A DNA stretch of 64,000 nt from Burkholderia contaminans (lineage in GTDB: Bacteria; Pseudomonadota; Gammaproteobacteria; Burkholderiales; Burkholderiaceae). Positions 1 through 64,000 of the stretch are shown here, piece after piece (positions within the stretch are counted from its first letter, which is position 1; every line of letters begins with the position of its first letter). A program made the translations under genes and the position numbers. The notes under the pieces were generated by a model. It was not told where the DNA came from and made no database searches. It was given only the letters and a program-made list of their open reading frames with translations. The stretch covers positions 1 to 64,000 of the forward strand of contig NZ_CP090641.1 of assembly GCF_029633825.1 (NCBI RefSeq), written 5' to 3'.

Positions 1-84
1 CTTTGGACCTATACCCGTGGAGTACATAGTTTGAGGGCGAAAAGCGTGAAAGCGTTCTGCGGTGGGGTCGCCAAGGACTCTCCG

Positions 85-108
85 TTTCGATGTATGCATA
101 CATCGAAA
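85..108. repeat. Perfect 24-bp palindrome beyond gmtX
   Basis: The left arm TTTCGATGTATG (85-96) is followed without a gap by its exact reverse complement CATACATCGAAA (97-108). A partial copy of the right arm (TACATCG) follows at 109-115. It lies 25 bp past the end of gmtX. There is no loop or T tract, so it is not a usual terminator. A recombinase or regulator binding site fits better, but that is inference. Confidence 0.8.
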
Positions 109-132
109 TACATCGTTTCGGTTATCGGCTGT

Positions 133-794
133 TCAGGCTCCGAGGATCTTTCGTATTGCACGCGCGAAGCCGACATCGAACACTGTCCGACCGTGTTCGT
201 TCACGATCTCGCCATGGCTGCCTTCGTGTAAGCCATGTCTTTCGAGGTAGTCGGCAGAGACCGCCTTCCCCAGCGCTTCACGTTCTGAAGGAGTGAGCTG
301 CGCGTTGTGGCCGTTTGTCGTTGTTGGCAACGCGATGGCGTCTCCTGACGCGCGCACACCGATTGGGCGTCGATCCACGACGACTTGCGCGTTGGATTTC
401 AGAAGGTTGACCTCGGCCCGGAGCTTGTCTCGTTCCCCGATGATTGCTTGCATGATGGAGCGGATCGCGGGGTCGTGAATACGCATGAGGTATTCGTGGC
501 TTGCCAGCGGTTTCGATGGTCGAAGTGTCGGTGGCCCGGCATACGTCGCCCAGGCCGAAATCAGCTCGCGGTAGTCTGCCGATTGCATGTTGTAGAGGAC
601 GCGTCCCTTTAGGACGCCTTCCGCCTCGGCCAGGCGACCAATGGTTGAGAGAGAAAATCGCGCGAGCCTGATTCCTGATGCCTGCGACAAATCTCGTGCA
701 GCGCTTTTAGCCTAGCAAGCCGATGGGCACGACCACCCTTGGCGAGCAGCGTGCCGAGAAGCACGTTCGGGTGGTCGAATGTCGCGCTGTTCAT
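133..794 (-). pseudogene. gmtX: GmtX-like third protein of a gamma-mobile trio, apparently frameshifted
   Basis: The ATG at 794 overlaps the stop of the preceding large integrase as ATGA, so the two are translationally coupled. The first frame reads MNSATFDHPNVLL and continues to ESGSRDF near 660, then runs on out of register. A second frame, from about 657 to the stop at 133, gives SLSTIGRLAEAEGVLKGR and continues to the C terminus. One extra T in the coding-strand run TTTT (plus-strand A's at 654-657) would join them into one protein of about 220 residues reading SGSRDFSLSTIGRL. The gene is therefore broken by one base, is a sequencing error, or uses frameshifting. The central part looks like a helix-turn-helix and a charged helix follows. 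The GMT assignment rests on gene order and general resemblance. The third protein's role is not visible from sequence. Confidence 0.6.
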
Positions 795-3397
795 GCTTGC
801 GACTCGTCGATTCGTTGAGGCTTGCGCTTGAGCATGCCGGTGGCATTGCATTCCGGCAGAAACGTGGCGAAATCAATGCCAAATCGCTCGCTGAGACTCC
901 GGCCGGCGTCCATCAGGTTGATGACCTGCCGCGTTCCCAGCACTGGATTAGCGGGGTTCATCTGCCGCGCGAGACGGCGCATGAATGCGTTGCCAACGCG
1001 GAGTTGTTCTTCTTCGCCCAGCGTCATGAAGACGGGCGCAAGGTGATCGCGATAAAGCACGGCATCGAGCAACTGACTACGACGGAATACTGCCTTGCCT
1101 GCATCGAGATCCGGATAGAGCTCGACATCGTCGCAAACTCCAGCGAGCTGAAGCAATTCCGATTCGGTCTCTTCGAACGCGATGTGCACATCGCTCGCGG
1201 TGCCCACCGCCACTAGTTGAGTAGAGTCTTCGACGGCCCGGTCGAGCGCAGCCTTGCAGCGCTCAATGAGCCGCCAACAAGCGGTGAGATCCTCCGCGAA
1301 GTCGTTAAATCGCTTCATCGATCCTTCCCACACGCGCTCAGCTTGCCGAAAGGCATCGAGATGAAGGAAGACCTCGCCAGCGTCTTCAGCGTCAGCCTTC
1401 TGCTTCTTTAGGTCAAGAAGCACGCGTTCATTCGCGAGGCAAGCATTGCGGGCCTCGTCGAAATGGTAGGCGATCGTGTTGAAGTGCGCGGCGAGCGATG
1501 GAAGGTAGTGAGGCTCCGTCACGAACCAGCGGCATCGAACGCAGTTGCGATTCCCTCCCGGAACGGGAGCGTGCTTTGCGTTGCCAACGGCAGTCCCCGG
1601 CAAAACCATCGGACCTCCGTTGTGGCATCCGCCAATCGAACGATTCTCCATCGAATCGCTGGCGTTTCCTCCAGCGAGGCAAAGGCCGTGGTGCATTGGC
1701 ATCCAGCCCAACGCGTTTCTTGCCGCTGGATGCTCAGGGATTGCATCTGAAACACTGCTCACACTATTGCAGATCGCACTTCGGACAAGTTCGTCGTGTG
1801 CGGTATCGAGCAGAAAGTTCTGAATGCTCGCATTCTTATTTGCATCCAGGCGAGCCTTCGCATCGAGGAGGACGTCGCGAATATGGGTGGCTCCAGGCTT
1901 GGTGTAGTACAAGGTCATGACCAACCGGCTATGACCGACAAGCTTCTGCAGCACAGGGAACGGCACCTGTCCTTCCAAGGCCAGTGCAGTGACAAGGGAG
2001 ACTCGCAAACTGTGAAGTGGGAACAACGTTCTCTTCTTGGACTGGGGCGGCAGCAGCCGAATCGGTGTTCCGTTGTGGTGAGTTTCGGAACGCCCGGCGA
2101 GCCGTGATTCGAATGCCTTCAGCAAATAGAACCAGCACGAATTGAGCGCCTGATCCTGAAGCGGAAAGTTACGCATTCGTGCCGTTGGATATTCTGGCAA
2201 TCGGAAGAGAAAGCACGCGTCAGGATAGCGCGCCAACTGAAAATCAGTCTTGGCAATGATATGTCGACGATCAAGTTCTGCCCATGAGGTCCGACGCGAG
2301 ATGGGGTTGTACTTCTCTTGCCAGTTGCGCAGCTTCTCGATCCAGTAGAAAACATTCTGGTGAAGCGCCCCGCCGTGCGTCCATGGCAGTAAATAGCCCT
2401 TCTCTGGCCCTGACTTAGAGACGTCGGCGGTCTTGTTCGTGTTGATATAGAGGATCGCCAGTGCGTTCTCGTTGTTGTTGCGATCATAGTCGCGCCGGAA
2501 CACACCCTGCTGTAGCGGCCGAGATTCGCTTCCTTCTGCTATCTCGCTGCTGTTTCGCTCCCAACGTCCTGCCGCATAGCGCCAGGTGTCTGCCTCTCCG
2601 GAGTCAAGTACGCGGACCCGGCTAGTTCGTAAGGGCAAGATAAGCTTCACAAGCAGTGCAACCCATCGGACTGGACTCCACATCTGCAACACTTGACCAC
2701 CGCGATAGTTTCGACTCAGCTTACGTATGCGCCAGACGCAATCCGGATCGTCGCGATCAATCTCGTCTTCAGTCACGTCGAGCCAATCAGGCGCGCTCGC
2801 ACCCATATGGCCGATCTTGCTCCCGAGCGCACCATGTGCCCATTGCCAATCGCGAAAATGGGGTCCCGCCGCCAGCATCTGCCGAAGTTGGTCGATGTAG
2901 CCATAAGGCAGTGGTGAATAAACGCTCTCGCCGCGCTTCGGCAACCCCGCTTTCGACATACGACGTACCGGGTTGTGATAGCCCTGCATTAATACGGCGT
3001 TATCGTTTTTACCAATCTGACTGAAATGCCGAAGCAACACAAACTGCAGAAAAGCGTGGATAAGATTGTTCGCGCTGATGCCCCAAGGAGAGTCAGGACA
3101 CGCCGTTCGGTGAAATTCTGGAACCTGTGTCGTTTGCGCCAGGAATACACTCGGGTCCAGCGGCAGGCTCTGCAGAATGAGGTAGCGCTCGAAGAAAGTC
3201 GATAGGGCCTGCAGCCTTTGGTGTAGACCATGCGTTTCCCCACCGAGCCACTCCAAGGCGAAGCCTCTCCAGGCTGCAAGTTCTGGATAGAACTCCACCA
3301 CCCAGGTCAGGGTTGCATCCGAATCGCGTCGCATGCTGCGCTCGGTCCTTGCCGCCTTGCGACGCCCCTTGGGTTTAGTTGGAGAGGTCTTGTACAT
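791..3397 (-). CDS. gmtZ: GmtZ-like large tyrosine-recombinase-family integrase
   Basis: This 868-residue protein is the middle gene of the trio, starting 28 bp after the preceding recombinase gene. Its middle part carries tyrosine-recombinase signatures: HSLRVSLVT, matching the HxLR catalytic motif, then VGHSRLVMTLYY, with the GHS box and the nucleophile tyrosine. The region past the catalytic domain is unusually long, with a cysteine pair (NCVRCRW) and predicted long helices (FDEARNACLANERVLL). Recombinases in this trio act together to move the element. The size and the coupled third gene separate it from ordinary phage integrases. The family name is given from overall architecture; a profile search would settle it. 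Confidence 0.65.
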   Translation of the reverse strand: MYKTSPTKPKGRRKAARTERSMRRDSDATLTWVVEFYPELAAWRGFALEWLGGETHGLHQRLQALSTFFERYLILQSLPLDPSVFLAQTTQVPEFHRTACPDSPWGISANNLIHAFLQFVLLRHFSQIGKNDNAVLMQGYHNPVRRMSKAGLPKRGESVYSPLPYGYIDQLRQMLAAGPHFRDWQWAHGALGSKIGHMGASAPDWLDVTEDEIDRDDPDCVWRIRKLSRNYRGGQVLQMWSPVRWVALLVKLILPLRTSRVRVLDSGEADTWRYAAGRWERNSSEIAEGSESRPLQQGVFRRDYDRNNNENALAILYINTNKTADVSKSGPEKGYLLPWTHGGALHQNVFYWIEKLRNWQEKYNPISRRTSWAELDRRHIIAKTDFQLARYPDACFLFRLPEYPTARMRNFPLQDQALNSCWFYLLKAFESRLAGRSETHHNGTPIRLLPPQSKKRTLFPLHSLRVSLVTALALEGQVPFPVLQKLVGHSRLVMTLYYTKPGATHIRDVLLDAKARLDANKNASIQNFLLDTAHDELVRSAICNSVSSVSDAIPEHPAARNALGWMPMHHGLCLAGGNASDSMENRSIGGCHNGGPMVLPGTAVGNAKHAPVPGGNRNCVRCRWFVTEPHYLPSLAAHFNTIAYHFDEARNACLANERVLLDLKKQKADAEDAGEVFLHLDAFRQAERVWEGSMKRFNDFAEDLTACWRLIERCKAALDRAVEDSTQLVAVGTASDVHIAFEETESELLQLAGVCDDVELYPDLDAGKAVFRRSQLLDAVLYRDHLAPVFMTLGEEEQLRVGNAFMRRLARQMNPANPVLGTRQVINLMDAGRSLSERFGIDFATFLPECNATGMLKRKPQRIDESQA

Positions 3398-3425
3398 GTG
3401 TTTGCTCGGTCACGTGGAGATGTGG

Positions 3426-4808
3426 CTAGTCAGATGAACGGACCAAATCGGACAGAGGCGTCGTAAGAAGTCCATCCAGCCGGTGCGCCGCTTGCTGAAG
3501 TGCTTCTCGGGCTTCGCTAAAGCTTGCTTGTGTGTAGATCTCCTGGCTCTCGATCGATGCGTGATGCATGAAGCGGCGAATCATCGGCTTGTCGATTCCC
3601 GCGTGCTTCAAACGCTGGCCGTAGGCGTGTCGGTGCCCGTGCGGAGTTGTGCCAAGCGCCTTGCCAACTTCGAGGCCAATGCGTTTGCACGCGGCCGCGT
3701 GAGCCTTGTTGTACTGCGTGAGGGTGTATATCGCACCATAGGGTGCGCGCCGCAGGTTCACGAAAGCGAACGGATGATCCCGATCGAAATGCGCAAGCTG
3801 CTTCAGATAGCGATGCCAAAGTTCCAGAAACCACTCGCCGTACTCCGGCACGAACCAGTACGCCTGCTTGTAGTACGGACCGTCGTGCATGCCGCCTTTC
3901 CAGCCAGCATGCCGACGGTCCATCAAATCTGTACGCGGCACAAGGCCGAAGCGCTGGCCGAGGTATTCTGCTCGGTTCGATTTACGTGGTCGTCCTCGCT
4001 CGTCGCACCAGTCAGCAGGCGCGGCCCCGTAGTGCGGATGGTGGATGAGGACCTTGGCTTGACGCGGGTCCTGTGGATCTGGAAATACGTCCTGAACGTA
4101 AAGGTGAAAAGGCTCCGACTCTCGAAATCCCGCGCCATGGAGCAGTAGCGTGATCAAGATGCCACGATAGTCGTAACGATCGCCGTTGCGAAAGCCTTTG
4201 AAGAGCAACGCTTCAAAGTGACGTTCTGGAAAAGCTGGCGGCTCACCTCGCGCGACCTTCGGGATTCTCCGGTAGCGAAGCCAATATCCTGTGGCGCGCG
4301 CGGTGGCATTCGACGCCCACGTATGCCCAAGGAAGGCCTTGCTTCTACGATACTGGTAAGCGGCTTCATCGATCTGTCGATCGAACGTGCTGCCGACGTA
4401 CCGAGGATTGACGCTGGCTGCTTCAGGACGAACTTCGCCCAACCAATTGAAGAAGTCGCTCAAATGGATGATGATGCGTGCCGCGTCGTGCGGCGAGCGA
4501 GGCGGCCAGCAAAGGCCCGTGGCGTCGATTCCTGTTTCGCGATTGAACGTTCCTGTATACAGGCGCTTCGCGAAATTCTGAAACAGTCGATGAGGGTCGC
4601 GTTCGGCGGGGTTGAGTTGGATGTACTCAAGAAAGAGCCGCACCGATCGCGTCACCTTGCGCATCCATTCCAGACTGCGATCGTGGCTTCTATGCAGGAA
4701 ATAATCAATCAGCGGCTCGAGTATCCCCGTCGCGGCGAGCAGGGCGGGGATCTCAGTGTAGACGCCGGTTTCGTCCGTGAGGACCTTTGCTTTGATGCTG
4801 ACGAACAT
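3426..4808 (-). CDS. gmtY: GmtY-like tyrosine recombinase
   Basis: This 460-residue tyrosine recombinase is first in the three-gene set. Catalytic motifs are visible in order: GAGFRESE with the first arginine, HGHRHAYGQ with the HxxR box, MHHAS, then EIYTQ with the nucleophile tyrosine near the C terminus. The N-terminal 150 residues would form the arm or core-binding domain. It is followed at 28 bp by the larger integrase and then the small third gene. That order (recombinase, large integrase, small protein) defines gamma-mobile-trio elements. The gene starts only 84 bp after the end of an arsenic-operon transporter on the same strand, so read-through from that operon is possible. Confidence 0.7.
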   Translation of the reverse strand: MFVSIKAKVLTDETGVYTEIPALLAATGILEPLIDYFLHRSHDRSLEWMRKVTRSVRLFLEYIQLNPAERDPHRLFQNFAKRLYTGTFNRETGIDATGLCWPPRSPHDAARIIIHLSDFFNWLGEVRPEAASVNPRYVGSTFDRQIDEAAYQYRRSKAFLGHTWASNATARATGYWLRYRRIPKVARGEPPAFPERHFEALLFKGFRNGDRYDYRGILITLLLHGAGFRESEPFHLYVQDVFPDPQDPRQAKVLIHHPHYGAAPADWCDERGRPRKSNRAEYLGQRFGLVPRTDLMDRRHAGWKGGMHDGPYYKQAYWFVPEYGEWFLELWHRYLKQLAHFDRDHPFAFVNLRRAPYGAIYTLTQYNKAHAAACKRIGLEVGKALGTTPHGHRHAYGQRLKHAGIDKPMIRRFMHHASIESQEIYTQASFSEAREALQQAAHRLDGLLTTPLSDLVRSSD

Positions 4809-4844
4809 CGCTCGACAGAAAAAGCAAACACTCTACGCACGCTT

Positions 4845-4873
4845 TAAGTCACCACGTTGACCGTTGTAAGTCA
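4845..4873. repeat. Paired TAAGTCA direct repeats upstream of gmtY
   Basis: TAAGTCA occurs at 4845-4851 and again at 4867-4873, 22 bp apart (about two helical turns). The repeats lie in the short gap between the MFS transporter and gmtY. A repeat spaced by helical turns beside a recombinase gene could be a regulator or recombinase binding site, or an element boundary. This is inference from position only. Confidence 0.4.
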
Positions 4874-4892
4874 TCGCTGCTCCCGAATCGAC

Positions 4893-6155
4893 TCACCGAT
4901 AAGAGGGACGTGCCGACGCGCACTTCGCTGCGATAAAAAAGCTGACGGCGGATAGCGCGGAGACAAGCAACACCGTCCATTCGACGGCGACATATCCATC
5001 CGTCAATCCCCAGATGCTGGCCGCTGCGATGGGCGCGATGCCCTTCGCAATGTTCGACGGAAACGACAGCATGCCGCTGATCGCGCCGTAGCCCTCCGTC
5101 CACAGAAACTGCTGGACGATCGTGCCGCGCAGGATCGTCATCATTCCGTTGGCGGCGCCATAGCAGAGCGCGAAGATCCACAAAAGCGCAGCGGATTTGC
5201 CAGCCACAATCAGGACGACCGTCGAGACGGGAAAGAGTGTCACCACGATGAAACCAACTGTCGTGATGGTGACCTTGCGATCGAATGCGAACCAGACCGC
5301 GCGGGCGATGACTTGCGCGGGTCCTATCAGCGCCATGGTGATGTCCAGGACCGTGTTGGTGACGCCGCGCTCGACCATCAACGGGACCAGATGAAATGTG
5401 AGCGCGGCGAAGGTCGCGTAGTAGGTTGTGAAGCACAGTGCGAGCGCCCAGAAGGTAGGCGTGCGCAGTGCACGTCGCGTTGCCGCAGCATCGACCGCCG
5501 TGCGCTCCGCGCTCGGCTGGGCAGCGTTCGGGTCGATTCGTGAGGAGCGGATTGCGAAGACATGAATCGGCAGGCAAATGATTAGATTGCACGCGGCAAG
5601 TGCGACGAGCGCGAGACGCCAACCGGCCAGATCCACGAGGAACTGCGTGACCGGAATGAAAACCGTGCTCGCGAATCCCGCAACGAGCGTCACCAGTGTG
5701 ATCTTGGTCTTGTATCGCAGCGGATAGCGATGCGTGAGCACGGCGAAGAGCGGGTCATAGAAGGTCGCAGCCATCGACAGGCCCAAGCCGATCCACGCTA
5801 CGAAGAGAATCGTGAGCGACGATGTGGCCGACCACATCAGAAGCATGGCGGCCGCGATCAGCGATCCAATGGCCATGATTCGACGTCCGAGCCCGTGGTC
5901 GATCCATTTGCCCACCGGATACGCCACGAAACCCGAGACCAGCAGTCCGAGCGAGAGGGCAGCATTCGTGGACGTGCGGCTCCAGCCCATGGTCTGCTCC
6001 ATGGGTACGACCAGCAGCGAAAACGAATAGTAGACCGAGCCCCACGACACCAGTTGGGCGAGCGCGAGCGCCCAGGTGGCCAGCGATTCGGCGCGATCCG
6101 TCGAGTTACTCGACTTCACTGTCGTCGGTGTCGGCGTTCTGTGCGCTGTGCTCAT
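4893..6155 (-). CDS. MFS transporter, last gene of the arsenic operon
   Basis: This 420-residue major facilitator protein has about twelve hydrophobic segments and the typical cytoplasmic loop [11 protein letters not shown] after the second. Its N-terminal 25 residues are hydrophilic and rich in Thr/Ser. The ATG at 6155 lies inside the end of arsH, so the two genes overlap by 50 bp, suggesting coupled translation. Position in an ars operon points to export of arsenic or an organoarsenical. It is not next to a GAPDH gene, so the ArsJ pathway (arseno-phosphoglycerate export) is unlikely. The substrate is unknown. Confidence 0.75.
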
Positions 6156-6870
6156 GGCTCATGGCTGCATTGGCGAGGACGGAAACTGATGCCGGAGCCT
6201 TCTCTTTACGCTCACTGTACCGGTCGGTCAGGTAATCTGAGCGGTCGCGCACGAGTAGCGTGAACTTATACAGTTCCTCCATCACATCGACCACACGATC
6301 GTAGTACGACGAGGGCTTCATGCGACCGCTCTCATCGAACTCCTGGAACGCCTTGGCTACCGAACTCTGATTGGGAACGGTCACCATGCGCATCCAGCGG
6401 CCGAGCACGCGCAAAGCGTTCACCGCGTTGAAGGATTGCGAGCCGCCCGACACCTGCATGACCGCGAGTGTTCGCCCTTGCGTCGGCCGGATGCTTCCGG
6501 AGTCGAGCGGCAGCCAGTCGATCTGGTTCTTGAACACGCCGGTCAGCGCGCCATGTCGTTCCGGGCTGCACCAAACTTGGCCTTCGGACCAGATGGACGC
6601 TTCGCGCAATTCGAGGACCTTCGGATGGTCGGCGGGCACGCTGTCGGCGAGTGGCAGACCATGTGGATCAAACACTCTGGTCTCGGCGCCTAACTTGCGA
6701 AGGATGCGCTCAGCCTCGAGTGTCAGCAAGCGACTATAGGAGGTCGGACGGAGCGAACCGTAGAGCAGCAAGATGCGCGGCGGATGATCCGAGATCGTCC
6801 GGGGTTCGAGCTTTGTGAGATCGGGCGTGTCGAGATGAGAAAGACTGACGTTCGGAAGATCGGTGGACAT
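6106..6870 (-). CDS. arsH: ArsH NADPH-dependent FMN reductase
   Basis: ArsH flavoproteins oxidise trivalent organoarsenicals to less toxic pentavalent forms in the cytoplasm, using FMN and NADPH. The 254-residue protein shows the FMN phosphate-binding loop [12 protein letters not shown] at about residues 36-47 and the ArsH core motifs [17 protein letters not shown] and [12 protein letters not shown]. The C-terminal 30 residues, after ERKEK, are an acidic tail beyond the usual core, and this tail is where the next gene's start overlaps. It lies 21 bp after the acetyltransferase gene. Identification is firm from sequence motifs and operon context. Confidence 0.93.
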
Positions 6871-6891
6871 CGTATGGAAGCGGCTAAAGAG

Positions 6892-7338
6892 CTACGGGGT
6901 GATGGGGCGTGAGAGCAAAATCGCTGTGGCCGGGCACAGTTCAACGGCCTGGCGCGTGGCGAGGATCGCGGCAGGCGCGGTCTCGCGGCTCACAAGGTTG
7001 AATCCGGTCTTCTCGAAGAAGGCTTGTGCGTCAGTCGTAAGGAGCCACGCAGTTCTGGCGTCCGCGTCGAAGGCCTGACGCAGCAGCACCGCAACGAGAT
7101 TCCGGCCGATGCCCTTGCTTCGACAGCTTGGCTCGACTGTCACCGAGCGGATCAGCACATCGCGCCCGTATTGTTCGAAGCCGCCGTATCCGACGTGCGA
7201 ACCGGCAAGCGTCGTGAACCCGAAAAAGCGGCGCTGCGGTTCGTTGAGGTCATCGACCGGGAGGCCGTCACGGACCAGGGCCTTGACCAGACCGACGTCA
7301 CTTCCGACGGTCTCGTGTGCAATGATTATGGCGCTCAC
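6892..7338 (-). CDS. arsN2: ArsN2-like GNAT acetyltransferase
   Basis: This 148-residue GNAT-fold protein has the acetyl-CoA binding motif SVTVEPSCRSKGIGRNLV at about residues 66-83. Family members in ars operons are annotated ArsN2. The related ArsN1 acetylates the arsenical herbicide phosphinothricin and arsinothricin; the substrate of ArsN2 is less clear. The start is a GTG at 7338 preceded by a strong GAGGAG site that sits on the end of the ACR3 gene, only 9 bp upstream. That spacing puts it firmly in the ars operon. Confidence 0.8.
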   Translation of the reverse strand: MSAIIIAHETVGSDVGLVKALVRDGLPVDDLNEPQRRFFGFTTLAGSHVGYGGFEQYGRDVLIRSVTVEPSCRSKGIGRNLVAVLLRQAFDADARTAWLLTTDAQAFFEKTGFNLVSRETAPAAILATRQAVELCPATAILLSRPITP

Positions 7339-7347
7339 ACTCGCTCC

Positions 7348-8409
7348 TCAGGCCGTCTCGTACCAGCGCTGCGAGCGATTCACGACGCCAACCACCAGCA
7401 GCATGACTGGCACTTCGATCAGTACGCCAACGACTGTCGCCAGCGCCGCGCCAGACTGGAACCCGAAAAAGCTGATGGCGGTAGCAACGGCCAGTTCGAA
7501 GAAGTTGCTCGCGCCGATCAGACTGGACGGACCCGCCACGCAGTGCGCGACCCCGAGCTTGCGGTTCAGCAGATAGGCCAACCCGGAGTTCAGAAACACC
7601 TGAATGAGAATAGGGACTGCGAGCATCGCAATGACCAGCGGCTCCCGGACGATTGCTTGCCCCTGAAACGCGAACAGCAGCAACAGCGTGGCGAGCAGCG
7701 CGCAAATCGAATAAGGCCCGAGGCGGGACACCGTGCGATTGAAGTGGGTCTCACCCTTCGCGAGCAGCACGCGACGCAATAACTGCGCGATGACGACTGG
7801 AATGATGATGTAGAGACCCACCGACGCGATCAGCGTATTCCAGGGAACGGTGATGGCGGACAGGCCAAGCAACAGTGCCACGATCGGCGCGAATGCGACA
7901 ATCATGATCGCGTCGTTCAGCGCCACCTGCGACAAGGTGAAATAGGGATCGCCCTTGCAAAGCTGCGACCAGACGAACACCATCGCCGTGCAGGGGGCGG
8001 CAGCCAGCAGAATGAGGCCGGCAATGTAGCTGTCGAGTTGCGCTGCGGGCAACCAGGCGGCGAAGACGTGGCGCACGAATATCCAGCCCAGTAGCGCCAT
8101 GGAGAAAGGTTTGACGAGCCAGTTCACGAACAGCGTAACGCCGATCCCGCGCCAGTGGCCCTTGACCTGCGCCATCGCGCCGAAGTCGATCTTGATGAGC
8201 ATCGGAATGATCATCACCCAGATCAGCACGCCCACCGGCAGATTGACCTGCGCCAATTCCATGCGACCGATCGCCTGAAAAAGGGACGGCAACCACTGGC
8301 CCAGCGCGATGCCCGCGACGATGCACAGCGCAACCCACACCGTCAGGTATCGCTCGAAGAAGCCAATGACCGGACGGCTCGCGCGAGCGACCGAATCAGT
8401 GCTGCCCAT
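7348..8409 (-). CDS. acr3: ACR3-family arsenite efflux transporter
   Basis: Acr3 carriers export trivalent arsenite across the inner membrane. This 353-residue protein has about ten hydrophobic segments and the signature APCTAMVFVWSQLCKGDP, which holds the conserved cysteine needed for transport. An ATG at 8409 (MGSTDSVARASR) was chosen over one 18 codons upstream because it overlaps the arsC stop by only 14 bp and gives the usual N terminus. It works downstream of ArsC: arsenate is reduced to arsenite, then expelled. Confidence 0.93.
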   Translation of the reverse strand: MGSTDSVARASRPVIGFFERYLTVWVALCIVAGIALGQWLPSLFQAIGRMELAQVNLPVGVLIWVMIIPMLIKIDFGAMAQVKGHWRGIGVTLFVNWLVKPFSMALLGWIFVRHVFAAWLPAAQLDSYIAGLILLAAAPCTAMVFVWSQLCKGDPYFTLSQVALNDAIMIVAFAPIVALLLGLSAITVPWNTLIASVGLYIIIPVVIAQLLRRVLLAKGETHFNRTVSRLGPYSICALLATLLLLFAFQGQAIVREPLVIAMLAVPILIQVFLNSGLAYLLNRKLGVAHCVAGPSSLIGASNFFELAVATAISFFGFQSGAALATVVGVLIEVPVMLLVVGVVNRSQRWYETA

Positions 8410-8916
8410 TGGATTCCTCGGCGGGACGTTCGCCAATCGCGCGCACTTCATTCTGGGCGGCATTGCGATCGAGTACGTGCAACGGCAGGTTCACAAACTG
8501 GCTCACCCGCGTCAGAATCTGCCGATAGACCTTGGTGAAGACCGCGCGCTTCTCTTCGTCGCTGCCCACGAATGCGGCAGGGTCTTCAAAACCCCAGTGC
8601 GCGGTGATCGGCTTACCGGGCCATATCGGGCACACCTCGCCAGCCGCCTGGTCGCACACGGTGATCACGAAGTCCATTTGCGGCGCGTCGGGTGCACCGA
8701 ACTCATCCCAGCTCTTACTGCGCAGCCCGGCCGTGTCGTAGTCCAGCGACTCGCAGCGCTCGATCGCAAACGGATTGACCGCGCCTGACGGGTGACTGCC
8801 TGCGCTGAACGCGTGGAATCGACCCTTGCCTAGCGTGTTAAAAGCGCCTCGGCCATGATGCTTCGGGCACTGTTGCCCGTGCAAAGGACCAGAATGTTGT
8901 AGGTCTTGTCGTTCAC
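8396..8916 (-). pseudogene. arsC: ArsC arsenate reductase, thioredoxin-coupled type, one-base frameshift
   Basis: The gene starts with GTG at 8916, overlapping the arsI stop as GTGA, with GGAG upstream. It reads NDKTYNILVLCTGNSARS, the phosphatase-like P-loop CTGNSAR of thioredoxin-linked arsenate reductases. After MAEALLTR the frame hits a TAG. One extra T in the coding run TTTT (plus-strand A's at 8840-8843) restores ALFNTLGKGRFHAFSAGSHP, which continues to the stop at 8396 through VITVCDQAAGEVCPIWPG, holding the other redox cysteines. The intact product would be about 173 residues. As written, no full-length reductase can be made, so arsenate reduction would be lost unless this is a sequence error or another arsC exists elsewhere. 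Confidence 0.85.
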
Positions 8917-9370
8917 GTCTTGCTCCGATTGAGATCTGCGCCGGCGCAGCAGGCATTTGAAGAAACGCGGGCTTCGCGCGAACGATCGCGCGACTCTCCA
9001 TAAACAGGGGCGTGCTCAAGCGTTTGAAACGTCTCCCATGCGACGCCCTGTGGGTCCACGGTCCAGGTCTTATCCGACTTTGCATAACAGCAGGTCGTCG
9101 CCGTCTGATTCGTGACAGGCAATTCAGCGCTCGCGAAACGCGCTCGCATCTCGGCAAGTTCCTCGTCCGATTCGACCTGAATGCAAGGTGATCAATGCCG
9201 GGCTTTACGCCACGCTGCGAAATAGCGAAGTTGACCTTCGGATCGCTCAACTCCCATTTGCGGTAGTGCGACTTCGATACCGTCGGTTTCGCGCCTCCAA
9301 ACATGGCAACGTAGAACCGGGTGCTCGCATCAATATCTTCGACAGCAACGTGGATGTGCATGCGTTTCAT
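8913..9370 (-). pseudogene. arsI: ArsI/CadI-type vicinal-oxygen-chelate protein (C-As lyase), frameshifted
   Basis: ArsI is a non-haem iron dioxygenase that cleaves the carbon-arsenic bond of trivalent methyl- and aromatic arsenicals. The ATG at 9370 overlaps arsR as ATGA. The N-terminal half is intact (MKRMHIHVAVEDIDAS; PGIDHLAF, histidines as metal ligands). After LAF the frame is lost. One missing C on the coding strand near plus-strand 9179 explains it: adding it gives FQVESDEELAEMRARF and joins to the C-terminal half. That half holds TTCCYAKSDK, the adjacent cysteines that bind arsenic, and GVAWETF, the glutamate ligand. The intact protein would be about 152 residues with a Cys-containing tail. 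Broken as written, or a sequence error. Confidence 0.82.
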
Positions 9371-9699
9371 GATTTAGCTCCTTGGCACTGCGACACAGCT
9401 TGAACGGAACAGTCAGCGCCCGCACAGCAGTTCTCGGTCAGAAACCCGAGCAGTGCGTTCATCGCATCGAAGTTGGCTGAATAGAAGATGAACCGTCCCT
9501 TCTGCTCGCTGTTGACGAGGCCCGCATGCGACAGGTCTTTAAGGTGGAACGACAAGCCAGACGGCGAGAGGCCAAGCTGCTGAGCAATCTCACCAGCCGG
9601 CATGCCTTCGGGGCCCGCGACAACCAGTGCGCGGAAGATCGCCAGGCGCGATTCATGAGCGAGCGCGCCGAGCGCGCGTACAACGAGGTTCGAGTCCAT
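9367..9699 (-). CDS. arsR: ArsR arsenic-responsive repressor
   Basis: This 110-residue winged-helix repressor of the SmtB/ArsR family releases its operator when it binds arsenite. The HTH region is MPAGEIAQQLGLSPSGLSFH and the wing ends at RFIFYSAN. The metal site is probably the C-terminal cysteine cluster ENCCAGADCS, resembling the arrangement of the Acidithiobacillus-type ArsR. The ATG at 9699 was chosen over one 25 codons upstream because the family starts here (MDSNLVVRALGALAHESR). It also sits exactly where transcription should begin from the promoter at 9706-9734, implying a leaderless message. The stop overlaps arsI as ATGA. Confidence 0.92.
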   Translation of the reverse strand: MDSNLVVRALGALAHESRLAIFRALVVAGPEGMPAGEIAQQLGLSPSGLSFHLKDLSHAGLVNSEQKGRFIFYSANFDAMNALLGFLTENCCAGADCSVQAVSQCQGAKS

Positions 9700-9705
9700 G
9701 GCGGC

Positions 9706-9734
9706 ATCATAGACCTGTCGATTCAAAGATTCAA
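9706..9734 (-). promoter_or_regulatory. ars operon sigma-70 promoter
   Basis: On the minus strand, TTGAAT (9734-9729) and TATGAT (9711-9706) are separated by exactly 17 bp. The expected start of transcription, about 7 bp past the -10, falls on the A of the arsR ATG at 9699. No Shine-Dalgarno sequence lies before that ATG. Confidence 0.7.
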
Positions 9735-9745
9735 GTAATCTTGAA
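9730..9745. promoter_or_regulatory. Probable ArsR operator
   Basis: Inverted repeat TTCAAG-TAAT-CTTGAA overlaps the -35 element of the ars promoter. Bound repressor would block RNA polymerase. The shape matches known ArsR operators, which are short AT-rich dyads near arsR. Confidence 0.7.
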
Positions 9746-9857
9746 ACGATGCGGCCACGGTGTTTGATGGTCAATTAGGGACGGTAGATAGCGAGTGGAG
9801 GGAAGAAAGTTGAACCCGCCCTCCAACCCTCAAACTCGAAATCTTGGGCTAGAATAC

Positions 9858-9873
9858 CTGTATATTTATACAG
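9858..9873. promoter_or_regulatory. LexA SOS box
   Basis: CTGTATATTTATACAG is a full CTGT-N8-ACAG LexA site and nearly a perfect palindrome. It lies 18 bp upstream of a GTG start with GGAG, in the intergenic stretch at the edge of the accessory region. Confidence 0.8.
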
Positions 9874-9891
9874 TACTCCTGGAGCCAGATC

Positions 9892-10017
9892 GTGGGTCGG
9901 CCTGTCTTAGCCGCACAGCAGTTACGCACGCCCGAGGAACGGGCGCGCTCCCTCGATGCTGCGCTCGACAGAAATATGTATTCGGAGTCGGGGGGAATAA
10001 CCACCGGAAGGGCGTAA
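9892..10017 (+). CDS. Short SOS-box-linked reading frame, possibly a truncated gene
   Basis: A GTG at 9892 preceded by CTGGAG opens a 41-codon frame (VGRPVLAAQQLRTPEERARS at the start) that ends at TAA 10015-10017. The first 28 residues look like a genuine helical N terminus. After RNMYSESGG the composition turns low-complexity, as if the real gene had been cut and the frame runs into unrelated DNA. The LexA box just upstream suggests that the original gene was DNA-damage inducible. The family is not recognised. Confidence 0.4.
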   Translation: MGRPVLAAQQLRTPEERARSLDAALDRNMYSESGGITTGRA

Positions 10018-10137
10018 CACGAAGGGGGAATAGCGGTCCTGAAATTGGCTTCCTAGACTGCCACGCAATCAATCGGGCCCGAGTATGGGCGTTCAAAAAT
10101 AAGTGGCAAAGGATTGACCCAAGCACAGGAGAACGAA

Positions 10138-11544
10138 ATGGCGATGATGTCGGAATCGACGGGCACGCTGCAAGCGGCGCCTGCAACGGAAGACGCGCCG
10201 CGCGCGCTGTCGCAGACGCTCAGCGTGCGCGATGCGGTGATGATCACCGTATCGGGCGTGACGCCCGCGAGTTCGATCTTCGTGATCGCGCCGTTCGCGA
10301 TCCAGCAGGCCGGTAGCGGCGCCGTGCTGTCGTTCCTGCTCGGCGGCGTACTCGCGCTGGCGTTCGCGCTCTGCTATGCGGAACTCAGCGCCGCGCACCG
10401 CAGCGCGGGCGGCGAATACGTGATGGCCAAGCGCGTGTTCGGCACGCTGCCCGGCTACCTGACCTTCATCACGGTGCTGTCCGTGAGCGTGTTCATCCCG
10501 GCGGTGCTCGCGAGCGGCGCCGCGCCGTACCTGAACAACGCGCTCGGCACGCATTTCGGCAACCAGTCGGTCGCGCTGACGATCGTGCTGCTCAGCTATC
10601 TGCTCGGCATGCTGAACATCAAGACCAACGCGTGGATCACGGGCGCGTTTCTCGTCGTCGAGATCGGCGTGCTGATGCTGATCGCGGGCCTCGGCTTCGG
10701 TTCGCCGCATCGTGGCGCCGACGCGCTGATCGCGCCCGTCGTCGCGAGCAGCAACGCGCTCGTGCCGGCGACCCTCGCCGCGATCGTCCCGGCGATCGGC
10801 ACGGCGATCTTCTGCTACAACGGATTCGGCTCGGCTGCCTATCTCGCCGAAGACCTGCGCGGCGGCAACCGCAACGTCGCGAAGGCGGTGATCTACTCGC
10901 TGCTCGTGATCCTCGTCGTCGAACTGATTCCGCTCACCGCGATCGTGCTCGGCGCGCCGTCGCTCACCGAGCTGACGAAGAGCGCCGACCCGATCGGCTA
11001 TGTGGTGCGTTCGCTGAGCAATCCGGCCGTGTCGCGCGTGGTCAGCGGCGGGATCTTCCTGTCGGTGTTCAACGCGATCATCGCGATCGTGATCACGATG
11101 GGCCGGCTGCTGTACAGCAGCGGCCGGCACGCGCTCTGGTCGCGCACCTGCAACCGCGCCTTCTCGACGATCCATCCGCGCTTCGAATCGCCGTGGCTCG
11201 CCACGATCGCGCTCGCGGTGCCGTCGGCCGGGCTCGTGTTCGTGTCGAGCCTCGACGAGCTGACCGCATTCACGGTCGACCTGCTGCTGCTGATCTATCT
11301 GGTCGTCGGGCTGGCCGCGCTCGCGAGCCGCTTCGTGCGCCGTGACGTCGAGCATCATTACCGGATGCCGTTGTGGCCCGTGACGCCGCTCGTCGCGGTA
11401 GCCGGCGCCGCGTATACGCTCTACACCACGCTCGCAACGGCAACGAAACCCACCGACCTGATCATCATCGCGGGGCTGCTGGTCGCGGCGCTCGTGATGT
11501 ATGCGGTCTGGGCGCGCCACAGCGAAGCCTTCCGCACGCTGTGA
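10138..11544 (+). CDS. APC-superfamily amino-acid permease
   Basis: This 468-residue protein has twelve predicted membrane spans. It follows the amino acid/polyamine/organocation pattern, with the early motif ISVSGVTPASSIF-like stretch at about residues 40-52 and an unwound first helix. It would import an amino acid or related cation across the inner membrane by proton or ion coupling. The ATG at 10138 was chosen because AGGAG lies 7 bp upstream; an ATG 24 bp earlier has no site. It is followed 71 bp later by a P1-family aminopeptidase on the same strand, so the pair may take up and process a small peptide or amide. The substrate is not known. Confidence 0.85.
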   Translation: MAMMSESTGTLQAAPATEDAPRALSQTLSVRDAVMITVSGVTPASSIFVIAPFAIQQAGSGAVLSFLLGGVLALAFALCYAELSAAHRSAGGEYVMAKRVFGTLPGYLTFITVLSVSVFIPAVLASGAAPYLNNALGTHFGNQSVALTIVLLSYLLGMLNIKTNAWITGAFLVVEIGVLMLIAGLGFGSPHRGADALIAPVVASSNALVPATLAAIVPAIGTAIFCYNGFGSAAYLAEDLRGGNRNVAKAVIYSLLVILVVELIPLTAIVLGAPSLTELTKSADPIGYVVRSLSNPAVSRVVSGGIFLSVFNAIIAIVITMGRLLYSSGRHALWSRTCNRAFSTIHPRFESPWLATIALAVPSAGLVFVSSLDELTAFTVDLLLLIYLVVGLAALASRFVRRDVEHHYRMPLWPVTPLVAVAGAAYTLYTTLATATKPTDLIIIAGLLVAALVMYAVWARHSEAFRTL

Positions 11545-11615
11545 GCGGCGGATCGAAACTTGCCGTATCGAAACACTGACACACCGAACCATTGAGAGAC
11601 TGGAGGAATTGCATC

Positions 11616-12725
11616 ATGCGCACGAGGGATCTCGGCATCCGCATCGGACTCGGCACGCCGGGCCGCTTCAACGCGATCACGGACGTTCCGGGCGTGCGGG
11701 TCGGACATTGCACGCTGAACGTCGAGAACGGCGATGCATCGATCCGCACCGGCGTCACCGTCATCGAGCCGCGCGCGGGCGCAGCGCACGATTCGCCGTG
11801 CTTCGCGGGCGTGCACGTGCTGAACGGCAACGGCGACGCAACGGGGCTCGAATGGATCCGCGAGGCCGGCCTGCTGACCACGCCGATCGCCTATACGAAC
11901 ACGCACAGCGTCGGCGCGGTGCGCGATGCGCTCGTCGCGAACGAGCGCGAAGCGGCGGCCGGCCGCGTGTACTGGTGCATGCCGGTCGTGATGGAAACCT
12001 ACGACGGCTTGCTGAACGACATCTGGGGGCAGCACGTGAGCGCCGCGCACGTGCTGCGCGCGCTGGCCGCCGCGCAGTCGGGGCCGGTCGCCGAAGGCGG
12101 CGTGGGCGGCGGCACGGGGATGATCTGCCACGAGTTCAAGGGCGGCATCGGCACCGCGTCGCGCGTGCTCGCGGCCGATGCGGGCGGCTGGACCGTCGGC
12201 GCGCTCGTGCAGGCGAACTACGGCGTGCGCGAGATGCTGCGCGTGGCCGGCTACCCGGTCGGCGAAGTGCTGCGGCACGTGCCGTCGCCGTTCCGCGCGC
12301 CGGACGCGCAAGGCGAGGCAGGGATGGGGTCGATCGTCGTGACGATCGCGACCGACGCGCCGCTGCTGCCGCACCAGTGCACGCGTCTTGCACAGCGCGC
12401 GAGCGTCGGGCTGGCGCGGGCCGGCGGCGGTACGGAGGATTCGAGCGGCGACATCTTCCTGGCGTTCGCAACGGGCAACGACGGCCTGCCGGCGGCGAAC
12501 TACGGCAGCAAGGGCGCACCGACCACCGGCGTGAAGATGGTCAACAACGACCATATTTCCGCGCTGTTCGTCGCAGCGGCGGAAGCGGTGGAGGAAGCGA
12601 TCGTGAATGCGCTCGTCGCGGGCGGCGACGTCGAGTCGCGCGGGGCGCGGGTCGAAGGGCTGGGGCAGGCGCGCTTGCTGGATGCGTTGCGCGAGGTGGG
12701 CTGGCGGCCGGGGCGCGGCGCCTGA
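11616..12725 (+). CDS. P1-family (DmpA-like) aminopeptidase/amidase
   Basis: P1 peptidases are Ntn-type hydrolases made as one chain that cleaves itself into two subunits, exposing an N-terminal serine. The protein is 369 residues, normal for the family. It begins RIGLGTPGRFNAITDVPGVR, the standard P1 opening, and has the glycine-rich GGVGGGTGMICHEFKGG. The probable self-cleavage region is GGGTEDSSGDIFLAF at about residues 270-284, where a serine becomes the nucleophile. Family members release N-terminal residues, including D-alanine and beta-amino acids, from small peptides or amides. GGAGGA sits 8 bp upstream of the ATG. Probably in an operon with the permease upstream. Confidence 0.88.
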   Translation: MRTRDLGIRIGLGTPGRFNAITDVPGVRVGHCTLNVENGDASIRTGVTVIEPRAGAAHDSPCFAGVHVLNGNGDATGLEWIREAGLLTTPIAYTNTHSVGAVRDALVANEREAAAGRVYWCMPVVMETYDGLLNDIWGQHVSAAHVLRALAAAQSGPVAEGGVGGGTGMICHEFKGGIGTASRVLAADAGGWTVGALVQANYGVREMLRVAGYPVGEVLRHVPSPFRAPDAQGEAGMGSIVVTIATDAPLLPHQCTRLAQRASVGLARAGGGTEDSSGDIFLAFATGNDGLPAANYGSKGAPTTGVKMVNNDHISALFVAAAEAVEEAIVNALVAGGDVESRGARVEGLGQARLLDALREVGWRPGRGA

Positions 12726-12854
12726 AACGGCATGCGCCGCTTCAATCGAAGCGGCGTGGGGTAGCGTGGCGATGCCGCGATCGGCCGGGCCGCCGCTCGC
12801 CCGCGCATGCAACGCGGGCGGCGCGGGCCTGGCCGTGACGACGCGGCGTCATGC

Positions 12855-13067
12855 TCAGCTGCCGAAGTAGATGTTGCAGAAGCTGACGGGGCCGACACAT
12901 GCGTTCGGGTCTTCCTGCTTCGATTGCGAACGATCGACGCGGCCTGCGGCCTTCACGGCTTCAGCGCGGTTCGCCGGTTGCTGTGCGGCGTCTGCCGGCG
13001 CCGGCTGTGCGTGAGCAACGGCAGCGGTGAGCGACAGGGCAACGAGGGCGAGGTGCAGCGGCTTCAT
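12855..13067 (-). CDS. Small exported protein, unknown function
   Basis: This 70-residue protein has a clear signal peptide (MKPLHLALVALSLTAAVAHA) and a predicted mature part of about 50 residues. The mature part is Ala/Gln-rich, with two cysteines at the C terminus (NACVGPVSFCNIYFGS) that could form a disulfide. The ATG at 13067 has GGAG upstream and gives the signal peptide directly, so the longer frame is not used. It stands alone between a peptidase gene and a FUSC gene. No family is recognised. Confidence 0.7.
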   Translation of the reverse strand: MKPLHLALVALSLTAAVAHAQPAPADAAQQPANRAEAVKAAGRVDRSQSKQEDPNACVGPVSFCNIYFGS

Positions 13068-13204
13068 TTTGGTTTCTCCGGGGTGAGTGCCAGTCTCGCT
13101 GGCAGTGAGGAAACTATAGGCTCGCACTGCTTAAAGATTAATCACCGCGGCTGTAGAGCTTATTTCCATCCGGAACAAGGATCTCGTTGCGCGCGCACCG
13201 ATCG

Positions 13205-15388
13205 TCAATGGCGGTGCCGGTTGAACGGTGCGTCCTTGTCCAGCAGCGCGCTGCGCATGAAGTGCAGGCAGCCGACGATCCGCTGCATCCGGTGCCGCTC
13301 GTCGGGCACCGCATACCACGCCTGCAGCGTGTGCTGCGCCGCGCGGATCGCCAGGTTCACCGATTTCAGCGTGCGCGCGTGGTGGCCGGGCGTCGGATCG
13401 TCGAAGAAGCGCGGCAGCTCGTGCAGCACCGCGTCGATCGAACCGGTCCAGCGCAGCGTTTGCGGCGGCTTCGATTCGCAGAACGCGTTCAGCTCGTCGC
13501 GCAGGTCGATCACCGCATGGCCGACCTCGAGCGTCGACAGCATCCAGCGCAGCGCGTCGCGATGCTGTCGCGTGCGCCGCACGAGCAGTGTGCGCAGTTG
13601 CGCCATCAGGTCGTGCGTGCTCGACTGGAAGCGCTGCGCGAGGCGCTCCGTCGGTCCTTCGCACGCCAGCGTGACCTGGCGGCGCAGGTCGTGCGCGATG
13701 CGGCCCGTGAGCCACGGCATGTGGGTGGGGAACACGACCGCGAACACGAGCGAGCACGCGAGCATCGCGATGACGATCGCCAGGCCGTTGTTGATCAGCA
13801 CCTCGGGCGTATACGCGATCGCGTTGTCGGGCCCCGCGAGCAGGCAGAAGAACACCGCGAAGCCGATCCCGTAGCCGGACAAGCCCGGCCGCATCGCGAG
13901 AAACGCGCCGAGGCCGAGCACCGGCGCGAGCGCGGCACACAGCAGCGGGAAGCCCTCGATGTTCGGATACACGTAGCACAGGAACACGTAGCCGACCGCG
14001 GTCGCGAACGCCGCGCCGACGCTCATCTGTGCGACGAACTTCGGTGCGCGCGGCGACGTGGAGCTGAGCGCGCACGCGATCGCGGTGGCGATCACGGCGA
14101 GCGGGCCGCTCGGCCATTCGGACGCAATCCAGAACGCGCTCATCGCGCCGACGGCGACGATCGTGCGCAGGAACGCGAAGCCGACGAAGAACGAATTGGT
14201 CTTCACCGCGTAGTGCGTGACCGAGCGCTCGAACGCGTGATCGTCCTGGTCGAGCGACGCATAGGTGTCGGCGTAGCCGAGATATTCGCCGATGAAGCGG
14301 TACAGCAGCTCGATCGCGGTATCGAAGTCGAGCAGGCCGCCGGCCGCATGGGCTTCGATGTCGCGCCGCGATGCGCGCGCGGCTTTCGGCAACGCGCTGT
14401 GGAAGCGACGCAGCTCGAGCAGTGCGCCGGTGGCCGGTGAGACGCCGCGCTGCCGCTCGTCGCGCAGTGCGGCGAAGCGCTGCGCGAGCGCGTCGATGTG
14501 CGGCGCCAGTGCATCGAGGACCGCGTCCGAGCCATTGGCGCGCAGCCGCTTGACGAGCTGGTGCAGCGCATGCAGCCGCGTGCACGCGTTCATGAACTCG
14601 CTGTTCAACCGCGCGAGGCGGCGGCTGCGCGCGCGAATGTGCGGATCCTCGAACGACGCGAACGCGCGGTTGGCCTCGAAGCCAACGATGTCGTCGACGA
14701 AATCGGCGAAGCGCCGCTCGAAATCGCCGCGCGCGACGTCGCCCGCGAGCGCGCCGGCCGTGAACGCCGCGAACGTCGCATGGCGGGTGCCCAGCGAACG
14801 CATCAGCGCCTTCGCGGAGCTGAGCGGCAGGATCAGCGCGCTGACCGCGCCCGAGCACGCGATGCCGAGCGCGACTTCCGCGGCGCGCGTGAGCGCGGAC
14901 TGGAACAGCGTCTGCGGGGTCATCACGGCCGGCAGGCCGATCAGCGCGGCCGTGTAGCCGGCGAGCACGAAGCCGTACCAGCGGAAGTGGCGGTTGCGCA
15001 CCGCGAGCGCGATGCAGGTGCCGATCCACAGCGTGATGCCGGCCATGTACAGCTCGGGCTGCTGCGCGAACAGCCCGCCGAGCGCGAGCGCGGCGACGAG
15101 GCCGGCCGCCGTGCCGAGCACGCGGTAGAAACTCTTCGCGAACACCATCCCCGACAGCGGCTGCATCAGCACGAACACGGTCGTCATCGCCGTGCGCGGC
15201 TGCGACATCTCCAGGCGCATCGCGATGCCCATCGCGAGGAGCGCCGCGAACACGGTTTTCGCGAGGTGCAGCCAGATCAGCCCGTCGCTCGCGGCCCAGT
15301 CGCGCGCCGCGTCGCCGAGTGGATCGAGCCAGGTTCTCCATCGTGCCGGTTCGATGGAAGGAGGCTCGATCGCAGGTTGTGGCTTCAT
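13205..15388 (-). CDS. FUSC-family inner-membrane efflux protein
   Basis: This 727-residue protein has two blocks of hydrophobic spans (about residues 35-165 and 375-500), each followed by a long cytoplasmic region. That is the fusaric-acid resistance/AaeB layout. Typical partners are a periplasmic adaptor and a small DUF1656 protein, neither of which is adjacent here, so it may act alone or with distant partners. It is transcribed away from a LysR regulator across a 200-bp gap, which suggests that the regulator controls it. Known members export aromatic acids or fusaric acid; the substrate here is unknown. Confidence 0.85.
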   Translation of the reverse strand: MKPQPAIEPPSIEPARWRTWLDPLGDAARDWAASDGLIWLHLAKTVFAALLAMGIAMRLEMSQPRTAMTTVFVLMQPLSGMVFAKSFYRVLGTAAGLVAALALGGLFAQQPELYMAGITLWIGTCIALAVRNRHFRWYGFVLAGYTAALIGLPAVMTPQTLFQSALTRAAEVALGIACSGAVSALILPLSSAKALMRSLGTRHATFAAFTAGALAGDVARGDFERRFADFVDDIVGFEANRAFASFEDPHIRARSRRLARLNSEFMNACTRLHALHQLVKRLRANGSDAVLDALAPHIDALAQRFAALRDERQRGVSPATGALLELRRFHSALPKAARASRRDIEAHAAGGLLDFDTAIELLYRFIGEYLGYADTYASLDQDDHAFERSVTHYAVKTNSFFVGFAFLRTIVAVGAMSAFWIASEWPSGPLAVIATAIACALSSTSPRAPKFVAQMSVGAAFATAVGYVFLCYVYPNIEGFPLLCAALAPVLGLGAFLAMRPGLSGYGIGFAVFFCLLAGPDNAIAYTPEVLINNGLAIVIAMLACSLVFAVVFPTHMPWLTGRIAHDLRRQVTLACEGPTERLAQRFQSSTHDLMAQLRTLLVRRTRQHRDALRWMLSTLEVGHAVIDLRDELNAFCESKPPQTLRWTGSIDAVLHELPRFFDDPTPGHHARTLKSVNLAIRAAQHTLQAWYAVPDERHRMQRIVGCLHFMRSALLDKDAPFNRHRH

Positions 15389-15588
15389 GAAAAGAGGGGA
15401 CCGGTACGGGGCCAGGCACGGTGCGCGGCGCGTCCGAACGGGTCCGTTCGACTGTTGAGGCGCCGATTGTAGGAGGGCGGCGCCCGCGCATTAACGCAGC
15501 TGCGGGGAAACGATAGTTGCAGCCGGAGTAACAATCTGTCGCATCCCGTGGAGGAAAATAGCGGCTCCGCTACAGGTTGCTCACAGGA

Positions 15589-16536
15589 ATGGATACGCTA
15601 CAAAACATGCGGGTGTTTTCGCGCGTCGTCGAGACGGGCAGTTTCACCGCCGCCGCGCAATCGCTGAATTCGACGACGGGCGCGATGTCGCGCGCGGTGT
15701 CGGAACTCGAGGCGCGCCTGCGCACCCGTCTGATGAATCGTTCGACGCGCCGTCTCGCGCTCACGTCGGCCGGCGAAAGCTATCTGCGGCGCTGCCGCCA
15801 GATCCTCGCCGACGTCGACCGCGCGGAAGAAGAAGCGAGCTGCGCGCACGAACGGCCGGCCGGCGTACTGCGCATGCACAGCTTCGCGAGCGTCGGTCAT
15901 CACTATGTGTTGCCCGCGCTGACGCGCTATCACGCGCAGTTTCCGGGCGTGTCGATCGAACTGTCGCTGTCGCAGCGCATGCCCGACCTGTTCGACGGCA
16001 CGAGCGACATGGCCGTCGTGACCGCGTCGTCGCTGCCCGATTCGGAACTCGTGTCGCACCTGCTCGGCTCGACCTTCAGCATCCTCTGCGCGTCGCCCGA
16101 CTATGTGAAACGCCACGGCGCACCGGTACGCCCGCAGGATCTCTCTGCGCACGCGTGCCTGACGCTGTGCACGCCGGCGTTTCCGACGCACGAATGGGTG
16201 CTCGAGGGGCCGGAGGGTGTCGAGCAGATCCACGTTGCGGGGCCGGTGCAGACCAATACGGCCGAATCGCTCGCGCTCGCAATCCGCGACGGCATCGGGA
16301 TCGGCATGCTGCCGCTGTACTCGGCGATCGACGCGCTGCGCGACGGCACGCTCGTCCGCGTGCTGCCCGCGCATATCCTGCAGAAAATGAACGTGTACGC
16401 GCTGTATCCGTCGCGCCGCTTCGTCGATGCGAAGGTGCGGACCTGGGTCGAGATGCTGCGTGCCCAGGTGCCGGGGATGATCGCGCGCGACGTCGAGATG
16501 CTGAACGCGATCGATCGCGAACCGCAGGCCGCCTGA
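15589..16536 (+). CDS. LysR-family transcriptional regulator
   Basis: This 315-residue protein has an N-terminal winged HTH (FSRVVETGSFTAAAQSLNST; LEARLRTRLMNRSTRRLALT) and a C-terminal effector-binding domain of the periplasmic-binding fold. The ATG at 15589 gives the standard start MDTLQNMRVF; a TTG four codons earlier is also open. The divergent FUSC gene starts 200 bp away, the classic arrangement for LysR control of a neighbour and of itself. The effector is probably an aromatic or weak acid, by analogy with AaeR-type systems, but that is inference. Confidence 0.9.
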   Translation: MDTLQNMRVFSRVVETGSFTAAAQSLNSTTGAMSRAVSELEARLRTRLMNRSTRRLALTSAGESYLRRCRQILADVDRAEEEASCAHERPAGVLRMHSFASVGHHYVLPALTRYHAQFPGVSIELSLSQRMPDLFDGTSDMAVVTASSLPDSELVSHLLGSTFSILCASPDYVKRHGAPVRPQDLSAHACLTLCTPAFPTHEWVLEGPEGVEQIHVAGPVQTNTAESLALAIRDGIGIGMLPLYSAIDALRDGTLVRVLPAHILQKMNVYALYPSRRFVDAKVRTWVEMLRAQVPGMIARDVEMLNAIDREPQAA

Positions 16537-16548
16537 GCGGCAGGTTTG

Positions 16549-16575
16549 CACCGGCGCATGGCCGCACTGCCGGTG
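16549..16575 (+). terminator. Possible terminator after the LysR gene
   Basis: CACCGGC (16549-16555) pairs with GCCGGTG (16569-16575) across a 13-nt loop, followed by the pyrimidine-rich TCTTCTCTT. It lies 13 bp past the stop of the regulator. Confidence 0.5.
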
Positions 16576-16590
16576 TCTTCTCTTCGAGCC

Positions 16591-16630
16591 AATCGAAGCC
16601 AATCGAAGCCAATCGAAGCCAATCGAAGCC
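16591..16630. repeat. Four tandem copies of a 10-bp repeat
   Basis: AATCGAAGCC occurs four times without interruption at 16591-16600, 16601-16610, 16611-16620 and 16621-16630. The flanks CGAGCC and AACGC are degenerate copies. The period is about one helical turn. It lies in the gap between convergent genes. Confidence 0.95.
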
Positions 16631-16692
16631 AACGCAACCCGCGCCGCGCCTGCACGACATCGTTCATGCGGGCACGGCGCTGCGTCATGCGG

Positions 16693-16995
16693 TTACAGCG
16701 CGGGCTTGGCAGCCGCGCCCGATTCCGTCGTCGGTTCGCCGGCGTGGCCATAGGCGGCCTGCGCAGCCTTCCGTTGCGCGAGACGCTTTTCGTGGAGTCG
16801 TTCCTGCGCCGCCATGATGTCGTCCGGATAGTTGTTGACTTCGCCGCGCGCCGGGTTGTAGCCGACCGACTCGAGATCGATCAGCTCCTGCAGCACTTGC
16901 GCGCGCGTGACGGGCGACTGGGCCGACTGGGCGAAAGACAGCGCCGGTGCAGCGAGCAGGACGGCAGCGGCGGCGGTAACGACGAGCGATTTCAC
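16693..16995 (-). CDS. DUF4148 exported protein
   Basis: This 100-residue protein has a signal peptide (MKSLVVTAAAAVLLAAPALS, then FAQ) and the DUF4148 core VTRAQVLQELIDLESVGYNP followed by NNYPDDIMAAQERL. Burkholderiales carry many such small periplasmic proteins; their function is not established. A divergent relative lies at 54398-54727 and shares the MKSL start, TRAQV and the GYNP...YP motifs. The gene stands alone, with AGGAG upstream of the ATG. Confidence 0.88.
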   Translation of the reverse strand: MKSLVVTAAAAVLLAAPALSFAQSAQSPVTRAQVLQELIDLESVGYNPARGEVNNYPDDIMAAQERLHEKRLAQRKAAQAAYGHAGEPTTESGAAAKPAL

Positions 16996-17211
16996 GAGGT
17001 TCTCCTGGGGGCGGGGTGGGCGGCCGGTTCGACGCGCGATGCGTGACCCCGACCTTTGCTGGCAGTCTACGCAGCGCCCGCGCGCGTAAAAACCCCGATT
17101 CCAGGCAGGCTGTCTTCCAGATGGAACAACATTGGGGCAGGCCGCCCGCGGCCGGCGAACCCGTGTGCGGACGCAGGTTCGTGGCCGTCGGGCGACGAGG
17201 CATCGCGCCGG

Positions 17212-18354
17212 TCAGAAGCGCGTGCGCATGCCGATCGTGCCGACGATCTGGTTCGCGGTGCTCGATGCGCCGCCCGAGCCGTTGATGAACGCCTGGTAGC
17301 CGCGACCCGCTGCGTGCTGGTACATCGCTTCCGCATAGACGTCCGTGCGGCGCGACAGCTTGTAGACGGCCTGCAGGTCGACCTGGTGCCACTTCGGATC
17401 GGTTCCGTGCTTGCTGTCGGGGTTCGACACGCTGGCGTCCGTGTACACGTAGGCCGCGCCGAGGCTGACGGCCGGCGTCACCGCATAGCGCACGTTCACG
17501 TCGTAGTTGTTGAACGCGACCTGGCCGGTCGAGCCGAACGAGCCCGTGTTGTCGTACTGCGAACGCGTATAGACGAAGCCGACGGTGGCCGGGCCGAACC
17601 CGTAGCTGATGCCGCCGCCGTACGAACGCATGCGGTCCGAGCCGATCGACCAGCCGCCCTGGTTCAGGCTCTTCGCTTCGACCGCATCGGTCGCGCCGGC
17701 GCTCGCGCTCGTCGAGCCCTTCGTGCCGTTCATCTGCAGGTACGCGCCGGCCAGCTTCAACGGGCCGTTCGTGTAGCTCGCCGCGACGCTGTACGCGCGG
17801 TTCGCGCCGAAGTTGGTCGCGTTCGAGAACGCATACATCGCGCCGACCTTGAAGCCCGCATAGGTCTCGCTCGTGTACTTGACCGCGTTGTTGATGCGCA
17901 GCGAGTGGTTCAGGTTGTCGTTGTCGAACGGATGCGCGAAGCTCGCGTCGCCGAAGTCGCCGGCCGTGGCCGACAGCGGCGCGACGAAGTCGACCATCGT
18001 GTCGTACTGGCGGCCGAGCGTCAGCGTGCCGTAGCCGTTCTGGCTCAGGCCGACGTACGCGTGGCGGCCGAACAGCTTGCCGTCCTGCCCGAGCCCGCCG
18101 TTGTTCACGTTGAAGCCGTTCTCGAGCACGAACAGCGCCTTGAGGCCGCCGCCGAGATCCTCGGTGCCGCGAAACCCGACGCGGCTGCCGTTGACGGTGC
18201 CGCTGTTCAGGCGCCACAGCGATGCACCGTTGGCGTTGTTGGTGTAGACGATGCCGGCGTCGATCAGGCCGTACAGCGTGACCGAGCTCTGTGCGTGAGC
18301 GAGCGGGGCGAACAGTGCGGCGGCGCATGCGCCTGCGATGAGGGTTTTTTTCAA
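17212..18354 (-). CDS. Gram-negative general porin
   Basis: This 380-residue outer-membrane beta-barrel porin of the betaproteobacterial type starts with a signal peptide (LKKTLIAGACAAALFAPLAHA, cleaved before QSSVTLYGLIDAG). It ends in IGMRTRF, with the terminal phenylalanine needed for barrel assembly. Internal signatures include GSRVGFRGTEDLGGGLKA and FGRHAYVGL. The start is TTG at 18354, with AGGAG 8 bp upstream; a longer GTG frame lacks a leader. A TATACT -10-like hexamer lies at 18399-18404. The porin would admit small hydrophilic solutes. Confidence 0.92.
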   Translation of the reverse strand: MKKTLIAGACAAALFAPLAHAQSSVTLYGLIDAGIVYTNNANGASLWRLNSGTVNGSRVGFRGTEDLGGGLKALFVLENGFNVNNGGLGQDGKLFGRHAYVGLSQNGYGTLTLGRQYDTMVDFVAPLSATAGDFGDASFAHPFDNDNLNHSLRINNAVKYTSETYAGFKVGAMYAFSNATNFGANRAYSVAASYTNGPLKLAGAYLQMNGTKGSTSASAGATDAVEAKSLNQGGWSIGSDRMRSYGGGISYGFGPATVGFVYTRSQYDNTGSFGSTGQVAFNNYDVNVRYAVTPAVSLGAAYVYTDASVSNPDSKHGTDPKWHQVDLQAVYKLSRRTDVYAEAMYQHAAGRGYQAFINGSGGASSTANQIVGTIGMRTRF

Positions 18355-18783
18355 GTGAAGGCTCCTGCGTGTGGGACTGGGAACGAAAGTTCGGCGCAAG
18401 TATAGGAACGCATCGCGCGCGCGAGGCCGCCGGGGCCGCGAGCGCACCTTTCCGGATCCGGCAAGAGTCCTTCACAAAACTGACACGATGTGCCGCGCGC
18501 GCCTGAGGCCGGCGGTTTTTGCTCGATCGCGCACGGATGGCATCTGCTCCTCGGTGACCGGCTGTCGCGTCGTTGCAACATGCGCGGGGCGAGGCACGGC
18601 GGTTGATCGGCTTGACCGGCGCGCGGAGAATGAGGCGTTCACGCCGACGACGGGTGTCACACGAATGAGAAGACGCGTGCGCATCACCGATCGCCGAGTC
18701 TCGTCGATACTCGTCAACTGGATCGCACGGCCGCCGGCGCAAAGCGCGTGGCCGTTTTCATGGATGCCACGGGGAGACTCCAC
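18355..18783. other. Intergenic region between porin and deaminase genes
   Basis: About 430 bp between divergent genes. The porin leader and probable -10 (18399-18404, minus strand) lie at the left. No convincing promoter, dyad or small gene for the deaminase was seen, apart from its GGGAG ribosome site. Open frames here look like random GC-rich frames. Confidence 0.5.
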
Positions 18784-20025
18784 ATGAATCTGTTCAACGT
18801 ACGCCTGCGCGGCCGCGACGGCCTGTTCACGATCGCCATCGACGGCGGCACGATCGCGCGGGTCGACGCCCAGCCTTCACCGGTCGCGCCCACGGGCATG
18901 GCGGACCTCGACGCGGGCGGCCGCCTGGCGATTGCGCCGCTCGTCGAGCCGCATATTCACCTCGACGCGGTGCTGACGGCCGGCGAGCCCGCGTGGAACA
19001 TGAGCGGCACGCTGTTCGAGGGCATCGAGCGCTGGGCCGAACGCAAGGCGACGATCACGCACGAGGACACGAAGACGCGCGCGCATGCGGCGATCGGCAT
19101 GCTGCGCGATCACGGGATCCAGCACGTGCGCACGCACGTCGACGTCACGGACCCGACGCTTGCCGCACTGAAGGCGATGCTGGAAGTGAAGGACGAGGCG
19201 CGCGGGCTGATCGACCTGCAGATCGTCGCGTTTCCGCAGGAAGGCATCGAATCGTTCGACGGCGGCCGCGCGCTGATGGAGCAGGCGATCGACCTGGGCG
19301 CGGACGTCGTCGGCGGGATTCCGCACTTCGAGAACACGCGCGAGCAGGGTGTCAGCTCGATCCGCTTCCTGATGGATCTCGCGGAGCGCACCGGCTGCCT
19401 CGTCGACGTGCATTGCGACGAAACGGACGATCCGCATTCGCGCTTCCTCGAAGTGCTCGCGGAAGAGACGCGCGTGCGCGGGATGGGGTCGCGCGTGACG
19501 GCGAGCCACACGACCGCGATGGGCTCGTACGACAATGCGTACTGCTCGAAGCTGTTCCGCTTGCTGAAGCGCGCGGGCCTGAACTTCATCTCGTGCCCGA
19601 CCGAGAGCATCCACCTGCAAGGGCGCTTCGACACGTTTCCGAAGCGGCGCGGCGTCACGCGCGTCGCGGAGCTCGACCGCGCGGGCATCAACGTGTGCTT
19701 CGGGCAGGATTCGATCAAGGACCCGTGGTATCCGCTCGGCAACGGCAACATCCTGCGCGTGCTCGATGCGGGCCTCCATATCTGCCACATGATGGGCTAC
19801 CAGGACCTGCAGCGCTGCCTCGACTTCGTGACCGACCACAGCGCGACGACCATGCATCTCGGCGACAACTACGGCATCGCAGTCGGGCGTCCGGCGAATC
19901 TCGTCGTGCTCGACGCGGACAGCGACTACGAAGCGGTGCGCCGGCAGGCCAAGGCGACGCTGTCGATCCGCCACGGGAAAGTGATCCTGCGGCGCGAACC
20001 GGAGCGCGTCACGTATCCGGATTGA
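18784..20025 (+). CDS. Cytosine deaminase-like amidohydrolase (CodA family)
   Basis: This 413-residue TIM-barrel amidohydrolase is close in length and motifs to E. coli CodA. Metal and catalytic residues align: H57 and H59 (VEPHIHLD), H210 and E213 (VDVHCDE), H242 (SHTTAM) and D309. Two residues differ at the active site: E. coli has GHDD where this has GQDS (307-310), so H312 and D314 of CodA become Q308 and S310. In E. coli, changes at D314 alter substrate preference, so this protein may deaminate cytosine, a related pyrimidine or a cyclic guanidine. GGGAGA precedes the ATG. No codB-type transporter is adjacent, so the codA name is withheld. Confidence 0.8.
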   Translation: MNLFNVRLRGRDGLFTIAIDGGTIARVDAQPSPVAPTGMADLDAGGRLAIAPLVEPHIHLDAVLTAGEPAWNMSGTLFEGIERWAERKATITHEDTKTRAHAAIGMLRDHGIQHVRTHVDVTDPTLAALKAMLEVKDEARGLIDLQIVAFPQEGIESFDGGRALMEQAIDLGADVVGGIPHFENTREQGVSSIRFLMDLAERTGCLVDVHCDETDDPHSRFLEVLAEETRVRGMGSRVTASHTTAMGSYDNAYCSKLFRLLKRAGLNFISCPTESIHLQGRFDTFPKRRGVTRVAELDRAGINVCFGQDSIKDPWYPLGNGNILRVLDAGLHICHMMGYQDLQRCLDFVTDHSATTMHLGDNYGIAVGRPANLVVLDADSDYEAVRRQAKATLSIRHGKVILRREPERVTYPD

Positions 20026-20200
20026 CGCGGACTTGATGCACGCGGCGGGCGATCCCGGCCCGTCCGGCGGCATGTATTCATGGAATGCATCAGTCGATTC
20101 GAAAAATACGTTTGTCTCATGATGGGTGCCGGCCTACGATGCGGTCCTGACGGCGGCGTGCGTGTTGCGCGCCGTCCTTTCGACTCCATTCGCCGACTCC

Positions 20201-21535
20201 ATGCGCCCCGATCTCCCGTCCGCTCCCGCATCCTCCTCGCCGGCCGCCAGCCCGTTCGCGCGCGTGGCCGTCGTCACGATCCTGACCGGCGTCGGCGCGG
20301 GCCTCGGCGGCATGCTGCTCGCGCTGCTGTTGCATGCGATCCAGCACGTCGCGTACGGCTACAGCGTCGCGCACGTGATCGGCACCGAGAGCTTCCTGAC
20401 CGGCGCGAGCGGCGCGGATCCGCTGCGCCGCCTCGCGGTGCTGATCGTCTGCGGGATCGTCGCCGGCGGCGGCTGGTGGGCGTTGTACCGGTATGGCCGG
20501 CCGCTCGTCAGTATCCGCCGCGCGGTGCGCGCGGCCGACCCGCGGATGCCGGTCGTCAGCACGACGGTTCACGCGCTGCTGCAGATCGTCACAGTCGCGC
20601 TCGGCTCGCCGCTCGGCCGCGAAGTCGCGCCGCGCGAGATCGGTTCGCTGCTTGCCGGGCGGCTGGCGCATGCGGCGGGGCTCACGCCCCACGACTGCCG
20701 GCTGATGGTTGCGTGCGGTGCGGGCGCAGGCCTCGCGGCCGTCTACAACGTGCCGCTCGGCGGCGCGATCTTCGTGCTCGAAGTGCTGCTCGGCACGTTC
20801 GAACTGCGTGCGCTTGTCATCGCGGTCGCGACGTCGGCGATCGCGGCGGCCGTTGCGTGGATCGGCCTCGGCAACGAACACCAGTACACGGTGCCGCCGT
20901 TCGTGCTGAGCACGCCGCTCGTGGTGTGGTCGATCGTCTGCGGGCCGCTGTTCGGTCTTGCCGCGTACGGCTTCGTGCGGCTCACGACCCAGGCCCGGGC
21001 GAACGCGCCGAAAGACTGGCGGCTGCCCGTGCTCGCGCTGGCCAACTTCGCGGTGATCGGCGTGCTCGCGATGCGGTTTCCGCAATTGCTCGGCAACGGC
21101 AAGGGCCCGGCGTCGCTGGGCTTTGACGGCACACTGACGATCGGTCTCGCCGCGGCGCTGCTCGTGCTGAAGGTGCTGATCGAGGCGGGCAGCCTGCGGG
21201 CGGGTGCGGAAGGCGGCCTGCTGACGCCGGGCCTCGCGAACGGCGCGCTGCTCGGCGTCGTGCTCGGCGGGCTGTGGAGCCTCGTGTGGCCGGGCGCGTC
21301 GATCGGCGGATGCGCACTGATCGGTGCGACCGCGTTTCTCGCCGCGTCGATGCAGATGCCGATCACGGCGGTCGTGCTGCTGCTCGAATTCACGCGCGCG
21401 GATCATGACAGCCTCGTGCCGATGCTGCTTGCGGTGGCCGGCTCGCTCGTCGCGTACCGGTTCGCGCAGCGGCTGGCGGAGCGGCGGGAAAGTGCGGTTG
21501 CAACGGTGCGCGAACACGCAGCGGCTATGCGCTGA
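20201..21535 (+). CDS. ClC-family chloride channel or chloride/proton antiporter
   Basis: This 444-residue membrane protein carries the ClC filter signatures GSPLGREVAPREIGSLLAG (normally GxxGREGPxxxxG) and, near the C terminus, EGGLLTPGLANGALLGV. The gating glutamate of GRE is present, which favours an antiporter, but the next residue is V instead of G. There are no C-terminal CBS domains, as is usual for bacterial ClcB-type proteins. It probably helps with acid or charge balance at the inner membrane. The start at 20201 (MRPDLPSAP) was preferred to one 25 codons upstream, but no good ribosome site is seen for either. Confidence 0.85.
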   Translation: MRPDLPSAPASSSPAASPFARVAVVTILTGVGAGLGGMLLALLLHAIQHVAYGYSVAHVIGTESFLTGASGADPLRRLAVLIVCGIVAGGGWWALYRYGRPLVSIRRAVRAADPRMPVVSTTVHALLQIVTVALGSPLGREVAPREIGSLLAGRLAHAAGLTPHDCRLMVACGAGAGLAAVYNVPLGGAIFVLEVLLGTFELRALVIAVATSAIAAAVAWIGLGNEHQYTVPPFVLSTPLVVWSIVCGPLFGLAAYGFVRLTTQARANAPKDWRLPVLALANFAVIGVLAMRFPQLLGNGKGPASLGFDGTLTIGLAAALLVLKVLIEAGSLRAGAEGGLLTPGLANGALLGVVLGGLWSLVWPGASIGGCALIGATAFLAASMQMPITAVVLLLEFTRADHDSLVPMLLAVAGSLVAYRFAQRLAERRESAVATVREHAAAMR

Positions 21536-21835
21536 CGCGCATGAGTGGTCAGGAAGCAGGAAACGCACCACCATCAGAAACCGGCGAGCCACCAGAAAAA
21601 TTGACGGTTTGTATCCGTTCTGGTGAATACCGTTGCCGCGACGCTCGTGCTGGACGACGAAGCCGTAACGATCGGAAGTTCAAGCCGAACATCGCTGAAG
21701 CGAACCGCGCGTAATCGATCTATTGCATCCCGACACGGTTCTGCAGCGGTCGCCGACCCGGCGGACGCGTTGTCCTCCCTGCGTTATTCACGATAGCTTT
21801 GCCAGTTCGCTCAAACTCAAACTGTCCGAGAGAAA
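21536..21835. other. Intergenic region upstream of the STM2901-like gene
   Basis: About 300 bp, richer in AT than its neighbours. It holds an inverted repeat ACCAGAA (21591-21597) / TTCTGGT (21618-21624) that brackets a weak promoter-like TTGACG-17-TGAATA (21601-21629). No gene is seen. Confidence 0.4.
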
Positions 21836-22273
21836 ATGGCAACTTCGTACAAGTACGGCATTCATGAGGGCCTGCGCCGTGAAGAATTGCTCTTGCTGAT
21901 CTTCATCGAAGAAACCGGCAAGGCGTTGGGTGTAGATGATGCGGTTGGCATCGCGATGGTATTGCTGGGGCAGCGTTTCATTCCCACGCGCGGCAAGTTC
22001 GCGAACGCAGTCAAGGGCACCTCCATCGCGTCTGTCGTTGCGCGTCGTATGTTGCCGTACGAGCTAAAGCACCGGATATTGCCTACCGTTACCTCGTTCA
22101 CTAGCCTTATCATGTTGCGCATCAAATTTACGCGGAATATCGGTGCGTTCGTCGGGCGTGCGATTCCCGGCGTCGGATGGGTAATGCTGGCAACCGATGT
22201 ATCGCTGATCACTTATCACACGGTAAAGACCTACAACGGCATCGTGAAGCCCGAGGATCGTCTGTATGGCTGA
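21836..22273 (+). CDS. STM2901-like membrane protein
   Basis: This 145-residue protein resembles the STM2901 family: an acidic N-terminal helix (REELLLLIFIEETGKALGV), the conserved core ANAVKGTSIASVVARRMLPY, then a hydrophobic span IPGVGWVMLATDVSLITY and a KPEDRL tail. Function is unknown. Family members, including the Salmonella one, sit next to a DUF1493 protein, as here. The next gene overlaps it by 8 bp. Base composition is less GC-rich than the flanking genes, suggesting later acquisition. Confidence 0.75.
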   Translation: MATSYKYGIHEGLRREELLLLIFIEETGKALGVDDAVGIAMVLLGQRFIPTRGKFANAVKGTSIASVVARRMLPYELKHRILPTVTSFTSLIMLRIKFTRNIGAFVGRAIPGVGWVMLATDVSLITYHTVKTYNGIVKPEDRLYG

Positions 22274-22613
22274 CACATGGAAGCGTCTCGAAGCATTTAT
22301 CACGGGCGATATCGGCGCGCTTCCAGTCCGTCGAATCGAACTGAATCGGGACACGGATCTCTATCACGATCTCGACATGGAGCCGGACGCTATCGACACG
22401 CTTATCAAGCGATGGGGGGAGGCGTTCGGTGTCGACCTGTCCGCGTTCGACATTCACCATTACTACCCGTCCGCGAAGCTCGGCATGGGTTCGTTTCTCG
22501 CTGCGGTTGTCAAATCGCCGTTTAGCCTTGATGCGCGCGAGAAGTTGGGCGGCAGGTCGCTGACACTCGGAATGCTGAAAGAGGCGATGGAGCGCGGGCG
22601 CTGGGAATCGTAA
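22266..22613 (+). CDS. DUF1493 acyl-carrier-like protein
   Basis: This 115-residue protein of the DUF1493 family has a fold predicted to be like an acyl carrier protein: an early NRDTDLYHDLDM segment, an acidic DTLIKRWGEAFGVDLSAF helix and a C-terminal LTLGMLKEAMERGRW. The serine that carries phosphopantetheine in true carriers is not evident. It overlaps the upstream STM2901-like gene by 8 bp (ATGGCTGA), so the two are almost certainly made together. A strong terminator follows at 22688. Confidence 0.8.
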   Translation: MADTWKRLEAFITGDIGALPVRRIELNRDTDLYHDLDMEPDAIDTLIKRWGEAFGVDLSAFDIHHYYPSAKLGMGSFLAAVVKSPFSLDAREKLGGRSLTLGMLKEAMERGRWES

Positions 22614-22971
22614 CCTTCTGAAGGTCGCAGGCTACTGGCCTGACACCTGTTCATGCGAACCACGCCGGATCGCTTCATGAAACGCAGAACGCCCGCCAGA
22701 TTCATATCCAGGCGGGCGTTTTTGCGTTTGCACTTTCCGCCATCGATTCCGGTTTGCGCCCGCTATCGGCGGTGATTCACAGATGGGTGTTCCGACGCCC
22801 GAACTCCGTGACGCCCCTGTGACGGATTCGAGAACCTGAAATTGACCGGCGCAATGGCCACCAAAGGCATCAAGGCAGACTGCGCGGTTCTGTGCAAGAA
22901 TCCGCGCGTTTCCGCGCCTCAACCAACAACGACACGCGCGGACGTCCCTATCAGGAAACGAGGAGCTCAAG
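22614..22971. other. Intergenic region with terminator, upstream of atoE-like gene
   Basis: About 360 bp. It contains the terminator at 22688-22723, then about 250 bp leading to the TTG start at 22972, with GAGGAG just before. No gene or clear promoter was seen. Confidence 0.5.
22688..22723 (+). terminator. Rho-independent terminator after the DUF1493 gene
   Basis: Stem AACGCCCGCC (22688-22697) / GGCGGGCGTT (22711-22720), 13-nt loop, followed by more T's (the run is TTTTT). It lies about 75 bp past the DUF1493 stop. Confidence 0.88.
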
Positions 22972-24294
22972 TTGATTCAGCGCATTTCCCAATTCTTCAC
23001 GCAGGTGGTCCACCGCGTGTTGCCCGACCCGTTGATTTTCGCGATCCTGCTGACGATCGTCACGTTCGCGCTCGCGTTCGGTCTCACGCCAAACACGCCC
23101 GTGCAGCTCACGACGATGTGGGGTTCGGGATTCTGGAACCTGCTCGCGTTCTCGATGCAGATGGTCATGATCCTCGTCACCGGTCACGCACTCGCGAGTT
23201 CGCCGCCCGTGAAGCGCATGCTCGTGGCGCTCGCGAGCACCGCGCGCACGCCCGGGCAGGGCGTGATGCTCGTCGCGTTCGTCGGCGCGCTCGCGTGCGC
23301 GATCAACTGGGGCTTCGGCCTCGTGCTCGGCGCGATGCTCGCGCGCGAAGTGGCGCGCCGTGTCGCCGGCAGCGATTACCGGCTGCTCGTTGCGTCCGCC
23401 TACATGGGCTTCCTGAGCTGGCACGGCGGCTTGTCGGGATCGGTCCCGCTCGTCGCGGCCACGAAGGGCAATCCGATGGAGAAAACCATCGGGCTGATTC
23501 CCGTGTCGGAGACGATCTTCACCGGCTACAACGCGTTCATCACGATCGGCCTGATCGTGATGTTGCCGTTCCTCGCGCGCATGATGATGCCGAAGCCGGG
23601 TGACGTTGTCAGTGTCGATCCGGCGCTGCTGGCCGAACCGCCGAGCGTCGAGCGCCAGCTCGGGCCCGATGCGACGTTCGCGGAACGGCTGGAGGAAAGC
23701 CGCTTGCTGTCGGTCTTCGTCGCGGCGCTGTGCGCGGCGTTCCTCGTGCTGAAGTTCGTGCAGAAGGGCTTCGCGCTCGACATCGATACCGTGAACCTCG
23801 CGTTCCTCGCGGCCGGCATCCTGCTGCACCGTACGCCGATGGCCTATGCGCGCGCGGTGGCCGGTGCGGCGCGCGGCGCATCGGGGATCATGATCCAGTT
23901 CCCGTTCTACGCGGGCATCCAGGCGCTGATGGATCACTCGGGGCTCGCGGGCGTGATCACGAAGTGGTTCGTCGATATCGCGAACGTGCACACGTTCCCG
24001 CTGCTCGCGTTCCTGAGCTCGGCCGTGATCAATTTCGCGGTGCCGTCCGGCGGCGGCCACTGGGTCGTGCAGGGCCCGTTCGTGATGCCGGCGGCCCAGG
24101 CGCTCGGCGCCGATCTCGGCAAGGCCGCGATGGCGATCGCGTACGGCGAGGCCTGGACCAACATGGCGCAGCCGTTCTGGGCGTTGCCCGCGCTGGCGAT
24201 CGCCGGGCTCGGCGTGCGCGACATCATGGGCTATTGCGTGACGACGCTGCTGTTCTCGGGCGTCGTGTTCGTCGCAGGGATGTATCTGTTCTGA
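22972..24294 (+). CDS. atoE: Short-chain fatty-acid transporter (AtoE family)
   Basis: This 440-residue inner-membrane carrier has about ten spans. AtoE-type markers include VLPDPLIFAILLTIVTF near the N terminus, INWGFGLVLGAMLAREV, SWHGGLSGSVPL and the late INFAVPSGGGHWVVQGP, typical of short-chain fatty-acid uptake proteins. It starts at TTG 22972 with GAGGAG upstream. The likely substrate is acetoacetate or another short acid. It converges on a catabolic set with a beta-keto acid cleavage enzyme, which makes acetoacetate-related products. The shared role is inference, as the genes are on opposite strands. Confidence 0.88.
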   Translation: MIQRISQFFTQVVHRVLPDPLIFAILLTIVTFALAFGLTPNTPVQLTTMWGSGFWNLLAFSMQMVMILVTGHALASSPPVKRMLVALASTARTPGQGVMLVAFVGALACAINWGFGLVLGAMLAREVARRVAGSDYRLLVASAYMGFLSWHGGLSGSVPLVAATKGNPMEKTIGLIPVSETIFTGYNAFITIGLIVMLPFLARMMMPKPGDVVSVDPALLAEPPSVERQLGPDATFAERLEESRLLSVFVAALCAAFLVLKFVQKGFALDIDTVNLAFLAAGILLHRTPMAYARAVAGAARGASGIMIQFPFYAGIQALMDHSGLAGVITKWFVDIANVHTFPLLAFLSSAVINFAVPSGGGHWVVQGPFVMPAAQALGADLGKAAMAIAYGEAWTNMAQPFWALPALAIAGLGVRDIMGYCVTTLLFSGVVFVAGMYLF

Positions 24295-24302
24295 CGGGGC
24301 GA

Positions 24303-24339
24303 CGCGAGAGGCGGGCCGCGTATGCGTCCGCCTCTCGCG
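24303..24339. terminator. Hairpin between convergent genes
   Basis: A perfect 12-bp stem CGCGAGAGGCGG (24303-24314) / CCGCCTCTCGCG (24328-24339) with a 13-nt loop lies between the convergent atoE and MFS genes and could serve both. It lacks a strong T run on either side. Confidence 0.6.
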
Positions 24340-24359
24340 ATCCCGAATCCGGCCTGCCG

Positions 24360-25685
24360 TCAGCCGGGCGACCGTGCGCCTGGCCGCTCGTGTCCGTGCC
24401 GCAACGCGAGGCTGGCGAACGCCGCGATGACGAGCGCGGCCGCCAGCAGTGTCAGCCCGTTCTTCGCGTTGCCGGTTGCCTGTTCGATCGCACCGACGAC
24501 GGTCGGCCCGACGAAACCGCCGAGCAACCCGCACGTATTCACCAGCCCGAGTCCGCCTGCCAGTGCGTTACCGGCGAGCCGCGACGCGGGAAACGTGAAG
24601 ACGATCGACTGAACGACGAAGAACATGAATGCGGCCACGCACACGCACAGGAGCCCCGCGGCAGGCGACGCATGCGCGGCGCCGACCATCCCGGCCGCCA
24701 TCACGACCAGCCCCGCACACAGCATCCGGCGCGAATGCCGCGACTCGCGCGCAAAGCGCGGCAGCGTGGCGGCGCCGCACGCGGCGGCAAGCCAGGGCAG
24801 CGCGGTCAACAACCCGACCGCGAACGGCGAGAAGCGTCCCGATGCGCCGATGATGCCCGGCAGGAAGAAAATCACCGTGTAGATGGTCAACTGGTGGCAG
24901 AAGTACACGAAGATCGCGAGCCAGATCTGCGGATCGCGCAGCGCGGTGCCGAATGCATGGCCGCCGTGCGCGCCGGCCCCCGCATCCTGCTCGGCGGCCA
25001 GCGTGCGTTCGAGTGCACGCCCGGTTTCCGGGGCGAGCCACGGTGCGGTGCTCGGACGATCCGGCAGCCGTGTCCACACGACGAATGCGAGCAGGATCGC
25101 CGGAATGCCTTCGACGACGAACAGCCACTGCCAGCCGTGGAAGCCGAGCGTGCCGTCGAGCTCGATCAGTGCGCCGGCCAGCGGCCCGCCGACGATGTTC
25201 GCGATGCACACGCCAAGCAGGAAATACCCGGTTGCGCGCGCACGCTCCTCGCGGCCGAACCAGTACGTCAGGTACAGCATCACGCCGGGAAACAGGCCGG
25301 CTTCGGCGGCCCCGAGCAGCAGGCGCATCACGTAGAACGACGTCTCGCCGCTGACGAACGCCATGGCGACCGACAGTGCCCCCCACGTGATCATGATCCG
25401 CGTGATCCAGAAGCGCGCGCCGACGCGATGCATGATCAGGTTGCTCGGAATTTCGAAGAGTGCATAGGTCAGGAAGAAGAGCCCCGCGCCGAGTCCGTAC
25501 GCGGCCGATGAAATGCCGAGATCGACCCCCATCGAATGTTTGGCGAACGCGATGTTGGTGCGGTCGAGGAAGCTGATCACATACGCGGCGATCAGCAGCG
25601 GCAGGAGTTTGCGGAACAGCAGCCGGTTCAGCGACGCGCTCGCGTCGCCGGCGGCGGACAGGGCCTGGGCGTGATGAGTGGACAT
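24360..25685 (-). CDS. MFS transporter, anion:cation symporter type
   Basis: This 441-residue protein has twelve predicted spans. The ACS family pattern is clear: DRTNIAFAKHSMGVDLGIS after the first span and EIPSNLIMHRVGARFWITR after the second. Such proteins import organic acids such as tartrate, phthalate or 4-hydroxyphenylacetate with protons. An ATG at 25685 with GGAG upstream was chosen over an upstream frame of 61 codons. It sits downstream of a BKACE, SDR and GntR gene on the same strand and probably brings in the substrate of that pathway. Confidence 0.87.
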   Translation of the reverse strand: MSTHHAQALSAAGDASASLNRLLFRKLLPLLIAAYVISFLDRTNIAFAKHSMGVDLGISSAAYGLGAGLFFLTYALFEIPSNLIMHRVGARFWITRIMITWGALSVAMAFVSGETSFYVMRLLLGAAEAGLFPGVMLYLTYWFGREERARATGYFLLGVCIANIVGGPLAGALIELDGTLGFHGWQWLFVVEGIPAILLAFVVWTRLPDRPSTAPWLAPETGRALERTLAAEQDAGAGAHGGHAFGTALRDPQIWLAIFVYFCHQLTIYTVIFFLPGIIGASGRFSPFAVGLLTALPWLAAACGAATLPRFARESRHSRRMLCAGLVVMAAGMVGAAHASPAAGLLCVCVAAFMFFVVQSIVFTFPASRLAGNALAGGLGLVNTCGLLGGFVGPTVVGAIEQATGNAKNGLTLLAAALVIAAFASLALRHGHERPGARSPG

Positions 25686-25907
25686 GCGGACGACTCCGGT
25701 AAGGGCGAACCGGCGCGCACGGCAAGCACGGTGCGCCGCGTTCGGCAGATGCCGCTGCGATGCATGCAGCGGATGGGCAGACGACGGAGCCGCGCCGGCA
25801 GCGCTCGAACGGAGCGGGGCGATGATGGGCGTCCTGGCGCCGGTCGGCTCGGGCCGGCGCCTTGTCACTGCGCTTGCGGATTCTGGTGTTGGGGGGCTAC
25901 CCGGCGA

Positions 25908-26840
25908 TCAGAAATTCACCGCGTCGCCGCCCTTGAGTGCGAGCATCGCGCGCGCCTCGGCCGGTGTCGCGATCTCGAGCGACAGGCCTTCGAGCACCTG
26001 CCGCATTTTCAGGACCTGCGCGGCGCTCGATTCCGCGAGCTTGCCCGGCGCGATCCACAGCGAATCCTCGAGCCCGACGCGCACGTTCGCGCCTTGCGCC
26101 GCACCGATCGTCGCGAGCGGAATCTGGTTGCGGCCGGCGCCGAGGATCGACCACACGTAATCGCTGCCGAACAGGCGGTCGGCCGTGCGGCGCATGTGCA
26201 TCAGGTCTTCCGGGTGCGCACCGATCCCGCCGAGCAGGCCGAACACGCTCTGCACGAAGAACGGCGGCTTCGCGAGCCCGCGGTCGACAAAATGCGCAAG
26301 GTTGTACAGGTGCGAGATGTCGTAGCACTCGAATTCGAAGCGCGTGCCGTTCGCCCCGCAGCGCGTGAGAATCGTTTCGATGTCGGCGAACGTGTTCTTG
26401 AACACGAGGTCGCGGCTCTTCTCGAGATGTTCGCGTTCCCACGGATGCTTCAGCTCGCGAAAACGCTCGAGCATCGGGTACAGCCCGAAGTTCATCGAGC
26501 CCATGTTCAGCGATGCGACTTCGGGCTGGAAATGCAGCGCGGGCTGGAGGCGTTCGTCGACCGTCATGTGCGGGCTGCCGCCCGACGTGAGGTTGATCAC
26601 CGCATCGGTTTGCGCCTTGATGCGCGGCAGGAATTCGGCGAACACGGCCGGATCCTGGGTCGGCTTGCCGTCGGACGGATTGCGTGCGTGAAGGTGCAGG
26701 ATCGCCGCGCCGGCCTCGGCGGCCGCGACGGCGGCCGTTTCGATCTCGTGCGGCGTGACAGGCAGGTACGGCGACATCGACGGCGTATGGATCGCGCCGG
26801 TCGGCGCACAGGTGATGATGACTTTGCGAGCGTTGGCCAC
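25908..26840 (-). CDS. BKACE-family beta-keto acid cleavage enzyme
   Basis: This 310-residue zinc-dependent TIM-barrel protein belongs to the DUF849/BKACE family. Such enzymes react a beta-keto acid with acetyl-CoA to give acetoacetate and a CoA ester. It opens with KVIITCAPTGAIHTPSMSP and shows the metal-binding AAILHLHARNPSDGKPTQD (HxH). Later LNMGSMNFG and GLEDSLWIAPGKLA match the family. The start is GTG at 26840 with AAGGAA upstream. The neighbouring SDR probably oxidises a beta-hydroxy acid to the keto acid. Members with known activity include dehydrocarnitine and 3-keto-5-aminohexanoate cleavage; which applies here cannot be told. Confidence 0.88.
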   Translation of the reverse strand: MANARKVIITCAPTGAIHTPSMSPYLPVTPHEIETAAVAAAEAGAAILHLHARNPSDGKPTQDPAVFAEFLPRIKAQTDAVINLTSGGSPHMTVDERLQPALHFQPEVASLNMGSMNFGLYPMLERFRELKHPWEREHLEKSRDLVFKNTFADIETILTRCGANGTRFEFECYDISHLYNLAHFVDRGLAKPPFFVQSVFGLLGGIGAHPEDLMHMRRTADRLFGSDYVWSILGAGRNQIPLATIGAAQGANVRVGLEDSLWIAPGKLAESSAAQVLKMRQVLEGLSLEIATPAEARAMLALKGGDAVNF

Positions 26841-26875
26841 GGATGGATTCCTTTCGGTGAACGATGCAGGGTGCG

Positions 26876-27688
26876 TCAGAGCACTTCGACGTTGCCGCAG
26901 ACGGAGATGGCCTGCCCGGTGATTCCGTGCCCGCCCGGCGAGCACAGGAACAGCGCGGTCGCGGCGATCTCGGCCGGATCGGTCATGCGTCGCAGCGAAA
27001 TCTTCTCGAGGTAGCGGGTCTCCATCTCGTCGTAACCGATGCCGAGCTGCTGTGCACGCGCCTGGATCACGCGGCGCATCCGCGGGCCGCGCACGATGCC
27101 GGGTTGAATGGCGTTCACGCGAATGCCGAGCGGCCCGAGTTCGATCGCGAGGCTTTTAACGAGGCCGACCACGGCCCATTTGGTGGCCGCATACGGTGTG
27201 CGGAACGCGTAACCGAGCCGGCCTGCGACCGACGACAGCGCGATGATCGCGCCGCCGTGTTTCGCGTCGCGCAGCAGCGGCACCGCGTGGCGCGCGAACT
27301 GGAATTGCGCGGTCAGGTTGATCGCGACCGTTTGTTCCCACTGCACGGGGTCGATTTCGTCGATGCCGCCGGTCGGACCGGCGATGCCGGCGTTGTTGAC
27401 GAGCACGTCGAGGCCGCCGAGCGTGGCCGATACGTCGGCGAACACGCGTTCGACGGCGGCCGGATCGGATACGTCGGCCAGCGTCGCACTGATCGCGCCG
27501 GCTCCGGCTCCGGCGCGCGGCGGCCGGTCGGCGAGCGCTGAAATCGCGGCTTGCGACGCGTCGCATACATGCACGTGCGCGCCGCATTCGGCGAACGCGT
27601 CCGCGATTTCAAGACCGATACCCGATGCGCCGCCCGTCACGAGGACGCGCAGGCCGTCATAGGGTTTCAGCAGGTCGGAAGCTGTCAT
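26876..27688 (-). CDS. Short-chain dehydrogenase/reductase
   Basis: This 270-residue Rossmann-fold oxidoreductase has the cofactor motif VTGGASGIG at about residues 17-25, NNAG at about 97-100, and the catalytic serine in ALSSVAG with YAATK (Tyr and Lys) at about 165-169. An aspartate at the end of the second strand (VCDAS) favours NAD(H). Within the BKACE cluster it probably oxidises a beta-hydroxy acid to its beta-keto form. It lies between the BKACE gene (35 bp) and the regulator (72 bp) on the same strand. Confidence 0.9.
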   Translation of the reverse strand: MTASDLLKPYDGLRVLVTGGASGIGLEIADAFAECGAHVHVCDASQAAISALADRPPRAGAGAGAISATLADVSDPAAVERVFADVSATLGGLDVLVNNAGIAGPTGGIDEIDPVQWEQTVAINLTAQFQFARHAVPLLRDAKHGGAIIALSSVAGRLGYAFRTPYAATKWAVVGLVKSLAIELGPLGIRVNAIQPGIVRGPRMRRVIQARAQQLGIGYDEMETRYLEKISLRRMTDPAEIAATALFLCSPGGHGITGQAISVCGNVEVL

Positions 27689-27760
27689 GCCGGGTTGTCT
27701 CCATCGTTGATGTAGTCGGATCGCGGACGCTCGCGACCGGGCGCCCGCGGCAGGCGGCCG

Positions 27761-28471
27761 CTACGGCTTCGCGTTCACGGTCCGCGGGGCCTGTTCCGCC
27801 CGCAGCGTCTCGGCGAGATCGTGTGCCGCGCCGCCGATGTCGAGCGCGATGCCTGCCCGCACGCCTGCGCCGTCGCGCCGTTCGAGCGCATCGACGATGG
27901 CGCGGTGCGCATCCATCGAGCGCCGCATGTGCGGGATATCGAGCGCGACCATGTTGAGGAAGGGGCCGACGCGCATCCACAGGTTCTCGACGATCGCGAG
28001 CGTGCTTTCGCTTGCGCCGTGCGCGTAGATCGCGCTGTGGAACGCGAAATTGCTTTGCAGGTAAGCGCGCGAGCGGCCTGCCTCGACGTGCGCCTGCATC
28101 GTCTCGCAGATCTTGCGCACGGCCGCGATCTGCGCGTCGCTCATGCGTCCGCACGCGCGTTCGGCGATGCAGCCCTCGAGGGCGATGCGCACGTCGCGCA
28201 ATTCGTCGAGCATGTCGAGCGTCATCGGCGGCACGACGAGCGCGCGATTCGGGCCATCGACCAGCGCGCGCTCCGCGTGCAGTCGGGTGAGTGCGGCGCG
28301 CACGGGCATCGTCGACGAGCCGACCGCCTCGGCGACGCTGCGCAGGCTCAATGCCTGGCCGGGCGCGAAACGGCCGCTCATCAGCGCTTCGCGCAGTTGC
28401 TGGTAGACCTTGTCGGCCATCGTTTCCTGTTCAACGGCTTTCAGTGCGGGCGGGACGATGCGAGGCGCCAA
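27761..28471 (-). CDS. GntR/FCD regulator of the BKACE cluster
   Basis: This 236-residue GntR-family regulator has an N-terminal winged HTH (MADKVYQQLREALMSGRFAP and LSLRSVAEAVGSSTMPVRAA) and an all-helical FCD effector domain with metal-ligand histidines (SNFAFHSAIY; DAHRAIVDAL). The start is assigned to TTG 28471 because CGGAGA lies upstream; an ATG 25 codons earlier has no site and overlaps the dyad at 28501. First gene of the MFS/BKACE/SDR set, so it probably represses that operon until the substrate is present. Confidence 0.83.
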   Translation of the reverse strand: MAPRIVPPALKAVEQETMADKVYQQLREALMSGRFAPGQALSLRSVAEAVGSSTMPVRAALTRLHAERALVDGPNRALVVPPMTLDMLDELRDVRIALEGCIAERACGRMSDAQIAAVRKICETMQAHVEAGRSRAYLQSNFAFHSAIYAHGASESTLAIVENLWMRVGPFLNMVALDIPHMRRSMDAHRAIVDALERRDGAGVRAGIALDIGGAAHDLAETLRAEQAPRTVNAKP

Positions 28472-28500
28472 GACGGGTTCTCCGAGGTTTGATCTGTGAT

Positions 28501-28512
28501 GTGTGATCACAC
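28501..28512. promoter_or_regulatory. Candidate GntR operator
   Basis: GTGTGATCACAC is a perfect 12-bp palindrome about 30 bp upstream of the GntR start, the usual place for autoregulation. GntR/FCD proteins bind short dyads of this general size. Confidence 0.55.
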
Positions 28513-28747
28513 TTGCGATGTGCGAAGTGTTGACGATCGAAGGCATCGAGTCAAGTCGAACGGGATCGGGGAAAACGCGGGGGAGTAGAAAGAAATCGGT
28601 GTCCGGGAAATTCGAGTATTACGAAAAACTTTCAATTCGTGCACTCTGACGCCTTGATTCGATTTCGAAGGTATCCGGGACATGAGCAGTCGCGAGCCTT
28701 CGATGCATTTCCTCGAGTCGAATTCATCTCAACAATAAGGAGCCGAA

Positions 28748-29248
28748 ATGAAACGACCATCGTTTGCCGTTGCATGGGCGGCATCTCAGCGAATCTACGA
28801 TCCTGCAAATTCCGGTGCGCGCGTCGCGAAAGTGATAGGTGGATACGTCGAGAAGAACGTCAACAATCCGGATCCGACACAGCGTTGGAGCAATACTTGC
28901 GCGGTCAGGATGAGTTATATCCTCGGCGAAGCAGGGATGGTGATGCCGCGAATCCCCGGGCAAACGGTATCGGGCGGAGACGATCGGCAATACTTTTTTC
29001 GTGTCAGGGATTTGATTCGTTTGCTCGAACAACGGTGGGGGAAAGCCGAGCGCGTCGAATATCCACCATCAAACGGCGGGTCGCTCGCAGGGCGACAGGG
29101 TGTCATCCTGTTCGAGGTGTCGGGATGGAGCGACGCACAGGGCCACGCCACACTATTCAACGGGCGCACGTGTTACGACCATTGCTACTTCAACGAGCCG
29201 GGTGCGCGGTATCGTACCGATCGCGCAAATTTCTGGAGTCTGTCATGA
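28748..29248 (+). CDS. tae4: Type VI secretion amidase effector, Tae4 family
   Basis: Tae4 enzymes are delivered into neighbouring bacteria by the type VI secretion system and cut the D-Glu-mDAP bond of peptidoglycan. This 166-residue protein is of normal size. The catalytic cysteine is in SNTCAVRMSYIL (C51) and the histidine in DAQGHATLFNG (H133). Flanking family marks are VIGGYVEKNVN near the N terminus and the C-terminal NFWSLS. No signal peptide is present, as expected for a secreted effector. AAGGAG lies upstream of the ATG. The stop overlaps the immunity gene as ATGA. No T6SS structural gene is in the window, so it is an orphan effector here. Confidence 0.92.
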   Translation: MKRPSFAVAWAASQRIYDPANSGARVAKVIGGYVEKNVNNPDPTQRWSNTCAVRMSYILGEAGMVMPRIPGQTVSGGDDRQYFFRVRDLIRLLEQRWGKAERVEYPPSNGGSLAGRQGVILFEVSGWSDAQGHATLFNGRTCYDHCYFNEPGARYRTDRANFWSLS

Positions 29249-29697
29249 GGGAAGCCTGGGTCGCTGCCGCGTTGGCCTGCTTCGTGTTTCAACCGGCGAT
29301 AGCCGTGGCGAAGGACGCCGCACAAGCGTCGCCGGAGGCCGGTTCACGGACTTACATCCAGAATTTCAAGGACATGGTGCTCGCCAACTGCCTGACTACC
29401 GCTTACAAGCGCGAGCCCGGCGTGAGCAAGGACATCGGCAGCAGCACCAGCGCGTTGCGCGACTGGACCTACTACGACATGGAGCGTGCGCCGGACGTCA
29501 TTCAGGCGCTGGTCTCGAAGTATCTGGCCCGCGATTATCGGAATCCGGTGGTTGAAGCGGAAGTCAGGGACGTGAAGTTCGATTTCCTGAAATGCATCGA
29601 TCTGTATCACGGCAAGGAACTGGACGCCGCAGCGAAGAAGCTTGTATTGCGCCCGAACAGTACCTATCGAACCGAGCATTCGCCAAAGCCGCAGTAG
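29245..29697 (+). CDS. tai4: Type VI amidase immunity protein, Tai4 family
   Basis: Tai4 proteins are periplasmic dimers that plug the active site of Tae4 and protect the producer from its own and sibling effectors. This 150-residue protein has a signal peptide (MREAWVAAALACFVFQPAIA, then VAKDAAQA). The Tai4-like core runs from FKDMVLANCLTTAYK to KFDFLKCIDLYHGKEL, with the two cysteines placed as in the family. Its ATG overlaps the effector stop by one base step (ATGA), so the pair is translationally coupled. Confidence 0.88.
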   Translation: MREAWVAAALACFVFQPAIAVAKDAAQASPEAGSRTYIQNFKDMVLANCLTTAYKREPGVSKDIGSSTSALRDWTYYDMERAPDVIQALVSKYLARDYRNPVVEAEVRDVKFDFLKCIDLYHGKELDAAAKKLVLRPNSTYRTEHSPKPQ

Positions 29698-29705
29698 CGA
29701 TCGAA

Positions 29706-29728
29706 CGCCGTTGCGCCATGCAACGGCG
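29706..29728. terminator. Hairpin between tai4 and the IclR gene
   Basis: CGCCGTTG (29706-29713) / CAACGGCG (29721-29728) with a 7-nt loop lies between two convergent genes. No long T run, so the terminator role is probable only. Confidence 0.5.
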
Positions 29729-29751
29729 CGCGGTGTGCCATTTTGCCGACG

Positions 29752-30543
29752 CTATTCAAGCGTCCGGATCGAATTGCTGATCCCGCGCGCGCAGTCGATC
29801 ACGGCCGGAGCGAGCTTGCGGCGCGCGTCGTCGAGTGTCCAGCGGCTCGTCGGCGCCACCACGTGCACGGCGGCCACCGGCTGCCCCTGGCTGCCGAGCA
29901 CGGGCGCGGCAATCGACATGTCGCCGATGAACAGTTCCTCCTGGTTCGTGGCGTAGCCTTCGAGCCGCGCGCTGTCGAGCAGCGCGACGAGCTCGTCGAG
30001 CGCCGTGACCGTGCGCGGCGTATGCGGCGTGCGCGCCATGCCGTCGAGCCGCACACGCGCTTCTTCCGGCGGCAGCGCGCTCAGGAACGCGCGGCCGGAG
30101 CCGGTGCAGTACATCGGGATGCGGCTGCCGATCGGCATGTGAATCGGCACGAACTTCGTCGACACGAAACGCGCGACGTACACCATTTCATCCTCGTCCG
30201 GCTCGGTGAGGTTGGTGGTTTCGCCGGTCAGGTTCGTGAGTTCGGACAGGAACGGATTCGCGACGTCGATCAGCGTATCGGCCGCGAGATAGCTGAAGCC
30301 GATCCGCATCACGTGCGGCGTGAGCTGGTAGCGGCGCGTAACCGGATGCTTGCGGATGTAGCCGAGCTTCTCGAGCGTATAGACCATCCGCTGCGCCGAG
30401 CTTTTCGTCATGCCGGCCGCATCGGCCACTTCCGCCAGCGTCATCGTGCGCCGCTTCGCGCTGAACGCGCGCAACACGTTCAGCCCTTTCTCCAGCGACT
30501 GGTTGAACAACAGGTCGTTTGACTGGTCGGGCGACGTTTCCAT
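29752..30543 (-). CDS. IclR-family transcriptional regulator
   Basis: This 263-residue regulator has an N-terminal winged HTH (LAEVADAAGMTKSSAQRMVY) and a C-terminal GAF-like ligand domain with the family features GSRIPMYCTGSGRAFLSALP and EELFIGDMSIAAPV. It is divergent from an amino-acid ABC transporter and FAD oxidase operon, which it probably controls. Candidate operators lie between the two at 30555-30566 and 30581-30599. The ATG at 30543 gives METSPDQS; a TTG two codons earlier is also possible. Confidence 0.9.
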   Translation of the reverse strand: METSPDQSNDLLFNQSLEKGLNVLRAFSAKRRTMTLAEVADAAGMTKSSAQRMVYTLEKLGYIRKHPVTRRYQLTPHVMRIGFSYLAADTLIDVANPFLSELTNLTGETTNLTEPDEDEMVYVARFVSTKFVPIHMPIGSRIPMYCTGSGRAFLSALPPEEARVRLDGMARTPHTPRTVTALDELVALLDSARLEGYATNQEELFIGDMSIAAPVLGSQGQPVAAVHVVAPTSRWTLDDARRKLAPAVIDCARGISNSIRTLE

Positions 30544-30554
30544 GGGCAAGGGGC

Positions 30555-30566
30555 CGAATCGATTCG
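30555..30566. promoter_or_regulatory. Candidate operator in the IclR/ABC intergenic region
   Basis: CGAATCGATTCG is a perfect 12-bp palindrome about 12 bp upstream of the IclR start, within an AT-rich stretch that stands out against the GC-rich flanks. Confidence 0.5.
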
Positions 30567-30580
30567 ATATCGCATCATAT

Positions 30581-30599
30581 CGTATCGCATATCGATACG
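30581..30599. promoter_or_regulatory. Candidate IclR operator
   Basis: CGTATCG (30581-30587) and CGATACG (30593-30599) form a 7-bp inverted repeat with a 5-bp spacer, in the middle of the divergent promoter region. IclR-type regulators bind imperfect dyads of this size. Confidence 0.55.
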
Positions 30600-30704
30600 T
30601 ATAAATCTTTTGGCGATATTTTTGATTCGTTTTAAGATCGGGTCATCGTCGCAGTGTCGATCCGCGACCGGCCGGCGCACCGAAGTACCCGAGAAGGAGA
30701 CACC

Positions 30705-31481
30705 ATGGTTTCGTTCATCAAGCGGTTCGGCGCACTGGCCGCCGGTTTCGCCACCTGCATCGCTTTCTCCGCCGCATCGGCCGGCGCCGTCGCGGCCGAG
30801 CCCACGCTGAAGGTCGGCGCGACGGCCACCGGGGTGCCGTTCACGTTTCTCGACGTCAAGAGCAATTCGATCCAGGGGATGATGGTCGATGCGATCACCG
30901 CGGCCGGGAAGTCGGCCGGGTTTCGCGTCGACGTGCAGCAGACGGTATTTTCGGCGCTGATCCCGTCGCTCACCACGCAGAAGATCGACATCATCTCGGC
31001 CGCGATGCTGAAAACGCCGGCGCGCCAACAGGTCGTCGACTTCTCCGACACGGTCTATACGTTCGGCGAAGGCCTGATCGTGAAGGCGGACGACCCGGGC
31101 CGCTATACGTCGATGGACGATTTCAAGGGGCAGGTGGTCGGCGCGCAGGTCGGTACGGCGTTCGTCGACGCGCTGAACAAGAAGGGCATCTTCAAGGAAG
31201 TCCGGACCTACGATTCGATCGCCGACATCATGCGCGACGTCGCGCTCGGCCGCATCAAGGCCGGCTTCGCCGACCAGCCGATCGTCGCGTACCAGATCGA
31301 ACACGGCGTCAGCCGCCAGGTGCGGCTCGTGCCCGAATACCAGAGCGTCGTGAAGGGGCAGGTCTGCTTCATCGTGCGCAAGGGCGACACGGCGACGCTC
31401 GAGCAGCTCAACGGCGCGATCCGGAAAATGAAGGGCGACGGCACGCTGCAGCAGATCCTGCAGAAGTGGCACATGAGCTGA
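30705..31481 (+). CDS. Polar amino-acid ABC transporter, substrate-binding protein
   Basis: This 258-residue periplasmic protein of the bacterial family-3 solute-binding group has a signal peptide ending near AGAVAAEP. The mature part has the two-lobe pattern with GVPFTFLDVKSN and FVDALNKKGIFKEV. It binds the substrate and hands it to the membrane permease encoded next. AAGGAG precedes the ATG at 30705. It is the first gene of a four-gene run with a permease, an ATPase and an FAD oxidase. The usual ligands are polar amino acids or opines; the real one is unknown. Confidence 0.9.
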   Translation: MVSFIKRFGALAAGFATCIAFSAASAGAVAAEPTLKVGATATGVPFTFLDVKSNSIQGMMVDAITAAGKSAGFRVDVQQTVFSALIPSLTTQKIDIISAAMLKTPARQQVVDFSDTVYTFGEGLIVKADDPGRYTSMDDFKGQVVGAQVGTAFVDALNKKGIFKEVRTYDSIADIMRDVALGRIKAGFADQPIVAYQIEHGVSRQVRLVPEYQSVVKGQVCFIVRKGDTATLEQLNGAIRKMKGDGTLQQILQKWHMS

Positions 31482-31569
31482 GCGCGCGCCCGGGATTCCC
31501 GAGCGGTATCGCCCGCGCATCGCGGGCACCCACTGCGGCGTGCCGCCGGGCCGTCGCATAGGAGACCTC

Positions 31570-32226
31570 ATGTTTTTTGAGAACGCGATCGATTTCCTGC
31601 CGATCCTGCTGAAGGGGGCGGTGGTCACGATCGAGATCACGGCATGCGCGTTCGTGCTCAGCTCGGTGCTCGGGCTGATCCTCGCGTTGCTGAAGGTGTC
31701 GCCCAACCGTGCCGTATCGACGGTCGGGAGCACGGTCGTCAACGTGATTCGCGGCCTGCCGATCATCGTGCAGCTGTTCTACATGTACTTCGTGTTGCCC
31801 GATCTCGGTATCCAGCTGTCGGCGTTCCAGGCCGGCGTGCTCGGTCTCGGCATCGCGTATTCGGCCTACCAGGCGGAAAATTTCCGCGCCGGCATCGAGG
31901 CGATCGACCGCGGCCAGATCGAAGCCGCGCACGCGATCGGCATGCGCGGGCCGATGATCATGCGGCGCGTCGTGCTGCCCCAGGCGTTCCGCATCGCGCT
32001 GCCGCCGTACGGCAACACGCTGGTGATGCTGCTGAAGGATTCATCGGTCGCGTCGACGATCACCGTCGCGGAGATCACGCGCGCCGGCCAGCTGATCGCG
32101 TCGTCGACATTTCAGAACATGAGCGTCTATACGCTCGTCGCGTTGCTGTATCTCGCGCTCGGCCTGCCGCTGATGTTTGGCGTGAACCGGCTCGGCAAGC
32201 GACTCTCGCTGAGGAGAAGCGCATGA
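31570..32226 (+). CDS. Polar amino-acid ABC transporter, permease
   Basis: This 218-residue inner-membrane protein of the HisM/GlnP type has about five spans. The EAA loop that contacts the ATPase is [20 protein letters not shown], with TFxG-like stretches before it. The ATG at 31570 follows GGAGAC. Its stop overlaps the ATPase gene start as ATGA, showing tight coupling. Probably works as a homodimer, since no second permease is in the operon. Confidence 0.92.
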
Positions 32227-32978
32227 TCCGGATCGATGCGATACACAAGCGCTTTCAGCAACACGCCGTGCTGAAGGGCGTCAGCCTCGACGTGCAGCAG
32301 GGTGAGGTCGTGTGCCTGATCGGGCCGTCCGGCTCGGGCAAATCGACCGTGCTGCGCTGTATCAACGGCTTCGAGACTTACGACGAAGGGGCGATCACGA
32401 TCGACGGCGTGAAGGTCGACGCGCATTCGAAACGGATTCACGAGCTCCGGATGCGGGTCGGCATGGTGTTCCAGCGCTTCAACCTGTTCTCGCATCGCAC
32501 GGCGCTCGAGAACGTGATGGAAGGGCCGGTCCACGTGCGCCGCACGCCGGCCGCGCAAGCGCGCGAGCAGGCCCGCGCGTTGCTCGACAAGGTCGGGCTC
32601 GCGCACCGGATGAATGCGTATCCGTCCGAGCTGTCGGGCGGGCAGCAGCAGCGCGTCGCGATCGCACGCGCGCTGGCGATGGAGCCGCAGGCGATCCTGT
32701 TCGACGAACCGACGTCGGCGCTCGATCCCGAACTCGTCGGCGAAGTGCTCGGCGTGATGCGCGGACTCGCGCGCGACGGCATGACCATGGTCGTCGTCAC
32801 GCACGAAATGGCATTCGCGCGCGAGGTGGCCGACCGCGTGTGTTTCCTGCACGACGGCACCATCTGCGAAAGCGGATCCGCACGCGACGTGCTCACGCAG
32901 CCGAAACATCCCCGCACGCAGGAATTCCTGCGTCGACTGCTGGCGTCGGACGACGCCGCCACCCCGGATCGAACATGA
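32223..32978 (+). CDS. Polar amino-acid ABC transporter, ATPase
   Basis: This 251-residue ABC ATPase has the Walker [10 protein letters not shown] at about residues 36-44, the Q-loop (VFQRFNLF), the signature [15 protein letters not shown], Walker [12 protein letters not shown] and the switch histidine in VVTHEMAF. It drives import with the permease before it. The starts and stops overlap both neighbours as ATGA, so the four genes from the binding protein to the FAD oxidase are one transcript. Confidence 0.95.
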
Positions 32979-34285
32979 GTGCAAGCAACGCGGCACCCGG
33001 ATGGCCCGACTCCCGGTGGCCGGACTCGCTGTGGGCGGCGACCGCCGCGCCGGCGCCCGATACTCCCGCGCTCGACGCGTCCGCGTCGTGCGACGTGGCG
33101 ATCGTCGGTGCTGGCTTCACGGGCCTGTCGACCGCGCTTCACCTGGCCGAACGCGGCGTGAACGTGCGCGTGATCGACAGCGCGCAGCCGGGCTGGGGCG
33201 CGTCCGGCCGCAACGGCGGCCAGGTGATCCCCGGCCTGAAATACGACCCCGACGAACTGGTCCGCCGGTTCGGCGACGAAGCCGGCGAGCAGCTTGCCGC
33301 CGTGGTCGGCGGTGCGGCCGACACGGTATTCGACCTGATCGCGCGGTACGCGATCGACTGCGATGCGCGACGCCACGGCTGGATCCAGCCGGCGCCGACT
33401 GCCGCGATGCTCGACACGGTCGCCCGGCGTGCGCAGCAGTGGGCCGCGCGCGGCGCACCGGTCGAACTGCTCGGTCGCGACGACGTCGCGCGCCGGCTCG
33501 GCACGCATGCGTACGCGGGCGGCTGGATCGATCGCCGCGCGGGCAGCGTGCAGCCGCTCAGCTATACGCGCGGCCTCGTGCGCGCGGCGCAGGCGAGCGG
33601 GGCGGTCGTGCATGGGTTGACGCGCGCCGTCGGGCTGACGAGGGCGGACGGCCGCTGGCAGGTCGCGACGGCCGGCGGCGCGACGGTATCGGCGGAGTGC
33701 GTCGTGATCGCGACCAACGGGTACACGGACGGGCTGTGGCCCGGCTTGCGCCAGTCGGTGATCGCCGCGAACAGCTTCATCGTCGCGACGCAACCGCTCG
33801 CGCCGGAACTCGGTCGCGACATCCTCGCCGGCGGCGAGGTCGCATCGGATGCGCGGCGCCTGCTGCTGTACTTCCGGCGCGATGCCGCGGGACGCCTGCT
33901 GATGGGCGGCCGCGGCCCGTTCGCGGAGCCGCGTGCGACGAGCGACTGGCGCCATCTCGAGCGTGCGACGACGCTGCTGTATCCGCAACTGAAGGGGGTC
34001 CGCTTCGAGTACCGCTGGGCCGGGCGCGTCGCGATCACCGCGGATTTCATGCCGCACGTGCACGAGCCCGCGCCGGGCGTGACGATCGCGCTCGGCTACA
34101 ACGGGCGCGGCATCGCGATGGCGACGACGCTCGGCAAGCATCTGGCCGCGCACCTGTCGGGCGACGCGCAACTGCCGCTGCCGTTGCGGCGCACGCCGAT
34201 CCGGCCCATTCCGTTTCACGGGCTGCAGCGTTTCTATATCGCGGCCGGCGTGGCCTGGTATCGGCTGCTCGACAGCCTGTCGTGA
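32975..34285 (+). CDS. FAD-dependent amine/amino-acid oxidase (DAO family)
   Basis: This 436-residue D-amino-acid-oxidase-fold flavoprotein has the FAD dinucleotide motif [19 protein letters not shown] at about residues 36-54. It also shows the [18 protein letters not shown] signature shared with gamma-glutamylputrescine oxidases and related enzymes, and the late [14 protein letters not shown]. It probably oxidises the compound imported by the ABC transporter, releasing ammonia and hydrogen peroxide. An amino acid, polyamine derivative or opine fits. The start overlaps the ATPase gene as ATGA. No catalase or next pathway enzyme follows in the operon. Confidence 0.85.
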
Positions 34286-34364
34286 CACGGGCGGGACCCC
34301 GAGTCGCCATCCGGCATCCGATCGGGCAGAATCGGCACCTCCAGTTTCCGCCGACGGAGCCTGC

Positions 34365-35096
34365 ATGACCGATCCGAACGAACCACCCGGCCGCCGGGCG
34401 TACGCGAGCTTCGCGCAACGCTATGCCGACATCGCGCCGACGAAGGCGCACAACGCGCTCTACGAGCGACCTGCGACGATGGCGCTGCTTGGCGACGTAG
34501 CTGGCCTGACGGTACTCGATGCCGGCTGCGGGCCCGGCATCTGCAGTGCGCACCTCGCACGCCAGGGCGCGACGGTGCATGCGTTCGACGTCACGCCGGA
34601 GATGGTCGCGCTCGCGAAAACGCGCTGCGCGGGCCTTCCCGTCGACATCGTGGAAGGCGATCTGGAGGGGTCGCTCGCATGGCTGCCCGACGCAGCATTC
34701 GACAAGGTCGTCTGTTCGCTCGCGTTCGACTACGTGCGCGATCTTCTGCCGACGCTGCGCGAATTCCGGCGCGTCGCACGGCCGGGCGCCACGCTCGTGT
34801 TTTCGATGGCGCATCCGATGCGCGACTGGATGGACGAACGCACGCGCGGCGAGGGCACCTATTTCGATACGTTCCGCTTCGGCTTTCACTGGTCGGGTTT
34901 CGGCGAACCGAAACCCTATGTCGAGGCGTGGCGACGGCCGCTCGCCGACATCCTGAACGCCGTGGCCGACAGCGGCTGGCGGCTCGACCGGTTCGTCGAG
35001 CCGAAGCCGCTGCCCGAGATGAAGGCCGCATCGGAGCGGCTTCATGCGGAGCTGTCGCTTGCCCCGGCCTTCCTCTGCATCCGCGCGCGCTGCTGA
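34365..35096 (+). CDS. Class I SAM-dependent methyltransferase
   Basis: This 243-residue protein has the S-adenosylmethionine motif I VLDAGCGPGICSAHLA at about residues 48-63, motif II near VHAFDVTP, and the post-I region VVCSLAFDYVRDLLPTL. The fold is the Ubie/Methyltransf_11 type. The substrate is not predictable. It lies 79 bp after the oxidase gene in the same direction, so it may share that transcript. It opens with NEPPGRRAYASFAQRYADIA, a common start for small-molecule methyltransferases. Confidence 0.83.
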   Translation: MTDPNEPPGRRAYASFAQRYADIAPTKAHNALYERPATMALLGDVAGLTVLDAGCGPGICSAHLARQGATVHAFDVTPEMVALAKTRCAGLPVDIVEGDLEGSLAWLPDAAFDKVVCSLAFDYVRDLLPTLREFRRVARPGATLVFSMAHPMRDWMDERTRGEGTYFDTFRFGFHWSGFGEPKPYVEAWRRPLADILNAVADSGWRLDRFVEPKPLPEMKAASERLHAELSLAPAFLCIRARC

Positions 35097-35130
35097 CGCG
35101 ACGCGCCCCGACGCGGCGGCCAACCGGCGC

Positions 35131-36552
35131 TCAGTGCCGCACCGGCTCGTCGTTCAGCGTGCCGAGGAACGCTTCGATATCCTTGATGTCCTGCGCCGTC
35201 ATCGCGGGCTTGTCGCCCGGCTTGCGATCGAACGGCGCATCGGTCACGTCGACGTTCGCGCGATACTTCGGCGGGATGTCGTCGTACTCGTCGACCTTGC
35301 CGTCCGCGCCGCGCGAATAGAACTTCTGCGGCGAGATGCTGCGCTCGTTGTAGAACGCCATCACCTGGTCGAGCGTGTGGAACACGCCGTTGTGGAAGAA
35401 CACGTGGCGCGTCGCCGAGTTGCGCAGCGTCGGCGTCAGGAACATCCCGCAATACTGCGTCTGGTCCTTCAGGTCGTCGCGGAACGGCCCGCACACGCCG
35501 AGATCGTAGAACGCCGGGTTGCGGTTCTGCGCGAGCGCCCGGTTGCGCGGCGCGCCGAGCGCCTCGTACTGGTAGTCGGTAAACATCGGCGGCAGCCCGT
35601 CCTTGCCGGGTTTCGACAGGTGGCAGCCCGCGCAATTCGCCTTCTCCGGATCGTTGAACAGGCGCAGCCCGCGCAGTTCGGCTTGCGTGAGGCGCGCGCG
35701 GCCTTCGAGCCAGCGGTCGTACTTGCTGTCGTACGGATGGAACGACGGATCCTCCACCTGGTAGCGCGCGATCGCGAACATGGCCTCCGACACCGCGAGC
35801 TGCGGCGTGGAGAACACGCGCGCGCCGAACAGCTGCTCGAATTGCGCGCGATGCGACGACTGCGCGAGCTTGCGCGCGACGTCGTCGACGCTCGCGTTCG
35901 CCATCTCAACCGGATTCAGCAGCGGGCCGAATGCCTGTTGCTGCAGCGTATCGGCGCGGCCGTCCCAGAACATCCCGCCCTGCGGGACGAGCTGCGGCGC
36001 GGCCGACGTGCCGGCCACCTTCTGCGCCTTGACGACGCCGGCCGCCGACGCGGCCTGCTGCGCGACGCTCGGCGCGGCGTCGTTTTCACCGGCATCGGGG
36101 CCGATGCTGAAGTTCGGCTGGCGGTACAGGTACATCAGCGACGGCGGCGGGCGATAGCCCTGCTGCGTCATCGCGAGGCCGCCCGGCTGCACGTCGAGCG
36201 CGTTCGGCGGGCCATACGCATGATCGGGGCTGTGGCACGACGCGCACGACTGCTTGCCCGACGCGGACAGCGACGGATCGGCGAACAGCGCGCGGCCGAG
36301 CTGCGCGACCGCCGACAGCGGTTGCGCGGCGGGCCGCTGCAGCACGACCGGATGCGGGTTCGCGCCCGTCCAGTCGGCGACCACGGTGCCGATCGCCGCC
36401 GGCACCCGCGCGGGAAACGCGATCGCGAATGCGCCATAGCCGATCACGGCCGCGCCGAGCACGAACGCCGCGCGGCGCACCAGGCGGGAAGGGGGGCGCG
36501 GCGCGGGCGTGCCGGCGGCATCGGGAGACGGAAACGCGGGGCGAGCTGTCAT
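35131..36552 (-). CDS. Di-haem cytochrome c peroxidase family protein
   Basis: This 473-residue protein has one N-terminal membrane anchor (about residues 27-45). It carries two c-type haem sites: CASCH at residues 103-107 and CAGCH near residue 305, which places it in the MauG/CcpA superfamily. Members reduce hydrogen peroxide in the periplasm or carry out other oxidations. The surrounding pattern (LGRALFADPSLSASGKQSCASC; the later MAFYNERSISPQ) fits the family. It lies just downstream of the AcpA-like gene on the same strand, separated by a hairpin, so probably a separate transcript. Confidence 0.88.
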   Translation of the reverse strand: MTARPAFPSPDAAGTPAPRPPSRLVRRAAFVLGAAVIGYGAFAIAFPARVPAAIGTVVADWTGANPHPVVLQRPAAQPLSAVAQLGRALFADPSLSASGKQSCASCHSPDHAYGPPNALDVQPGGLAMTQQGYRPPPSLMYLYRQPNFSIGPDAGENDAAPSVAQQAASAAGVVKAQKVAGTSAAPQLVPQGGMFWDGRADTLQQQAFGPLLNPVEMANASVDDVARKLAQSSHRAQFEQLFGARVFSTPQLAVSEAMFAIARYQVEDPSFHPYDSKYDRWLEGRARLTQAELRGLRLFNDPEKANCAGCHLSKPGKDGLPPMFTDYQYEALGAPRNRALAQNRNPAFYDLGVCGPFRDDLKDQTQYCGMFLTPTLRNSATRHVFFHNGVFHTLDQVMAFYNERSISPQKFYSRGADGKVDEYDDIPPKYRANVDVTDAPFDRKPGDKPAMTAQDIKDIEAFLGTLNDEPVRH

Positions 36553-36604
36553 GCTGTCGGTCGAAAAACGGGCGTCGCACGAAGCGACGCGTTGAAATGG
36601 AAAC

Positions 36605-36627
36605 GGCCGGCGCGTGATGCGCCGGCC
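36605..36627 (-). terminator. Terminator after the AcpA-like gene
   Basis: GGCCGGCGC (36605-36613) / GCGCCGGCC (36619-36627), a perfect 9-bp stem with a 5-nt loop, lies 21 bp past the acpA stop. Read on the minus strand it is followed by GTTTCCATTT. Confidence 0.7.
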
Positions 36628-36647
36628 ATGCGGTCAGGCAATACCGG

Positions 36648-38321
36648 TCAGATCGCCGGCGCCGAGCTCAAAGCGGTGCCGAGCGTCGGGTCGAGATACA
36701 GCGGCGTCGTGTTCGGCTTCGACGTGAAGTCGAACAACGCGCGCAGGTCGCCTGCCGTCGCATCGAACGAGCCGCCGCCGATGCGCTGGCCGCCGAGCCA
36801 GTTGTCCTCGATGAAGCGCACGACTGACGCCTGGTCGAGCATCGTGTGGTCGACGTAGTTCTGCTTCGCGTACGGCGAGATCACGACGAGCGGAATGCGC
36901 ACGCCCGGGCCGCAGCGGCCGTTCACGGTCGCGCCGTTCACGCCGGTGGTGCCGCCCGTGCCGCACTTGCCGCTGCCGTTGACCTGGTCGACCGCGTCCG
37001 ACGATGCGTGCGTCGGCGCCGTGTACACGTGGTCGTACCAGCCGTCCGAGTCGTCATAGGTGACGATCACGGCCGTGTTCTGCCAGTCCGGCTGCTGCTG
37101 CAGGAAGTTGACGACCTTCGTCACGAACGCCTGCTCGTCGAGCGGATCCGAATAGCCCGCATGCCCGTCCTGCGCGGCCGGCGCCTTCAGGTAGCTGACC
37201 GACGGGAAGTTGCCGGCCTTCACGGCCGCGAAGAAGTCGTCCGTGTCGTACTGGTGGTTCGCGGGTTCGGCCGTCTTGCCGTCGGTCTGGAGGCTCGAAC
37301 CGATCGCCGCGATCGAGCTCGGGCGCGTGTGCTGCGGGTTCGCAGTCGATGCGTAGTACTGGAACCAGTTGTGGTGCGGGATGTAGTCGGCCGTCGCGGC
37401 GTTCACGGCGGTGGCGACCGTGCTGCGCGCGCAGCCCGTGGTGCCGTTGCCGTTCGTCGTCGACAGGTTGAAGCCGCCCATGAAGCCGCCCCACGTGATC
37501 TTCGCGCTGTTCAGCAGGTCGCCGATGTTCTTGCCGGTCATCATCGCCTGGTCGGTCGTGCTCGAACACACGTCGAAGCCCGGGTCGACGTCGTTGATCA
37601 TCGTGAAGCCGCCCTGGCCGTCGTTGATGTAGTACGAGGTCGCGGCGAGCGTCGACGGCTGCTTCGACGTCTTGACGATCTGCATCCCGTTGGTCTGGCC
37701 CGACACGACGTTCAGCGCGCCCGGCGTCGACGGGCCGTAGACCGTCGTGAACGTGTTGTCGCTCATTGCGAAGCGCTGCGCATAGTTCCACAGTGCCGTC
37801 ACGGTGTTGCCGTCGAAGTAGCCCATCACCTGGCCCTTCGTGCCGAACGCGCCGGCGCCGCCGGACGAGCCCTTGCCGGTGTATTTCGGGAACAGGTCGG
37901 CGAGGCCGTTGTCCTCGGCCTGCTGCTCGGCCGTGTACGCGTGGTTCTGGTCGGCGGTCGCGGCCTGCGTGCGGTCGAGGCGGAACGGGTTCGCCGCGTC
38001 GGTGCCGTTGGCCGTGTTCGTGAAGTTCGGGTTCGCGGTGAGCAGCGTGCCCGTCAGCCCGTTGATCGTCGGCGTGCCGGACTTGGCGGCGAACGCCGGT
38101 TCGCCCGACGGGTTCGTCGCGTTCGGGTAGGTGCCGAAGTAGTGGTCGAACGAGATGTTTTCACCGTAGATCACGACGACGTGCTTGATCGGCGTGGCGG
38201 TCTGCAGCGCATCCTGCGACGACACGGCAGGCGTCGACGTGGGATCGTCGCTGCCGCCGCAGGCGAACAGCGCCAGCGCCGCGGCTGCGCAGGCGGTGAC
38301 GAGCAAGGCTTGACGGAACAT
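36648..38321 (-). CDS. acpA: AcpA-type phosphatase/phospholipase C-like lipoprotein
   Basis: This 557-residue protein of the phosphoesterase/AcpA family includes acid phosphatases and non-haemolytic phospholipase C relatives. It has a signal peptide with the lipobox LFAC, so it is probably anchored as a lipoprotein. The catalytic region starts with IKHVVVIYGENISFDHYFGTYP, which holds the conserved metal and nucleophile region. Later motifs are VIVTYDDSDGWYDHVY and RIPLVVISPYAK. It probably hydrolyses phosphate monoesters in the periplasm or outside the cell. A 400-bp region separates it from the divergent EamA gene. Confidence 0.88.
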   Translation of the reverse strand: MFRQALLVTACAAAALALFACGGSDDPTSTPAVSSQDALQTATPIKHVVVIYGENISFDHYFGTYPNATNPSGEPAFAAKSGTPTINGLTGTLLTANPNFTNTANGTDAANPFRLDRTQAATADQNHAYTAEQQAEDNGLADLFPKYTGKGSSGGAGAFGTKGQVMGYFDGNTVTALWNYAQRFAMSDNTFTTVYGPSTPGALNVVSGQTNGMQIVKTSKQPSTLAATSYYINDGQGGFTMINDVDPGFDVCSSTTDQAMMTGKNIGDLLNSAKITWGGFMGGFNLSTTNGNGTTGCARSTVATAVNAATADYIPHHNWFQYYASTANPQHTRPSSIAAIGSSLQTDGKTAEPANHQYDTDDFFAAVKAGNFPSVSYLKAPAAQDGHAGYSDPLDEQAFVTKVVNFLQQQPDWQNTAVIVTYDDSDGWYDHVYTAPTHASSDAVDQVNGSGKCGTGGTTGVNGATVNGRCGPGVRIPLVVISPYAKQNYVDHTMLDQASVVRFIEDNWLGGQRIGGGSFDATAGDLRALFDFTSKPNTTPLYLDPTLGTALSSAPAI

Positions 38322-38724
38322 CGGGAAACTCCAGGTAAGGTCTTCGATGGTGGAGAGCGGCCCCGTCGCCGTGTCGGTTCGGCGCGAAGCTCTTGAGCGA
38401 GCACGCGCATTGGAACAGTCCCGTATGAAGATATGGGGACGGAGTGGTTTCGTCGCGATTGCGCCGCGGTATCGGTTTCATTACGGCGGAATGTGATGTG
38501 AAAGTGAACGGAAAGGGGCGGACCGCATGCCACCTTCGCGTCACATCCCGAGGCGCGCGGGCCGATTGCCGCGGATGCCGCGCGGGGCGGTGGACGCGGC
38601 GCCATCGACCGGTCGGAGCACGGTGCGGCGCAGTGCGCGTTTTTTGACAATCGGATGACGTATTTCTACGATGAATGCCCTGCGGCGACGAATTCGCGTG
38701 GCCGACCGTCAGCGAGAATTCATC
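38322..38724. other. Divergent intergenic region between acpA and eamA-type genes
   Basis: About 400 bp. It holds the promoter for the rightward transporter at 38644-38672. No clear promoter for acpA or small gene was seen; other open frames are random GC-rich frames. Confidence 0.5.
38644..38672 (+). promoter_or_regulatory. Sigma-70 promoter for the EamA transporter
   Basis: TTGACA (38644-38649) and TACGAT (38667-38672) are 17 bp apart. Transcription should start near 38679, which excludes the ATG at 38671 as a start codon and supports the GTG at 38725. Confidence 0.7.
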
Positions 38725-39582
38725 GTGCCGATCCCCGTTCTGTTTGCCGTTCTGTGTGCGGCGTTCCTGCACGCATCATGGAATGCGCTCGTCCGCAGCA
38801 GCGGCGACCGGCTCCGGTCGGCCACGGTGCTGCAGATCGCGATCGGGCTGTTCGCGCTACTGTTCCTGCCGGCCGCGGCGCCGATCACGCCTGCGAGCTG
38901 GGCATGCGTCGTCGCGTCGGCCGTGCTGCACGTCGTCTATACGCTGCTGCTGGTGCGCGCGTACGAGCACGGCGACCTGAGCGTCGCGTATCCGGTCGCG
39001 CGCGGCACCGCGCCGCTGCTCGTCACGCTCGGTGCGGCGGCGTTTGCGGGCGAGCACCTGAATGTCGGCGCGCAATGCGGGCTCGTGCTGATCTGCGCGG
39101 GCATCCTGGCGATCGGCCTGGAGCGCGGGCGCGGCGCGAAGCACCGGATGATGCAGGTGCTGCCGACCGCGTTCGCGACCGGCGTGTCGATCGCGGCCTA
39201 CAGCGTGGTCGACGGGATCGGCGTGCGGGAAAGCGGCAACACGGTCGGCTATACCGCGTGGATGTTCGTGCTGACGGGCGCGATGATAGCGGCCTACTAC
39301 CGGCTGCGGGCGGGGCCGCTGCGGCTGACGCAGGAGGCCGGGGAAACGGCGAAGGCCGCGTGCGGCGGCGTGTTCGCGGCGCTCGCGTACGGCATCGTGA
39401 TCTGGGCGATGGATCGCGCGCCGATGGGGCCGGTGTCGGCGCTGCGGGAAACGAGCGTGGTGTTCGCGGCGCTGATCGCGCGCGTGTATCTCGGCGAGCG
39501 GTTGACGCCGCGCCGCGCGGCCGGTTGCGCGGTGATCGCGGCGGGGGCGTTGCTGATCAGTGCATTCGAAGTGGCGAGATGA
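38725..39582 (+). CDS. EamA/DMT-family transporter
   Basis: This 285-residue protein has ten predicted spans and the repeated EamA halves of drug/metabolite transporters. It opens with the first span VPIPVLFAVLCAAFLHASWNALVR. Such proteins export metabolites, often amino acids. The GTG at 38725 was chosen because it matches the usual start and because the promoter at 38644 overlaps the earlier ATG at 38671. Its stop is 30 bp from a convergent Lrp-type gene. Confidence 0.82.
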   Translation: MPIPVLFAVLCAAFLHASWNALVRSSGDRLRSATVLQIAIGLFALLFLPAAAPITPASWACVVASAVLHVVYTLLLVRAYEHGDLSVAYPVARGTAPLLVTLGAAAFAGEHLNVGAQCGLVLICAGILAIGLERGRGAKHRMMQVLPTAFATGVSIAAYSVVDGIGVRESGNTVGYTAWMFVLTGAMIAAYYRLRAGPLRLTQEAGETAKAACGGVFAALAYGIVIWAMDRAPMGPVSALRETSVVFAALIARVYLGERLTPRRAAGCAVIAAGALLISAFEVAR

Positions 39583-39612
39583 CGGGGCCGGCCTGGCGCA
39601 CGGCCCGCTACA

Positions 39613-40086
39613 TCAGGCCTCGACCGGCATCGCACTGGTGCACTTGATCTCGTCGAGGCACACGCTCGAATGCACGCCGCTCACGCCGGGAATGCGCATC
39701 AGCGTCTCGAGCAGGAACCGCGACAAGCCTTTCAGGTCGTGCGCGACGACCTTCAACACATAGTCGATGTCGCCCGTCACCGAGAAGCATTCCTGGATCT
39801 GCGCGAGATCGGACACCAGTTTCTGGAACTTCGACAGGTCGCGGATATGCCCGCGCTCCATCGTCACGTGCACGAAAGCGGTCACGCCGAAACCGAGCGT
39901 GTCGGGGCACAGCCGGGTTTCGTAGCGACGGATCGCGCCGATCTCCTCCAGCCGCCGGTGGCGGCGCAGCGTCTGCGCGGGCGACAGGCCGACGGCCTTC
40001 GCCAGATCGAGGTTCGACGCGCGGCCGTTCTCCTGCAGGATCGCGAGCAAGTGGCGATCGAGGCGATCCAGAACCGGTTCATGCAT
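39613..40086 (-). CDS. Lrp/AsnC-family regulator
   Basis: This 157-residue regulator has an N-terminal HTH (LDRLDRHLLAILQENGRASN; DLAKAVGLSPAQTLRRHRRL) and a C-terminal RAM ligand-binding domain (FGVTAFVHVTME, then TGDIDYVLKVVAHD). It is divergent from an aromatic amino-acid permease and an aminotransferase, which it probably regulates in response to an amino acid. GAGGAA precedes the ATG at 40086. Confidence 0.9.
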   Translation of the reverse strand: MHEPVLDRLDRHLLAILQENGRASNLDLAKAVGLSPAQTLRRHRRLEEIGAIRRYETRLCPDTLGFGVTAFVHVTMERGHIRDLSKFQKLVSDLAQIQECFSVTGDIDYVLKVVAHDLKGLSRFLLETLMRIPGVSGVHSSVCLDEIKCTSAMPVEA

Positions 40087-40405
40087 TTTTGTTTCCTCAT
40101 CTGTCTCCTGGATGCAATCTTATCTCATAATGTAGGGTTTGCATGAACGGGTTACGAAACCCGATTTCGCCGTCGCGACGCTAAACTGACGCCGGATTTT
40201 CGTGTGCGAACGCAGCAATGCGGGCGCGGCGACAGTCGGCGGCCGGTCTGGCGGGCACGCCGACGCGAATCGGGCGCCGCCACGCGAAGATTGCAGTCCC
40301 CAACCCGGCGGCTCCACGAACGGCCCCGGCACACCAAAACAGCGCCCGGCACACCGAGGCGCGCCGCACCCCGCTGCAGGCGGAGGCGGACAGAGTGGAG
40401 AAGAC
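40087..40405. other. Divergent regulatory region between Lrp and permease genes
   Basis: About 320 bp, AT-rich near the Lrp end. It holds a short inverted repeat GGGTT-ACGA-AACCC at 40149-40162. Lrp-type regulators usually bind several sites in such a region. No gene is seen. Confidence 0.45.
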
Positions 40406-41791
40406 ATGGTTTCTGGAAACGAGAGCGACGGCCTGAAGCGCGGGCTGAAGAACCGGCACATCCAGCTGATTGCGCTCGGCGGTGCGCTCGGCACGGGGCT
40501 GTTCCTCGGCATCGCGCAGACGATCAAGATGGCGGGCCCGTCCGTGCTGCTCGGCTACGCGGTGGCCGGCATCGTCGCGTTCTTCATCATGCGCCAGCTC
40601 GGCGAGATGGTCGTCGACGAGCCCGTCGCCGGCTCGTTCAGCTACTTCGCCAACAAGTACGTCGGCCACTTCACCGGCTTCCTGTCGGGCTGGAACTACT
40701 GGGTGCTGTACATCCTCGTCAGCATGGCCGAGCTGTCGGCCGTCGGGATCTACGTGCAGTACTGGTGGCCGGGCGTGCCGACCTGGGTGTCCGCGCTGGT
40801 GTTCTTCGTCGCGATCAACCTGCTCAACCTGGCGAGCGTGAAGTCGTACGGCGAGACGGAATTCTGGTTCTCGATCATCAAGGTTGCCGCGATCGTCGGG
40901 ATGATCGGCTTCGGCGGCTGGCTGCTCGCGAGCGGCCATGCGGGGCCGGAGGCGAGTGTCCGGAACCTGTGGCAGCACGGCGGCTTCTTCCCGAACGGCG
41001 TGTCGGGGCTCGTGATGTCGATGGCCGCGATCATGTTCTCGTTCGGCGGGCTGGAGCTGATCGGCATCACCGCGGCCGAGGCCGACGATCCGAAGCGCAG
41101 CATTCCGCGCGCGACCAACCAGGTGATCTACCGCATCCTGATTTTCTACATCGGCGCGCTCGCGGTGCTGCTGTCGCTGTATCCGTGGGAAAAGGTCGTC
41201 ACCGGCGGCAGCCCGTTCGTGCTGATCTTCCACGCGCTGAGCAGCAACGTGGTGGCCAACGTGCTGAACGTGGTCGTGCTGACGGCCGCGCTGTCGGTCT
41301 ACAACAGCGGCGTGTACAGCAACAGCCGGATGCTGTTCGGCCTCGCGCAGCAGGGCAACGCACCGAAGGTGCTGTGCTCGGTGAACAAGCGCGGCATTCC
41401 GCTCGCCGCGCTCGGCGCGTCGGCGCTCGCGACCGGCCTGTGCGTGCTGGTCAACTACTTCATGCCGGGCAAGGCGTTCGAGGTGCTGATGGGCCTCGTC
41501 GTGTCGGCGCTGATCATCAACTGGGCGATGGTCACGCTGATCCACCTGAAGTTCCGCCAGGCCAAGCGTGCAGCCGGGGAGGAGACTTCCTTCCGCAGTC
41601 TGGGCTATCCTTTCACGAATTACCTGTGCCTGGCATTCATGGCCGGCATTCTCGTCGTGATGTACCTGACGCCGGATCTCCGCCTGTCGGTGTACCTGAT
41701 CCCGGTATGGCTCGCGGTGCTCGCGGTCGGGTATCGCTTCCGTCAGAAGAATGCAGGCTATGCGGTGCACGACGGCGCATCCGCACGCTGA
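40406..41791 (+). CDS. Aromatic amino-acid permease (AAT family)
   Basis: This 461-residue inner-membrane permease has twelve spans. It follows the AAT pattern: LKRGLKNRHIQLIALGGALG then FLGIAQTIKMAGPSVLLGY at the first two spans, and GELMVVDEP-like MVVDEPVAGSFSYFANKY. Similar proteins carry phenylalanine, tyrosine or tryptophan. The ATG at 40406 has GTGGAG upstream. The next gene, 46 bp on, is a tyrosine-type aminotransferase, which supports an aromatic substrate. A related permease lies at 62495-63877. Confidence 0.88.
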   Translation: MVSGNESDGLKRGLKNRHIQLIALGGALGTGLFLGIAQTIKMAGPSVLLGYAVAGIVAFFIMRQLGEMVVDEPVAGSFSYFANKYVGHFTGFLSGWNYWVLYILVSMAELSAVGIYVQYWWPGVPTWVSALVFFVAINLLNLASVKSYGETEFWFSIIKVAAIVGMIGFGGWLLASGHAGPEASVRNLWQHGGFFPNGVSGLVMSMAAIMFSFGGLELIGITAAEADDPKRSIPRATNQVIYRILIFYIGALAVLLSLYPWEKVVTGGSPFVLIFHALSSNVVANVLNVVVLTAALSVYNSGVYSNSRMLFGLAQQGNAPKVLCSVNKRGIPLAALGASALATGLCVLVNYFMPGKAFEVLMGLVVSALIINWAMVTLIHLKFRQAKRAAGEETSFRSLGYPFTNYLCLAFMAGILVVMYLTPDLRLSVYLIPVWLAVLAVGYRFRQKNAGYAVHDGASAR

Positions 41792-41837
41792 CGCAGGCCA
41801 CGACCGATCATTCTTCCAAACGAGACCGACTCAAGCC

Positions 41838-43040
41838 ATGTTCGAACACATCGACGCGTACCCGGGCGATCCGATCCTGACGCTCAACGAGAACTTCCAG
41901 AAAGATCCGCGCGACCAGAAGGTCAACCTGAGCATCGGCATCTATTTCGACGCAGAAGGCCGGATTCCGGTGATGGGCGCCGTGCGCGAAGCCGAAACCA
42001 CGCTGCAGCGCGACAGCAGCGCGAAGCCGTACCTGCCGATGGTCGGCCTGGCCGCGTATCGTGACGCCGTACAGGCGCTCGTGTTCGGCGCCGATCACCC
42101 GGCCCGCGCGGCCGGCCGCATCGCGACGCTGCAGACGCTCGGCGGCTCCGGCGCACTGAAGGTGGGCGCCGATTTCCTGAAGCGCTATTTCCCGGATTCG
42201 CAGGTGTGGCTCAGCGATCCGAGCTGGGAAAACCATCGCTTCATCTTCGAGCGCGCCGGCTTCACGGTGAACTCGTACCCGTACTACGACGAGGCGACGG
42301 GCGGCCTGAAGTTCGACGCGATGCTCGCGGCGATCGATGCGCTGCCGGCGCGCAGCATCGTGCTGCTGCACGCATGCTGCCACAACCCGACCGGCGTCGA
42401 TCTCGACGAAGGCCAGTGGGAGAAGCTGATCGACGTGATCGAGGCGCGCGGGCTGCTGCCGTTCGTCGACATGGCGTACCAGGGCTTCGGCGCGGGCCTC
42501 GACGCGGACGCGTTCGCGGTGCGCGAGCTGGCCCGCCGCGGCGTGCCGGCGCTGGTCGCGAACTCGTTCTCGAAGAACTTCTCGCTGTACGGCGAGCGCG
42601 TGGGCGGCCTGAGCGTCGTCTGCGAGGATGCCGCCGCGGCCGATCGCGTGCTCGGCCAGCTGGCCGGCGCCGTGCGCTCGAACTACAGCAATCCGCAAAC
42701 CTACGGCGCGAAGGTCGTGGCAACCGTGCTCGGCACGCCTGCGCTGCGCAAGCAGTGGGAAGAGGAACTGGCGGCGATGTGCCGCCGCATCGCACGGATG
42801 CGCCAGTCGATCCATGACGGCCTGCGCGACCACGTCAGCGGCGAGGCACTGACGCGCTACGTGAAGCAGCGCGGGATGTTCACGTACACGGGCCTGACCG
42901 AATCGCAGGTCGATGCGCTGCGCGAAGTGCATGGCGTGTACATCCTGCGTTCCGGCCGGATGTGCGTCGCGGGCCTGAACGACTCGAACGTCGCCATCGT
43001 CGCGGATGCCATCGGCAAGGTGCTGAAGAGCGGCGTCTGA
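41838..43040 (+). CDS. tyrB: Aromatic amino-acid aminotransferase (TyrB-like)
   Basis: This 400-residue class I PLP-dependent aminotransferase is of the aspartate/aromatic subgroup. It opens with MFEHIDAYPGDPILTLNENF, shows HACCHNPTGVDL around the substrate site, and SFSKNFSLYGERVG, whose lysine binds PLP. Such enzymes move the amino group of tyrosine, phenylalanine or aspartate to 2-oxoglutarate. It sits after an aromatic permease and divergent from an Lrp regulator, forming an uptake and first-step catabolic unit. A terminator follows. Confidence 0.92.
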   Translation: MFEHIDAYPGDPILTLNENFQKDPRDQKVNLSIGIYFDAEGRIPVMGAVREAETTLQRDSSAKPYLPMVGLAAYRDAVQALVFGADHPARAAGRIATLQTLGGSGALKVGADFLKRYFPDSQVWLSDPSWENHRFIFERAGFTVNSYPYYDEATGGLKFDAMLAAIDALPARSIVLLHACCHNPTGVDLDEGQWEKLIDVIEARGLLPFVDMAYQGFGAGLDADAFAVRELARRGVPALVANSFSKNFSLYGERVGGLSVVCEDAAAADRVLGQLAGAVRSNYSNPQTYGAKVVATVLGTPALRKQWEEELAAMCRRIARMRQSIHDGLRDHVSGEALTRYVKQRGMFTYTGLTESQVDALREVHGVYILRSGRMCVAGLNDSNVAIVADAIGKVLKSGV

Positions 43041-43075
43041 GCGCGGCGCGCCCCGGCGCGCAACGCGGCTGGCCG

Positions 43076-43110
43076 AACCGGCTGTCTCCGCAAGGGGGCA
43101 GCCGGTTTTT
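43076..43110 (+). terminator. Rho-independent terminator after tyrB-like gene
   Basis: AACCGGCTG (43076-43084) / CAGCCGGTT (43099-43107), followed by three more T's, 35 bp past the aminotransferase stop. Confidence 0.85.
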
Positions 43111-43200
43111 CGTCGTACGGCCGAATGTGCGCCACCCGGCTGACGCGAAGGCGGCGCGGGCGTACGATCACGGCATCCAACGCGACTCGGAAGGAAGCAC

Positions 43201-43599
43201 ATGGGCATCCGGATCATCCAGCTCGGCACGCCGCGCGCGGCCGGCGAGGGCCTGCGGATCGGCACGGTGCGGCGGCCGCCGCGCGGCGTGCCGAAGGCGG
43301 AATTCGCGTCGCGCAACTACTATGATGTATGGCTGCCGACGTTGTCGCCGAGCCCGGAACTCGTCGCCCGGGCGCAGGCCGCCGAAACCGATGCCGAATG
43401 GAACGCGTTCCGGCGTCACTTCCGTGCGGAGATGGCGCAGGGCGATGCGCCGAAGGTGCTCGACCTGCTGGCCGCGCTGTCGGCGACCACAGCGTTTTCG
43501 ATCGGCTGCTATTGCGACGACGAGCGCCGTTGCCACCGCGGCGTGCTGCGCGAACTGCTCGCGCAGCGCGGCGCGGCGATCGAGCCCGACGCGGGCTGA
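43201..43599 (+). CDS. DUF488 family protein
   Basis: This 132-residue DUF488 protein has the C-terminal cysteine-histidine signature GCYCDDERRCHRGVLRELLA and an N-terminal strand (IRIIQLGTPR). The family fold suggests a catalytic or ligand-binding role but no activity is agreed. GGAAG precedes the ATG. It heads a row of small genes on the same strand that leads to an HPF-like protein and lies next to redox regulators. Confidence 0.85.
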   Translation: MGIRIIQLGTPRAAGEGLRIGTVRRPPRGVPKAEFASRNYYDVWLPTLSPSPELVARAQAAETDAEWNAFRRHFRAEMAQGDAPKVLDLLAALSATTAFSIGCYCDDERRCHRGVLRELLAQRGAAIEPDAG

Positions 43600-43737
43600 A
43601 AGCCGTTCGTGGCGGTGCCGCGCGGCCGCGCCGGCACGCTGCCGTGCCGTTATCGTGCGGCGCAGCGAACCGGTTGACGTGGGTCAAGCGTGCGGGCGCG
43701 CGCGCCACTATGCTCTCGTCATGGAGCGATTACGACG

Positions 43738-44028
43738 ATGACAGGCGGACAGATGCAGATTGCCTTCCCGCCGGAACCACCCGAATATTGCGCACGCGAT
43801 CTGGTCGTGGCGTTTTCGGCACTGGTCGACGGACGTTGCGTACAGTGCGCGGTCACGGCCGAGGCGCTGGAAGATCATTTCGGCGCGCCGTCGCTGCTCG
43901 AACGCGACTTGCTGGCTGCGTTCGACGCGCACCGGTCGGCGATCGAGGCGATGGCACGACGCATGCTTGAGGAAATCGGCGGCCGGCCGGTGCTGCTGCA
44001 CAGCGGCCACTTCCGGCTCGGAGACTGA
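43738..44028 (+). CDS. DUF1488 family protein
   Basis: This 96-residue protein has the DUF1488 pattern: a beta hairpin with FSALVDGRCVQCAVTAEALEDHF, then a helical part DLLAAFDAHRSAIEAMA. Function is unknown. A weak GGAG lies upstream of the ATG at 43738. Close to the next small gene (16 bp). Confidence 0.7.
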   Translation: MTGGQMQIAFPPEPPEYCARDLVVAFSALVDGRCVQCAVTAEALEDHFGAPSLLERDLLAAFDAHRSAIEAMARRMLEEIGGRPVLLHSGHFRLGD

Positions 44029-44044
44029 TACCGCAGGAGGGCGC

Positions 44045-44284
44045 ATGACACTGCAGGGCAACATCCACGAACGCGACTGGTCCGTCGAAGTCGAGACGCG
44101 CCCGTGCGAATCGGGCGAATTCCGCTGCCGCGTGTCGGTCGAGCACGGCACCGGCGCCGCGCGTTTTCATCACACGTTCGAGCACAGCCACGCGTATCCG
44201 ACCGAGCGCGAGGCGATGATCGAAGGGTTGCGGGCCGGCATGACGTGGATCGAGATGAAGACGTCGCAAACTTTCAACGTATGA
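44045..44284 (+). CDS. Small conserved-looking protein, unknown function
   Basis: This 79-residue protein (MTLQGNIHERDWSVEVETR at the start) is predicted to be a small beta-sheet domain followed by a helix (TEREAMIEGLRAGMTWIEM). GCAGGAGG precedes the ATG. It lies in a run of small genes beside an HPF-like protein and an FNR-type regulator, so a stress or dormancy role is possible. No family is recognised. Confidence 0.6.
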   Translation: MTLQGNIHERDWSVEVETRPCESGEFRCRVSVEHGTGAARFHHTFEHSHAYPTEREAMIEGLRAGMTWIEMKTSQTFNV

Positions 44285-44439
44285 ACGGACCCGCGCCGGC
44301 GACGGCGCGGGCAGACTATCGGCCGGGCAGCGATCGGAGAAATCGCGCCGTGCCACGGGCAACACGTGCCGCCGCCTTTCGATGCAGGCGGCACATGCAA
44401 GGCGGTCGACGAGCGGGCGGCCCCGTCAGGAGACACGAC

Positions 44440-44790
44440 ATGGGCGTGGGCATGCAGATCGCCTGCCTTGGATTCGCGGGGACCGCCGCGGTCGAAGCCG
44501 AAGCCGGCGCGCAGCTGGTGCGGCTCGAGCGGTTTCGCGCGCTGATCACCGGTTGCCATCTCACGATCGAATCGCTTGCCGCCGCCGATGGCGCACGCTG
44601 TTACGACGCGCGGCTCGACCTCGTGACGCACGACACGGCGCGCTGGCCGTTGCCGCCGTGCGTGGGCGACGACATGGACGACGTGCTGCGCCGTGTGTTC
44701 ACGCAGGCCGAACAGGTGCTGATCGCGTGCCAGGCGGCCGGTGCAAGGGTGGGGCTGCGCAACGCGGCGGCCGGCGGCGCGGTGCGATGA
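44440..44790 (+). CDS. HPF/RaiA-like ribosome-associated protein, divergent
   Basis: This 116-residue protein has the outline of the sigma-54 modulation/HPF fold: an opening strand MQIACLGF, a helix with LVRLERFRALITGCHLTIES, a strand YDARLDLVTHD, and a last helix DDVLRRVFTQAEQVLIACQ. HPF-type proteins bind the 30S subunit in dormant cells. Similarity is low and rests on pattern, so the assignment is tentative. AGGAG precedes the ATG at 44440; a longer frame from 44281 has no family-like sequence. Next to an FNR-type regulator on the opposite strand. Confidence 0.5.
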   Translation: MGVGMQIACLGFAGTAAVEAEAGAQLVRLERFRALITGCHLTIESLAAADGARCYDARLDLVTHDTARWPLPPCVGDDMDDVLRRVFTQAEQVLIACQAAGARVGLRNAAAGGAVR

Positions 44791-44829
44791 TGCATCGCGC
44801 GCTGCGCCGCCAGGTGTAACCCGGATCCG

Positions 44830-45609
44830 TCAGACCCGTGCGAGCGCTTGCGAGTCGATGATGCGCACGCGCTTGCCGCGCGTTTCGACCATCGCTTCGC
44901 GATGGAACCGCGAGAACATCCGGCTCACGGTTTCGAGCTTCATCCCGAGATAGCAGCCGATTTCCTCGCGCGTCATCCGCAGGTTGAATTCCGTCGCCGA
45001 ATAGCCGCGCGCCTCGAAGCGCGACGACAGGTTCAGCAGGAAATGCGCGACGCGTTGTTCCGCCGACATCGTGCCGAGCAGCAGCATCTGGCTCGATTCG
45101 CGGACGATCTCGCTGCTCAGCATCTGGTAGAGGAAGTGCTGCATCGGCTTGATTTCGCGGCACGCCGCTTCGAGCGCACCGAACGGGATGATGCACACGA
45201 CGCTGTCCTCGAGCGCGATCGCGTCGCAGCAATGCTGGCCGCCGCCGATGCCGTCCATACCGAGCGTTTCACCGGCAATCTGGAAGCCCGTCACATGCTC
45301 GCGGCCGTCGCGATGCATCATCACCGTCTTGAACGAACCCGCGCGCACTGCATAGATGCTATGGAACGCGTCGTCGGTGCGGAACAGCGCTTCGCCCTGG
45401 CGCACCTGCCGGGTCGTGCAGATGATCGAGTCGAGGCGGCCGTATTCGGCCGCGGTCAGGTGCGGCGGCAGGCACATCGAGCGCATCGCACATACCGAGC
45501 AGCGTGCGGCGGGATGTTTGGCGGCGTCGGCGCGCGTGACCGCGCGAAGCGGAATCGTCGGCCGAGGCGTGATGGATACGTCGGCGGCGCAGGGGGTGGC
45601 TGTTGACAT
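44830..45609 (-). CDS. FNR-type oxygen-sensing regulator
   Basis: This 259-residue protein of the Crp/Fnr family has a full FNR-type cluster: C37, C40 and C46 (CX2CX5C spacing, as in E. coli C20/C23/C29), plus C127/C128 as the fourth ligand. That predicts a 4Fe-4S cluster destroyed by oxygen. The cyclic-nucleotide-like domain is followed by an HTH (EEIGCYLGMKLETVSRMFSR) with the E..SR residues that read TTGAT half-sites. It would switch on anaerobic genes. It lies next to a single-domain response regulator and an HPF-like gene. Confidence 0.93.
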   Translation of the reverse strand: MSTATPCAADVSITPRPTIPLRAVTRADAAKHPAARCSVCAMRSMCLPPHLTAAEYGRLDSIICTTRQVRQGEALFRTDDAFHSIYAVRAGSFKTVMMHRDGREHVTGFQIAGETLGMDGIGGGQHCCDAIALEDSVVCIIPFGALEAACREIKPMQHFLYQMLSSEIVRESSQMLLLGTMSAEQRVAHFLLNLSSRFEARGYSATEFNLRMTREEIGCYLGMKLETVSRMFSRFHREAMVETRGKRVRIIDSQALARV

Positions 45610-45625
45610 GAGTCACTCCGGCTCG

Positions 45626-46030
45626 TCAGGGGCGATGCACGCGAGCGTGCACCAGGGATTCGATGACTTGGCATGCGGCGTCGAATTCGACGGTCTTGTC
45701 GAAGAAGTAGTCGGCTCCGGCCGATGCGCATGCCTCTCTGAATGCCGGCGCCGAATGATTCGTCAGCACGATCGTGACGATGCGCGGCGCGGCCTTCGAC
45801 AGCGTCCCGATCAGGTCGAGGCCGCTGCCGTCCGCCAGCCGCAGGTCGACGATCACCACGTCCGCCTGGCTGCTGCGGATATGCGCCAACGCTTCCTGGC
45901 CGTCTTCCGCCTCGCCGACGACGGCGACACCGCGGATCGCGCCGACGAGCAGCGCGATCCGCTGCCGGACGGCGGCGGCATGATCGACGAGAAACACCCG
46001 GAGCGCGGCGGGTAACTGGCTGGCATTCAT
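45626..46030 (-). CDS. Single-domain response regulator
   Basis: This 134-residue receiver domain has no output domain. It has the acidic pair near VFLVDHAAA, the phosphoryl-accepting aspartate in VDLRLADG (D62) and the lysine in YFFDKTVEF. It would pass or buffer phosphate between kinases, or act by protein contact. The first ATG (46057) adds nine residues and is also possible. It is 16 bp upstream of the FNR-type gene on the same strand, and a long dyad precedes it at 46101. Confidence 0.8.
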   Translation of the reverse strand: MNASQLPAALRVFLVDHAAAVRQRIALLVGAIRGVAVVGEAEDGQEALAHIRSSQADVVIVDLRLADGSGLDLIGTLSKAAPRIVTIVLTNHSAPAFREACASAGADYFFDKTVEFDAACQVIESLVHARVHRP

Positions 46031-46100
46031 GCCGGCAGTATCGTGTTGCGCCGCCAAAAATGAAATCGGCCGAATTGGAAGTTGATGTAGGCCGCTGCGA

Positions 46101-46128
46101 CGCGTTGTAGGGCGATTCCTACAACGCG
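46101..46128. promoter_or_regulatory. 28-bp hyphenated dyad upstream of the response regulator
   Basis: CGCGTTGTAGG (46101-46111) and its exact complement CCTACAACGCG (46118-46128) are separated by GCGATT. The size fits a LuxR/FixJ-type or other dimeric regulator. No T run follows on either side, so a terminator is less likely. Confidence 0.6.
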
Positions 46129-46198
46129 TACGGGAAATCGCCGGAGCGGCCCCGAGGTGGCGACGCCGCGAGCGCGGCAGACGGGTAGCGCTGCCGGA

Positions 46199-47134
46199 TC
46201 AGCCGGCCTGGCGCGCAGCCAGCGCATCGCGTGCCGTACGGCACGCGGCGAGATCCCACGCCGCACAGCCGACGCTCTTGAACAGCAACGGCCCGCTGCG
46301 GTCGAATGTGCCGCCCAGCACGTCGGCGAGCGACGCGACGTGCTGCCAGTCGACCTGCGCGACGATCAGGTCGCCGGCTTCGTGGCGCGCGCCGGCCGGA
46401 TCGTCGACGACCAGCCGGCTGGCGCGCACCGTGTTCGCGTCGATCTCGGCCGCGTCCGCGGTAAACGCGCCGACGCCGACCACGAGCCGGCCTTCGCGCG
46501 CGGCTTCGCGATAGACGGGCGTGCGGCTCGTCGTCAGCGTGACGACGACGTCGATCGCATCGGGAATCGCGTCGCCGTCGAGCGGCACGAGACGCGGCGC
46601 CTGCGCGCGGTGCGCGGCACAGAATGCCGCTGCGCTGTCGGCGCTCGTGCCGCGCACGTGGAGGCGCGCTTCGGGAAAGATCGCGGCGAGCGCTTCCGCA
46701 TGATTGGCCGCCTGTTTCCCGGTGCCGATCAGCAGGATGTCGCGCGGTGCGGCGCCGTGCAGCGCCTGGATGCCGAGCGCGGTGACGGCCGCCGTGCGGC
46801 GCCCGGTGACCGTCGGGCCGTCGAGCGCGAAGCGCATCTCGCCGGTGCTCGCGTCGTATGCGGTGACCTGGCCGAGGATCGTCGGCAGCCCGCGCGCGCC
46901 GTTGCCCGGGCATACGTTCACGAGCTTGTGGGTCGCGAGGTCGCGCGCGCTCGACGGCATCGACAGCATCACGCCGCCCGCCTGCAGCGGCACGACCAGG
47001 CGTTCGGGGCTGACGATCTCGCCCGCCGCATAGTCGGCGACGGCCTGCCCGAGCGTGGCGAGCAGCGCCGGATAGGCAAGCAGCGCGGCCGTGTCGGCCG
47101 CATCGAAAACGGGAATCGGGGAGAGAGCGGTCAT
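46199..47134 (-). CDS. lhpI: Delta1-pyrroline-2-carboxylate reductase, ornithine cyclodeaminase family
   Basis: This 311-residue protein of the ornithine cyclodeaminase/mu-crystallin family has the NAD(P) motif LLIGTGKQAANHAEALA at about residues 133-149. The family includes reductases of the cyclic imine Delta1-pyrroline-2-carboxylate. Here it is divergent from a GntR gene that precedes a binding protein and a trans-3-hydroxyproline dehydratase. The dehydratase product is exactly this imine, which the reductase would turn into L-proline. The ATG at 47134 was preferred over a frame 19 codons longer. The specific function rests on context. Confidence 0.8.
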   Translation of the reverse strand: MTALSPIPVFDAADTAALLAYPALLATLGQAVADYAAGEIVSPERLVVPLQAGGVMLSMPSSARDLATHKLVNVCPGNGARGLPTILGQVTAYDASTGEMRFALDGPTVTGRRTAAVTALGIQALHGAAPRDILLIGTGKQAANHAEALAAIFPEARLHVRGTSADSAAAFCAAHRAQAPRLVPLDGDAIPDAIDVVVTLTTSRTPVYREAAREGRLVVGVGAFTADAAEIDANTVRASRLVVDDPAGARHEAGDLIVAQVDWQHVASLADVLGGTFDRSGPLLFKSVGCAAWDLAACRTARDALAARQAG

Positions 47135-47397
47135 CGTGTACGTCGCATGCGTCGGTGAGCGTGGACGGCGGGCGCATGCCGCACCCGCCACAGGGCTGCC
47201 GGATACCGTGACACAGGGCAGTGTGGATCGAATCTATACCACTTGATGGCCCGCTAGCAACCCAGAAAATAAAGCGCCCCGCCGGTTTTGGTTCTAATAT
47301 CTGTCCAGAAGGGCCGCCATGGCCTCGATGCCGGCGCGCTCCGGTATAGTGCGAACCCATTCCAGATTCACGCCCGCGACCGGGCAGGAGCCAAACG

Positions 47398-48135
47398 ATG
47401 ATGTCCGCGCGTCCCGACACACTCGAAGGCGGTTTCAGGCCGCTGCAGATCTACGAGCAGGTGGCCGAGAAGATCCGCGACGAGATCCGCGCGGGGCGCT
47501 ACGCCGCCGAGTCGCGGCTGCCGTCCGAGCGCGAGCTCGCGGTGCTGTTCCAGGTCGGCCGGCCGGCCGTGCGCGAGGCGCTCGGCGCACTGCAGAACGA
47601 AGGGCTCGTGTTCACGAAGCGCAATTCGGGCACTTACGTCGTCGCGTCGCCGCTCGACGTGCTCGCGGAGCGCGGCGATGCGCACCGGGCGTCCGAGCCC
47701 GATTTCAGCCCGACGTCGACGCTCGACGTGCGGCTGATCCTGGAGCCCGCGATCGCGCGCCTCGCGGCTGCGCACGGCCGCGCCGACCCCGGCGCCGAAC
47801 GCTATCTGGCCCAGATGGAGACCATCACCGACGTCGACGATCCGCATCAGCGCGCGCTGTGGAACGAGAGCGACCGGCTGTTCCACCGCCAACTCGCGTT
47901 GATGACCGGCGACGCGCTGATCGTGAAGATCGCGGACGAAGTCGCGAAGACGATGGACCAGCCGCTGTGGAAGCGGCTGAAGGACGACGGCATCTACGAT
48001 GCGGGCCGGATCCGGCTCTACGTGTCCGAACACCGGCTGATCTACGAGGCGATCGTGTCCGGCGACGCCGATGCGGCGGCGTTCTATGTCGAGCAGCACA
48101 TCCGCCGCGTGCGGCGCGACATCACGCCGAAGTGA
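47398..48135 (+). CDS. GntR/FadR-type regulator of the hydroxyproline genes
   Basis: This 245-residue GntR regulator has an N-terminal HTH (YEQVAEKIRDEIRAGRYA; LPSERELAVLFQVGRPAVRE) and an FCD-type effector domain with histidines likely to bind a metal (DDPHQRALWNESDRLFHRQL). It sits between the divergent reductase and the transport/dehydratase genes, so it probably responds to trans-3-hydroxyproline or its product. A dyad downstream at 48150 may be its operator. Confidence 0.88.
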   Translation: MMSARPDTLEGGFRPLQIYEQVAEKIRDEIRAGRYAAESRLPSERELAVLFQVGRPAVREALGALQNEGLVFTKRNSGTYVVASPLDVLAERGDAHRASEPDFSPTSTLDVRLILEPAIARLAAAHGRADPGAERYLAQMETITDVDDPHQRALWNESDRLFHRQLALMTGDALIVKIADEVAKTMDQPLWKRLKDDGIYDAGRIRLYVSEHRLIYEAIVSGDADAAAFYVEQHIRRVRRDITPK

Positions 48136-48149
48136 CCGTGCCGGGCTCG

Positions 48150-48173
48150 TTCTGGTCTGAAAAATGACCAGAA
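48150..48173. promoter_or_regulatory. Candidate operator upstream of the binding-protein gene
   Basis: TTCTGGTC (48150-48157) and GACCAGAA (48166-48173) form a perfect 8-bp inverted repeat with an 8-bp spacer, in an AT-rich patch between the GntR gene and the substrate-binding gene. TGGTC/GACCA half-sites are usual for FadR-type regulators. Confidence 0.6.
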
Positions 48174-48256
48174 TAGAAGTTTTTATTTTGAAATTGCTTG
48201 CATGGTGACCACACGTATCCTACATTGGTTTCACACAAAACCAATCAGGAGACATC

Positions 48257-49378
48257 ATGCGACACCTCGTTACCGCGCTCTCGGTGGCCATCGCCGCCGG
48301 CGCGCTGACTTCCGCGCACGCGCAGGAAGTCGTGATGATCGGCCATTCGGCGCCGCTCACGGGCCCGCAGGCCGCGAACGGCAAGGACAATGAAAACGGC
48401 GCGCGGCTGGCCGTCGACGAACTCAACAAGGCCGGCATCAAGGTCGCCGGCAAGACCGTCACGTTCAAACTGGTCTCCGACGACGACCAGGCCGACCCGA
48501 AGGCCGGCGTGCAGGTGGCGCAGAACCTCGTCGACAAGGGCGTGGTCGCGGTGCTCGGGCCGTACAACTCGGGCGTCGCGATTCCCGCATCGCGCGTGTA
48601 CTCGACTGCCGGCGTGCCGATGCTGCCGGTCGCGTCGAACCCGGCGCTGACCAGGCAGGGCTTCAAGAACATCTTCCGGATCGGCGCGAGCGACGAGCAG
48701 CTCGGCGGCACGATGGCCACCTTCGCCGCGAAGACGCTGAACGCGAAAACCGCCGCCGTGATCGACGATCGCACCGCGTACGGGCAAGGCGTGGCGGAGC
48801 AGTTCATGAACGTCGCGAAGGCGAACGGGATCAGGATCGTCGACCAGGAATTCACGAACTCGTCGGCCACCGATTTCCTCGGCATTCTCACCAAGATCAA
48901 GGCCAGCAACCCCGACGTGATCTTCCTCGGCGGCTATGCGGCCCAGGGCGCGCCGATGGCCAAGCAGATGAAGCAGCGCGGGCTGCGCGCGAAGCTGCTC
49001 GGCGGCGACGGCATCTGCTCGGCCGACATGGGCAAGGTCGCGGGCGACGCGGCGTCGATCGTCTACTGCGCGCAGGGCGGCGTCGCGCTCGAGAAAACGG
49101 CGGCCGGCCGCGAATTCCTGAAGAAGTACCACGACACGTATCACACCGATACGCAGGTCTATGGCGTGAACTACTACGACGGGATGAAGCTGCTCGCCGA
49201 TGCGATGGTCCAGGCCGGCACGACCTCCGACAAGGCGAAGCTGATCGCGCAGCTCGCGAAGTCGAACTACACGGGCGTCGCGGGCACCTATTCGTTCGAC
49301 GCGAACGGCGACCTGAAGGGCGCGCCGACCACCGTGTACGTGATCCGCAACGGCCTGCCGGAACCGTACGCGAAGTAA
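48257..49378 (+). CDS. LivK-like substrate-binding protein
   Basis: This 373-residue periplasmic binding protein of the branched-chain amino-acid type has a signal peptide ending at SAHAQE. The mature part opens VVMIGHSAPLTGPQAANGKD and shows the DDQADPKAGVQVAQNLV and GPYNSGVAIPASRVY regions of LivK-like proteins. No permease or ATPase genes are next to it, so it must use a transporter encoded elsewhere. It sits between the GntR regulator and the dehydratase and probably binds hydroxyproline. AGGAG precedes the ATG. Confidence 0.87.
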   Translation: MRHLVTALSVAIAAGALTSAHAQEVVMIGHSAPLTGPQAANGKDNENGARLAVDELNKAGIKVAGKTVTFKLVSDDDQADPKAGVQVAQNLVDKGVVAVLGPYNSGVAIPASRVYSTAGVPMLPVASNPALTRQGFKNIFRIGASDEQLGGTMATFAAKTLNAKTAAVIDDRTAYGQGVAEQFMNVAKANGIRIVDQEFTNSSATDFLGILTKIKASNPDVIFLGGYAAQGAPMAKQMKQRGLRAKLLGGDGICSADMGKVAGDAASIVYCAQGGVALEKTAAGREFLKKYHDTYHTDTQVYGVNYYDGMKLLADAMVQAGTTSDKAKLIAQLAKSNYTGVAGTYSFDANGDLKGAPTTVYVIRNGLPEPYAK

Positions 49379-49442
49379 CGGCCAGCCAGCCATCGGACGG
49401 CGGCGCGGCCGCCGTCCTTCGTTTCAACGCTTTCGATTCCCC

Positions 49443-50450
49443 ATGAAAATTTCCCGATCCCTTTCCACCGTCGAAGTCCACACCGGCGGCGAAGCGTTCC
49501 GCATCGTCACGAGCGGGCTGCCGCGCGCGCCCGGCGACACGATCGTCCAGCGCCGCGCGTGGCTCAAGGAAAACGCCGACGAGATCCGCCGCGCGCTGAT
49601 GTTCGAACCGCGCGGCCACGCCGACATGTACGGCGGCTACCTGACCGAGCCCGTGTCGCCGAACGCGGATTTCGGCGTGATCTTCGTGCACAACGAAGGC
49701 TACAGCGACCATTGCGGGCACGGCGTGATCGCGCTGTCGACCGCGGCCGTCGAGCTCGGCTGGGTGCAGCGCACGGTACCGGAAACGCGGGTCGGCATCG
49801 ATGCGCCGTGCGGCTTCATCGAAGCGTTCGTCAAGTGGGACGGCGAGCATGCGGGACCGGTGCGCTTCGTCAACGTGCCGTCGTTCATCTGGCAGCGCGA
49901 CGTGTCGGTCGAGACGCCGTCGTTCGGCACCGTGACCGGCGACATCGCGTACGGCGGCGCGTTCTACTTCTACGTCGACGGTGCGCCGTTCGACCTGCCG
50001 GTGCGCGAAGCGGCGGTGGAAAAGCTGATCCGTTTCGGCGCGGAAGTGAAGGCCGCCGCGAACGCGAAGTACCCGGTCGTGCATCCGGAGATCCCGGAAA
50101 TCAACCATATCTACGGCACGATCATCGCGAATGCGCCGCGCCACCCGGGCTCGACGCAGGCGAACTGCTGCGTGTTCGCGGATCGCGAGGTCGACCGCTC
50201 GCCGACCGGTTCCGGCACCGGCGGCCGGGTCGCGCAGCTCTACCAGCGCGGGCTGCTCGCGGCGGGCGACACGCTCGTCAACGAATCGATCGTCGGCACG
50301 GTCTTCAAGGGGCGCGTGCTGCGCGAAACGACGGTCGGCGACATCCCGGCCGTGATTCCGGAAGTGGAAGGCAGCGCGCATATCTGCGGGTTCGCGAACT
50401 GGATCGTCGACGAGCGCGATCCGCTGACCTACGGTTTTCTCGTGCGCTGA
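49443..50450 (+). CDS. lhpH: trans-3-hydroxy-L-proline dehydratase (proline racemase family)
   Basis: This 335-residue member of the proline racemase family is a dehydratase by its active-site pair. The first catalytic cysteine is present (GYSDHCGHGV, C91). At the second position, where racemases and epimerases have cysteine, it has threonine (DRSPTGSGTGG, T255). The Cys/Thr pair is the mark of trans-3-hydroxyproline dehydratase, which makes Delta1-pyrroline-2-carboxylate. The ornithine cyclodeaminase-type reductase nearby would reduce that to L-proline. Gene position and residues agree, so the call is stronger than for most family members. Confidence 0.88.
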   Translation: MKISRSLSTVEVHTGGEAFRIVTSGLPRAPGDTIVQRRAWLKENADEIRRALMFEPRGHADMYGGYLTEPVSPNADFGVIFVHNEGYSDHCGHGVIALSTAAVELGWVQRTVPETRVGIDAPCGFIEAFVKWDGEHAGPVRFVNVPSFIWQRDVSVETPSFGTVTGDIAYGGAFYFYVDGAPFDLPVREAAVEKLIRFGAEVKAAANAKYPVVHPEIPEINHIYGTIIANAPRHPGSTQANCCVFADREVDRSPTGSGTGGRVAQLYQRGLLAAGDTLVNESIVGTVFKGRVLRETTVGDIPAVIPEVEGSAHICGFANWIVDERDPLTYGFLVR

Positions 50451-50624
50451 GTTGCCGCGCCGATCGGCTGCGCCCGGCGCGGCCGCCCGTTTGTCGTACC
50501 AGGCTTGGCGCGTCGTTCCCGTCACGGGGCGCGCGCCTTTTTTGCGTGTGAACGGCCGCTCGGCCGCCCGGTGTGTGCCGCCGCCACGCCATCGCCGTCC
50601 GGCGGCCCGCGCGAGTTTGGTACG

Positions 50625-53213
50625 ATGCACCCTTTTCAGCCGAGCTCCACCCGCGTGAATCGCCGAAACGTGTCGTCAGTGCGTGCCTTCTGTGCCAGAT
50701 GGGTCGCGCGCGCCCAACCCGTCGCGGCTGCCGCCGTCGCGCGGGTCAAGCCCCTCGCCGCCACCGCGTGGCAGCATGTCCGCCACCCGACGCGCCGCGG
50801 CGTCCTGCTCGCCGGCGCCGCCGTGCCGGCGCTGTTCGTGGTGTACGTGGTCGTGCTCATTCCGTTCACGCCGGGCATCGGCGACATCCGCAAGGCCCGC
50901 GTCGACCAGCCCGCGCAGGTGCTGTCCGCCGACGGCAAGCTGCTGGCCGAATTCAAGCCGTCGAACCGCGAATGGGTGCCGCTCAAGCAGATCTCGCCGC
51001 ACATGGTCGACGCGCTGATCGCGACCGAGGATCACCGCTTCTACGAGCACCACGGCCTCGACTGGAAGCGCACGGCATCGGCCGCGCTCCATACGTTCTC
51101 GGGCAGCCGCCAGGGCGGCTCGACGATCACGCAGCAGCTCGCGCGCAACCTGTATCCGGACGAGATCGGCCGTGCGCCGACGCTCACGCGCAAGGTGAAG
51201 GAGGCGATCACCGCGCTGAAGATCGAGGCGGTCTACAGCAAGGACCAGATCCTCGAGACTTACCTCAACACGGTGCCGTTCCTGTACAACGCGTACGGCG
51301 TCGAGATGGCCGCGCGTACCTATTTCGACAAGTCGGCCGACGAGCTCGACGTGCTCGACAGCGCGACGCTGGTCGGGATGCTGAAGGGCAACAGTTACTA
51401 CAACCCGGTGCTGAACCCCGAGCGTGCGCTGCAGCGGCGCAATACGGTGCTCGGCCAGATGGTGAAGTACGGCAAGCTGTCGCCCGCGCAGTTCGCGCAG
51501 TTGCAGCGCCGGCCGCTGCGGGTCGATTTCGAGCGCCAGAAGGAGCCGCCGGGGCCGGCGCCGCACTTCGCGCAGCAGTTGCGCAAATGGCTGATCGCGT
51601 GGGCCGACCGCAACGACTACAACATCTACTCGGACGGGCTGATCGTGCGCACGACGATCGACTCGCGCCTGCAGCAGATGGCGACGCAGGCGCTCACGCT
51701 GCAGGGCAACCAGTTGCAGGGCATCGCGAACAGCGCGTGGAGCGGCCGCGACGGCTGCGGCACCGACAATGAGGTGTTCCGCACCTTCATGCGCGAGTCG
51801 CCCGAGTACAAGGCCGCGCAGGATGCCGGCAAGGACGACGCGGCCGCGATGAAGCTGCTCGCGGCCGACCGCGGTTTCATGCGCGCACTGTGCAAGACGA
51901 AGACCGACGTGCAGGCCGGCTTCCTCGCGATCGATCCGCGCGACGGGCAGATCCGTGCGTGGGTCGGCAGCCGCGACTTCACCAACGAGCCGTTCGACCA
52001 CGTCGCGCAGGCGCGGCGCCAGCCGGGCTCGACGTTCAAGCCGTTCGTCTATGGCGTCGCGTTCGCGAACGGGATGAAGCCGGACGACACCTTCATCGAC
52101 CAGCCGGTCGAGATTCCGCTGAAGGGCGGCGAGATCTGGCGGCCGAACGACGACGTGCCGCCCACCGGCAAACCGATGACGCTGCGCGACGCGGTCGCGC
52201 TGTCGCGCAACCGGATCACCGCGCAGGTGATGGAGAAGGTCGGGCCGGCTGCCGTGGCCAGGCTCGCACGCGACATGGGCGTGCGCGAAAGCCCGCTCGA
52301 ACGCGTGCCGTCGCTGGCGCTCGGCACGAGCCCGGTCACGCTGAAGGAGATGGTCGCGTCGTACGCGACGATCGCAAACGGCGGCCTGTACGTCGAGCCG
52401 CAGATGGTCACGCGCATCGAGAACCGCCAGGGCGACGTCCTCGCCGAATACGCGCCGGCACCGCCCGAGCGCGCGCTCGACGCCGAAACCGACAAGACGC
52501 TGCTCAGCGTGATGCGCGACGTCGTGACGCGCGGCACGGGCGGCAGCATCCGCACGCGCTTCGGGATCCGGGGTGACGTGGCCGGCAAGACGGGCACGAC
52601 GCAGGACAACGCGGACGGCTGGTTCATCCTGATGCAGCCCGGCCTCGTCGCCGGTGCGTGGGTCGGGTTCGACGACGGCCGCGTGACGTTGCGCAGCGAC
52701 TACTGGGGGCAGGGCGCGCACAGTGCGCTGCCGATCGTCGGCGATTTCTTCCAGCGTGCGCAGCGCGCCCGGATCGTCGACACGAAGGCGAAATTCGATA
52801 CCGAGCCGTCGCCCGGCTGGTTCGCGTCGCTGCGCGAGCGCGTGACGGATCTGGTCGACACGTGGTTCCCGCCCGAGGCGAAGAAGGCCCCCGCACCGGT
52901 CAGGACGCAGCGGGTGGAGCGTGCGCCCGACGCTGATACGGGCGCGGCGTCGGCCGCATCAGCCGCATCGGCACCCGAAGCGGCATCGGGCGGCATCGTC
53001 GAGGAATGGGTGCCGGCGTCCGAAGTGGCCGCGTCGGCCGCCGCGCTGTCGGCGGGCGCATCGCAGTCGCAACCCGCGCAGCTGCCGGCGGGGGCGAGTG
53101 CGGCGGGCGGAAGCAGCACGGGCCTCGGCGCCGCACCGGCTGCCGCCCCTTCGGCTGCACCGCCCCCCGCGCCGGTGCAGGCCGCGCCCGACGCGCCCGG
53201 CGCTTCGCAGTAG
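50625..53213 (+). CDS. Class A penicillin-binding protein, PBP1A type
   Basis: This 862-residue bifunctional peptidoglycan synthase has one N-terminal membrane span (about 60-80). The glycosyltransferase domain holds the catalytic glutamate E135 (ATEDHRFYEHHG) and GGSTITQQLARN. The transpeptidase domain has S469-T-F-K472 (SxxK), SRN (SxN) and K655-T-G. The C-terminal 110 residues after KKAPAPV are almost all Ala, Pro, Ser and Gln, an unusual disordered tail. It builds and cross-links the cell wall. The ATG at 50625 gives the expected N terminus. Confidence 0.92.
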   Translation: MHPFQPSSTRVNRRNVSSVRAFCARWVARAQPVAAAAVARVKPLAATAWQHVRHPTRRGVLLAGAAVPALFVVYVVVLIPFTPGIGDIRKARVDQPAQVLSADGKLLAEFKPSNREWVPLKQISPHMVDALIATEDHRFYEHHGLDWKRTASAALHTFSGSRQGGSTITQQLARNLYPDEIGRAPTLTRKVKEAITALKIEAVYSKDQILETYLNTVPFLYNAYGVEMAARTYFDKSADELDVLDSATLVGMLKGNSYYNPVLNPERALQRRNTVLGQMVKYGKLSPAQFAQLQRRPLRVDFERQKEPPGPAPHFAQQLRKWLIAWADRNDYNIYSDGLIVRTTIDSRLQQMATQALTLQGNQLQGIANSAWSGRDGCGTDNEVFRTFMRESPEYKAAQDAGKDDAAAMKLLAADRGFMRALCKTKTDVQAGFLAIDPRDGQIRAWVGSRDFTNEPFDHVAQARRQPGSTFKPFVYGVAFANGMKPDDTFIDQPVEIPLKGGEIWRPNDDVPPTGKPMTLRDAVALSRNRITAQVMEKVGPAAVARLARDMGVRESPLERVPSLALGTSPVTLKEMVASYATIANGGLYVEPQMVTRIENRQGDVLAEYAPAPPERALDAETDKTLLSVMRDVVTRGTGGSIRTRFGIRGDVAGKTGTTQDNADGWFILMQPGLVAGAWVGFDDGRVTLRSDYWGQGAHSALPIVGDFFQRAQRARIVDTKAKFDTEPSPGWFASLRERVTDLVDTWFPPEAKKAPAPVRTQRVERAPDADTGAASAASAASAPEAASGGIVEEWVPASEVAASAAALSAGASQSQPAQLPAGASAAGGSSTGLGAAPAAAPSAAPPPAPVQAAPDAPGASQ

Positions 53214-53292
53214 CGGAGCCGTTCAGAATTCGCGCGATGCTGCCGTAATCATGTTGTCATGACAGCTCGCGCGGTCGCTCCGCGCCGCCCCG

Positions 53293-54174
53293 ATGAGGCT
53301 ATCTACCGACTACGTCCCGCTCGCGCGCGACGATCTCGCCGCCGGCGTCCCGCTCGGCTTCGATCTCTTCGATGCCGACGGCGCCGCACTGCTGCCGGCC
53401 GGCACGACGCTGCACGATGCCGCGCAGCATGCTTTCCTGTTCGACCATTTCCGTCCGGTACGACGGCGCGACGACGCCGAAGCCGCGGCCGAGCCGCGCG
53501 CGCCTGACGCGGTGCCTCACGCGCAGCGGATGGGACTGTCGCCGGGCGCTTCGATCGGCATCCGGCGTCGGGTCGGCACGACCCGCGGGCTGCAGCGCTG
53601 CCGGTTGATCGGCATCGCCGCATCGGGCGCGCTGTTCGTCGAGCCGCAGCCGGCGGCCGCGCTCGACTTCGCGCGTGGCGACGACATCGAGGCCGTGGCA
53701 ATCGGCCGTGCCGCGGTGTCGCGTTTCGGCGCGACGGTCGAGTCGGTGCAGGAAGCGGGCGCCGCGCGGTTCTTGGTGCTGTCGCCGCCCGGCTTCGTAG
53801 ACCGGCTGCGCACGCGCGCGGAACCGCGCGTGCCGGTGCGGATCGCCGCCTGCTGCGCGGGCGGGTCGGAGGGCGCGGAAGGCATCGGGATGGTGCACGA
53901 CATCAGCGTGAGCGGCCTGTCGATTGCCGTCGACCGGCCGATCGCCGCCATCGGCGAAACCTTGCGCGTGCAGCTTCCGTACGCGGCGGGCGACCGGGTC
54001 GAGCTGCTGGCGCTCGACGGCACGGTGCGCGCCGTTCATGCCGATCCGGCCGCGCCCGCGCTGACGCTGCATCACGCGGCGTTCGGCGAAACAGGCGCCG
54101 ACGACCTGATCCGCCTCAAGGCGCTGCTGTTCGACCGGTTGATGGCGTCGCCGGATACCGGCCGGCGGCGCTGA
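53293..54174 (+). CDS. PilZ domain c-di-GMP-binding protein
   Basis: This 293-residue protein has a C-terminal PilZ domain: R175AEPR179 (RxxxR) and D203-x-S205-x2-G208 (DISVSG), the two c-di-GMP contacts. The N-terminal 165 residues resemble the YcgR-type flagellar brake domain in placement, but similarity is weak. The ATG opens MRLSTDYVPLARDDL. Rises in c-di-GMP would change its partner binding, probably for motility or matrix control. Confidence 0.83.
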   Translation: MRLSTDYVPLARDDLAAGVPLGFDLFDADGAALLPAGTTLHDAAQHAFLFDHFRPVRRRDDAEAAAEPRAPDAVPHAQRMGLSPGASIGIRRRVGTTRGLQRCRLIGIAASGALFVEPQPAAALDFARGDDIEAVAIGRAAVSRFGATVESVQEAGAARFLVLSPPGFVDRLRTRAEPRVPVRIAACCAGGSEGAEGIGMVHDISVSGLSIAVDRPIAAIGETLRVQLPYAAGDRVELLALDGTVRAVHADPAAPALTLHHAAFGETGADDLIRLKALLFDRLMASPDTGRRR

Positions 54175-54397
54175 TGCAGGGCTGCGCGCACCGGGTACCG
54201 CGCCACGGTATTCAATGCGTGAATGCCGCTAATCATCTGATGATTCGGCATATTCCGCAGCGATTGTCCTTTTTCCGTCAACAGTGAATTCGTGATTTAA
54301 GTATTTACCCTGATAGCGTGGCCTCCTAGACTTCTACTCATGCGCAACGACCCCGAGTCCGAAGCGCCTGACAAAACAATCCTGGAGGTAACGCATC

Positions 54398-54727
54398 ATG
54401 AAATCGCTGATCAAGGCAGTTGCACTGGCCGCCCTGGTGGCCGCACCGGTCGTCTCGTTCGCCCAATCGAACCAGCAGCCGCTGACGCGCGCGCAAGTGC
54501 GCGCCGAGCTGGTCCAGCTCGAAAAGGCCGGCTACAACCCGAACGACTGGATCAATTACCCGGAAAACATCCAGGCCGCACAGGCCAAGATCGCCGCCGC
54601 GCAGAACACCGGTGCGCAAGCTGATGCAACGGGCTACGGTTCGAACCCTGCCGCAGCGTCGCAGTCGGGCCAGCGCGTGGTCGTGCCGGCCGCAACCGAC
54701 CGTTCGTCGGTGTTCTTCGGCCACTGA
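54398..54727 (+). CDS. DUF4148 exported protein
   Basis: This 109-residue protein has a signal peptide (MKSLIKAVALAALVAAPVVS, then FAQ) and the DUF4148 core LTRAQVRAELVQLEKAGYNP and NYPENIQAAQAKIA, followed by a glycine- and serine-rich tail. It is a paralogue of the protein at 16693-16995. GGAGG precedes the ATG. A strong terminator follows at 54777. Function is unknown. Confidence 0.88.
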   Translation: MKSLIKAVALAALVAAPVVSFAQSNQQPLTRAQVRAELVQLEKAGYNPNDWINYPENIQAAQAKIAAAQNTGAQADATGYGSNPAAASQSGQRVVVPAATDRSSVFFGH

Positions 54728-54776
54728 GCACGTTGCCGGATGGCGGCCTTTGCCGCCGCTGGAAGCCTCGCATTGA

Positions 54777-54811
54777 AAAGAGCCCGCACCCGGTTGGAGT
54801 GCGGGCTCTTT
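54777..54811 (+). terminator. Strong terminator after the DUF4148 gene
   Basis: A 13-bp perfect stem AAAGAGCCCGCAC (54777-54789) / GTGCGGGCTCTTT (54799-54811) with a 9-nt loop, 50 bp past the stop. Confidence 0.9.
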
Positions 54812-55009
54812 GCATTGGAACGCGGCGGCGCAATGCTTTCAGCCGCGTGGAAAGCGCCGGACATGCGAAAACTGGCGATGGATCCATGCGATATCAACCC
54901 GTGCCAATCATCATGTCGCATGCAACGTACGCCGGATACGCTTCCGCGTTGCATCGTCAGAGTAAGATCGCCGGAGACAGGAATAACGGTTTCGATCTAC
55001 GGAGAAGCG

Positions 55010-55675
55010 ATGCGCCTGTATTTGGTCAGCGGAACAGTGTCAAATTTGCGCTTTTCGCGCGAGATGTATTCGCCATCAAAATTTCAACAAATCGGGGAAA
55101 CGGCAGCAGAGTTCGCGCCTTTATTGCTTGAGGCCGTTGATAAAAATCGTATGGCGCCACAGAGCGATCCTGAACGGGGCCGCCCCAAACCACCCAAGGG
55201 TTACTGGATCGAGATAGAGGTGGCGGGGCGAACGCTCAAAGGCTGGTTCGGCTGTATCTCGATCGAGAATGGCGGGCATGTCGACGCCGTCTGTGACAAA
55301 AGCGGATTGTTGATGGCGCTTCACAACCCGGTTGCGAGGCTGATCGTATTCAAGCCGCCTTGCCCTGACGGCCTGAAGCCCGTTTTCAACACATCCTTGC
55401 TTTACGCCTACCTCGCTGTGACCGCGCTTTTATTCTTTGGCCAAGCCGTGATCTATGCGTTCGGGATATCCACACGGGGCCAATTTTTTGGCCTGATGCC
55501 GTTCATGCTGGCAATGACGATGTCTGTTGTGGCGCTCTTCGCGCTTTTGGCCTTTCGCCATGAATTGATCAATGGGCGTAAAACCAGAAAGATCCTCAAG
55601 TTGCTCGGTTTGTCCGATACGGCGAGCAGATTGACGGCGGAATACATCGGCACCGGCTATGCGTACCGCTACTGA
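55010..55675 (+). CDS. Unrecognised membrane protein
   Basis: This 221-residue protein has no family recognised here. The first 130 residues are soluble (MRLYLVSGTVSNLRFSREMY at the start). Two membrane spans follow at about residues 132-155 and 165-188, then a basic tail ending GTGYAYRY. The ATG at 55010 has GGAGAAG upstream; a longer frame from 54740 crosses the terminator at 54777 and is not used. Codon use is more AT-rich than its neighbours, as for an acquired gene. Confidence 0.72.
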   Translation: MRLYLVSGTVSNLRFSREMYSPSKFQQIGETAAEFAPLLLEAVDKNRMAPQSDPERGRPKPPKGYWIEIEVAGRTLKGWFGCISIENGGHVDAVCDKSGLLMALHNPVARLIVFKPPCPDGLKPVFNTSLLYAYLAVTALLFFGQAVIYAFGISTRGQFFGLMPFMLAMTMSVVALFALLAFRHELINGRKTRKILKLLGLSDTASRLTAEYIGTGYAYRY

Positions 55676-55895
55676 CGTTTTTTGCCCAGACGTCCAGCGG
55701 AGCGCGAGCCCGTTGCGCCATCCTTTCGTCACGCACACTCCCGGCTTTTGCGTTGAACCCGCTGACAACCGGAACCGCGTACGCTAGCATCGCGATCGGT
55801 GTCGCCACGAGACGGCGGCCGATGGGCGACAGCGCGGCAAGCTCGGCAAGCTCGGCACCGGGTTCCACGACTTCAACGAACAACAAGGAGCATCC

Positions 55896-56300
55896 ATGCG
55901 TGTCTTGACTGGTCTGCTGTGCTCGCTCGCGCTCGCGGCGAACGTCGCCCATGCGCAGGCGAATTGTGCCGACGCGACGGATCAGGCGGCGATGACGGCG
56001 TGCGCCGATCGCGCGTACAAGAAATCCGACGGGGAACTGAACCGGACCTACCAGGCCGTCACCGCGCGCCTGCGCGATGCGCGGCCGCTCGCCGACAAAC
56101 TCGTGAATGCGCAGCGTGCGTGGATCGCGTACCGCGATGCCGAATGCAACTTCTCCAGCGCGAACGCCGAGGGCGGCAGTGTGTATCCGATGGTCGTGTC
56201 GACCTGCCTCGACGATCTGACGAAAGCGCGCACCGACACGCTGAAGGGCTATCTGTCGTGCGAGGAAGGCGATCTCGCGTGCCCCGTGCCGGCCAAGTAA
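55896..56300 (+). CDS. DUF1311/LprI-like exported protein
   Basis: This 134-residue protein has a signal peptide (MRVLTGLLCSLALAANVAHA) and the DUF1311 core: NCADATDQAAMTACADRAYK, ELNRTYQAVTARL, and WIAYRDAECNF, with six cysteines in three likely disulfides. The family includes a mycobacterial lysozyme inhibitor, LprI. Here the protein is soluble and periplasmic, not lipid-anchored. AAGGAG precedes the ATG. Confidence 0.85.
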   Translation: MRVLTGLLCSLALAANVAHAQANCADATDQAAMTACADRAYKKSDGELNRTYQAVTARLRDARPLADKLVNAQRAWIAYRDAECNFSSANAEGGSVYPMVVSTCLDDLTKARTDTLKGYLSCEEGDLACPVPAK

Positions 56301-56408
56301 GCGGATAAACGGGTAAGCGGGGTGCGCCGCCCGGCCGGGCGCATGCCGGGCGGCCGGCGGCACCTGCCATCCAGCCGCTGCCGGGCGTCATCCGTTACAC
56401 GACCTCCG

Positions 56409-57056
56409 TTACACGTCGTCCGTTTCGTCGAGCAGCTTGTGCCGCATCGCGTAACGCACCAGCGCCGCTTCGTGCGGCATCTGCATCTTTTCCAGGATGC
56501 GCGTCTTGTACGTGCTGACCGTCTTCGCGCTCACGCATAGCGCGTTGGCGATCTCGGTGAGCGTCTGGCCGGCGGCGATCCGCCGGAACACGTCGAATTC
56601 GCGGTCGGACAGCCGCTGGTGCGGCAGCGTCTCGGCCGGCTCGTTCAGGCTCTGCGCGAACTGCTCGGCCATCGCGAGACTCACGTAGACGCCGCCCGAC
56701 GCCACCTTCGTGACCGCGCCGACCAGCTCGGCGCTCGCGCTTTCCTTCGTCAGGTAGCCCGACGCGCCGGCGCGGAACGCGCGCACCGCGTATTGCTGCT
56801 CCGCGTGCATGGTCAGCACGAGGACGCGCAGCGCGGGCTTCTCGTCCTTGATCTGCTTGATCAGTTCGACGCCGTTGCGGCCCGGCATCGACAGGTCGAG
56901 CACGAGCACCTGCGCGGGCGTGGCGCGTATGAGCGCGATCGTCGACGGGCCGTCGCAGGCTTCGCCGGCCACTTCGAATCCGGTGGCGTTCTGGAGGATG
57001 TGCCGCAGACCGTCGCGTACGAGCGTATGGTCGTCGGCGATGAGCACCTTGATCAT
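56409..57056 (-). CDS. NarL/FixJ-type response regulator
   Basis: This 215-residue protein has a receiver domain (MIKVLIADDHTLVRDGL; aspartate in LVLDLSMPGRNG) and a LuxR-type HTH (LSDREFDVFRRIAAGQTLTE; IANALCVSAKTVSTYKTRIL). It is the partner of the sensor kinase encoded upstream; the ATG overlaps the kinase stop as ATGA. Targets are unknown. The HTH group often binds dyads like the one at 46101, but no link is shown. Confidence 0.92.
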   Translation of the reverse strand: MIKVLIADDHTLVRDGLRHILQNATGFEVAGEACDGPSTIALIRATPAQVLVLDLSMPGRNGVELIKQIKDEKPALRVLVLTMHAEQQYAVRAFRAGASGYLTKESASAELVGAVTKVASGGVYVSLAMAEQFAQSLNEPAETLPHQRLSDREFDVFRRIAAGQTLTEIANALCVSAKTVSTYKTRILEKMQMPHEAALVRYAMRHKLLDETDDV

Positions 57057-59161
57057 GTGATGGGCGTTTCCTGTTGGACGGTACTGAGCGGGAACGCGAC
57101 GGTGATCGAGAAACCGCGCGCGAGCGCGGTGTCGATCGTCACGGAGCCGCCCAGCATGTGGGCGCGTTCGCGAATGCCGATCAGGCCGAACGATTTGTCT
57201 TCATGGGCCGGGCCGCCGGGCGCCGAGCCGCGGCCGTTGTCCGCGACGCGCAGCACGCAGAAGCCTTCCTCGACGTCGAGCCGCAGCGCGACGCGCGTCG
57301 CATCCGCGTGGCGCGCGACGTTCGTCAGCGCTTCCTGGACGATCCGGAACAACGTGGTCGCACCCGCGCTCGTGAACGTGAGCCCGCCGGTTTCGATGTG
57401 CCGCTCGACATCGATCCCGTAGCGGTTCGTGAAATCGTTCGCGAGCCATTCGATCGCGGGCACGAGGCCGAGATCGTCGAGCATCACGGGCCGCAGGTCG
57501 GCCGCGATGCGCCGCACCGACGCGACCGTCGCGTCGATCAGCCGCCGCATGCCCTGCAGGTGCGTCTGCACGTCTTCGTCGGGCTGTGTGCGACCCGGCA
57601 CGCGCAGCTGCTGTTCGACCACCGACAGATCCATCTTCAGCGCGGTGAGCTGCTGGCCGAGGTCGTCGTGCAGTTCGCGCGCGATGCGGGTCTTTTCCTC
57701 TTCGCGCACGTTCTGCAGGTTCGCCGACAGTTCGCGCAATTCTTCACGCGACTGCTTCAGCGCGTTATCGGCGCGCTGCCGCTCGGTGATGTCGCGCAGC
57801 ATCACCGTATAGAGCTTGCCCGACGCGTCGCGGATCTGCGAAATCGACGCCTCGATCGGGAATTCCTCGCCGTTGGCGCGCAGCCCGAACAGCACCCGCT
57901 GGCGGCCCATCTGCCGCTCGGACACGCCCGTCACGCCGAACTGATCGACGTGCTTGGCGTGCGCGGCGCGGAACCGCTCGGGGATGAAGCGCGACAGCGG
58001 CGCGCCGATCGCCTCCATCGCGGACACGCCGAACACCTGCTCGGCCATCGGATTGAAGATGACGACGGTCTGCTTTTCGTCGATCGTGATGATCGCTTCC
58101 ATCGACGAACGGATGATGCCCATCATCCGCGCCTCGTTGAGGATGCCGCGGCTGCTCGCGCCCGGATCGGCGGCGGAGCGGCCGCGCAGCAGCGCATGGA
58201 TCAGCACCGCGAACGCGATCGACGCGATCAGGCCCGCGGCGAGCACGGTGCCGGCCGCGCGCTGCGCGCCGGTGGCGCTCGGGCGGCCGTCCGCGGAATA
58301 TGCGAGCGTCAGCACGGTGCCGCCGAAATTCAGCTCGTCGGTGCGCCGCATCAGGTCGGGAGAAGCCGAGGCCTCGTCGGTCGTCGTTTCGACGCTGACG
58401 ATCGCGCGCCGATCGCCGCCGGCGGTGATCCACACGTCGATCCCGCGTTCCGCGTCGAGCGCACGCTCGACCAGGCGCCGCGGGCTCAACGCCGCGAACA
58501 GCACGCCGTCGGCGCCGTTTTCGCGCGGGCCGGGCGGTGTGGCGGCCGCACGCGGCGACACGGCAACCGGCAGGAACAGCGTAAAGGTGCGGGCCTCGCG
58601 GGACGTGTCGTCGTCGGCCGGGTGGACGCCGAGCGCGACGTCGCCGGTCTGCAGCGCACGCGCGAGCGGCGCCGCGTCGAACGCGCCGAAGCGCACGACC
58701 GGTGAATTCGACGCCGGGGCACTGAGCGCGGCGGTCGCGAGCGTGCCGGCCGGCAGCGGCTTCGCGCCGGCGAGGGCGGTGCGCGTCGCGGGCGGCAGCG
58801 GGGCATAGCCGATCTGGCGGACCGGCGAGCGCCCGCTGTCGAGGTCGAGCATCTCCGCATACCGGCGCCATTGTTCGGGCGTCATGCCCGGGACGAGGTT
58901 GAACGCGCCGCGCGCGCCTTCGAGCACGGCCGCGCCGGATTGCAGCTCATGGCGGAGCATCGCCGTCACATGCGTCGTGCGGCGTTCGAAACGCGTATGG
59001 ACGGCGCCTTGCCACTGCTCGCGCACGAGCAGGGCGACGCCGAGCGACAGCACGGCGCCGGCGCATAGTGCAACGACGCCGGCCGCGAGCGGCTGGCGTA
59101 ACATGATCTGGAGGCGCGTAGGCCCTCGGGCGTCCCGCGTCGGGGTTCCACTTGCGGTCAT
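57053..59161 (-). CDS. CHASE-PAS hybrid-free sensor histidine kinase
   Basis: This 702-residue membrane kinase has a first span near the N terminus (LAAGVVALCAGAVLSLGVALL), a periplasmic CHASE domain (VLEGARGAFNLVPGMTPEQW), a second span (GTVLAAGLIASIAFAVLIHA), then a PAS domain (IRSSMEAIITIDEKQTVVIF). The kinase core is HisKA_3 type: RELHDDLGQQLTALKMDLSV with the phosphorylated histidine, then RVADNGRGSAPG in the ATP domain. It signals to the NarL-type regulator that overlaps it. The ligand is not known. The ATG at 59161 was chosen; a start 18 codons later (MLRQPLAAG) is also possible. Confidence 0.9.
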   Translation of the reverse strand: MTASGTPTRDARGPTRLQIMLRQPLAAGVVALCAGAVLSLGVALLVREQWQGAVHTRFERRTTHVTAMLRHELQSGAAVLEGARGAFNLVPGMTPEQWRRYAEMLDLDSGRSPVRQIGYAPLPPATRTALAGAKPLPAGTLATAALSAPASNSPVVRFGAFDAAPLARALQTGDVALGVHPADDDTSREARTFTLFLPVAVSPRAAATPPGPRENGADGVLFAALSPRRLVERALDAERGIDVWITAGGDRRAIVSVETTTDEASASPDLMRRTDELNFGGTVLTLAYSADGRPSATGAQRAAGTVLAAGLIASIAFAVLIHALLRGRSAADPGASSRGILNEARMMGIIRSSMEAIITIDEKQTVVIFNPMAEQVFGVSAMEAIGAPLSRFIPERFRAAHAKHVDQFGVTGVSERQMGRQRVLFGLRANGEEFPIEASISQIRDASGKLYTVMLRDITERQRADNALKQSREELRELSANLQNVREEEKTRIARELHDDLGQQLTALKMDLSVVEQQLRVPGRTQPDEDVQTHLQGMRRLIDATVASVRRIAADLRPVMLDDLGLVPAIEWLANDFTNRYGIDVERHIETGGLTFTSAGATTLFRIVQEALTNVARHADATRVALRLDVEEGFCVLRVADNGRGSAPGGPAHEDKSFGLIGIRERAHMLGGSVTIDTALARGFSITVAFPLSTVQQETPIT

Positions 59162-59483
59162 TCGATGGCCATTCTGTTGTCGGGGGCCGCCCCGTGGCAC
59201 GGGGGCAGCGCAGCAAAACCGGGCAAACTCGCACGGGCTGCACGCAACATCTATTTTCAAGATGAAATTGTGCGCGATTTACACGTTTTTTGTAATGGGG
59301 TCACTAGAAATAGCGGCAGCCAGGCGTGAAGCAGCGGACGCGCCGGCCGCGCTTGACGCGCATCAACGGGCGCGTCGGCACGTGGGGCAGACTGTTCGGC
59401 AGGCCACCCGGCACCGGGCCGGGTGGCGATAACGGGCCGCCGTCGCGCGACGCGCGATGCGTGCCCGGTCGGAGGGACGGACC
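59162..59483. other. Divergent intergenic region with hairpin
   Basis: About 320 bp. A perfect 9-bp stem GCCACCCGG (59403-59411) / CCGGGTGGC (59419-59427) with a 7-nt loop lies 57 bp upstream of the stress-protein gene and may be part of its untranslated leader. No gene is seen. Confidence 0.5.
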
Positions 59484-59954
59484 ATGTACAAGCGGATTTT
59501 CGTCGGGCTCGACGGCAGCCCGAGCGCGCGTCTCGCGCTGAACGAGGCGATCCGGATCGCGGCGGCGTCCGGCGGCGAAGTGACCTGCGCGTACGTCGTC
59601 GAGCACCGGCCGCAACTGGTCGACGTCGATGCGGGCTTCGCGGCCGCGCGCGACGGCGATGCGGCTGCGGCCGATGCGGCGACGCCGGTGCTCGACGACG
59701 CGAAGGCGGCGCTCGCGCACGAGCAGGTGCGAGGCACCGTGCGTGCGCTCGACGCCTACGGCGAGGACGTCGCCACGGTGCTGATGCGCACGGCGGCCGA
59801 AGCCGATGCCGACCTGATCGTGATGGGCACGAGCGGGCGGCACGGCCTGCGCCGGCTGCTGCTCGGCAGTGTCGCCGAATCGCTGCTGCGCGCGGCCGAC
59901 CGGCCCGTGCTGCTGGTGCGGCACAGCGAGCCCGGCACGCCGGCGGCTGCGTGA
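59484..59954 (+). CDS. Universal stress protein, UspA family
   Basis: This 156-residue UspA-fold protein opens MYKRIFVGLDGSPSARLAL. The ATP-binding type signature is GTSGRHGLRRLLLGSVAESL near the C terminus (G-2x-G-9x-G(S/T)). Family members help cells survive starvation and stress. CGGAGGGAC lies upstream of the ATG at 59484. Confidence 0.92.
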   Translation: MYKRIFVGLDGSPSARLALNEAIRIAAASGGEVTCAYVVEHRPQLVDVDAGFAAARDGDAAAADAATPVLDDAKAALAHEQVRGTVRALDAYGEDVATVLMRTAAEADADLIVMGTSGRHGLRRLLLGSVAESLLRAADRPVLLVRHSEPGTPAAA

Positions 59955-60333
59955 CGCGCGGGGTACGGCGCTGACGTGGACGCACGGGCGGTTGCGGGCG
60001 GCGACCGTCTCGCGCCGTCTCGCGCATTCGTCGGATGACGGCCGGATGAAACGGAAACGCGACGCGCGCGGCGTGTGAGCGGGGCTGTCGCTGCCGTCGC
60101 ATCGACCGCGCGAGCGCGGCATGCCCGGTGTCCCTCGCGCGCACAATCGCGTGCCGGCGGTTGCATCCGGACACGCAGTTCTGGCAGCATCGACCGGTGT
60201 CCGCTTGTTCGCCGCGCGCATGGCCGCGGCGATCGACGCAGCAGCATCCGGCGACATGCGGCCGCGATCGCGATGAGCGAAGCGAGGCCGTACGCCGGCT
60301 GCCCGGTTCCTTACCTTACCGACGTCATCCGCC
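59955..60333. other. Intergenic region, no gene seen
   Basis: About 380 bp of GC-rich sequence between the stress protein and the DUF985 gene. Open frames here lack ribosome sites or family resemblance. No promoter or dyad stood out. Confidence 0.4.
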
Positions 60334-60840
60334 ATGCCGATCTCCGCTACCGACCTGATTCGCCAGTTCGACCTGCAGCCGCATCCCGAAGGCGGCTATT
60401 TCCGCGAAACCTACCGTGCGACCGATTCGGTCGTGCGTCCGGCCGACGGCGCGCCACGCGCCGCGTCGACCGCGATCTACTACCTGTTGTGCGACGGCGC
60501 GTATTCGTCGTGGCACCGGATCCGTTCCGACGAAGTCTGGCATTTCTACGCGGGCGACCCGATCGAAGTGTGGGTGCTCGACGAGCGCGACGGGCTGACG
60601 ATCCACCGGCTCGGCAACCCGCTCACGCATCCGGGCACCGTGTTCCAGGCGGTCGTGCGGGCCGGGAGCTGGTTCGGCGCGCGCTGCGCGTTGCCGGAGC
60701 ATGTCGCGCTCGTCGGCTGCACGGTGGCGCCGGGCTTCGAGTTCGCGGAATTCGAACTGGCCGATGCGGCCGCGCTGGCCGCCGCGTTTCCCGATTACGC
60801 GGAACACGTCGGGCAGCTTGCCCAGCGCACCGACTTGTGA
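60334..60840 (+). CDS. DUF985 cupin-like protein
   Basis: This 168-residue cupin_5/DUF985 protein opens DLIRQFDLQPHPEGGYFRET and has a beta-barrel region with SSWHRIRSDEVWHFYAGDPI, where the histidines could bind a metal or ligand. The function of the family is not settled. The gene stands alone. Confidence 0.88.
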   Translation: MPISATDLIRQFDLQPHPEGGYFRETYRATDSVVRPADGAPRAASTAIYYLLCDGAYSSWHRIRSDEVWHFYAGDPIEVWVLDERDGLTIHRLGNPLTHPGTVFQAVVRAGSWFGARCALPEHVALVGCTVAPGFEFAEFELADAAALAAAFPDYAEHVGQLAQRTDL

Positions 60841-61025
60841 CTGTCACGGCCGTGCCATCAAGGGTGCCAAGCCCGTGCCGGCGGTGCGTGTTCCGCGCGG
60901 TCGCGGCCAAACCCGTTTAGAATGCCGTGGTGCATCGGGTCGGCTGCGGGCGTGCCGCGGCGGCCGTTGCCCCGCCGTGCCGACGGCCCCCGTCGCGCCA
61001 CTGCATGCCTTCCAGGAGCGCCGCC

Positions 61026-62051
61026 GTGTGGCACTTTCCCATCGCTATTCCATCGTCGCTCGGCCCATGGGCCGTGTTCGCGAGCGTGTTGATCACGCAG
61101 CTCGGCGTGCCGGTGCCGGCCGTGCCGATGCTGATTCTCGGCGGCACGATGGCGGCAATGGGGCAGGCGTCCTGGCTCAGCATGTTCGCGGCGGCGATCG
61201 GTGCGACGATGCTGGCCGATTCGCTGTGGTTCTTCATGGGCCGCACGCGCGGCCGGCGCCTGCTGAACGGCCTCGTGCGCTTCTCGCTGTCGCTCGACAC
61301 GACGCTGCGGTTCGCACGTAACGTATTCGAAAGATACGGCGCGCCGTTGCTCGTATTGTCCAAATTCCTGCCTGGCCTCGGCCTCGTGTCGGCGCCGCTG
61401 CTCGGCACGACCGCGATCGGCGTCGGCGTGTTCCTGTTCTGGGATCTGGCCGGCGCATCGCTGTGGGCCGCGTTCTGGCTGATCGGCGGCGCGGCCATTC
61501 ACGACCAGATCGTCCAGTTCGTGCTGTGGGTGCGCGCGAGCGGCGGCACGATCCTCGATGCATTCCTCGCGATCTTCATCACGTTCCTGCTGTACCGCTG
61601 GGTGCGTCGCGTGCAGTTCCGCCGCTATCTTGCGCAGGTGCGCATCTCGCCGCCGCAGCTCGTCGAGATGATGACGTCGGACGAGCCGCCGCTGATCTTC
61701 GACGCGCGGCCGAAAGCGATCCGCGAGCGCGAACCGTACCGGATCGCCGGCGCGGTGCCGGTCGATCTCGATTCGCCGGACCTGCTCGATCCCGAAATGC
61801 TGAAGCGGCCGATCGTCGTGTATTGCGTGTGCCCGAACGAGGCCACCGCGAAGCGCCTGATCGCGAAGATGCAGCGCAAGAAGATGATCCACAACATCCG
61901 CGCGCTGAAGGGCGGACTCGACGCGTGGGAGAAGCACGGCTATCCGGTCGAGCCGCTGCCGGCCGATCTGGATTCGTCGCGTTATTTCGTACGTCCCGAG
62001 CACGGAGCAATCGAAGGCGAATATACGGTGCGCGCGACGCTGTCGAAATAA
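61026..62051 (+). CDS. DedA-like membrane protein fused to a rhodanese domain
   Basis: This 341-residue protein has an N-terminal DedA/SNARE-associated domain (about residues 1-200) with LGVPVPAVPMLILGGTMAAM, the FLPGLGLVSAPLLGTTAIG motif and several spans. A C-terminal rhodanese domain (about 210-320) follows, with the possible catalytic cysteine in VVYCVCPNEATAKRL. The two parts are in one reading frame. DedA proteins support membrane lipid balance; rhodaneses move sulfur. The start is GTG at 61026 with AGGAG upstream. Confidence 0.85.
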   Translation: MWHFPIAIPSSLGPWAVFASVLITQLGVPVPAVPMLILGGTMAAMGQASWLSMFAAAIGATMLADSLWFFMGRTRGRRLLNGLVRFSLSLDTTLRFARNVFERYGAPLLVLSKFLPGLGLVSAPLLGTTAIGVGVFLFWDLAGASLWAAFWLIGGAAIHDQIVQFVLWVRASGGTILDAFLAIFITFLLYRWVRRVQFRRYLAQVRISPPQLVEMMTSDEPPLIFDARPKAIREREPYRIAGAVPVDLDSPDLLDPEMLKRPIVVYCVCPNEATAKRLIAKMQRKKMIHNIRALKGGLDAWEKHGYPVEPLPADLDSSRYFVRPEHGAIEGEYTVRATLSK

Positions 62052-62494
62052 ATCCGCACGCGAGCGTCGCGCGCATTCGAATTCCATTACCGGTTTCAAA
62101 CCCCGCGATTCTTCCGAAAATCGACTGGCGCGAAACCGCTGATCCTCCCTATAATCCCGCCTGCATATTGCGTGCGCCTGATCGCGCACATTCGACGCGC
62201 GTTCGTTCGCGCCGAAAGCGATTGATCCCGTCGTCGTCCGTCACGCGCACAGCCGCGTCGCACGGGCCGCACGGGCGTATTCCGTGAAAGGCCCGATCCG
62301 TTTTCCGGATTGTTCCGGAAAATACGGATAATTCGCGGCGATTCCCATCGGATTGACGCAGTATCCATGTCGTTTCTTATTTGGAAAACGACGGCGGAGA
62401 TTATTTCGTTTTCGGCATGCCGGGATCGGCATGAACGGTCGCGCATTGATATCGACAATGACGGCGGCCCGTTCGCGGCTGCCAGGAGACGGAC
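62052..62494. other. Leader region upstream of the last permease gene
   Basis: About 440 bp, more AT-rich than average. It holds a -10-like TATAAT at 62150-62155 without a good -35, and the dyad at 62301-62322. No gene is seen. Confidence 0.45.
62301..62322. promoter_or_regulatory. Dyad in the permease leader
   Basis: TTTTCCGGA (62301-62309) and TCCGGAAAA (62314-62322) form a perfect 9-bp inverted repeat with a 4-bp spacer, about 170 bp upstream of the permease start. It could be an operator or a leader hairpin. Confidence 0.55.
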
Positions 62495-63877
62495 TTGAAA
62501 CAACCAGAAGACCAGTTGCACCGCGGGCTGGAAGAGCGGCACATCAACCTGATGGCGCTCGGCGCGACGATCGGCGTCGGCCTGTTCCTCGGCTCGGCCA
62601 CCGCGATCCGCGTCGCCGGCCCGGCCATCCTGCTGACCTACCTGCTGGGCGGCATCGCCATTTTCCTGATCATGCGCGCACTCGGCGAGATGGCGATCGC
62701 CAATCCCGTCGCCGGCGCGTTCAGCCGCTACGCGCGCGACTACCTCGGCCCGCTCGCCGGCTACCTGACCGGCTGGACCTACTGGTTCGTGTGGATCGTC
62801 ACCTGCATGGCGGAAATCACCGCGGTCGGCGTCTACATGCACATGTGGTTCCCCGGCGTGCCGAACTGGATCTGGGCGCTCGCGGCGCTCATGGCGATGG
62901 GCTCGGTGAACTTCATCGCGGTCAAGCTGTACGGTGAATTCGAGTTCTGGTTCGCGTTGATCAAGATCGTCACGATCGTGCTGATGATCATCGGCGGCGG
63001 GCTGATGATCGCGTTCGGCATCGGCAACGGCGGTGTCGCGATCGGCCTGTCGAACCTGTGGGCGCACGGCGGCTTCATGCCGAACGGCATCAACGGTGTG
63101 GTCGCCGCGTTGCCGATCGTGATGTTCGCGTATCTCGGCGTGGAAATGCTCGGCCTCACCGCCGGCGAGGCGCGCAACCCGGAGAAGTCGCTGACGAAGG
63201 CCGTGAACTCGGTGTTCTGGCGCGTGCTGATTTTCTACATCGGTGCGCTGTTCGTGATCATGTCGCTGTATCCGTGGGACCAGATCGGCACGCAGGGCAG
63301 CCCGTTCGTGATGACGTTCTCGCGGCTCGGCATCCCGGCCGCCGCCGGCATCATCAACTTCGTCGTGCTGACCGCGGCGCTGTCGTCGTGCAACAGCGGC
63401 CTGTTCAGCACCGCGCGGATGCTCTACAACCTCGCGCAGCAGGGCCAGGCGCCGAGCACGCTCGGCAAGGTCAATCGCAACGGCGTGCCGGTGTACGGCG
63501 TGATCGTGTCGGTCACGCTGCTCCTGATCGGCGTGCTGCTCAACTATCTCGCGCCGCAGCACGTGTTCACGTGGCTCACGTCGGTGTCGACATTCGGCGC
63601 GATCTGGACGTGGTGCGTGATCCTGATCGCGCAGATGCGCTTTCGCCGCACGCTGTCGGCGGACAAGATCGCGCGCCTGCCGATCCGCGTGCCGTTCTAT
63701 CCGCTCGGTTCGTTCGTCGCGCTCGGTTTTCTCGTGCTCGTCGTCGTGCTGATGGCGTTCACGCCCGATACGCGCGTCGCACTCGTGATCGGGCCGGTAT
63801 GGATCGTGCTGCTCGGCATCACGTATGCGCTGTTCTACGCGAACCGTCCGGCGGCATCGGTGCCGACGAAGTCGTAG
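62495..63877 (+). CDS. Amino-acid permease (AAT family, ProY-like)
   Basis: This 460-residue permease has twelve spans and the AAT signature: LHRGLEERHINLMALGATIG then LFLGSATAIRVAGPAILLTY, with GEMAIANPVAGAFSRYARDY. Related proteins carry proline, histidine or other neutral amino acids. The start is TTG at 62495 with AGGAG upstream. A relative lies at 40406-41791. No enzyme gene follows in the window, so the substrate is open. Confidence 0.88.
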   Translation: MKQPEDQLHRGLEERHINLMALGATIGVGLFLGSATAIRVAGPAILLTYLLGGIAIFLIMRALGEMAIANPVAGAFSRYARDYLGPLAGYLTGWTYWFVWIVTCMAEITAVGVYMHMWFPGVPNWIWALAALMAMGSVNFIAVKLYGEFEFWFALIKIVTIVLMIIGGGLMIAFGIGNGGVAIGLSNLWAHGGFMPNGINGVVAALPIVMFAYLGVEMLGLTAGEARNPEKSLTKAVNSVFWRVLIFYIGALFVIMSLYPWDQIGTQGSPFVMTFSRLGIPAAAGIINFVVLTAALSSCNSGLFSTARMLYNLAQQGQAPSTLGKVNRNGVPVYGVIVSVTLLLIGVLLNYLAPQHVFTWLTSVSTFGAIWTWCVILIAQMRFRRTLSADKIARLPIRVPFYPLGSFVALGFLVLVVVLMAFTPDTRVALVIGPVWIVLLGITYALFYANRPAASVPTKS

Positions 63878-64000
63878 GCAGCATGGGCAGGGGCCCGCGC
63901 GACCCTTGATCGCAATCATGCACGCGCGGGCCGGACGATCTATGCTGGACGAATCGATTGTCCGCGCTTCGCGTGGCAACCCGCCGATTTCCGTGACCGC

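Follow-up and report, generated by a model that had tools for sequence, protein, structure and literature searches.

The window analysed here, a stretch of 64,000 nucleotides, opens with three minus-strand genes that run directly up to an arsenic (ars) operon, and the question is whether these genes form a mobile element, where it begins and ends, and whether the operon belongs to it. Gamma-mobile-trio (GMT) islands, in the 2024 description by Mahata et al., reportedly carry gmtY, gmtZ and gmtX in this order, with cargo typically lying beyond gmtX. On layout alone, the first-pass annotation had proposed such a trio, with the main cargo perhaps to the left of the window and the ars operon possibly a mere neighbour.

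Genes of the trio and of the arsenic operon

A profile search placed all three proteins above the NCBIfam cut-offs for GmtX, GmtZ and GmtY (Table 1), which bears out the proposed trio, and the genes lie in the order gmtY-gmtZ-gmtX on one strand, the minus strand. The coordinates likewise agree with the 868-residue integrase, the co-directional layout and the 84-bp gap between ars and gmtY described at first pass. In Pfam, GmtZ matches PF13009 and gives a sub-threshold phage-integrase match, and GmtY contains a phage-integrase domain. The HxxR..H..Y motif was located by pattern scan in GmtY from residue 390, and the same scan gave no match in GmtZ; there, H462, R465, H489 and Y497/Y498, read by eye from the list of residues invariant in 13 aligned sequences, are in our reading the putative catalytic residues. 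Three frames differ from the annotation of other copies of the element: gmtX encodes 185 aa in the window versus 663 bp (220 aa) elsewhere, arsR is annotated elsewhere as 110 aa, and the frame at 8396..9370 is unlike the other copies, in which a separate 173-aa ArsC is annotated.

Table 1. Features of the element and its junctions (window coordinates)
Feature	Position	Strand	Evidence or remark
Last 6 of 8 bp at gmtX-side junction (CCCTTTGG)	1..6		Remaining 2 bp stand at the far end of contig C2
gmtX-side element end, ACCTATACCCGTGG...	7..40		Same in compared copies, near-identical in close relatives
gmtX	133..690	-	NF040692, 192.5 bits, cut-off 40; 185 aa in window
gmtZ, large tyrosine recombinase, PF13009, 868 aa	791..3397	-	NF047926, 980.7 bits, cut-off 600
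gmtY, tyrosine recombinase, 460 aa	3426..4808	-	NF040693, 542.2 bits, cut-off 340
MFS transporter, ArsK-like	4893..6155	-	Below ArsK cut-off (208.5 of 400)
arsH	6106..6870	-	TIGR02690, 406.7 bits, cut-off 292.25
arsN2	6892..7338	-	NF040501, 148.3, cut-off 125
ACR3 arsenite efflux transporter	7348..8463	-	TIGR00832, 382.4, cut-off 282.8
Frame with ArsI-like N-terminal piece and ArsC-like piece	8396..9370	-	Both below cut-off
arsR	9367..9699	-	135-aa ORF (open to 9774) matches NF033788, 71.5, cut-off 55
LexA (SOS) box, CTGTATATTTATACAG	9858..9873	+	Chance expectation 0.00 in shuffles
Substitute 5' coding end of imuA	9892..10001	+	In frame with imuA when the element is in imuA
gmtY-side element end, GGGGGGAATAA	9990..10000		Comparison of copies
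Native target 8 bp (CCACCGGA) retained at gmtY-side junction	10001..10008		Identical in empty site, 5/5 relatives

Borders of the element and the junction rule

The source genome (9.44 Mb, 7 contigs) contains GmtZ four times, at a listed identity of 100%, and the DNA of window positions 1-9900 was matched over its full length at four places: on contig C2, which is the window copy (hereafter W), and on C4, C1 and C6. Comparison of 20-40 kb around each place showed a common stretch of ~10.0 kb at 99.8-99.9% identity, and nothing outside window positions 1-10001 was common to the four within these stretches. The GC content of positions 1-10001 is 58.8%, against 67.1% for the rest. The same ars-gmt block recurs in other species, and two plasmids of B. 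contaminans have this element at two of the sites that it occupies here, in keeping with the Burkholderia-type host suggested earlier. Window positions 7-10000 are one complete, self-contained GMT element, arranged as left end, gmtX, gmtZ, gmtY, ars operon, LexA box, 5' imuA module and right end, and arsenic resistance is its cargo, on the gmtY side. The fourfold repetition of the ~10.0-kb ars-gmt block, and its presence in other species, speak against the operon being a mere neighbour. Among 101 genomes searched, this one included, it is the only one with GmtZ over the cut-off, and 6 others match more weakly. A prophage or ICE, the alternative raised by the first-pass annotation, was rejected on the nine scanned proteins between the borders, all of which belong to gmt or ars genes.

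Base 1 of the window is the start of contig C2, and the left flank of W would be the other end of this contig; C6 likewise appears to close on itself. Closure of C2 is borne out by relatives in which both flanks of W are contiguous. Such island-free relatives had been proposed as a means of mapping the ends, and in the five genomes read (61 searched) the empty site is CATACCA-CCACCGGA-AGGG in every case, joining exactly the element borders. The indications of mobility, four insertion sites and this exact empty site, are drawn entirely from sequence comparison.

The ends are laid out as 8 bp followed by ACCTATACCC on the gmtX side, and as GGGGGGAATAA followed by 8 bp on the gmtY side. The junction region is taken as 8 bp because the base that follows the constant GGGGGGAATAA varies (C, A or G). 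At W, native CCACCGGA stands on the gmtY side and foreign CCCTTTGG on the gmtX side, the latter unlike the empty site and equal to the gmtY-side 8 bp of C6. A target-site duplication was rejected, as the 8-mers at the two junctions are not the same and just one of them is present in the empty site. C6 has CCCTTTGG at its gmtY side and CGCTGTGG at its gmtX side; its native site, read in five plasmid imuA homologs, is CCCTTTGG in two, CCCTCTGG in two and GTTTATGG in one, and CGCTGTGG occurred in none of the five. In C1 the gmtY-side 8-mer is CGCTGTGG and the gmtX-side one CGCTTTGG; the corresponding site in seven relatives is CGCTGTGG in four (including the two nearest, at 97%), CGCTTTGG in one and other 8-mers in two. 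The junction 8-mers of C4 are CACTTTGG and CGCTTTGG; a search for its empty site gave no homologue of the flank in 64 other genomes of the genus nor in phages, and plasmid records returned only the same insertion.

By these comparisons, W and C6 keep the target bases next to the gmtY-side end, as C1 probably does too. Put as a polarity, with target bases at the recombinase-proximal end and donor bases at the distal end, the counts are 5/5 for W, 2/5 versus 0/5 for the alternative in C6, and 4/7 versus 1/7 in C1. The foreign 8-mer of W is the target 8 bp of C6, and that of C6 is the target 8 bp of C1, so that the foreign bases fit a chain C1 to C6 to W, in which the C1 to C6 step is weaker than the C6 to W step because CGCTGTGG is common in imuA. 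Most differences between the copies fall in CCAGG motifs, in homopolymers and in one short palindrome, resembling long-read errors, for which reason no independent tree of the four copies was obtainable as a check on this order.

We hypothesize that GmtY and GmtZ, helped by GmtX, would make a circular copy of the element together with the 8 bp flanking the donor on its gmtY side, and that on insertion the target's own 8 bp would end up beside the gmtY-side end and those brought from the donor beside the gmtX-side end. As described, the strand-biased circularizing integrative elements (SE) have target bases at the recombinase-proximal end and a donor-flank footprint of 6 bp opposite, a footprint of 6 bp is also given for Tn554 and Tn554-related elements, and a copy-out/copy-in route is proposed for SE and suggested for Tn554 (PMC10214605). 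The footprint polarity found here is the one published there for SE and Tn554 (PMC10214605), and, the inferred donors being still present, the data fit such a route. The footprint here is 8 bp instead of the 6 bp of SE, and there are three genes instead of four (intA-tfp-intB-srap), with no room for a tfp-like gene between the gmt genes. These likenesses were drawn from descriptions of SE and Tn554. Tn554, whose target is radC, also has two tyrosine recombinases and a small third protein and is site-specific; it differs in its Staphylococcus and Enterococcus hosts and its 6 bp.

The same junctions might also arise by Tn916-like cut-out and paste-in with heteroduplex coupling sequences and no copying, as by our reasoning either route would mark one junction with bases from the donor and the opposite one with bases from the target. 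This we regard as unlikely, yet deserving of some weight: each insertion in which it could be assessed (W, C6 and probably C1) has one and the same polarity, and the inferred donors have not left their sites, both of which point to copying.

imuA as target and the module at the right end

The lineage prefers imuA, at the HPxLW codons near its start. Insertions at these codons were found in C1 (on a 3.8-Mb contig), C6 (a 162.8-kb replicon), two P. fungorum plasmids, B. glumae plasmids, Caballeronia zhejiangensis and Paraburkholderia sejongensis; where the stub could be read, the insertion point is 14 codons from the start codon, and in Paraburkholderia domus an imuA stub lies at the gmtX-side element end. 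A scan of all 80 surveyed GMT loci for stubs and imuA homology gave an imuA stub at the element end in three, all close relatives. The five GmtZ rows labelled as imuA-targeting form one clade in a 46-row tree, with support of 94/82, slightly below the level that the tree tool marks as supported; the tree left out rows of <40% identity, three named loci and short translations. The sister of this clade is P. lacunae, without a recognised end. The other two of the four copies here lie outside imuA: W, an off-target insertion, and C4, in an RNase III-like gene, have no imuA for the module to serve.

imuA is common on chromosomes and plasmids alike. Its body was matched in 59/61 genomes of the genus at E <= 1e-100, and a 1-kb imuA/imuB query matched 175 records of one plasmid collection (129 of these over >=80% of its length), so that imuA as a target could favour spread. 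Plasmid-borne cassettes, reportedly imuABC, have been tied to transient hypermutation (PMC4151985).

The right end of the element carries a LexA box and, 18 bp past it, a GTG start at 9892 that opens 36 complete codons plus two bases of codon 37, the third base coming from the target. In imuA insertions the fusion reads ...MYSESGGIT-LWRGSQLARG..., an N-terminus supplied in frame at the junction as by elements that replace the 5' end of a gene. The NCBIfam ImuA profile aligns from residue 38 onwards in the P. fungorum fusion and from residue 15 in a native ImuA, hence the conserved domain is not cut. Insertion at the HPxLW codons separates imuA from its SOS promoter and start codon, and the right end gives back a LexA box, a start codon and 37 in-frame codons; the imuA-imuB-dnaE2 mutagenesis cassette may thereby stay expressed under SOS control. 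A promoter scan of 9700-10120 found no plus-strand sigma-70-like site, which leaves the LexA box, with its position, as the ground for the predicted promoter activity.

Searched by its own DNA, the module is present in 6/398 genomes of the family and is fused to imuA at all six loci outside this genome. It also occurs in 37 plasmid records, 33 with annotated imuA; 32 of the 37 are from B. glumae, mostly near-identical plasmids. Thirteen imuA-associated copies were compared, located through the constant GGGGGGAATAA, from which one P. fungorum copy deviates: C1, C6, G387, two from C. zhejiangensis, P. sejongensis, G004, G051, B. glumae, Paraburkholderia sp. D15, two from P. fungorum and one from B. 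contaminans. The junction is in frame with imuA in 12 of the 13, and in 10 the fused ORF is open to the normal ImuA end (255-262 codons). Abnormal ends are those of C1 (279 codons) and the B. contaminans copy (343 codons), and one of the P. fungorum copies loses the frame at the junction and stops at 34, while its sister strain keeps it.

In three loci the element seems to have decayed around the module. In G051 the chromosomal imuA reads from the module, behind which lie ArsR, ArsI/ArsC-like and ACR3 genes, followed by the gmtX-side end joined to the old imuA stub; both ends are kept, no gmt gene was matched within 15.7 kb, and the old imuA box is degenerate while the module box is perfect. 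In G004 the module alone remains and imuA still reads from it, neither gmt nor ars genes being matched within 14.8 kb and the gmtX-side end being absent; the 5' imuA end of G004 may instead be ancestral, later captured by the element. In Paraburkholderia sp. D15 the module is accompanied by a fragment of gmtX and by a gene for a chromate transporter. Together, these loci suggest that the hosts kept the module after the element had decayed.

It is improbable, in our estimation, that the box and ORF are a captured imuA relic without function for element or host. In its favour, the module has no imuA to serve at W and C4, where its frames stop after 41 and 68 codons, and pN/pS between W and four of its eight partners is 0.98-1.37. 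Against it stand a perfect box, identical in the loci of six relatives (in a search allowing 3 mismatches), and a module length fixed at 109 nt in 9/9 compared sequences despite an overall identity of 70-76%. Pooled pN/pS is 0.52 in frame versus 1.55 and 1.32 in the other frames (15 non-independent pairs from six sequences), and the module is kept in G051 and G004, which lack gmt genes. No CTGT-N8-ACAG box was found between the gmtY-side end and gmtY in any of 27 other GMTs with a located end, a comparison from which L066, an end-bearing locus of the imuA clade, was omitted. With a probability of about 0.8, we thus read the locus as a complete, imuA-directed, ars-carrying GMT element with SE/Tn554-type insertion, whose right end would restore an SOS-controlled imuA. 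We lean, less firmly, towards a wider picture in which GMT elements would move as Tn554/SE elements do, by copying themselves out and in, and would leave a footprint of 8 bp, one lineage would be specialised for imuA with a prosthetic SOS promoter and N-terminus, and at least two Burkholderia genomes would have kept the prosthesis after losing the recombinases.

Relation to other mobile elements and the side of the cargo

Spread of the copies by homologous recombination or by an IS/Tn3 element, and not by GmtYZX, is very improbable: a Tn3 transposase does lie ~4 kb from the B. contaminans plasmid copy, but the borders are exact at unrelated sites and follow the 8-bp rule, and the compared stretches have no sequence in common outside them.

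For comparison, the end motif of other GMT loci was sought in the interval from 1.4 to 4.5 kb upstream of where gmtZ matched. In the 61 of 80 surveyed loci that were tabulated, a gmtY-side end was found in 28 and none in 33, within that range. Of the 27 end-bearing loci outside the imuA clade, 24 have this end within 2.7 kb, so gmtY adjoins the border in those. An ordinary GMT island with its main cargo left of the window and the ars operon as a neighbour would conform to these 24, within the range searched, but is scarcely tenable here, given that on the gmtX side the element extends no further than base 7, that ars and gmt are common to all four copies and nothing outside positions 1-10001 is, that the empty site joins exactly these borders, and that the same block is found in other species. 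The element thus resembles GMT islands in its gmtY-gmtZ-gmtX genes, and departs from them in having its cargo between the gmtY-side end and gmtY and not beyond gmtX, in its arsenic cargo, imuA target and SOS/5'-imuA module, and in its betaproteobacterial host. The earlier statement that GMT occurs here in a betaproteobacterium holds, and GMT is not restricted to gammaproteobacteria in this survey, whose 80 loci include many Betaproteobacteria.

IMEVchUSA3 integrates in dusA and the ICE SXT in prfC (PMC8409611). The present element shares with the SXT-prfC and IME-dusA type the replacement of a gene's 5' end, and differs in that those elements are mobilizable or conjugative and their target is not a mutagenesis gene, with no SOS box described in the available part of that paper (PMC8409611). 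Another report mentions a Vibrio isolate that carries four GMT islands, of which two are identical (PMC12039261). A literature search found no paper joining imuA with a tyrosine recombinase, and the matches for imuA, genomic island and insertion, judged by titles and the beginnings of abstracts, contained no element inserted in imuA; among the matches listed for GmtX/GmtY/GmtZ none was a GMT paper by title, and few others mention GMT. What is new here, within the searches made, to which the original GMT description does not belong, is a GMT variant with the cargo side reversed, imuA specificity and an end that spares the target gene. Its defined ends, att site and 8-bp junction rule make the mechanism of this GMT lineage testable and link GMT elements to the Tn554/SE class of movement; they also add a case of a mobile element in a DNA-damage mutagenesis gene that is seemingly built to keep the gene SOS-regulated.

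Between gmtY and its border lie 5.2 kb of ars genes and the imuA module, and gmtX adjoins the other border. The operon, ending at 4893, is separated from gmtY by 84 bp, in which a scan found neither promoter nor terminator; a terminator-like site lies at 4989-4971, inside the transporter gene. With no terminator in the gap, the promoter-like site upstream of arsR (9734-9706) could read into the gmt genes, and co-transcription of ars and gmt is possible.

Borders and neighbouring genes of other GMTs

At the gmtY-side border of other betaproteobacterial and Pseudomonas gamma-mobile-trio elements (GMTs), a G/C-rich stretch followed by T-runs, resembling an intrinsic terminator, is often found. 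Among the 28 gmtY-side borders located (one of them from the imuA clade), a loose terminator-like pattern was present at 9, compared to 6.0% of random positions, and a strict pattern at 5, compared to 0.7%, both patterns being our own definitions. Terminator hairpins may be the target of those other GMTs.

In the GMT of Vibrio owensii, whose GmtZ shows 36% identity, an imuA-like gene with an intact start and its own LexA-like box lies close to gmtY, on the opposite strand; this proximity could be due to chance, or represent a second link between GMTs and imuA. In Paraburkholderia sp. D15, the neighbours of the imuA module include a fragment of gmtX and a gene for chromate efflux, suggesting that cargo differs within the lineage carrying this module.

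Copies of the element and other ars genes

On the 391-kb replicon, an RNase III-like gene (TIGR02191, 146 bits, under the cut-off) is cut short by copy C4, and the same insertion is present at the same site in a B. contaminans plasmid. Most differences between the copies fall in homopolymers, at CCAGG motifs or in a single short palindrome within gmtY, the kinds of site at which long-read errors occur, so that some gmt and ars reading frames are unlike between copies; there are also intact copies. Besides the ars genes of the element, the genome holds two further ars clusters elsewhere, revealed by a DNA search (ACR3 DNA 74-75% identical).

Coordinates of the features described
Feature	Locus	Position	Strand
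Terminator-like gmtY-side borders	L041, L046, L055, L057, L059, L071 and others
imuA-like gene, V. owensii	L088	about 7775-8600	opposite
imuA module with chromate efflux gene and gmtX fragment nearby, Paraburkholderia sp. D15	L157	about 7452-14158
Truncated RNase III-like gene	L007	17550-17981
Differences between copies	window	4550-4561 and other points
Further ars cluster	C2	2103093-2105608
Further ars cluster	C5	47844-53097
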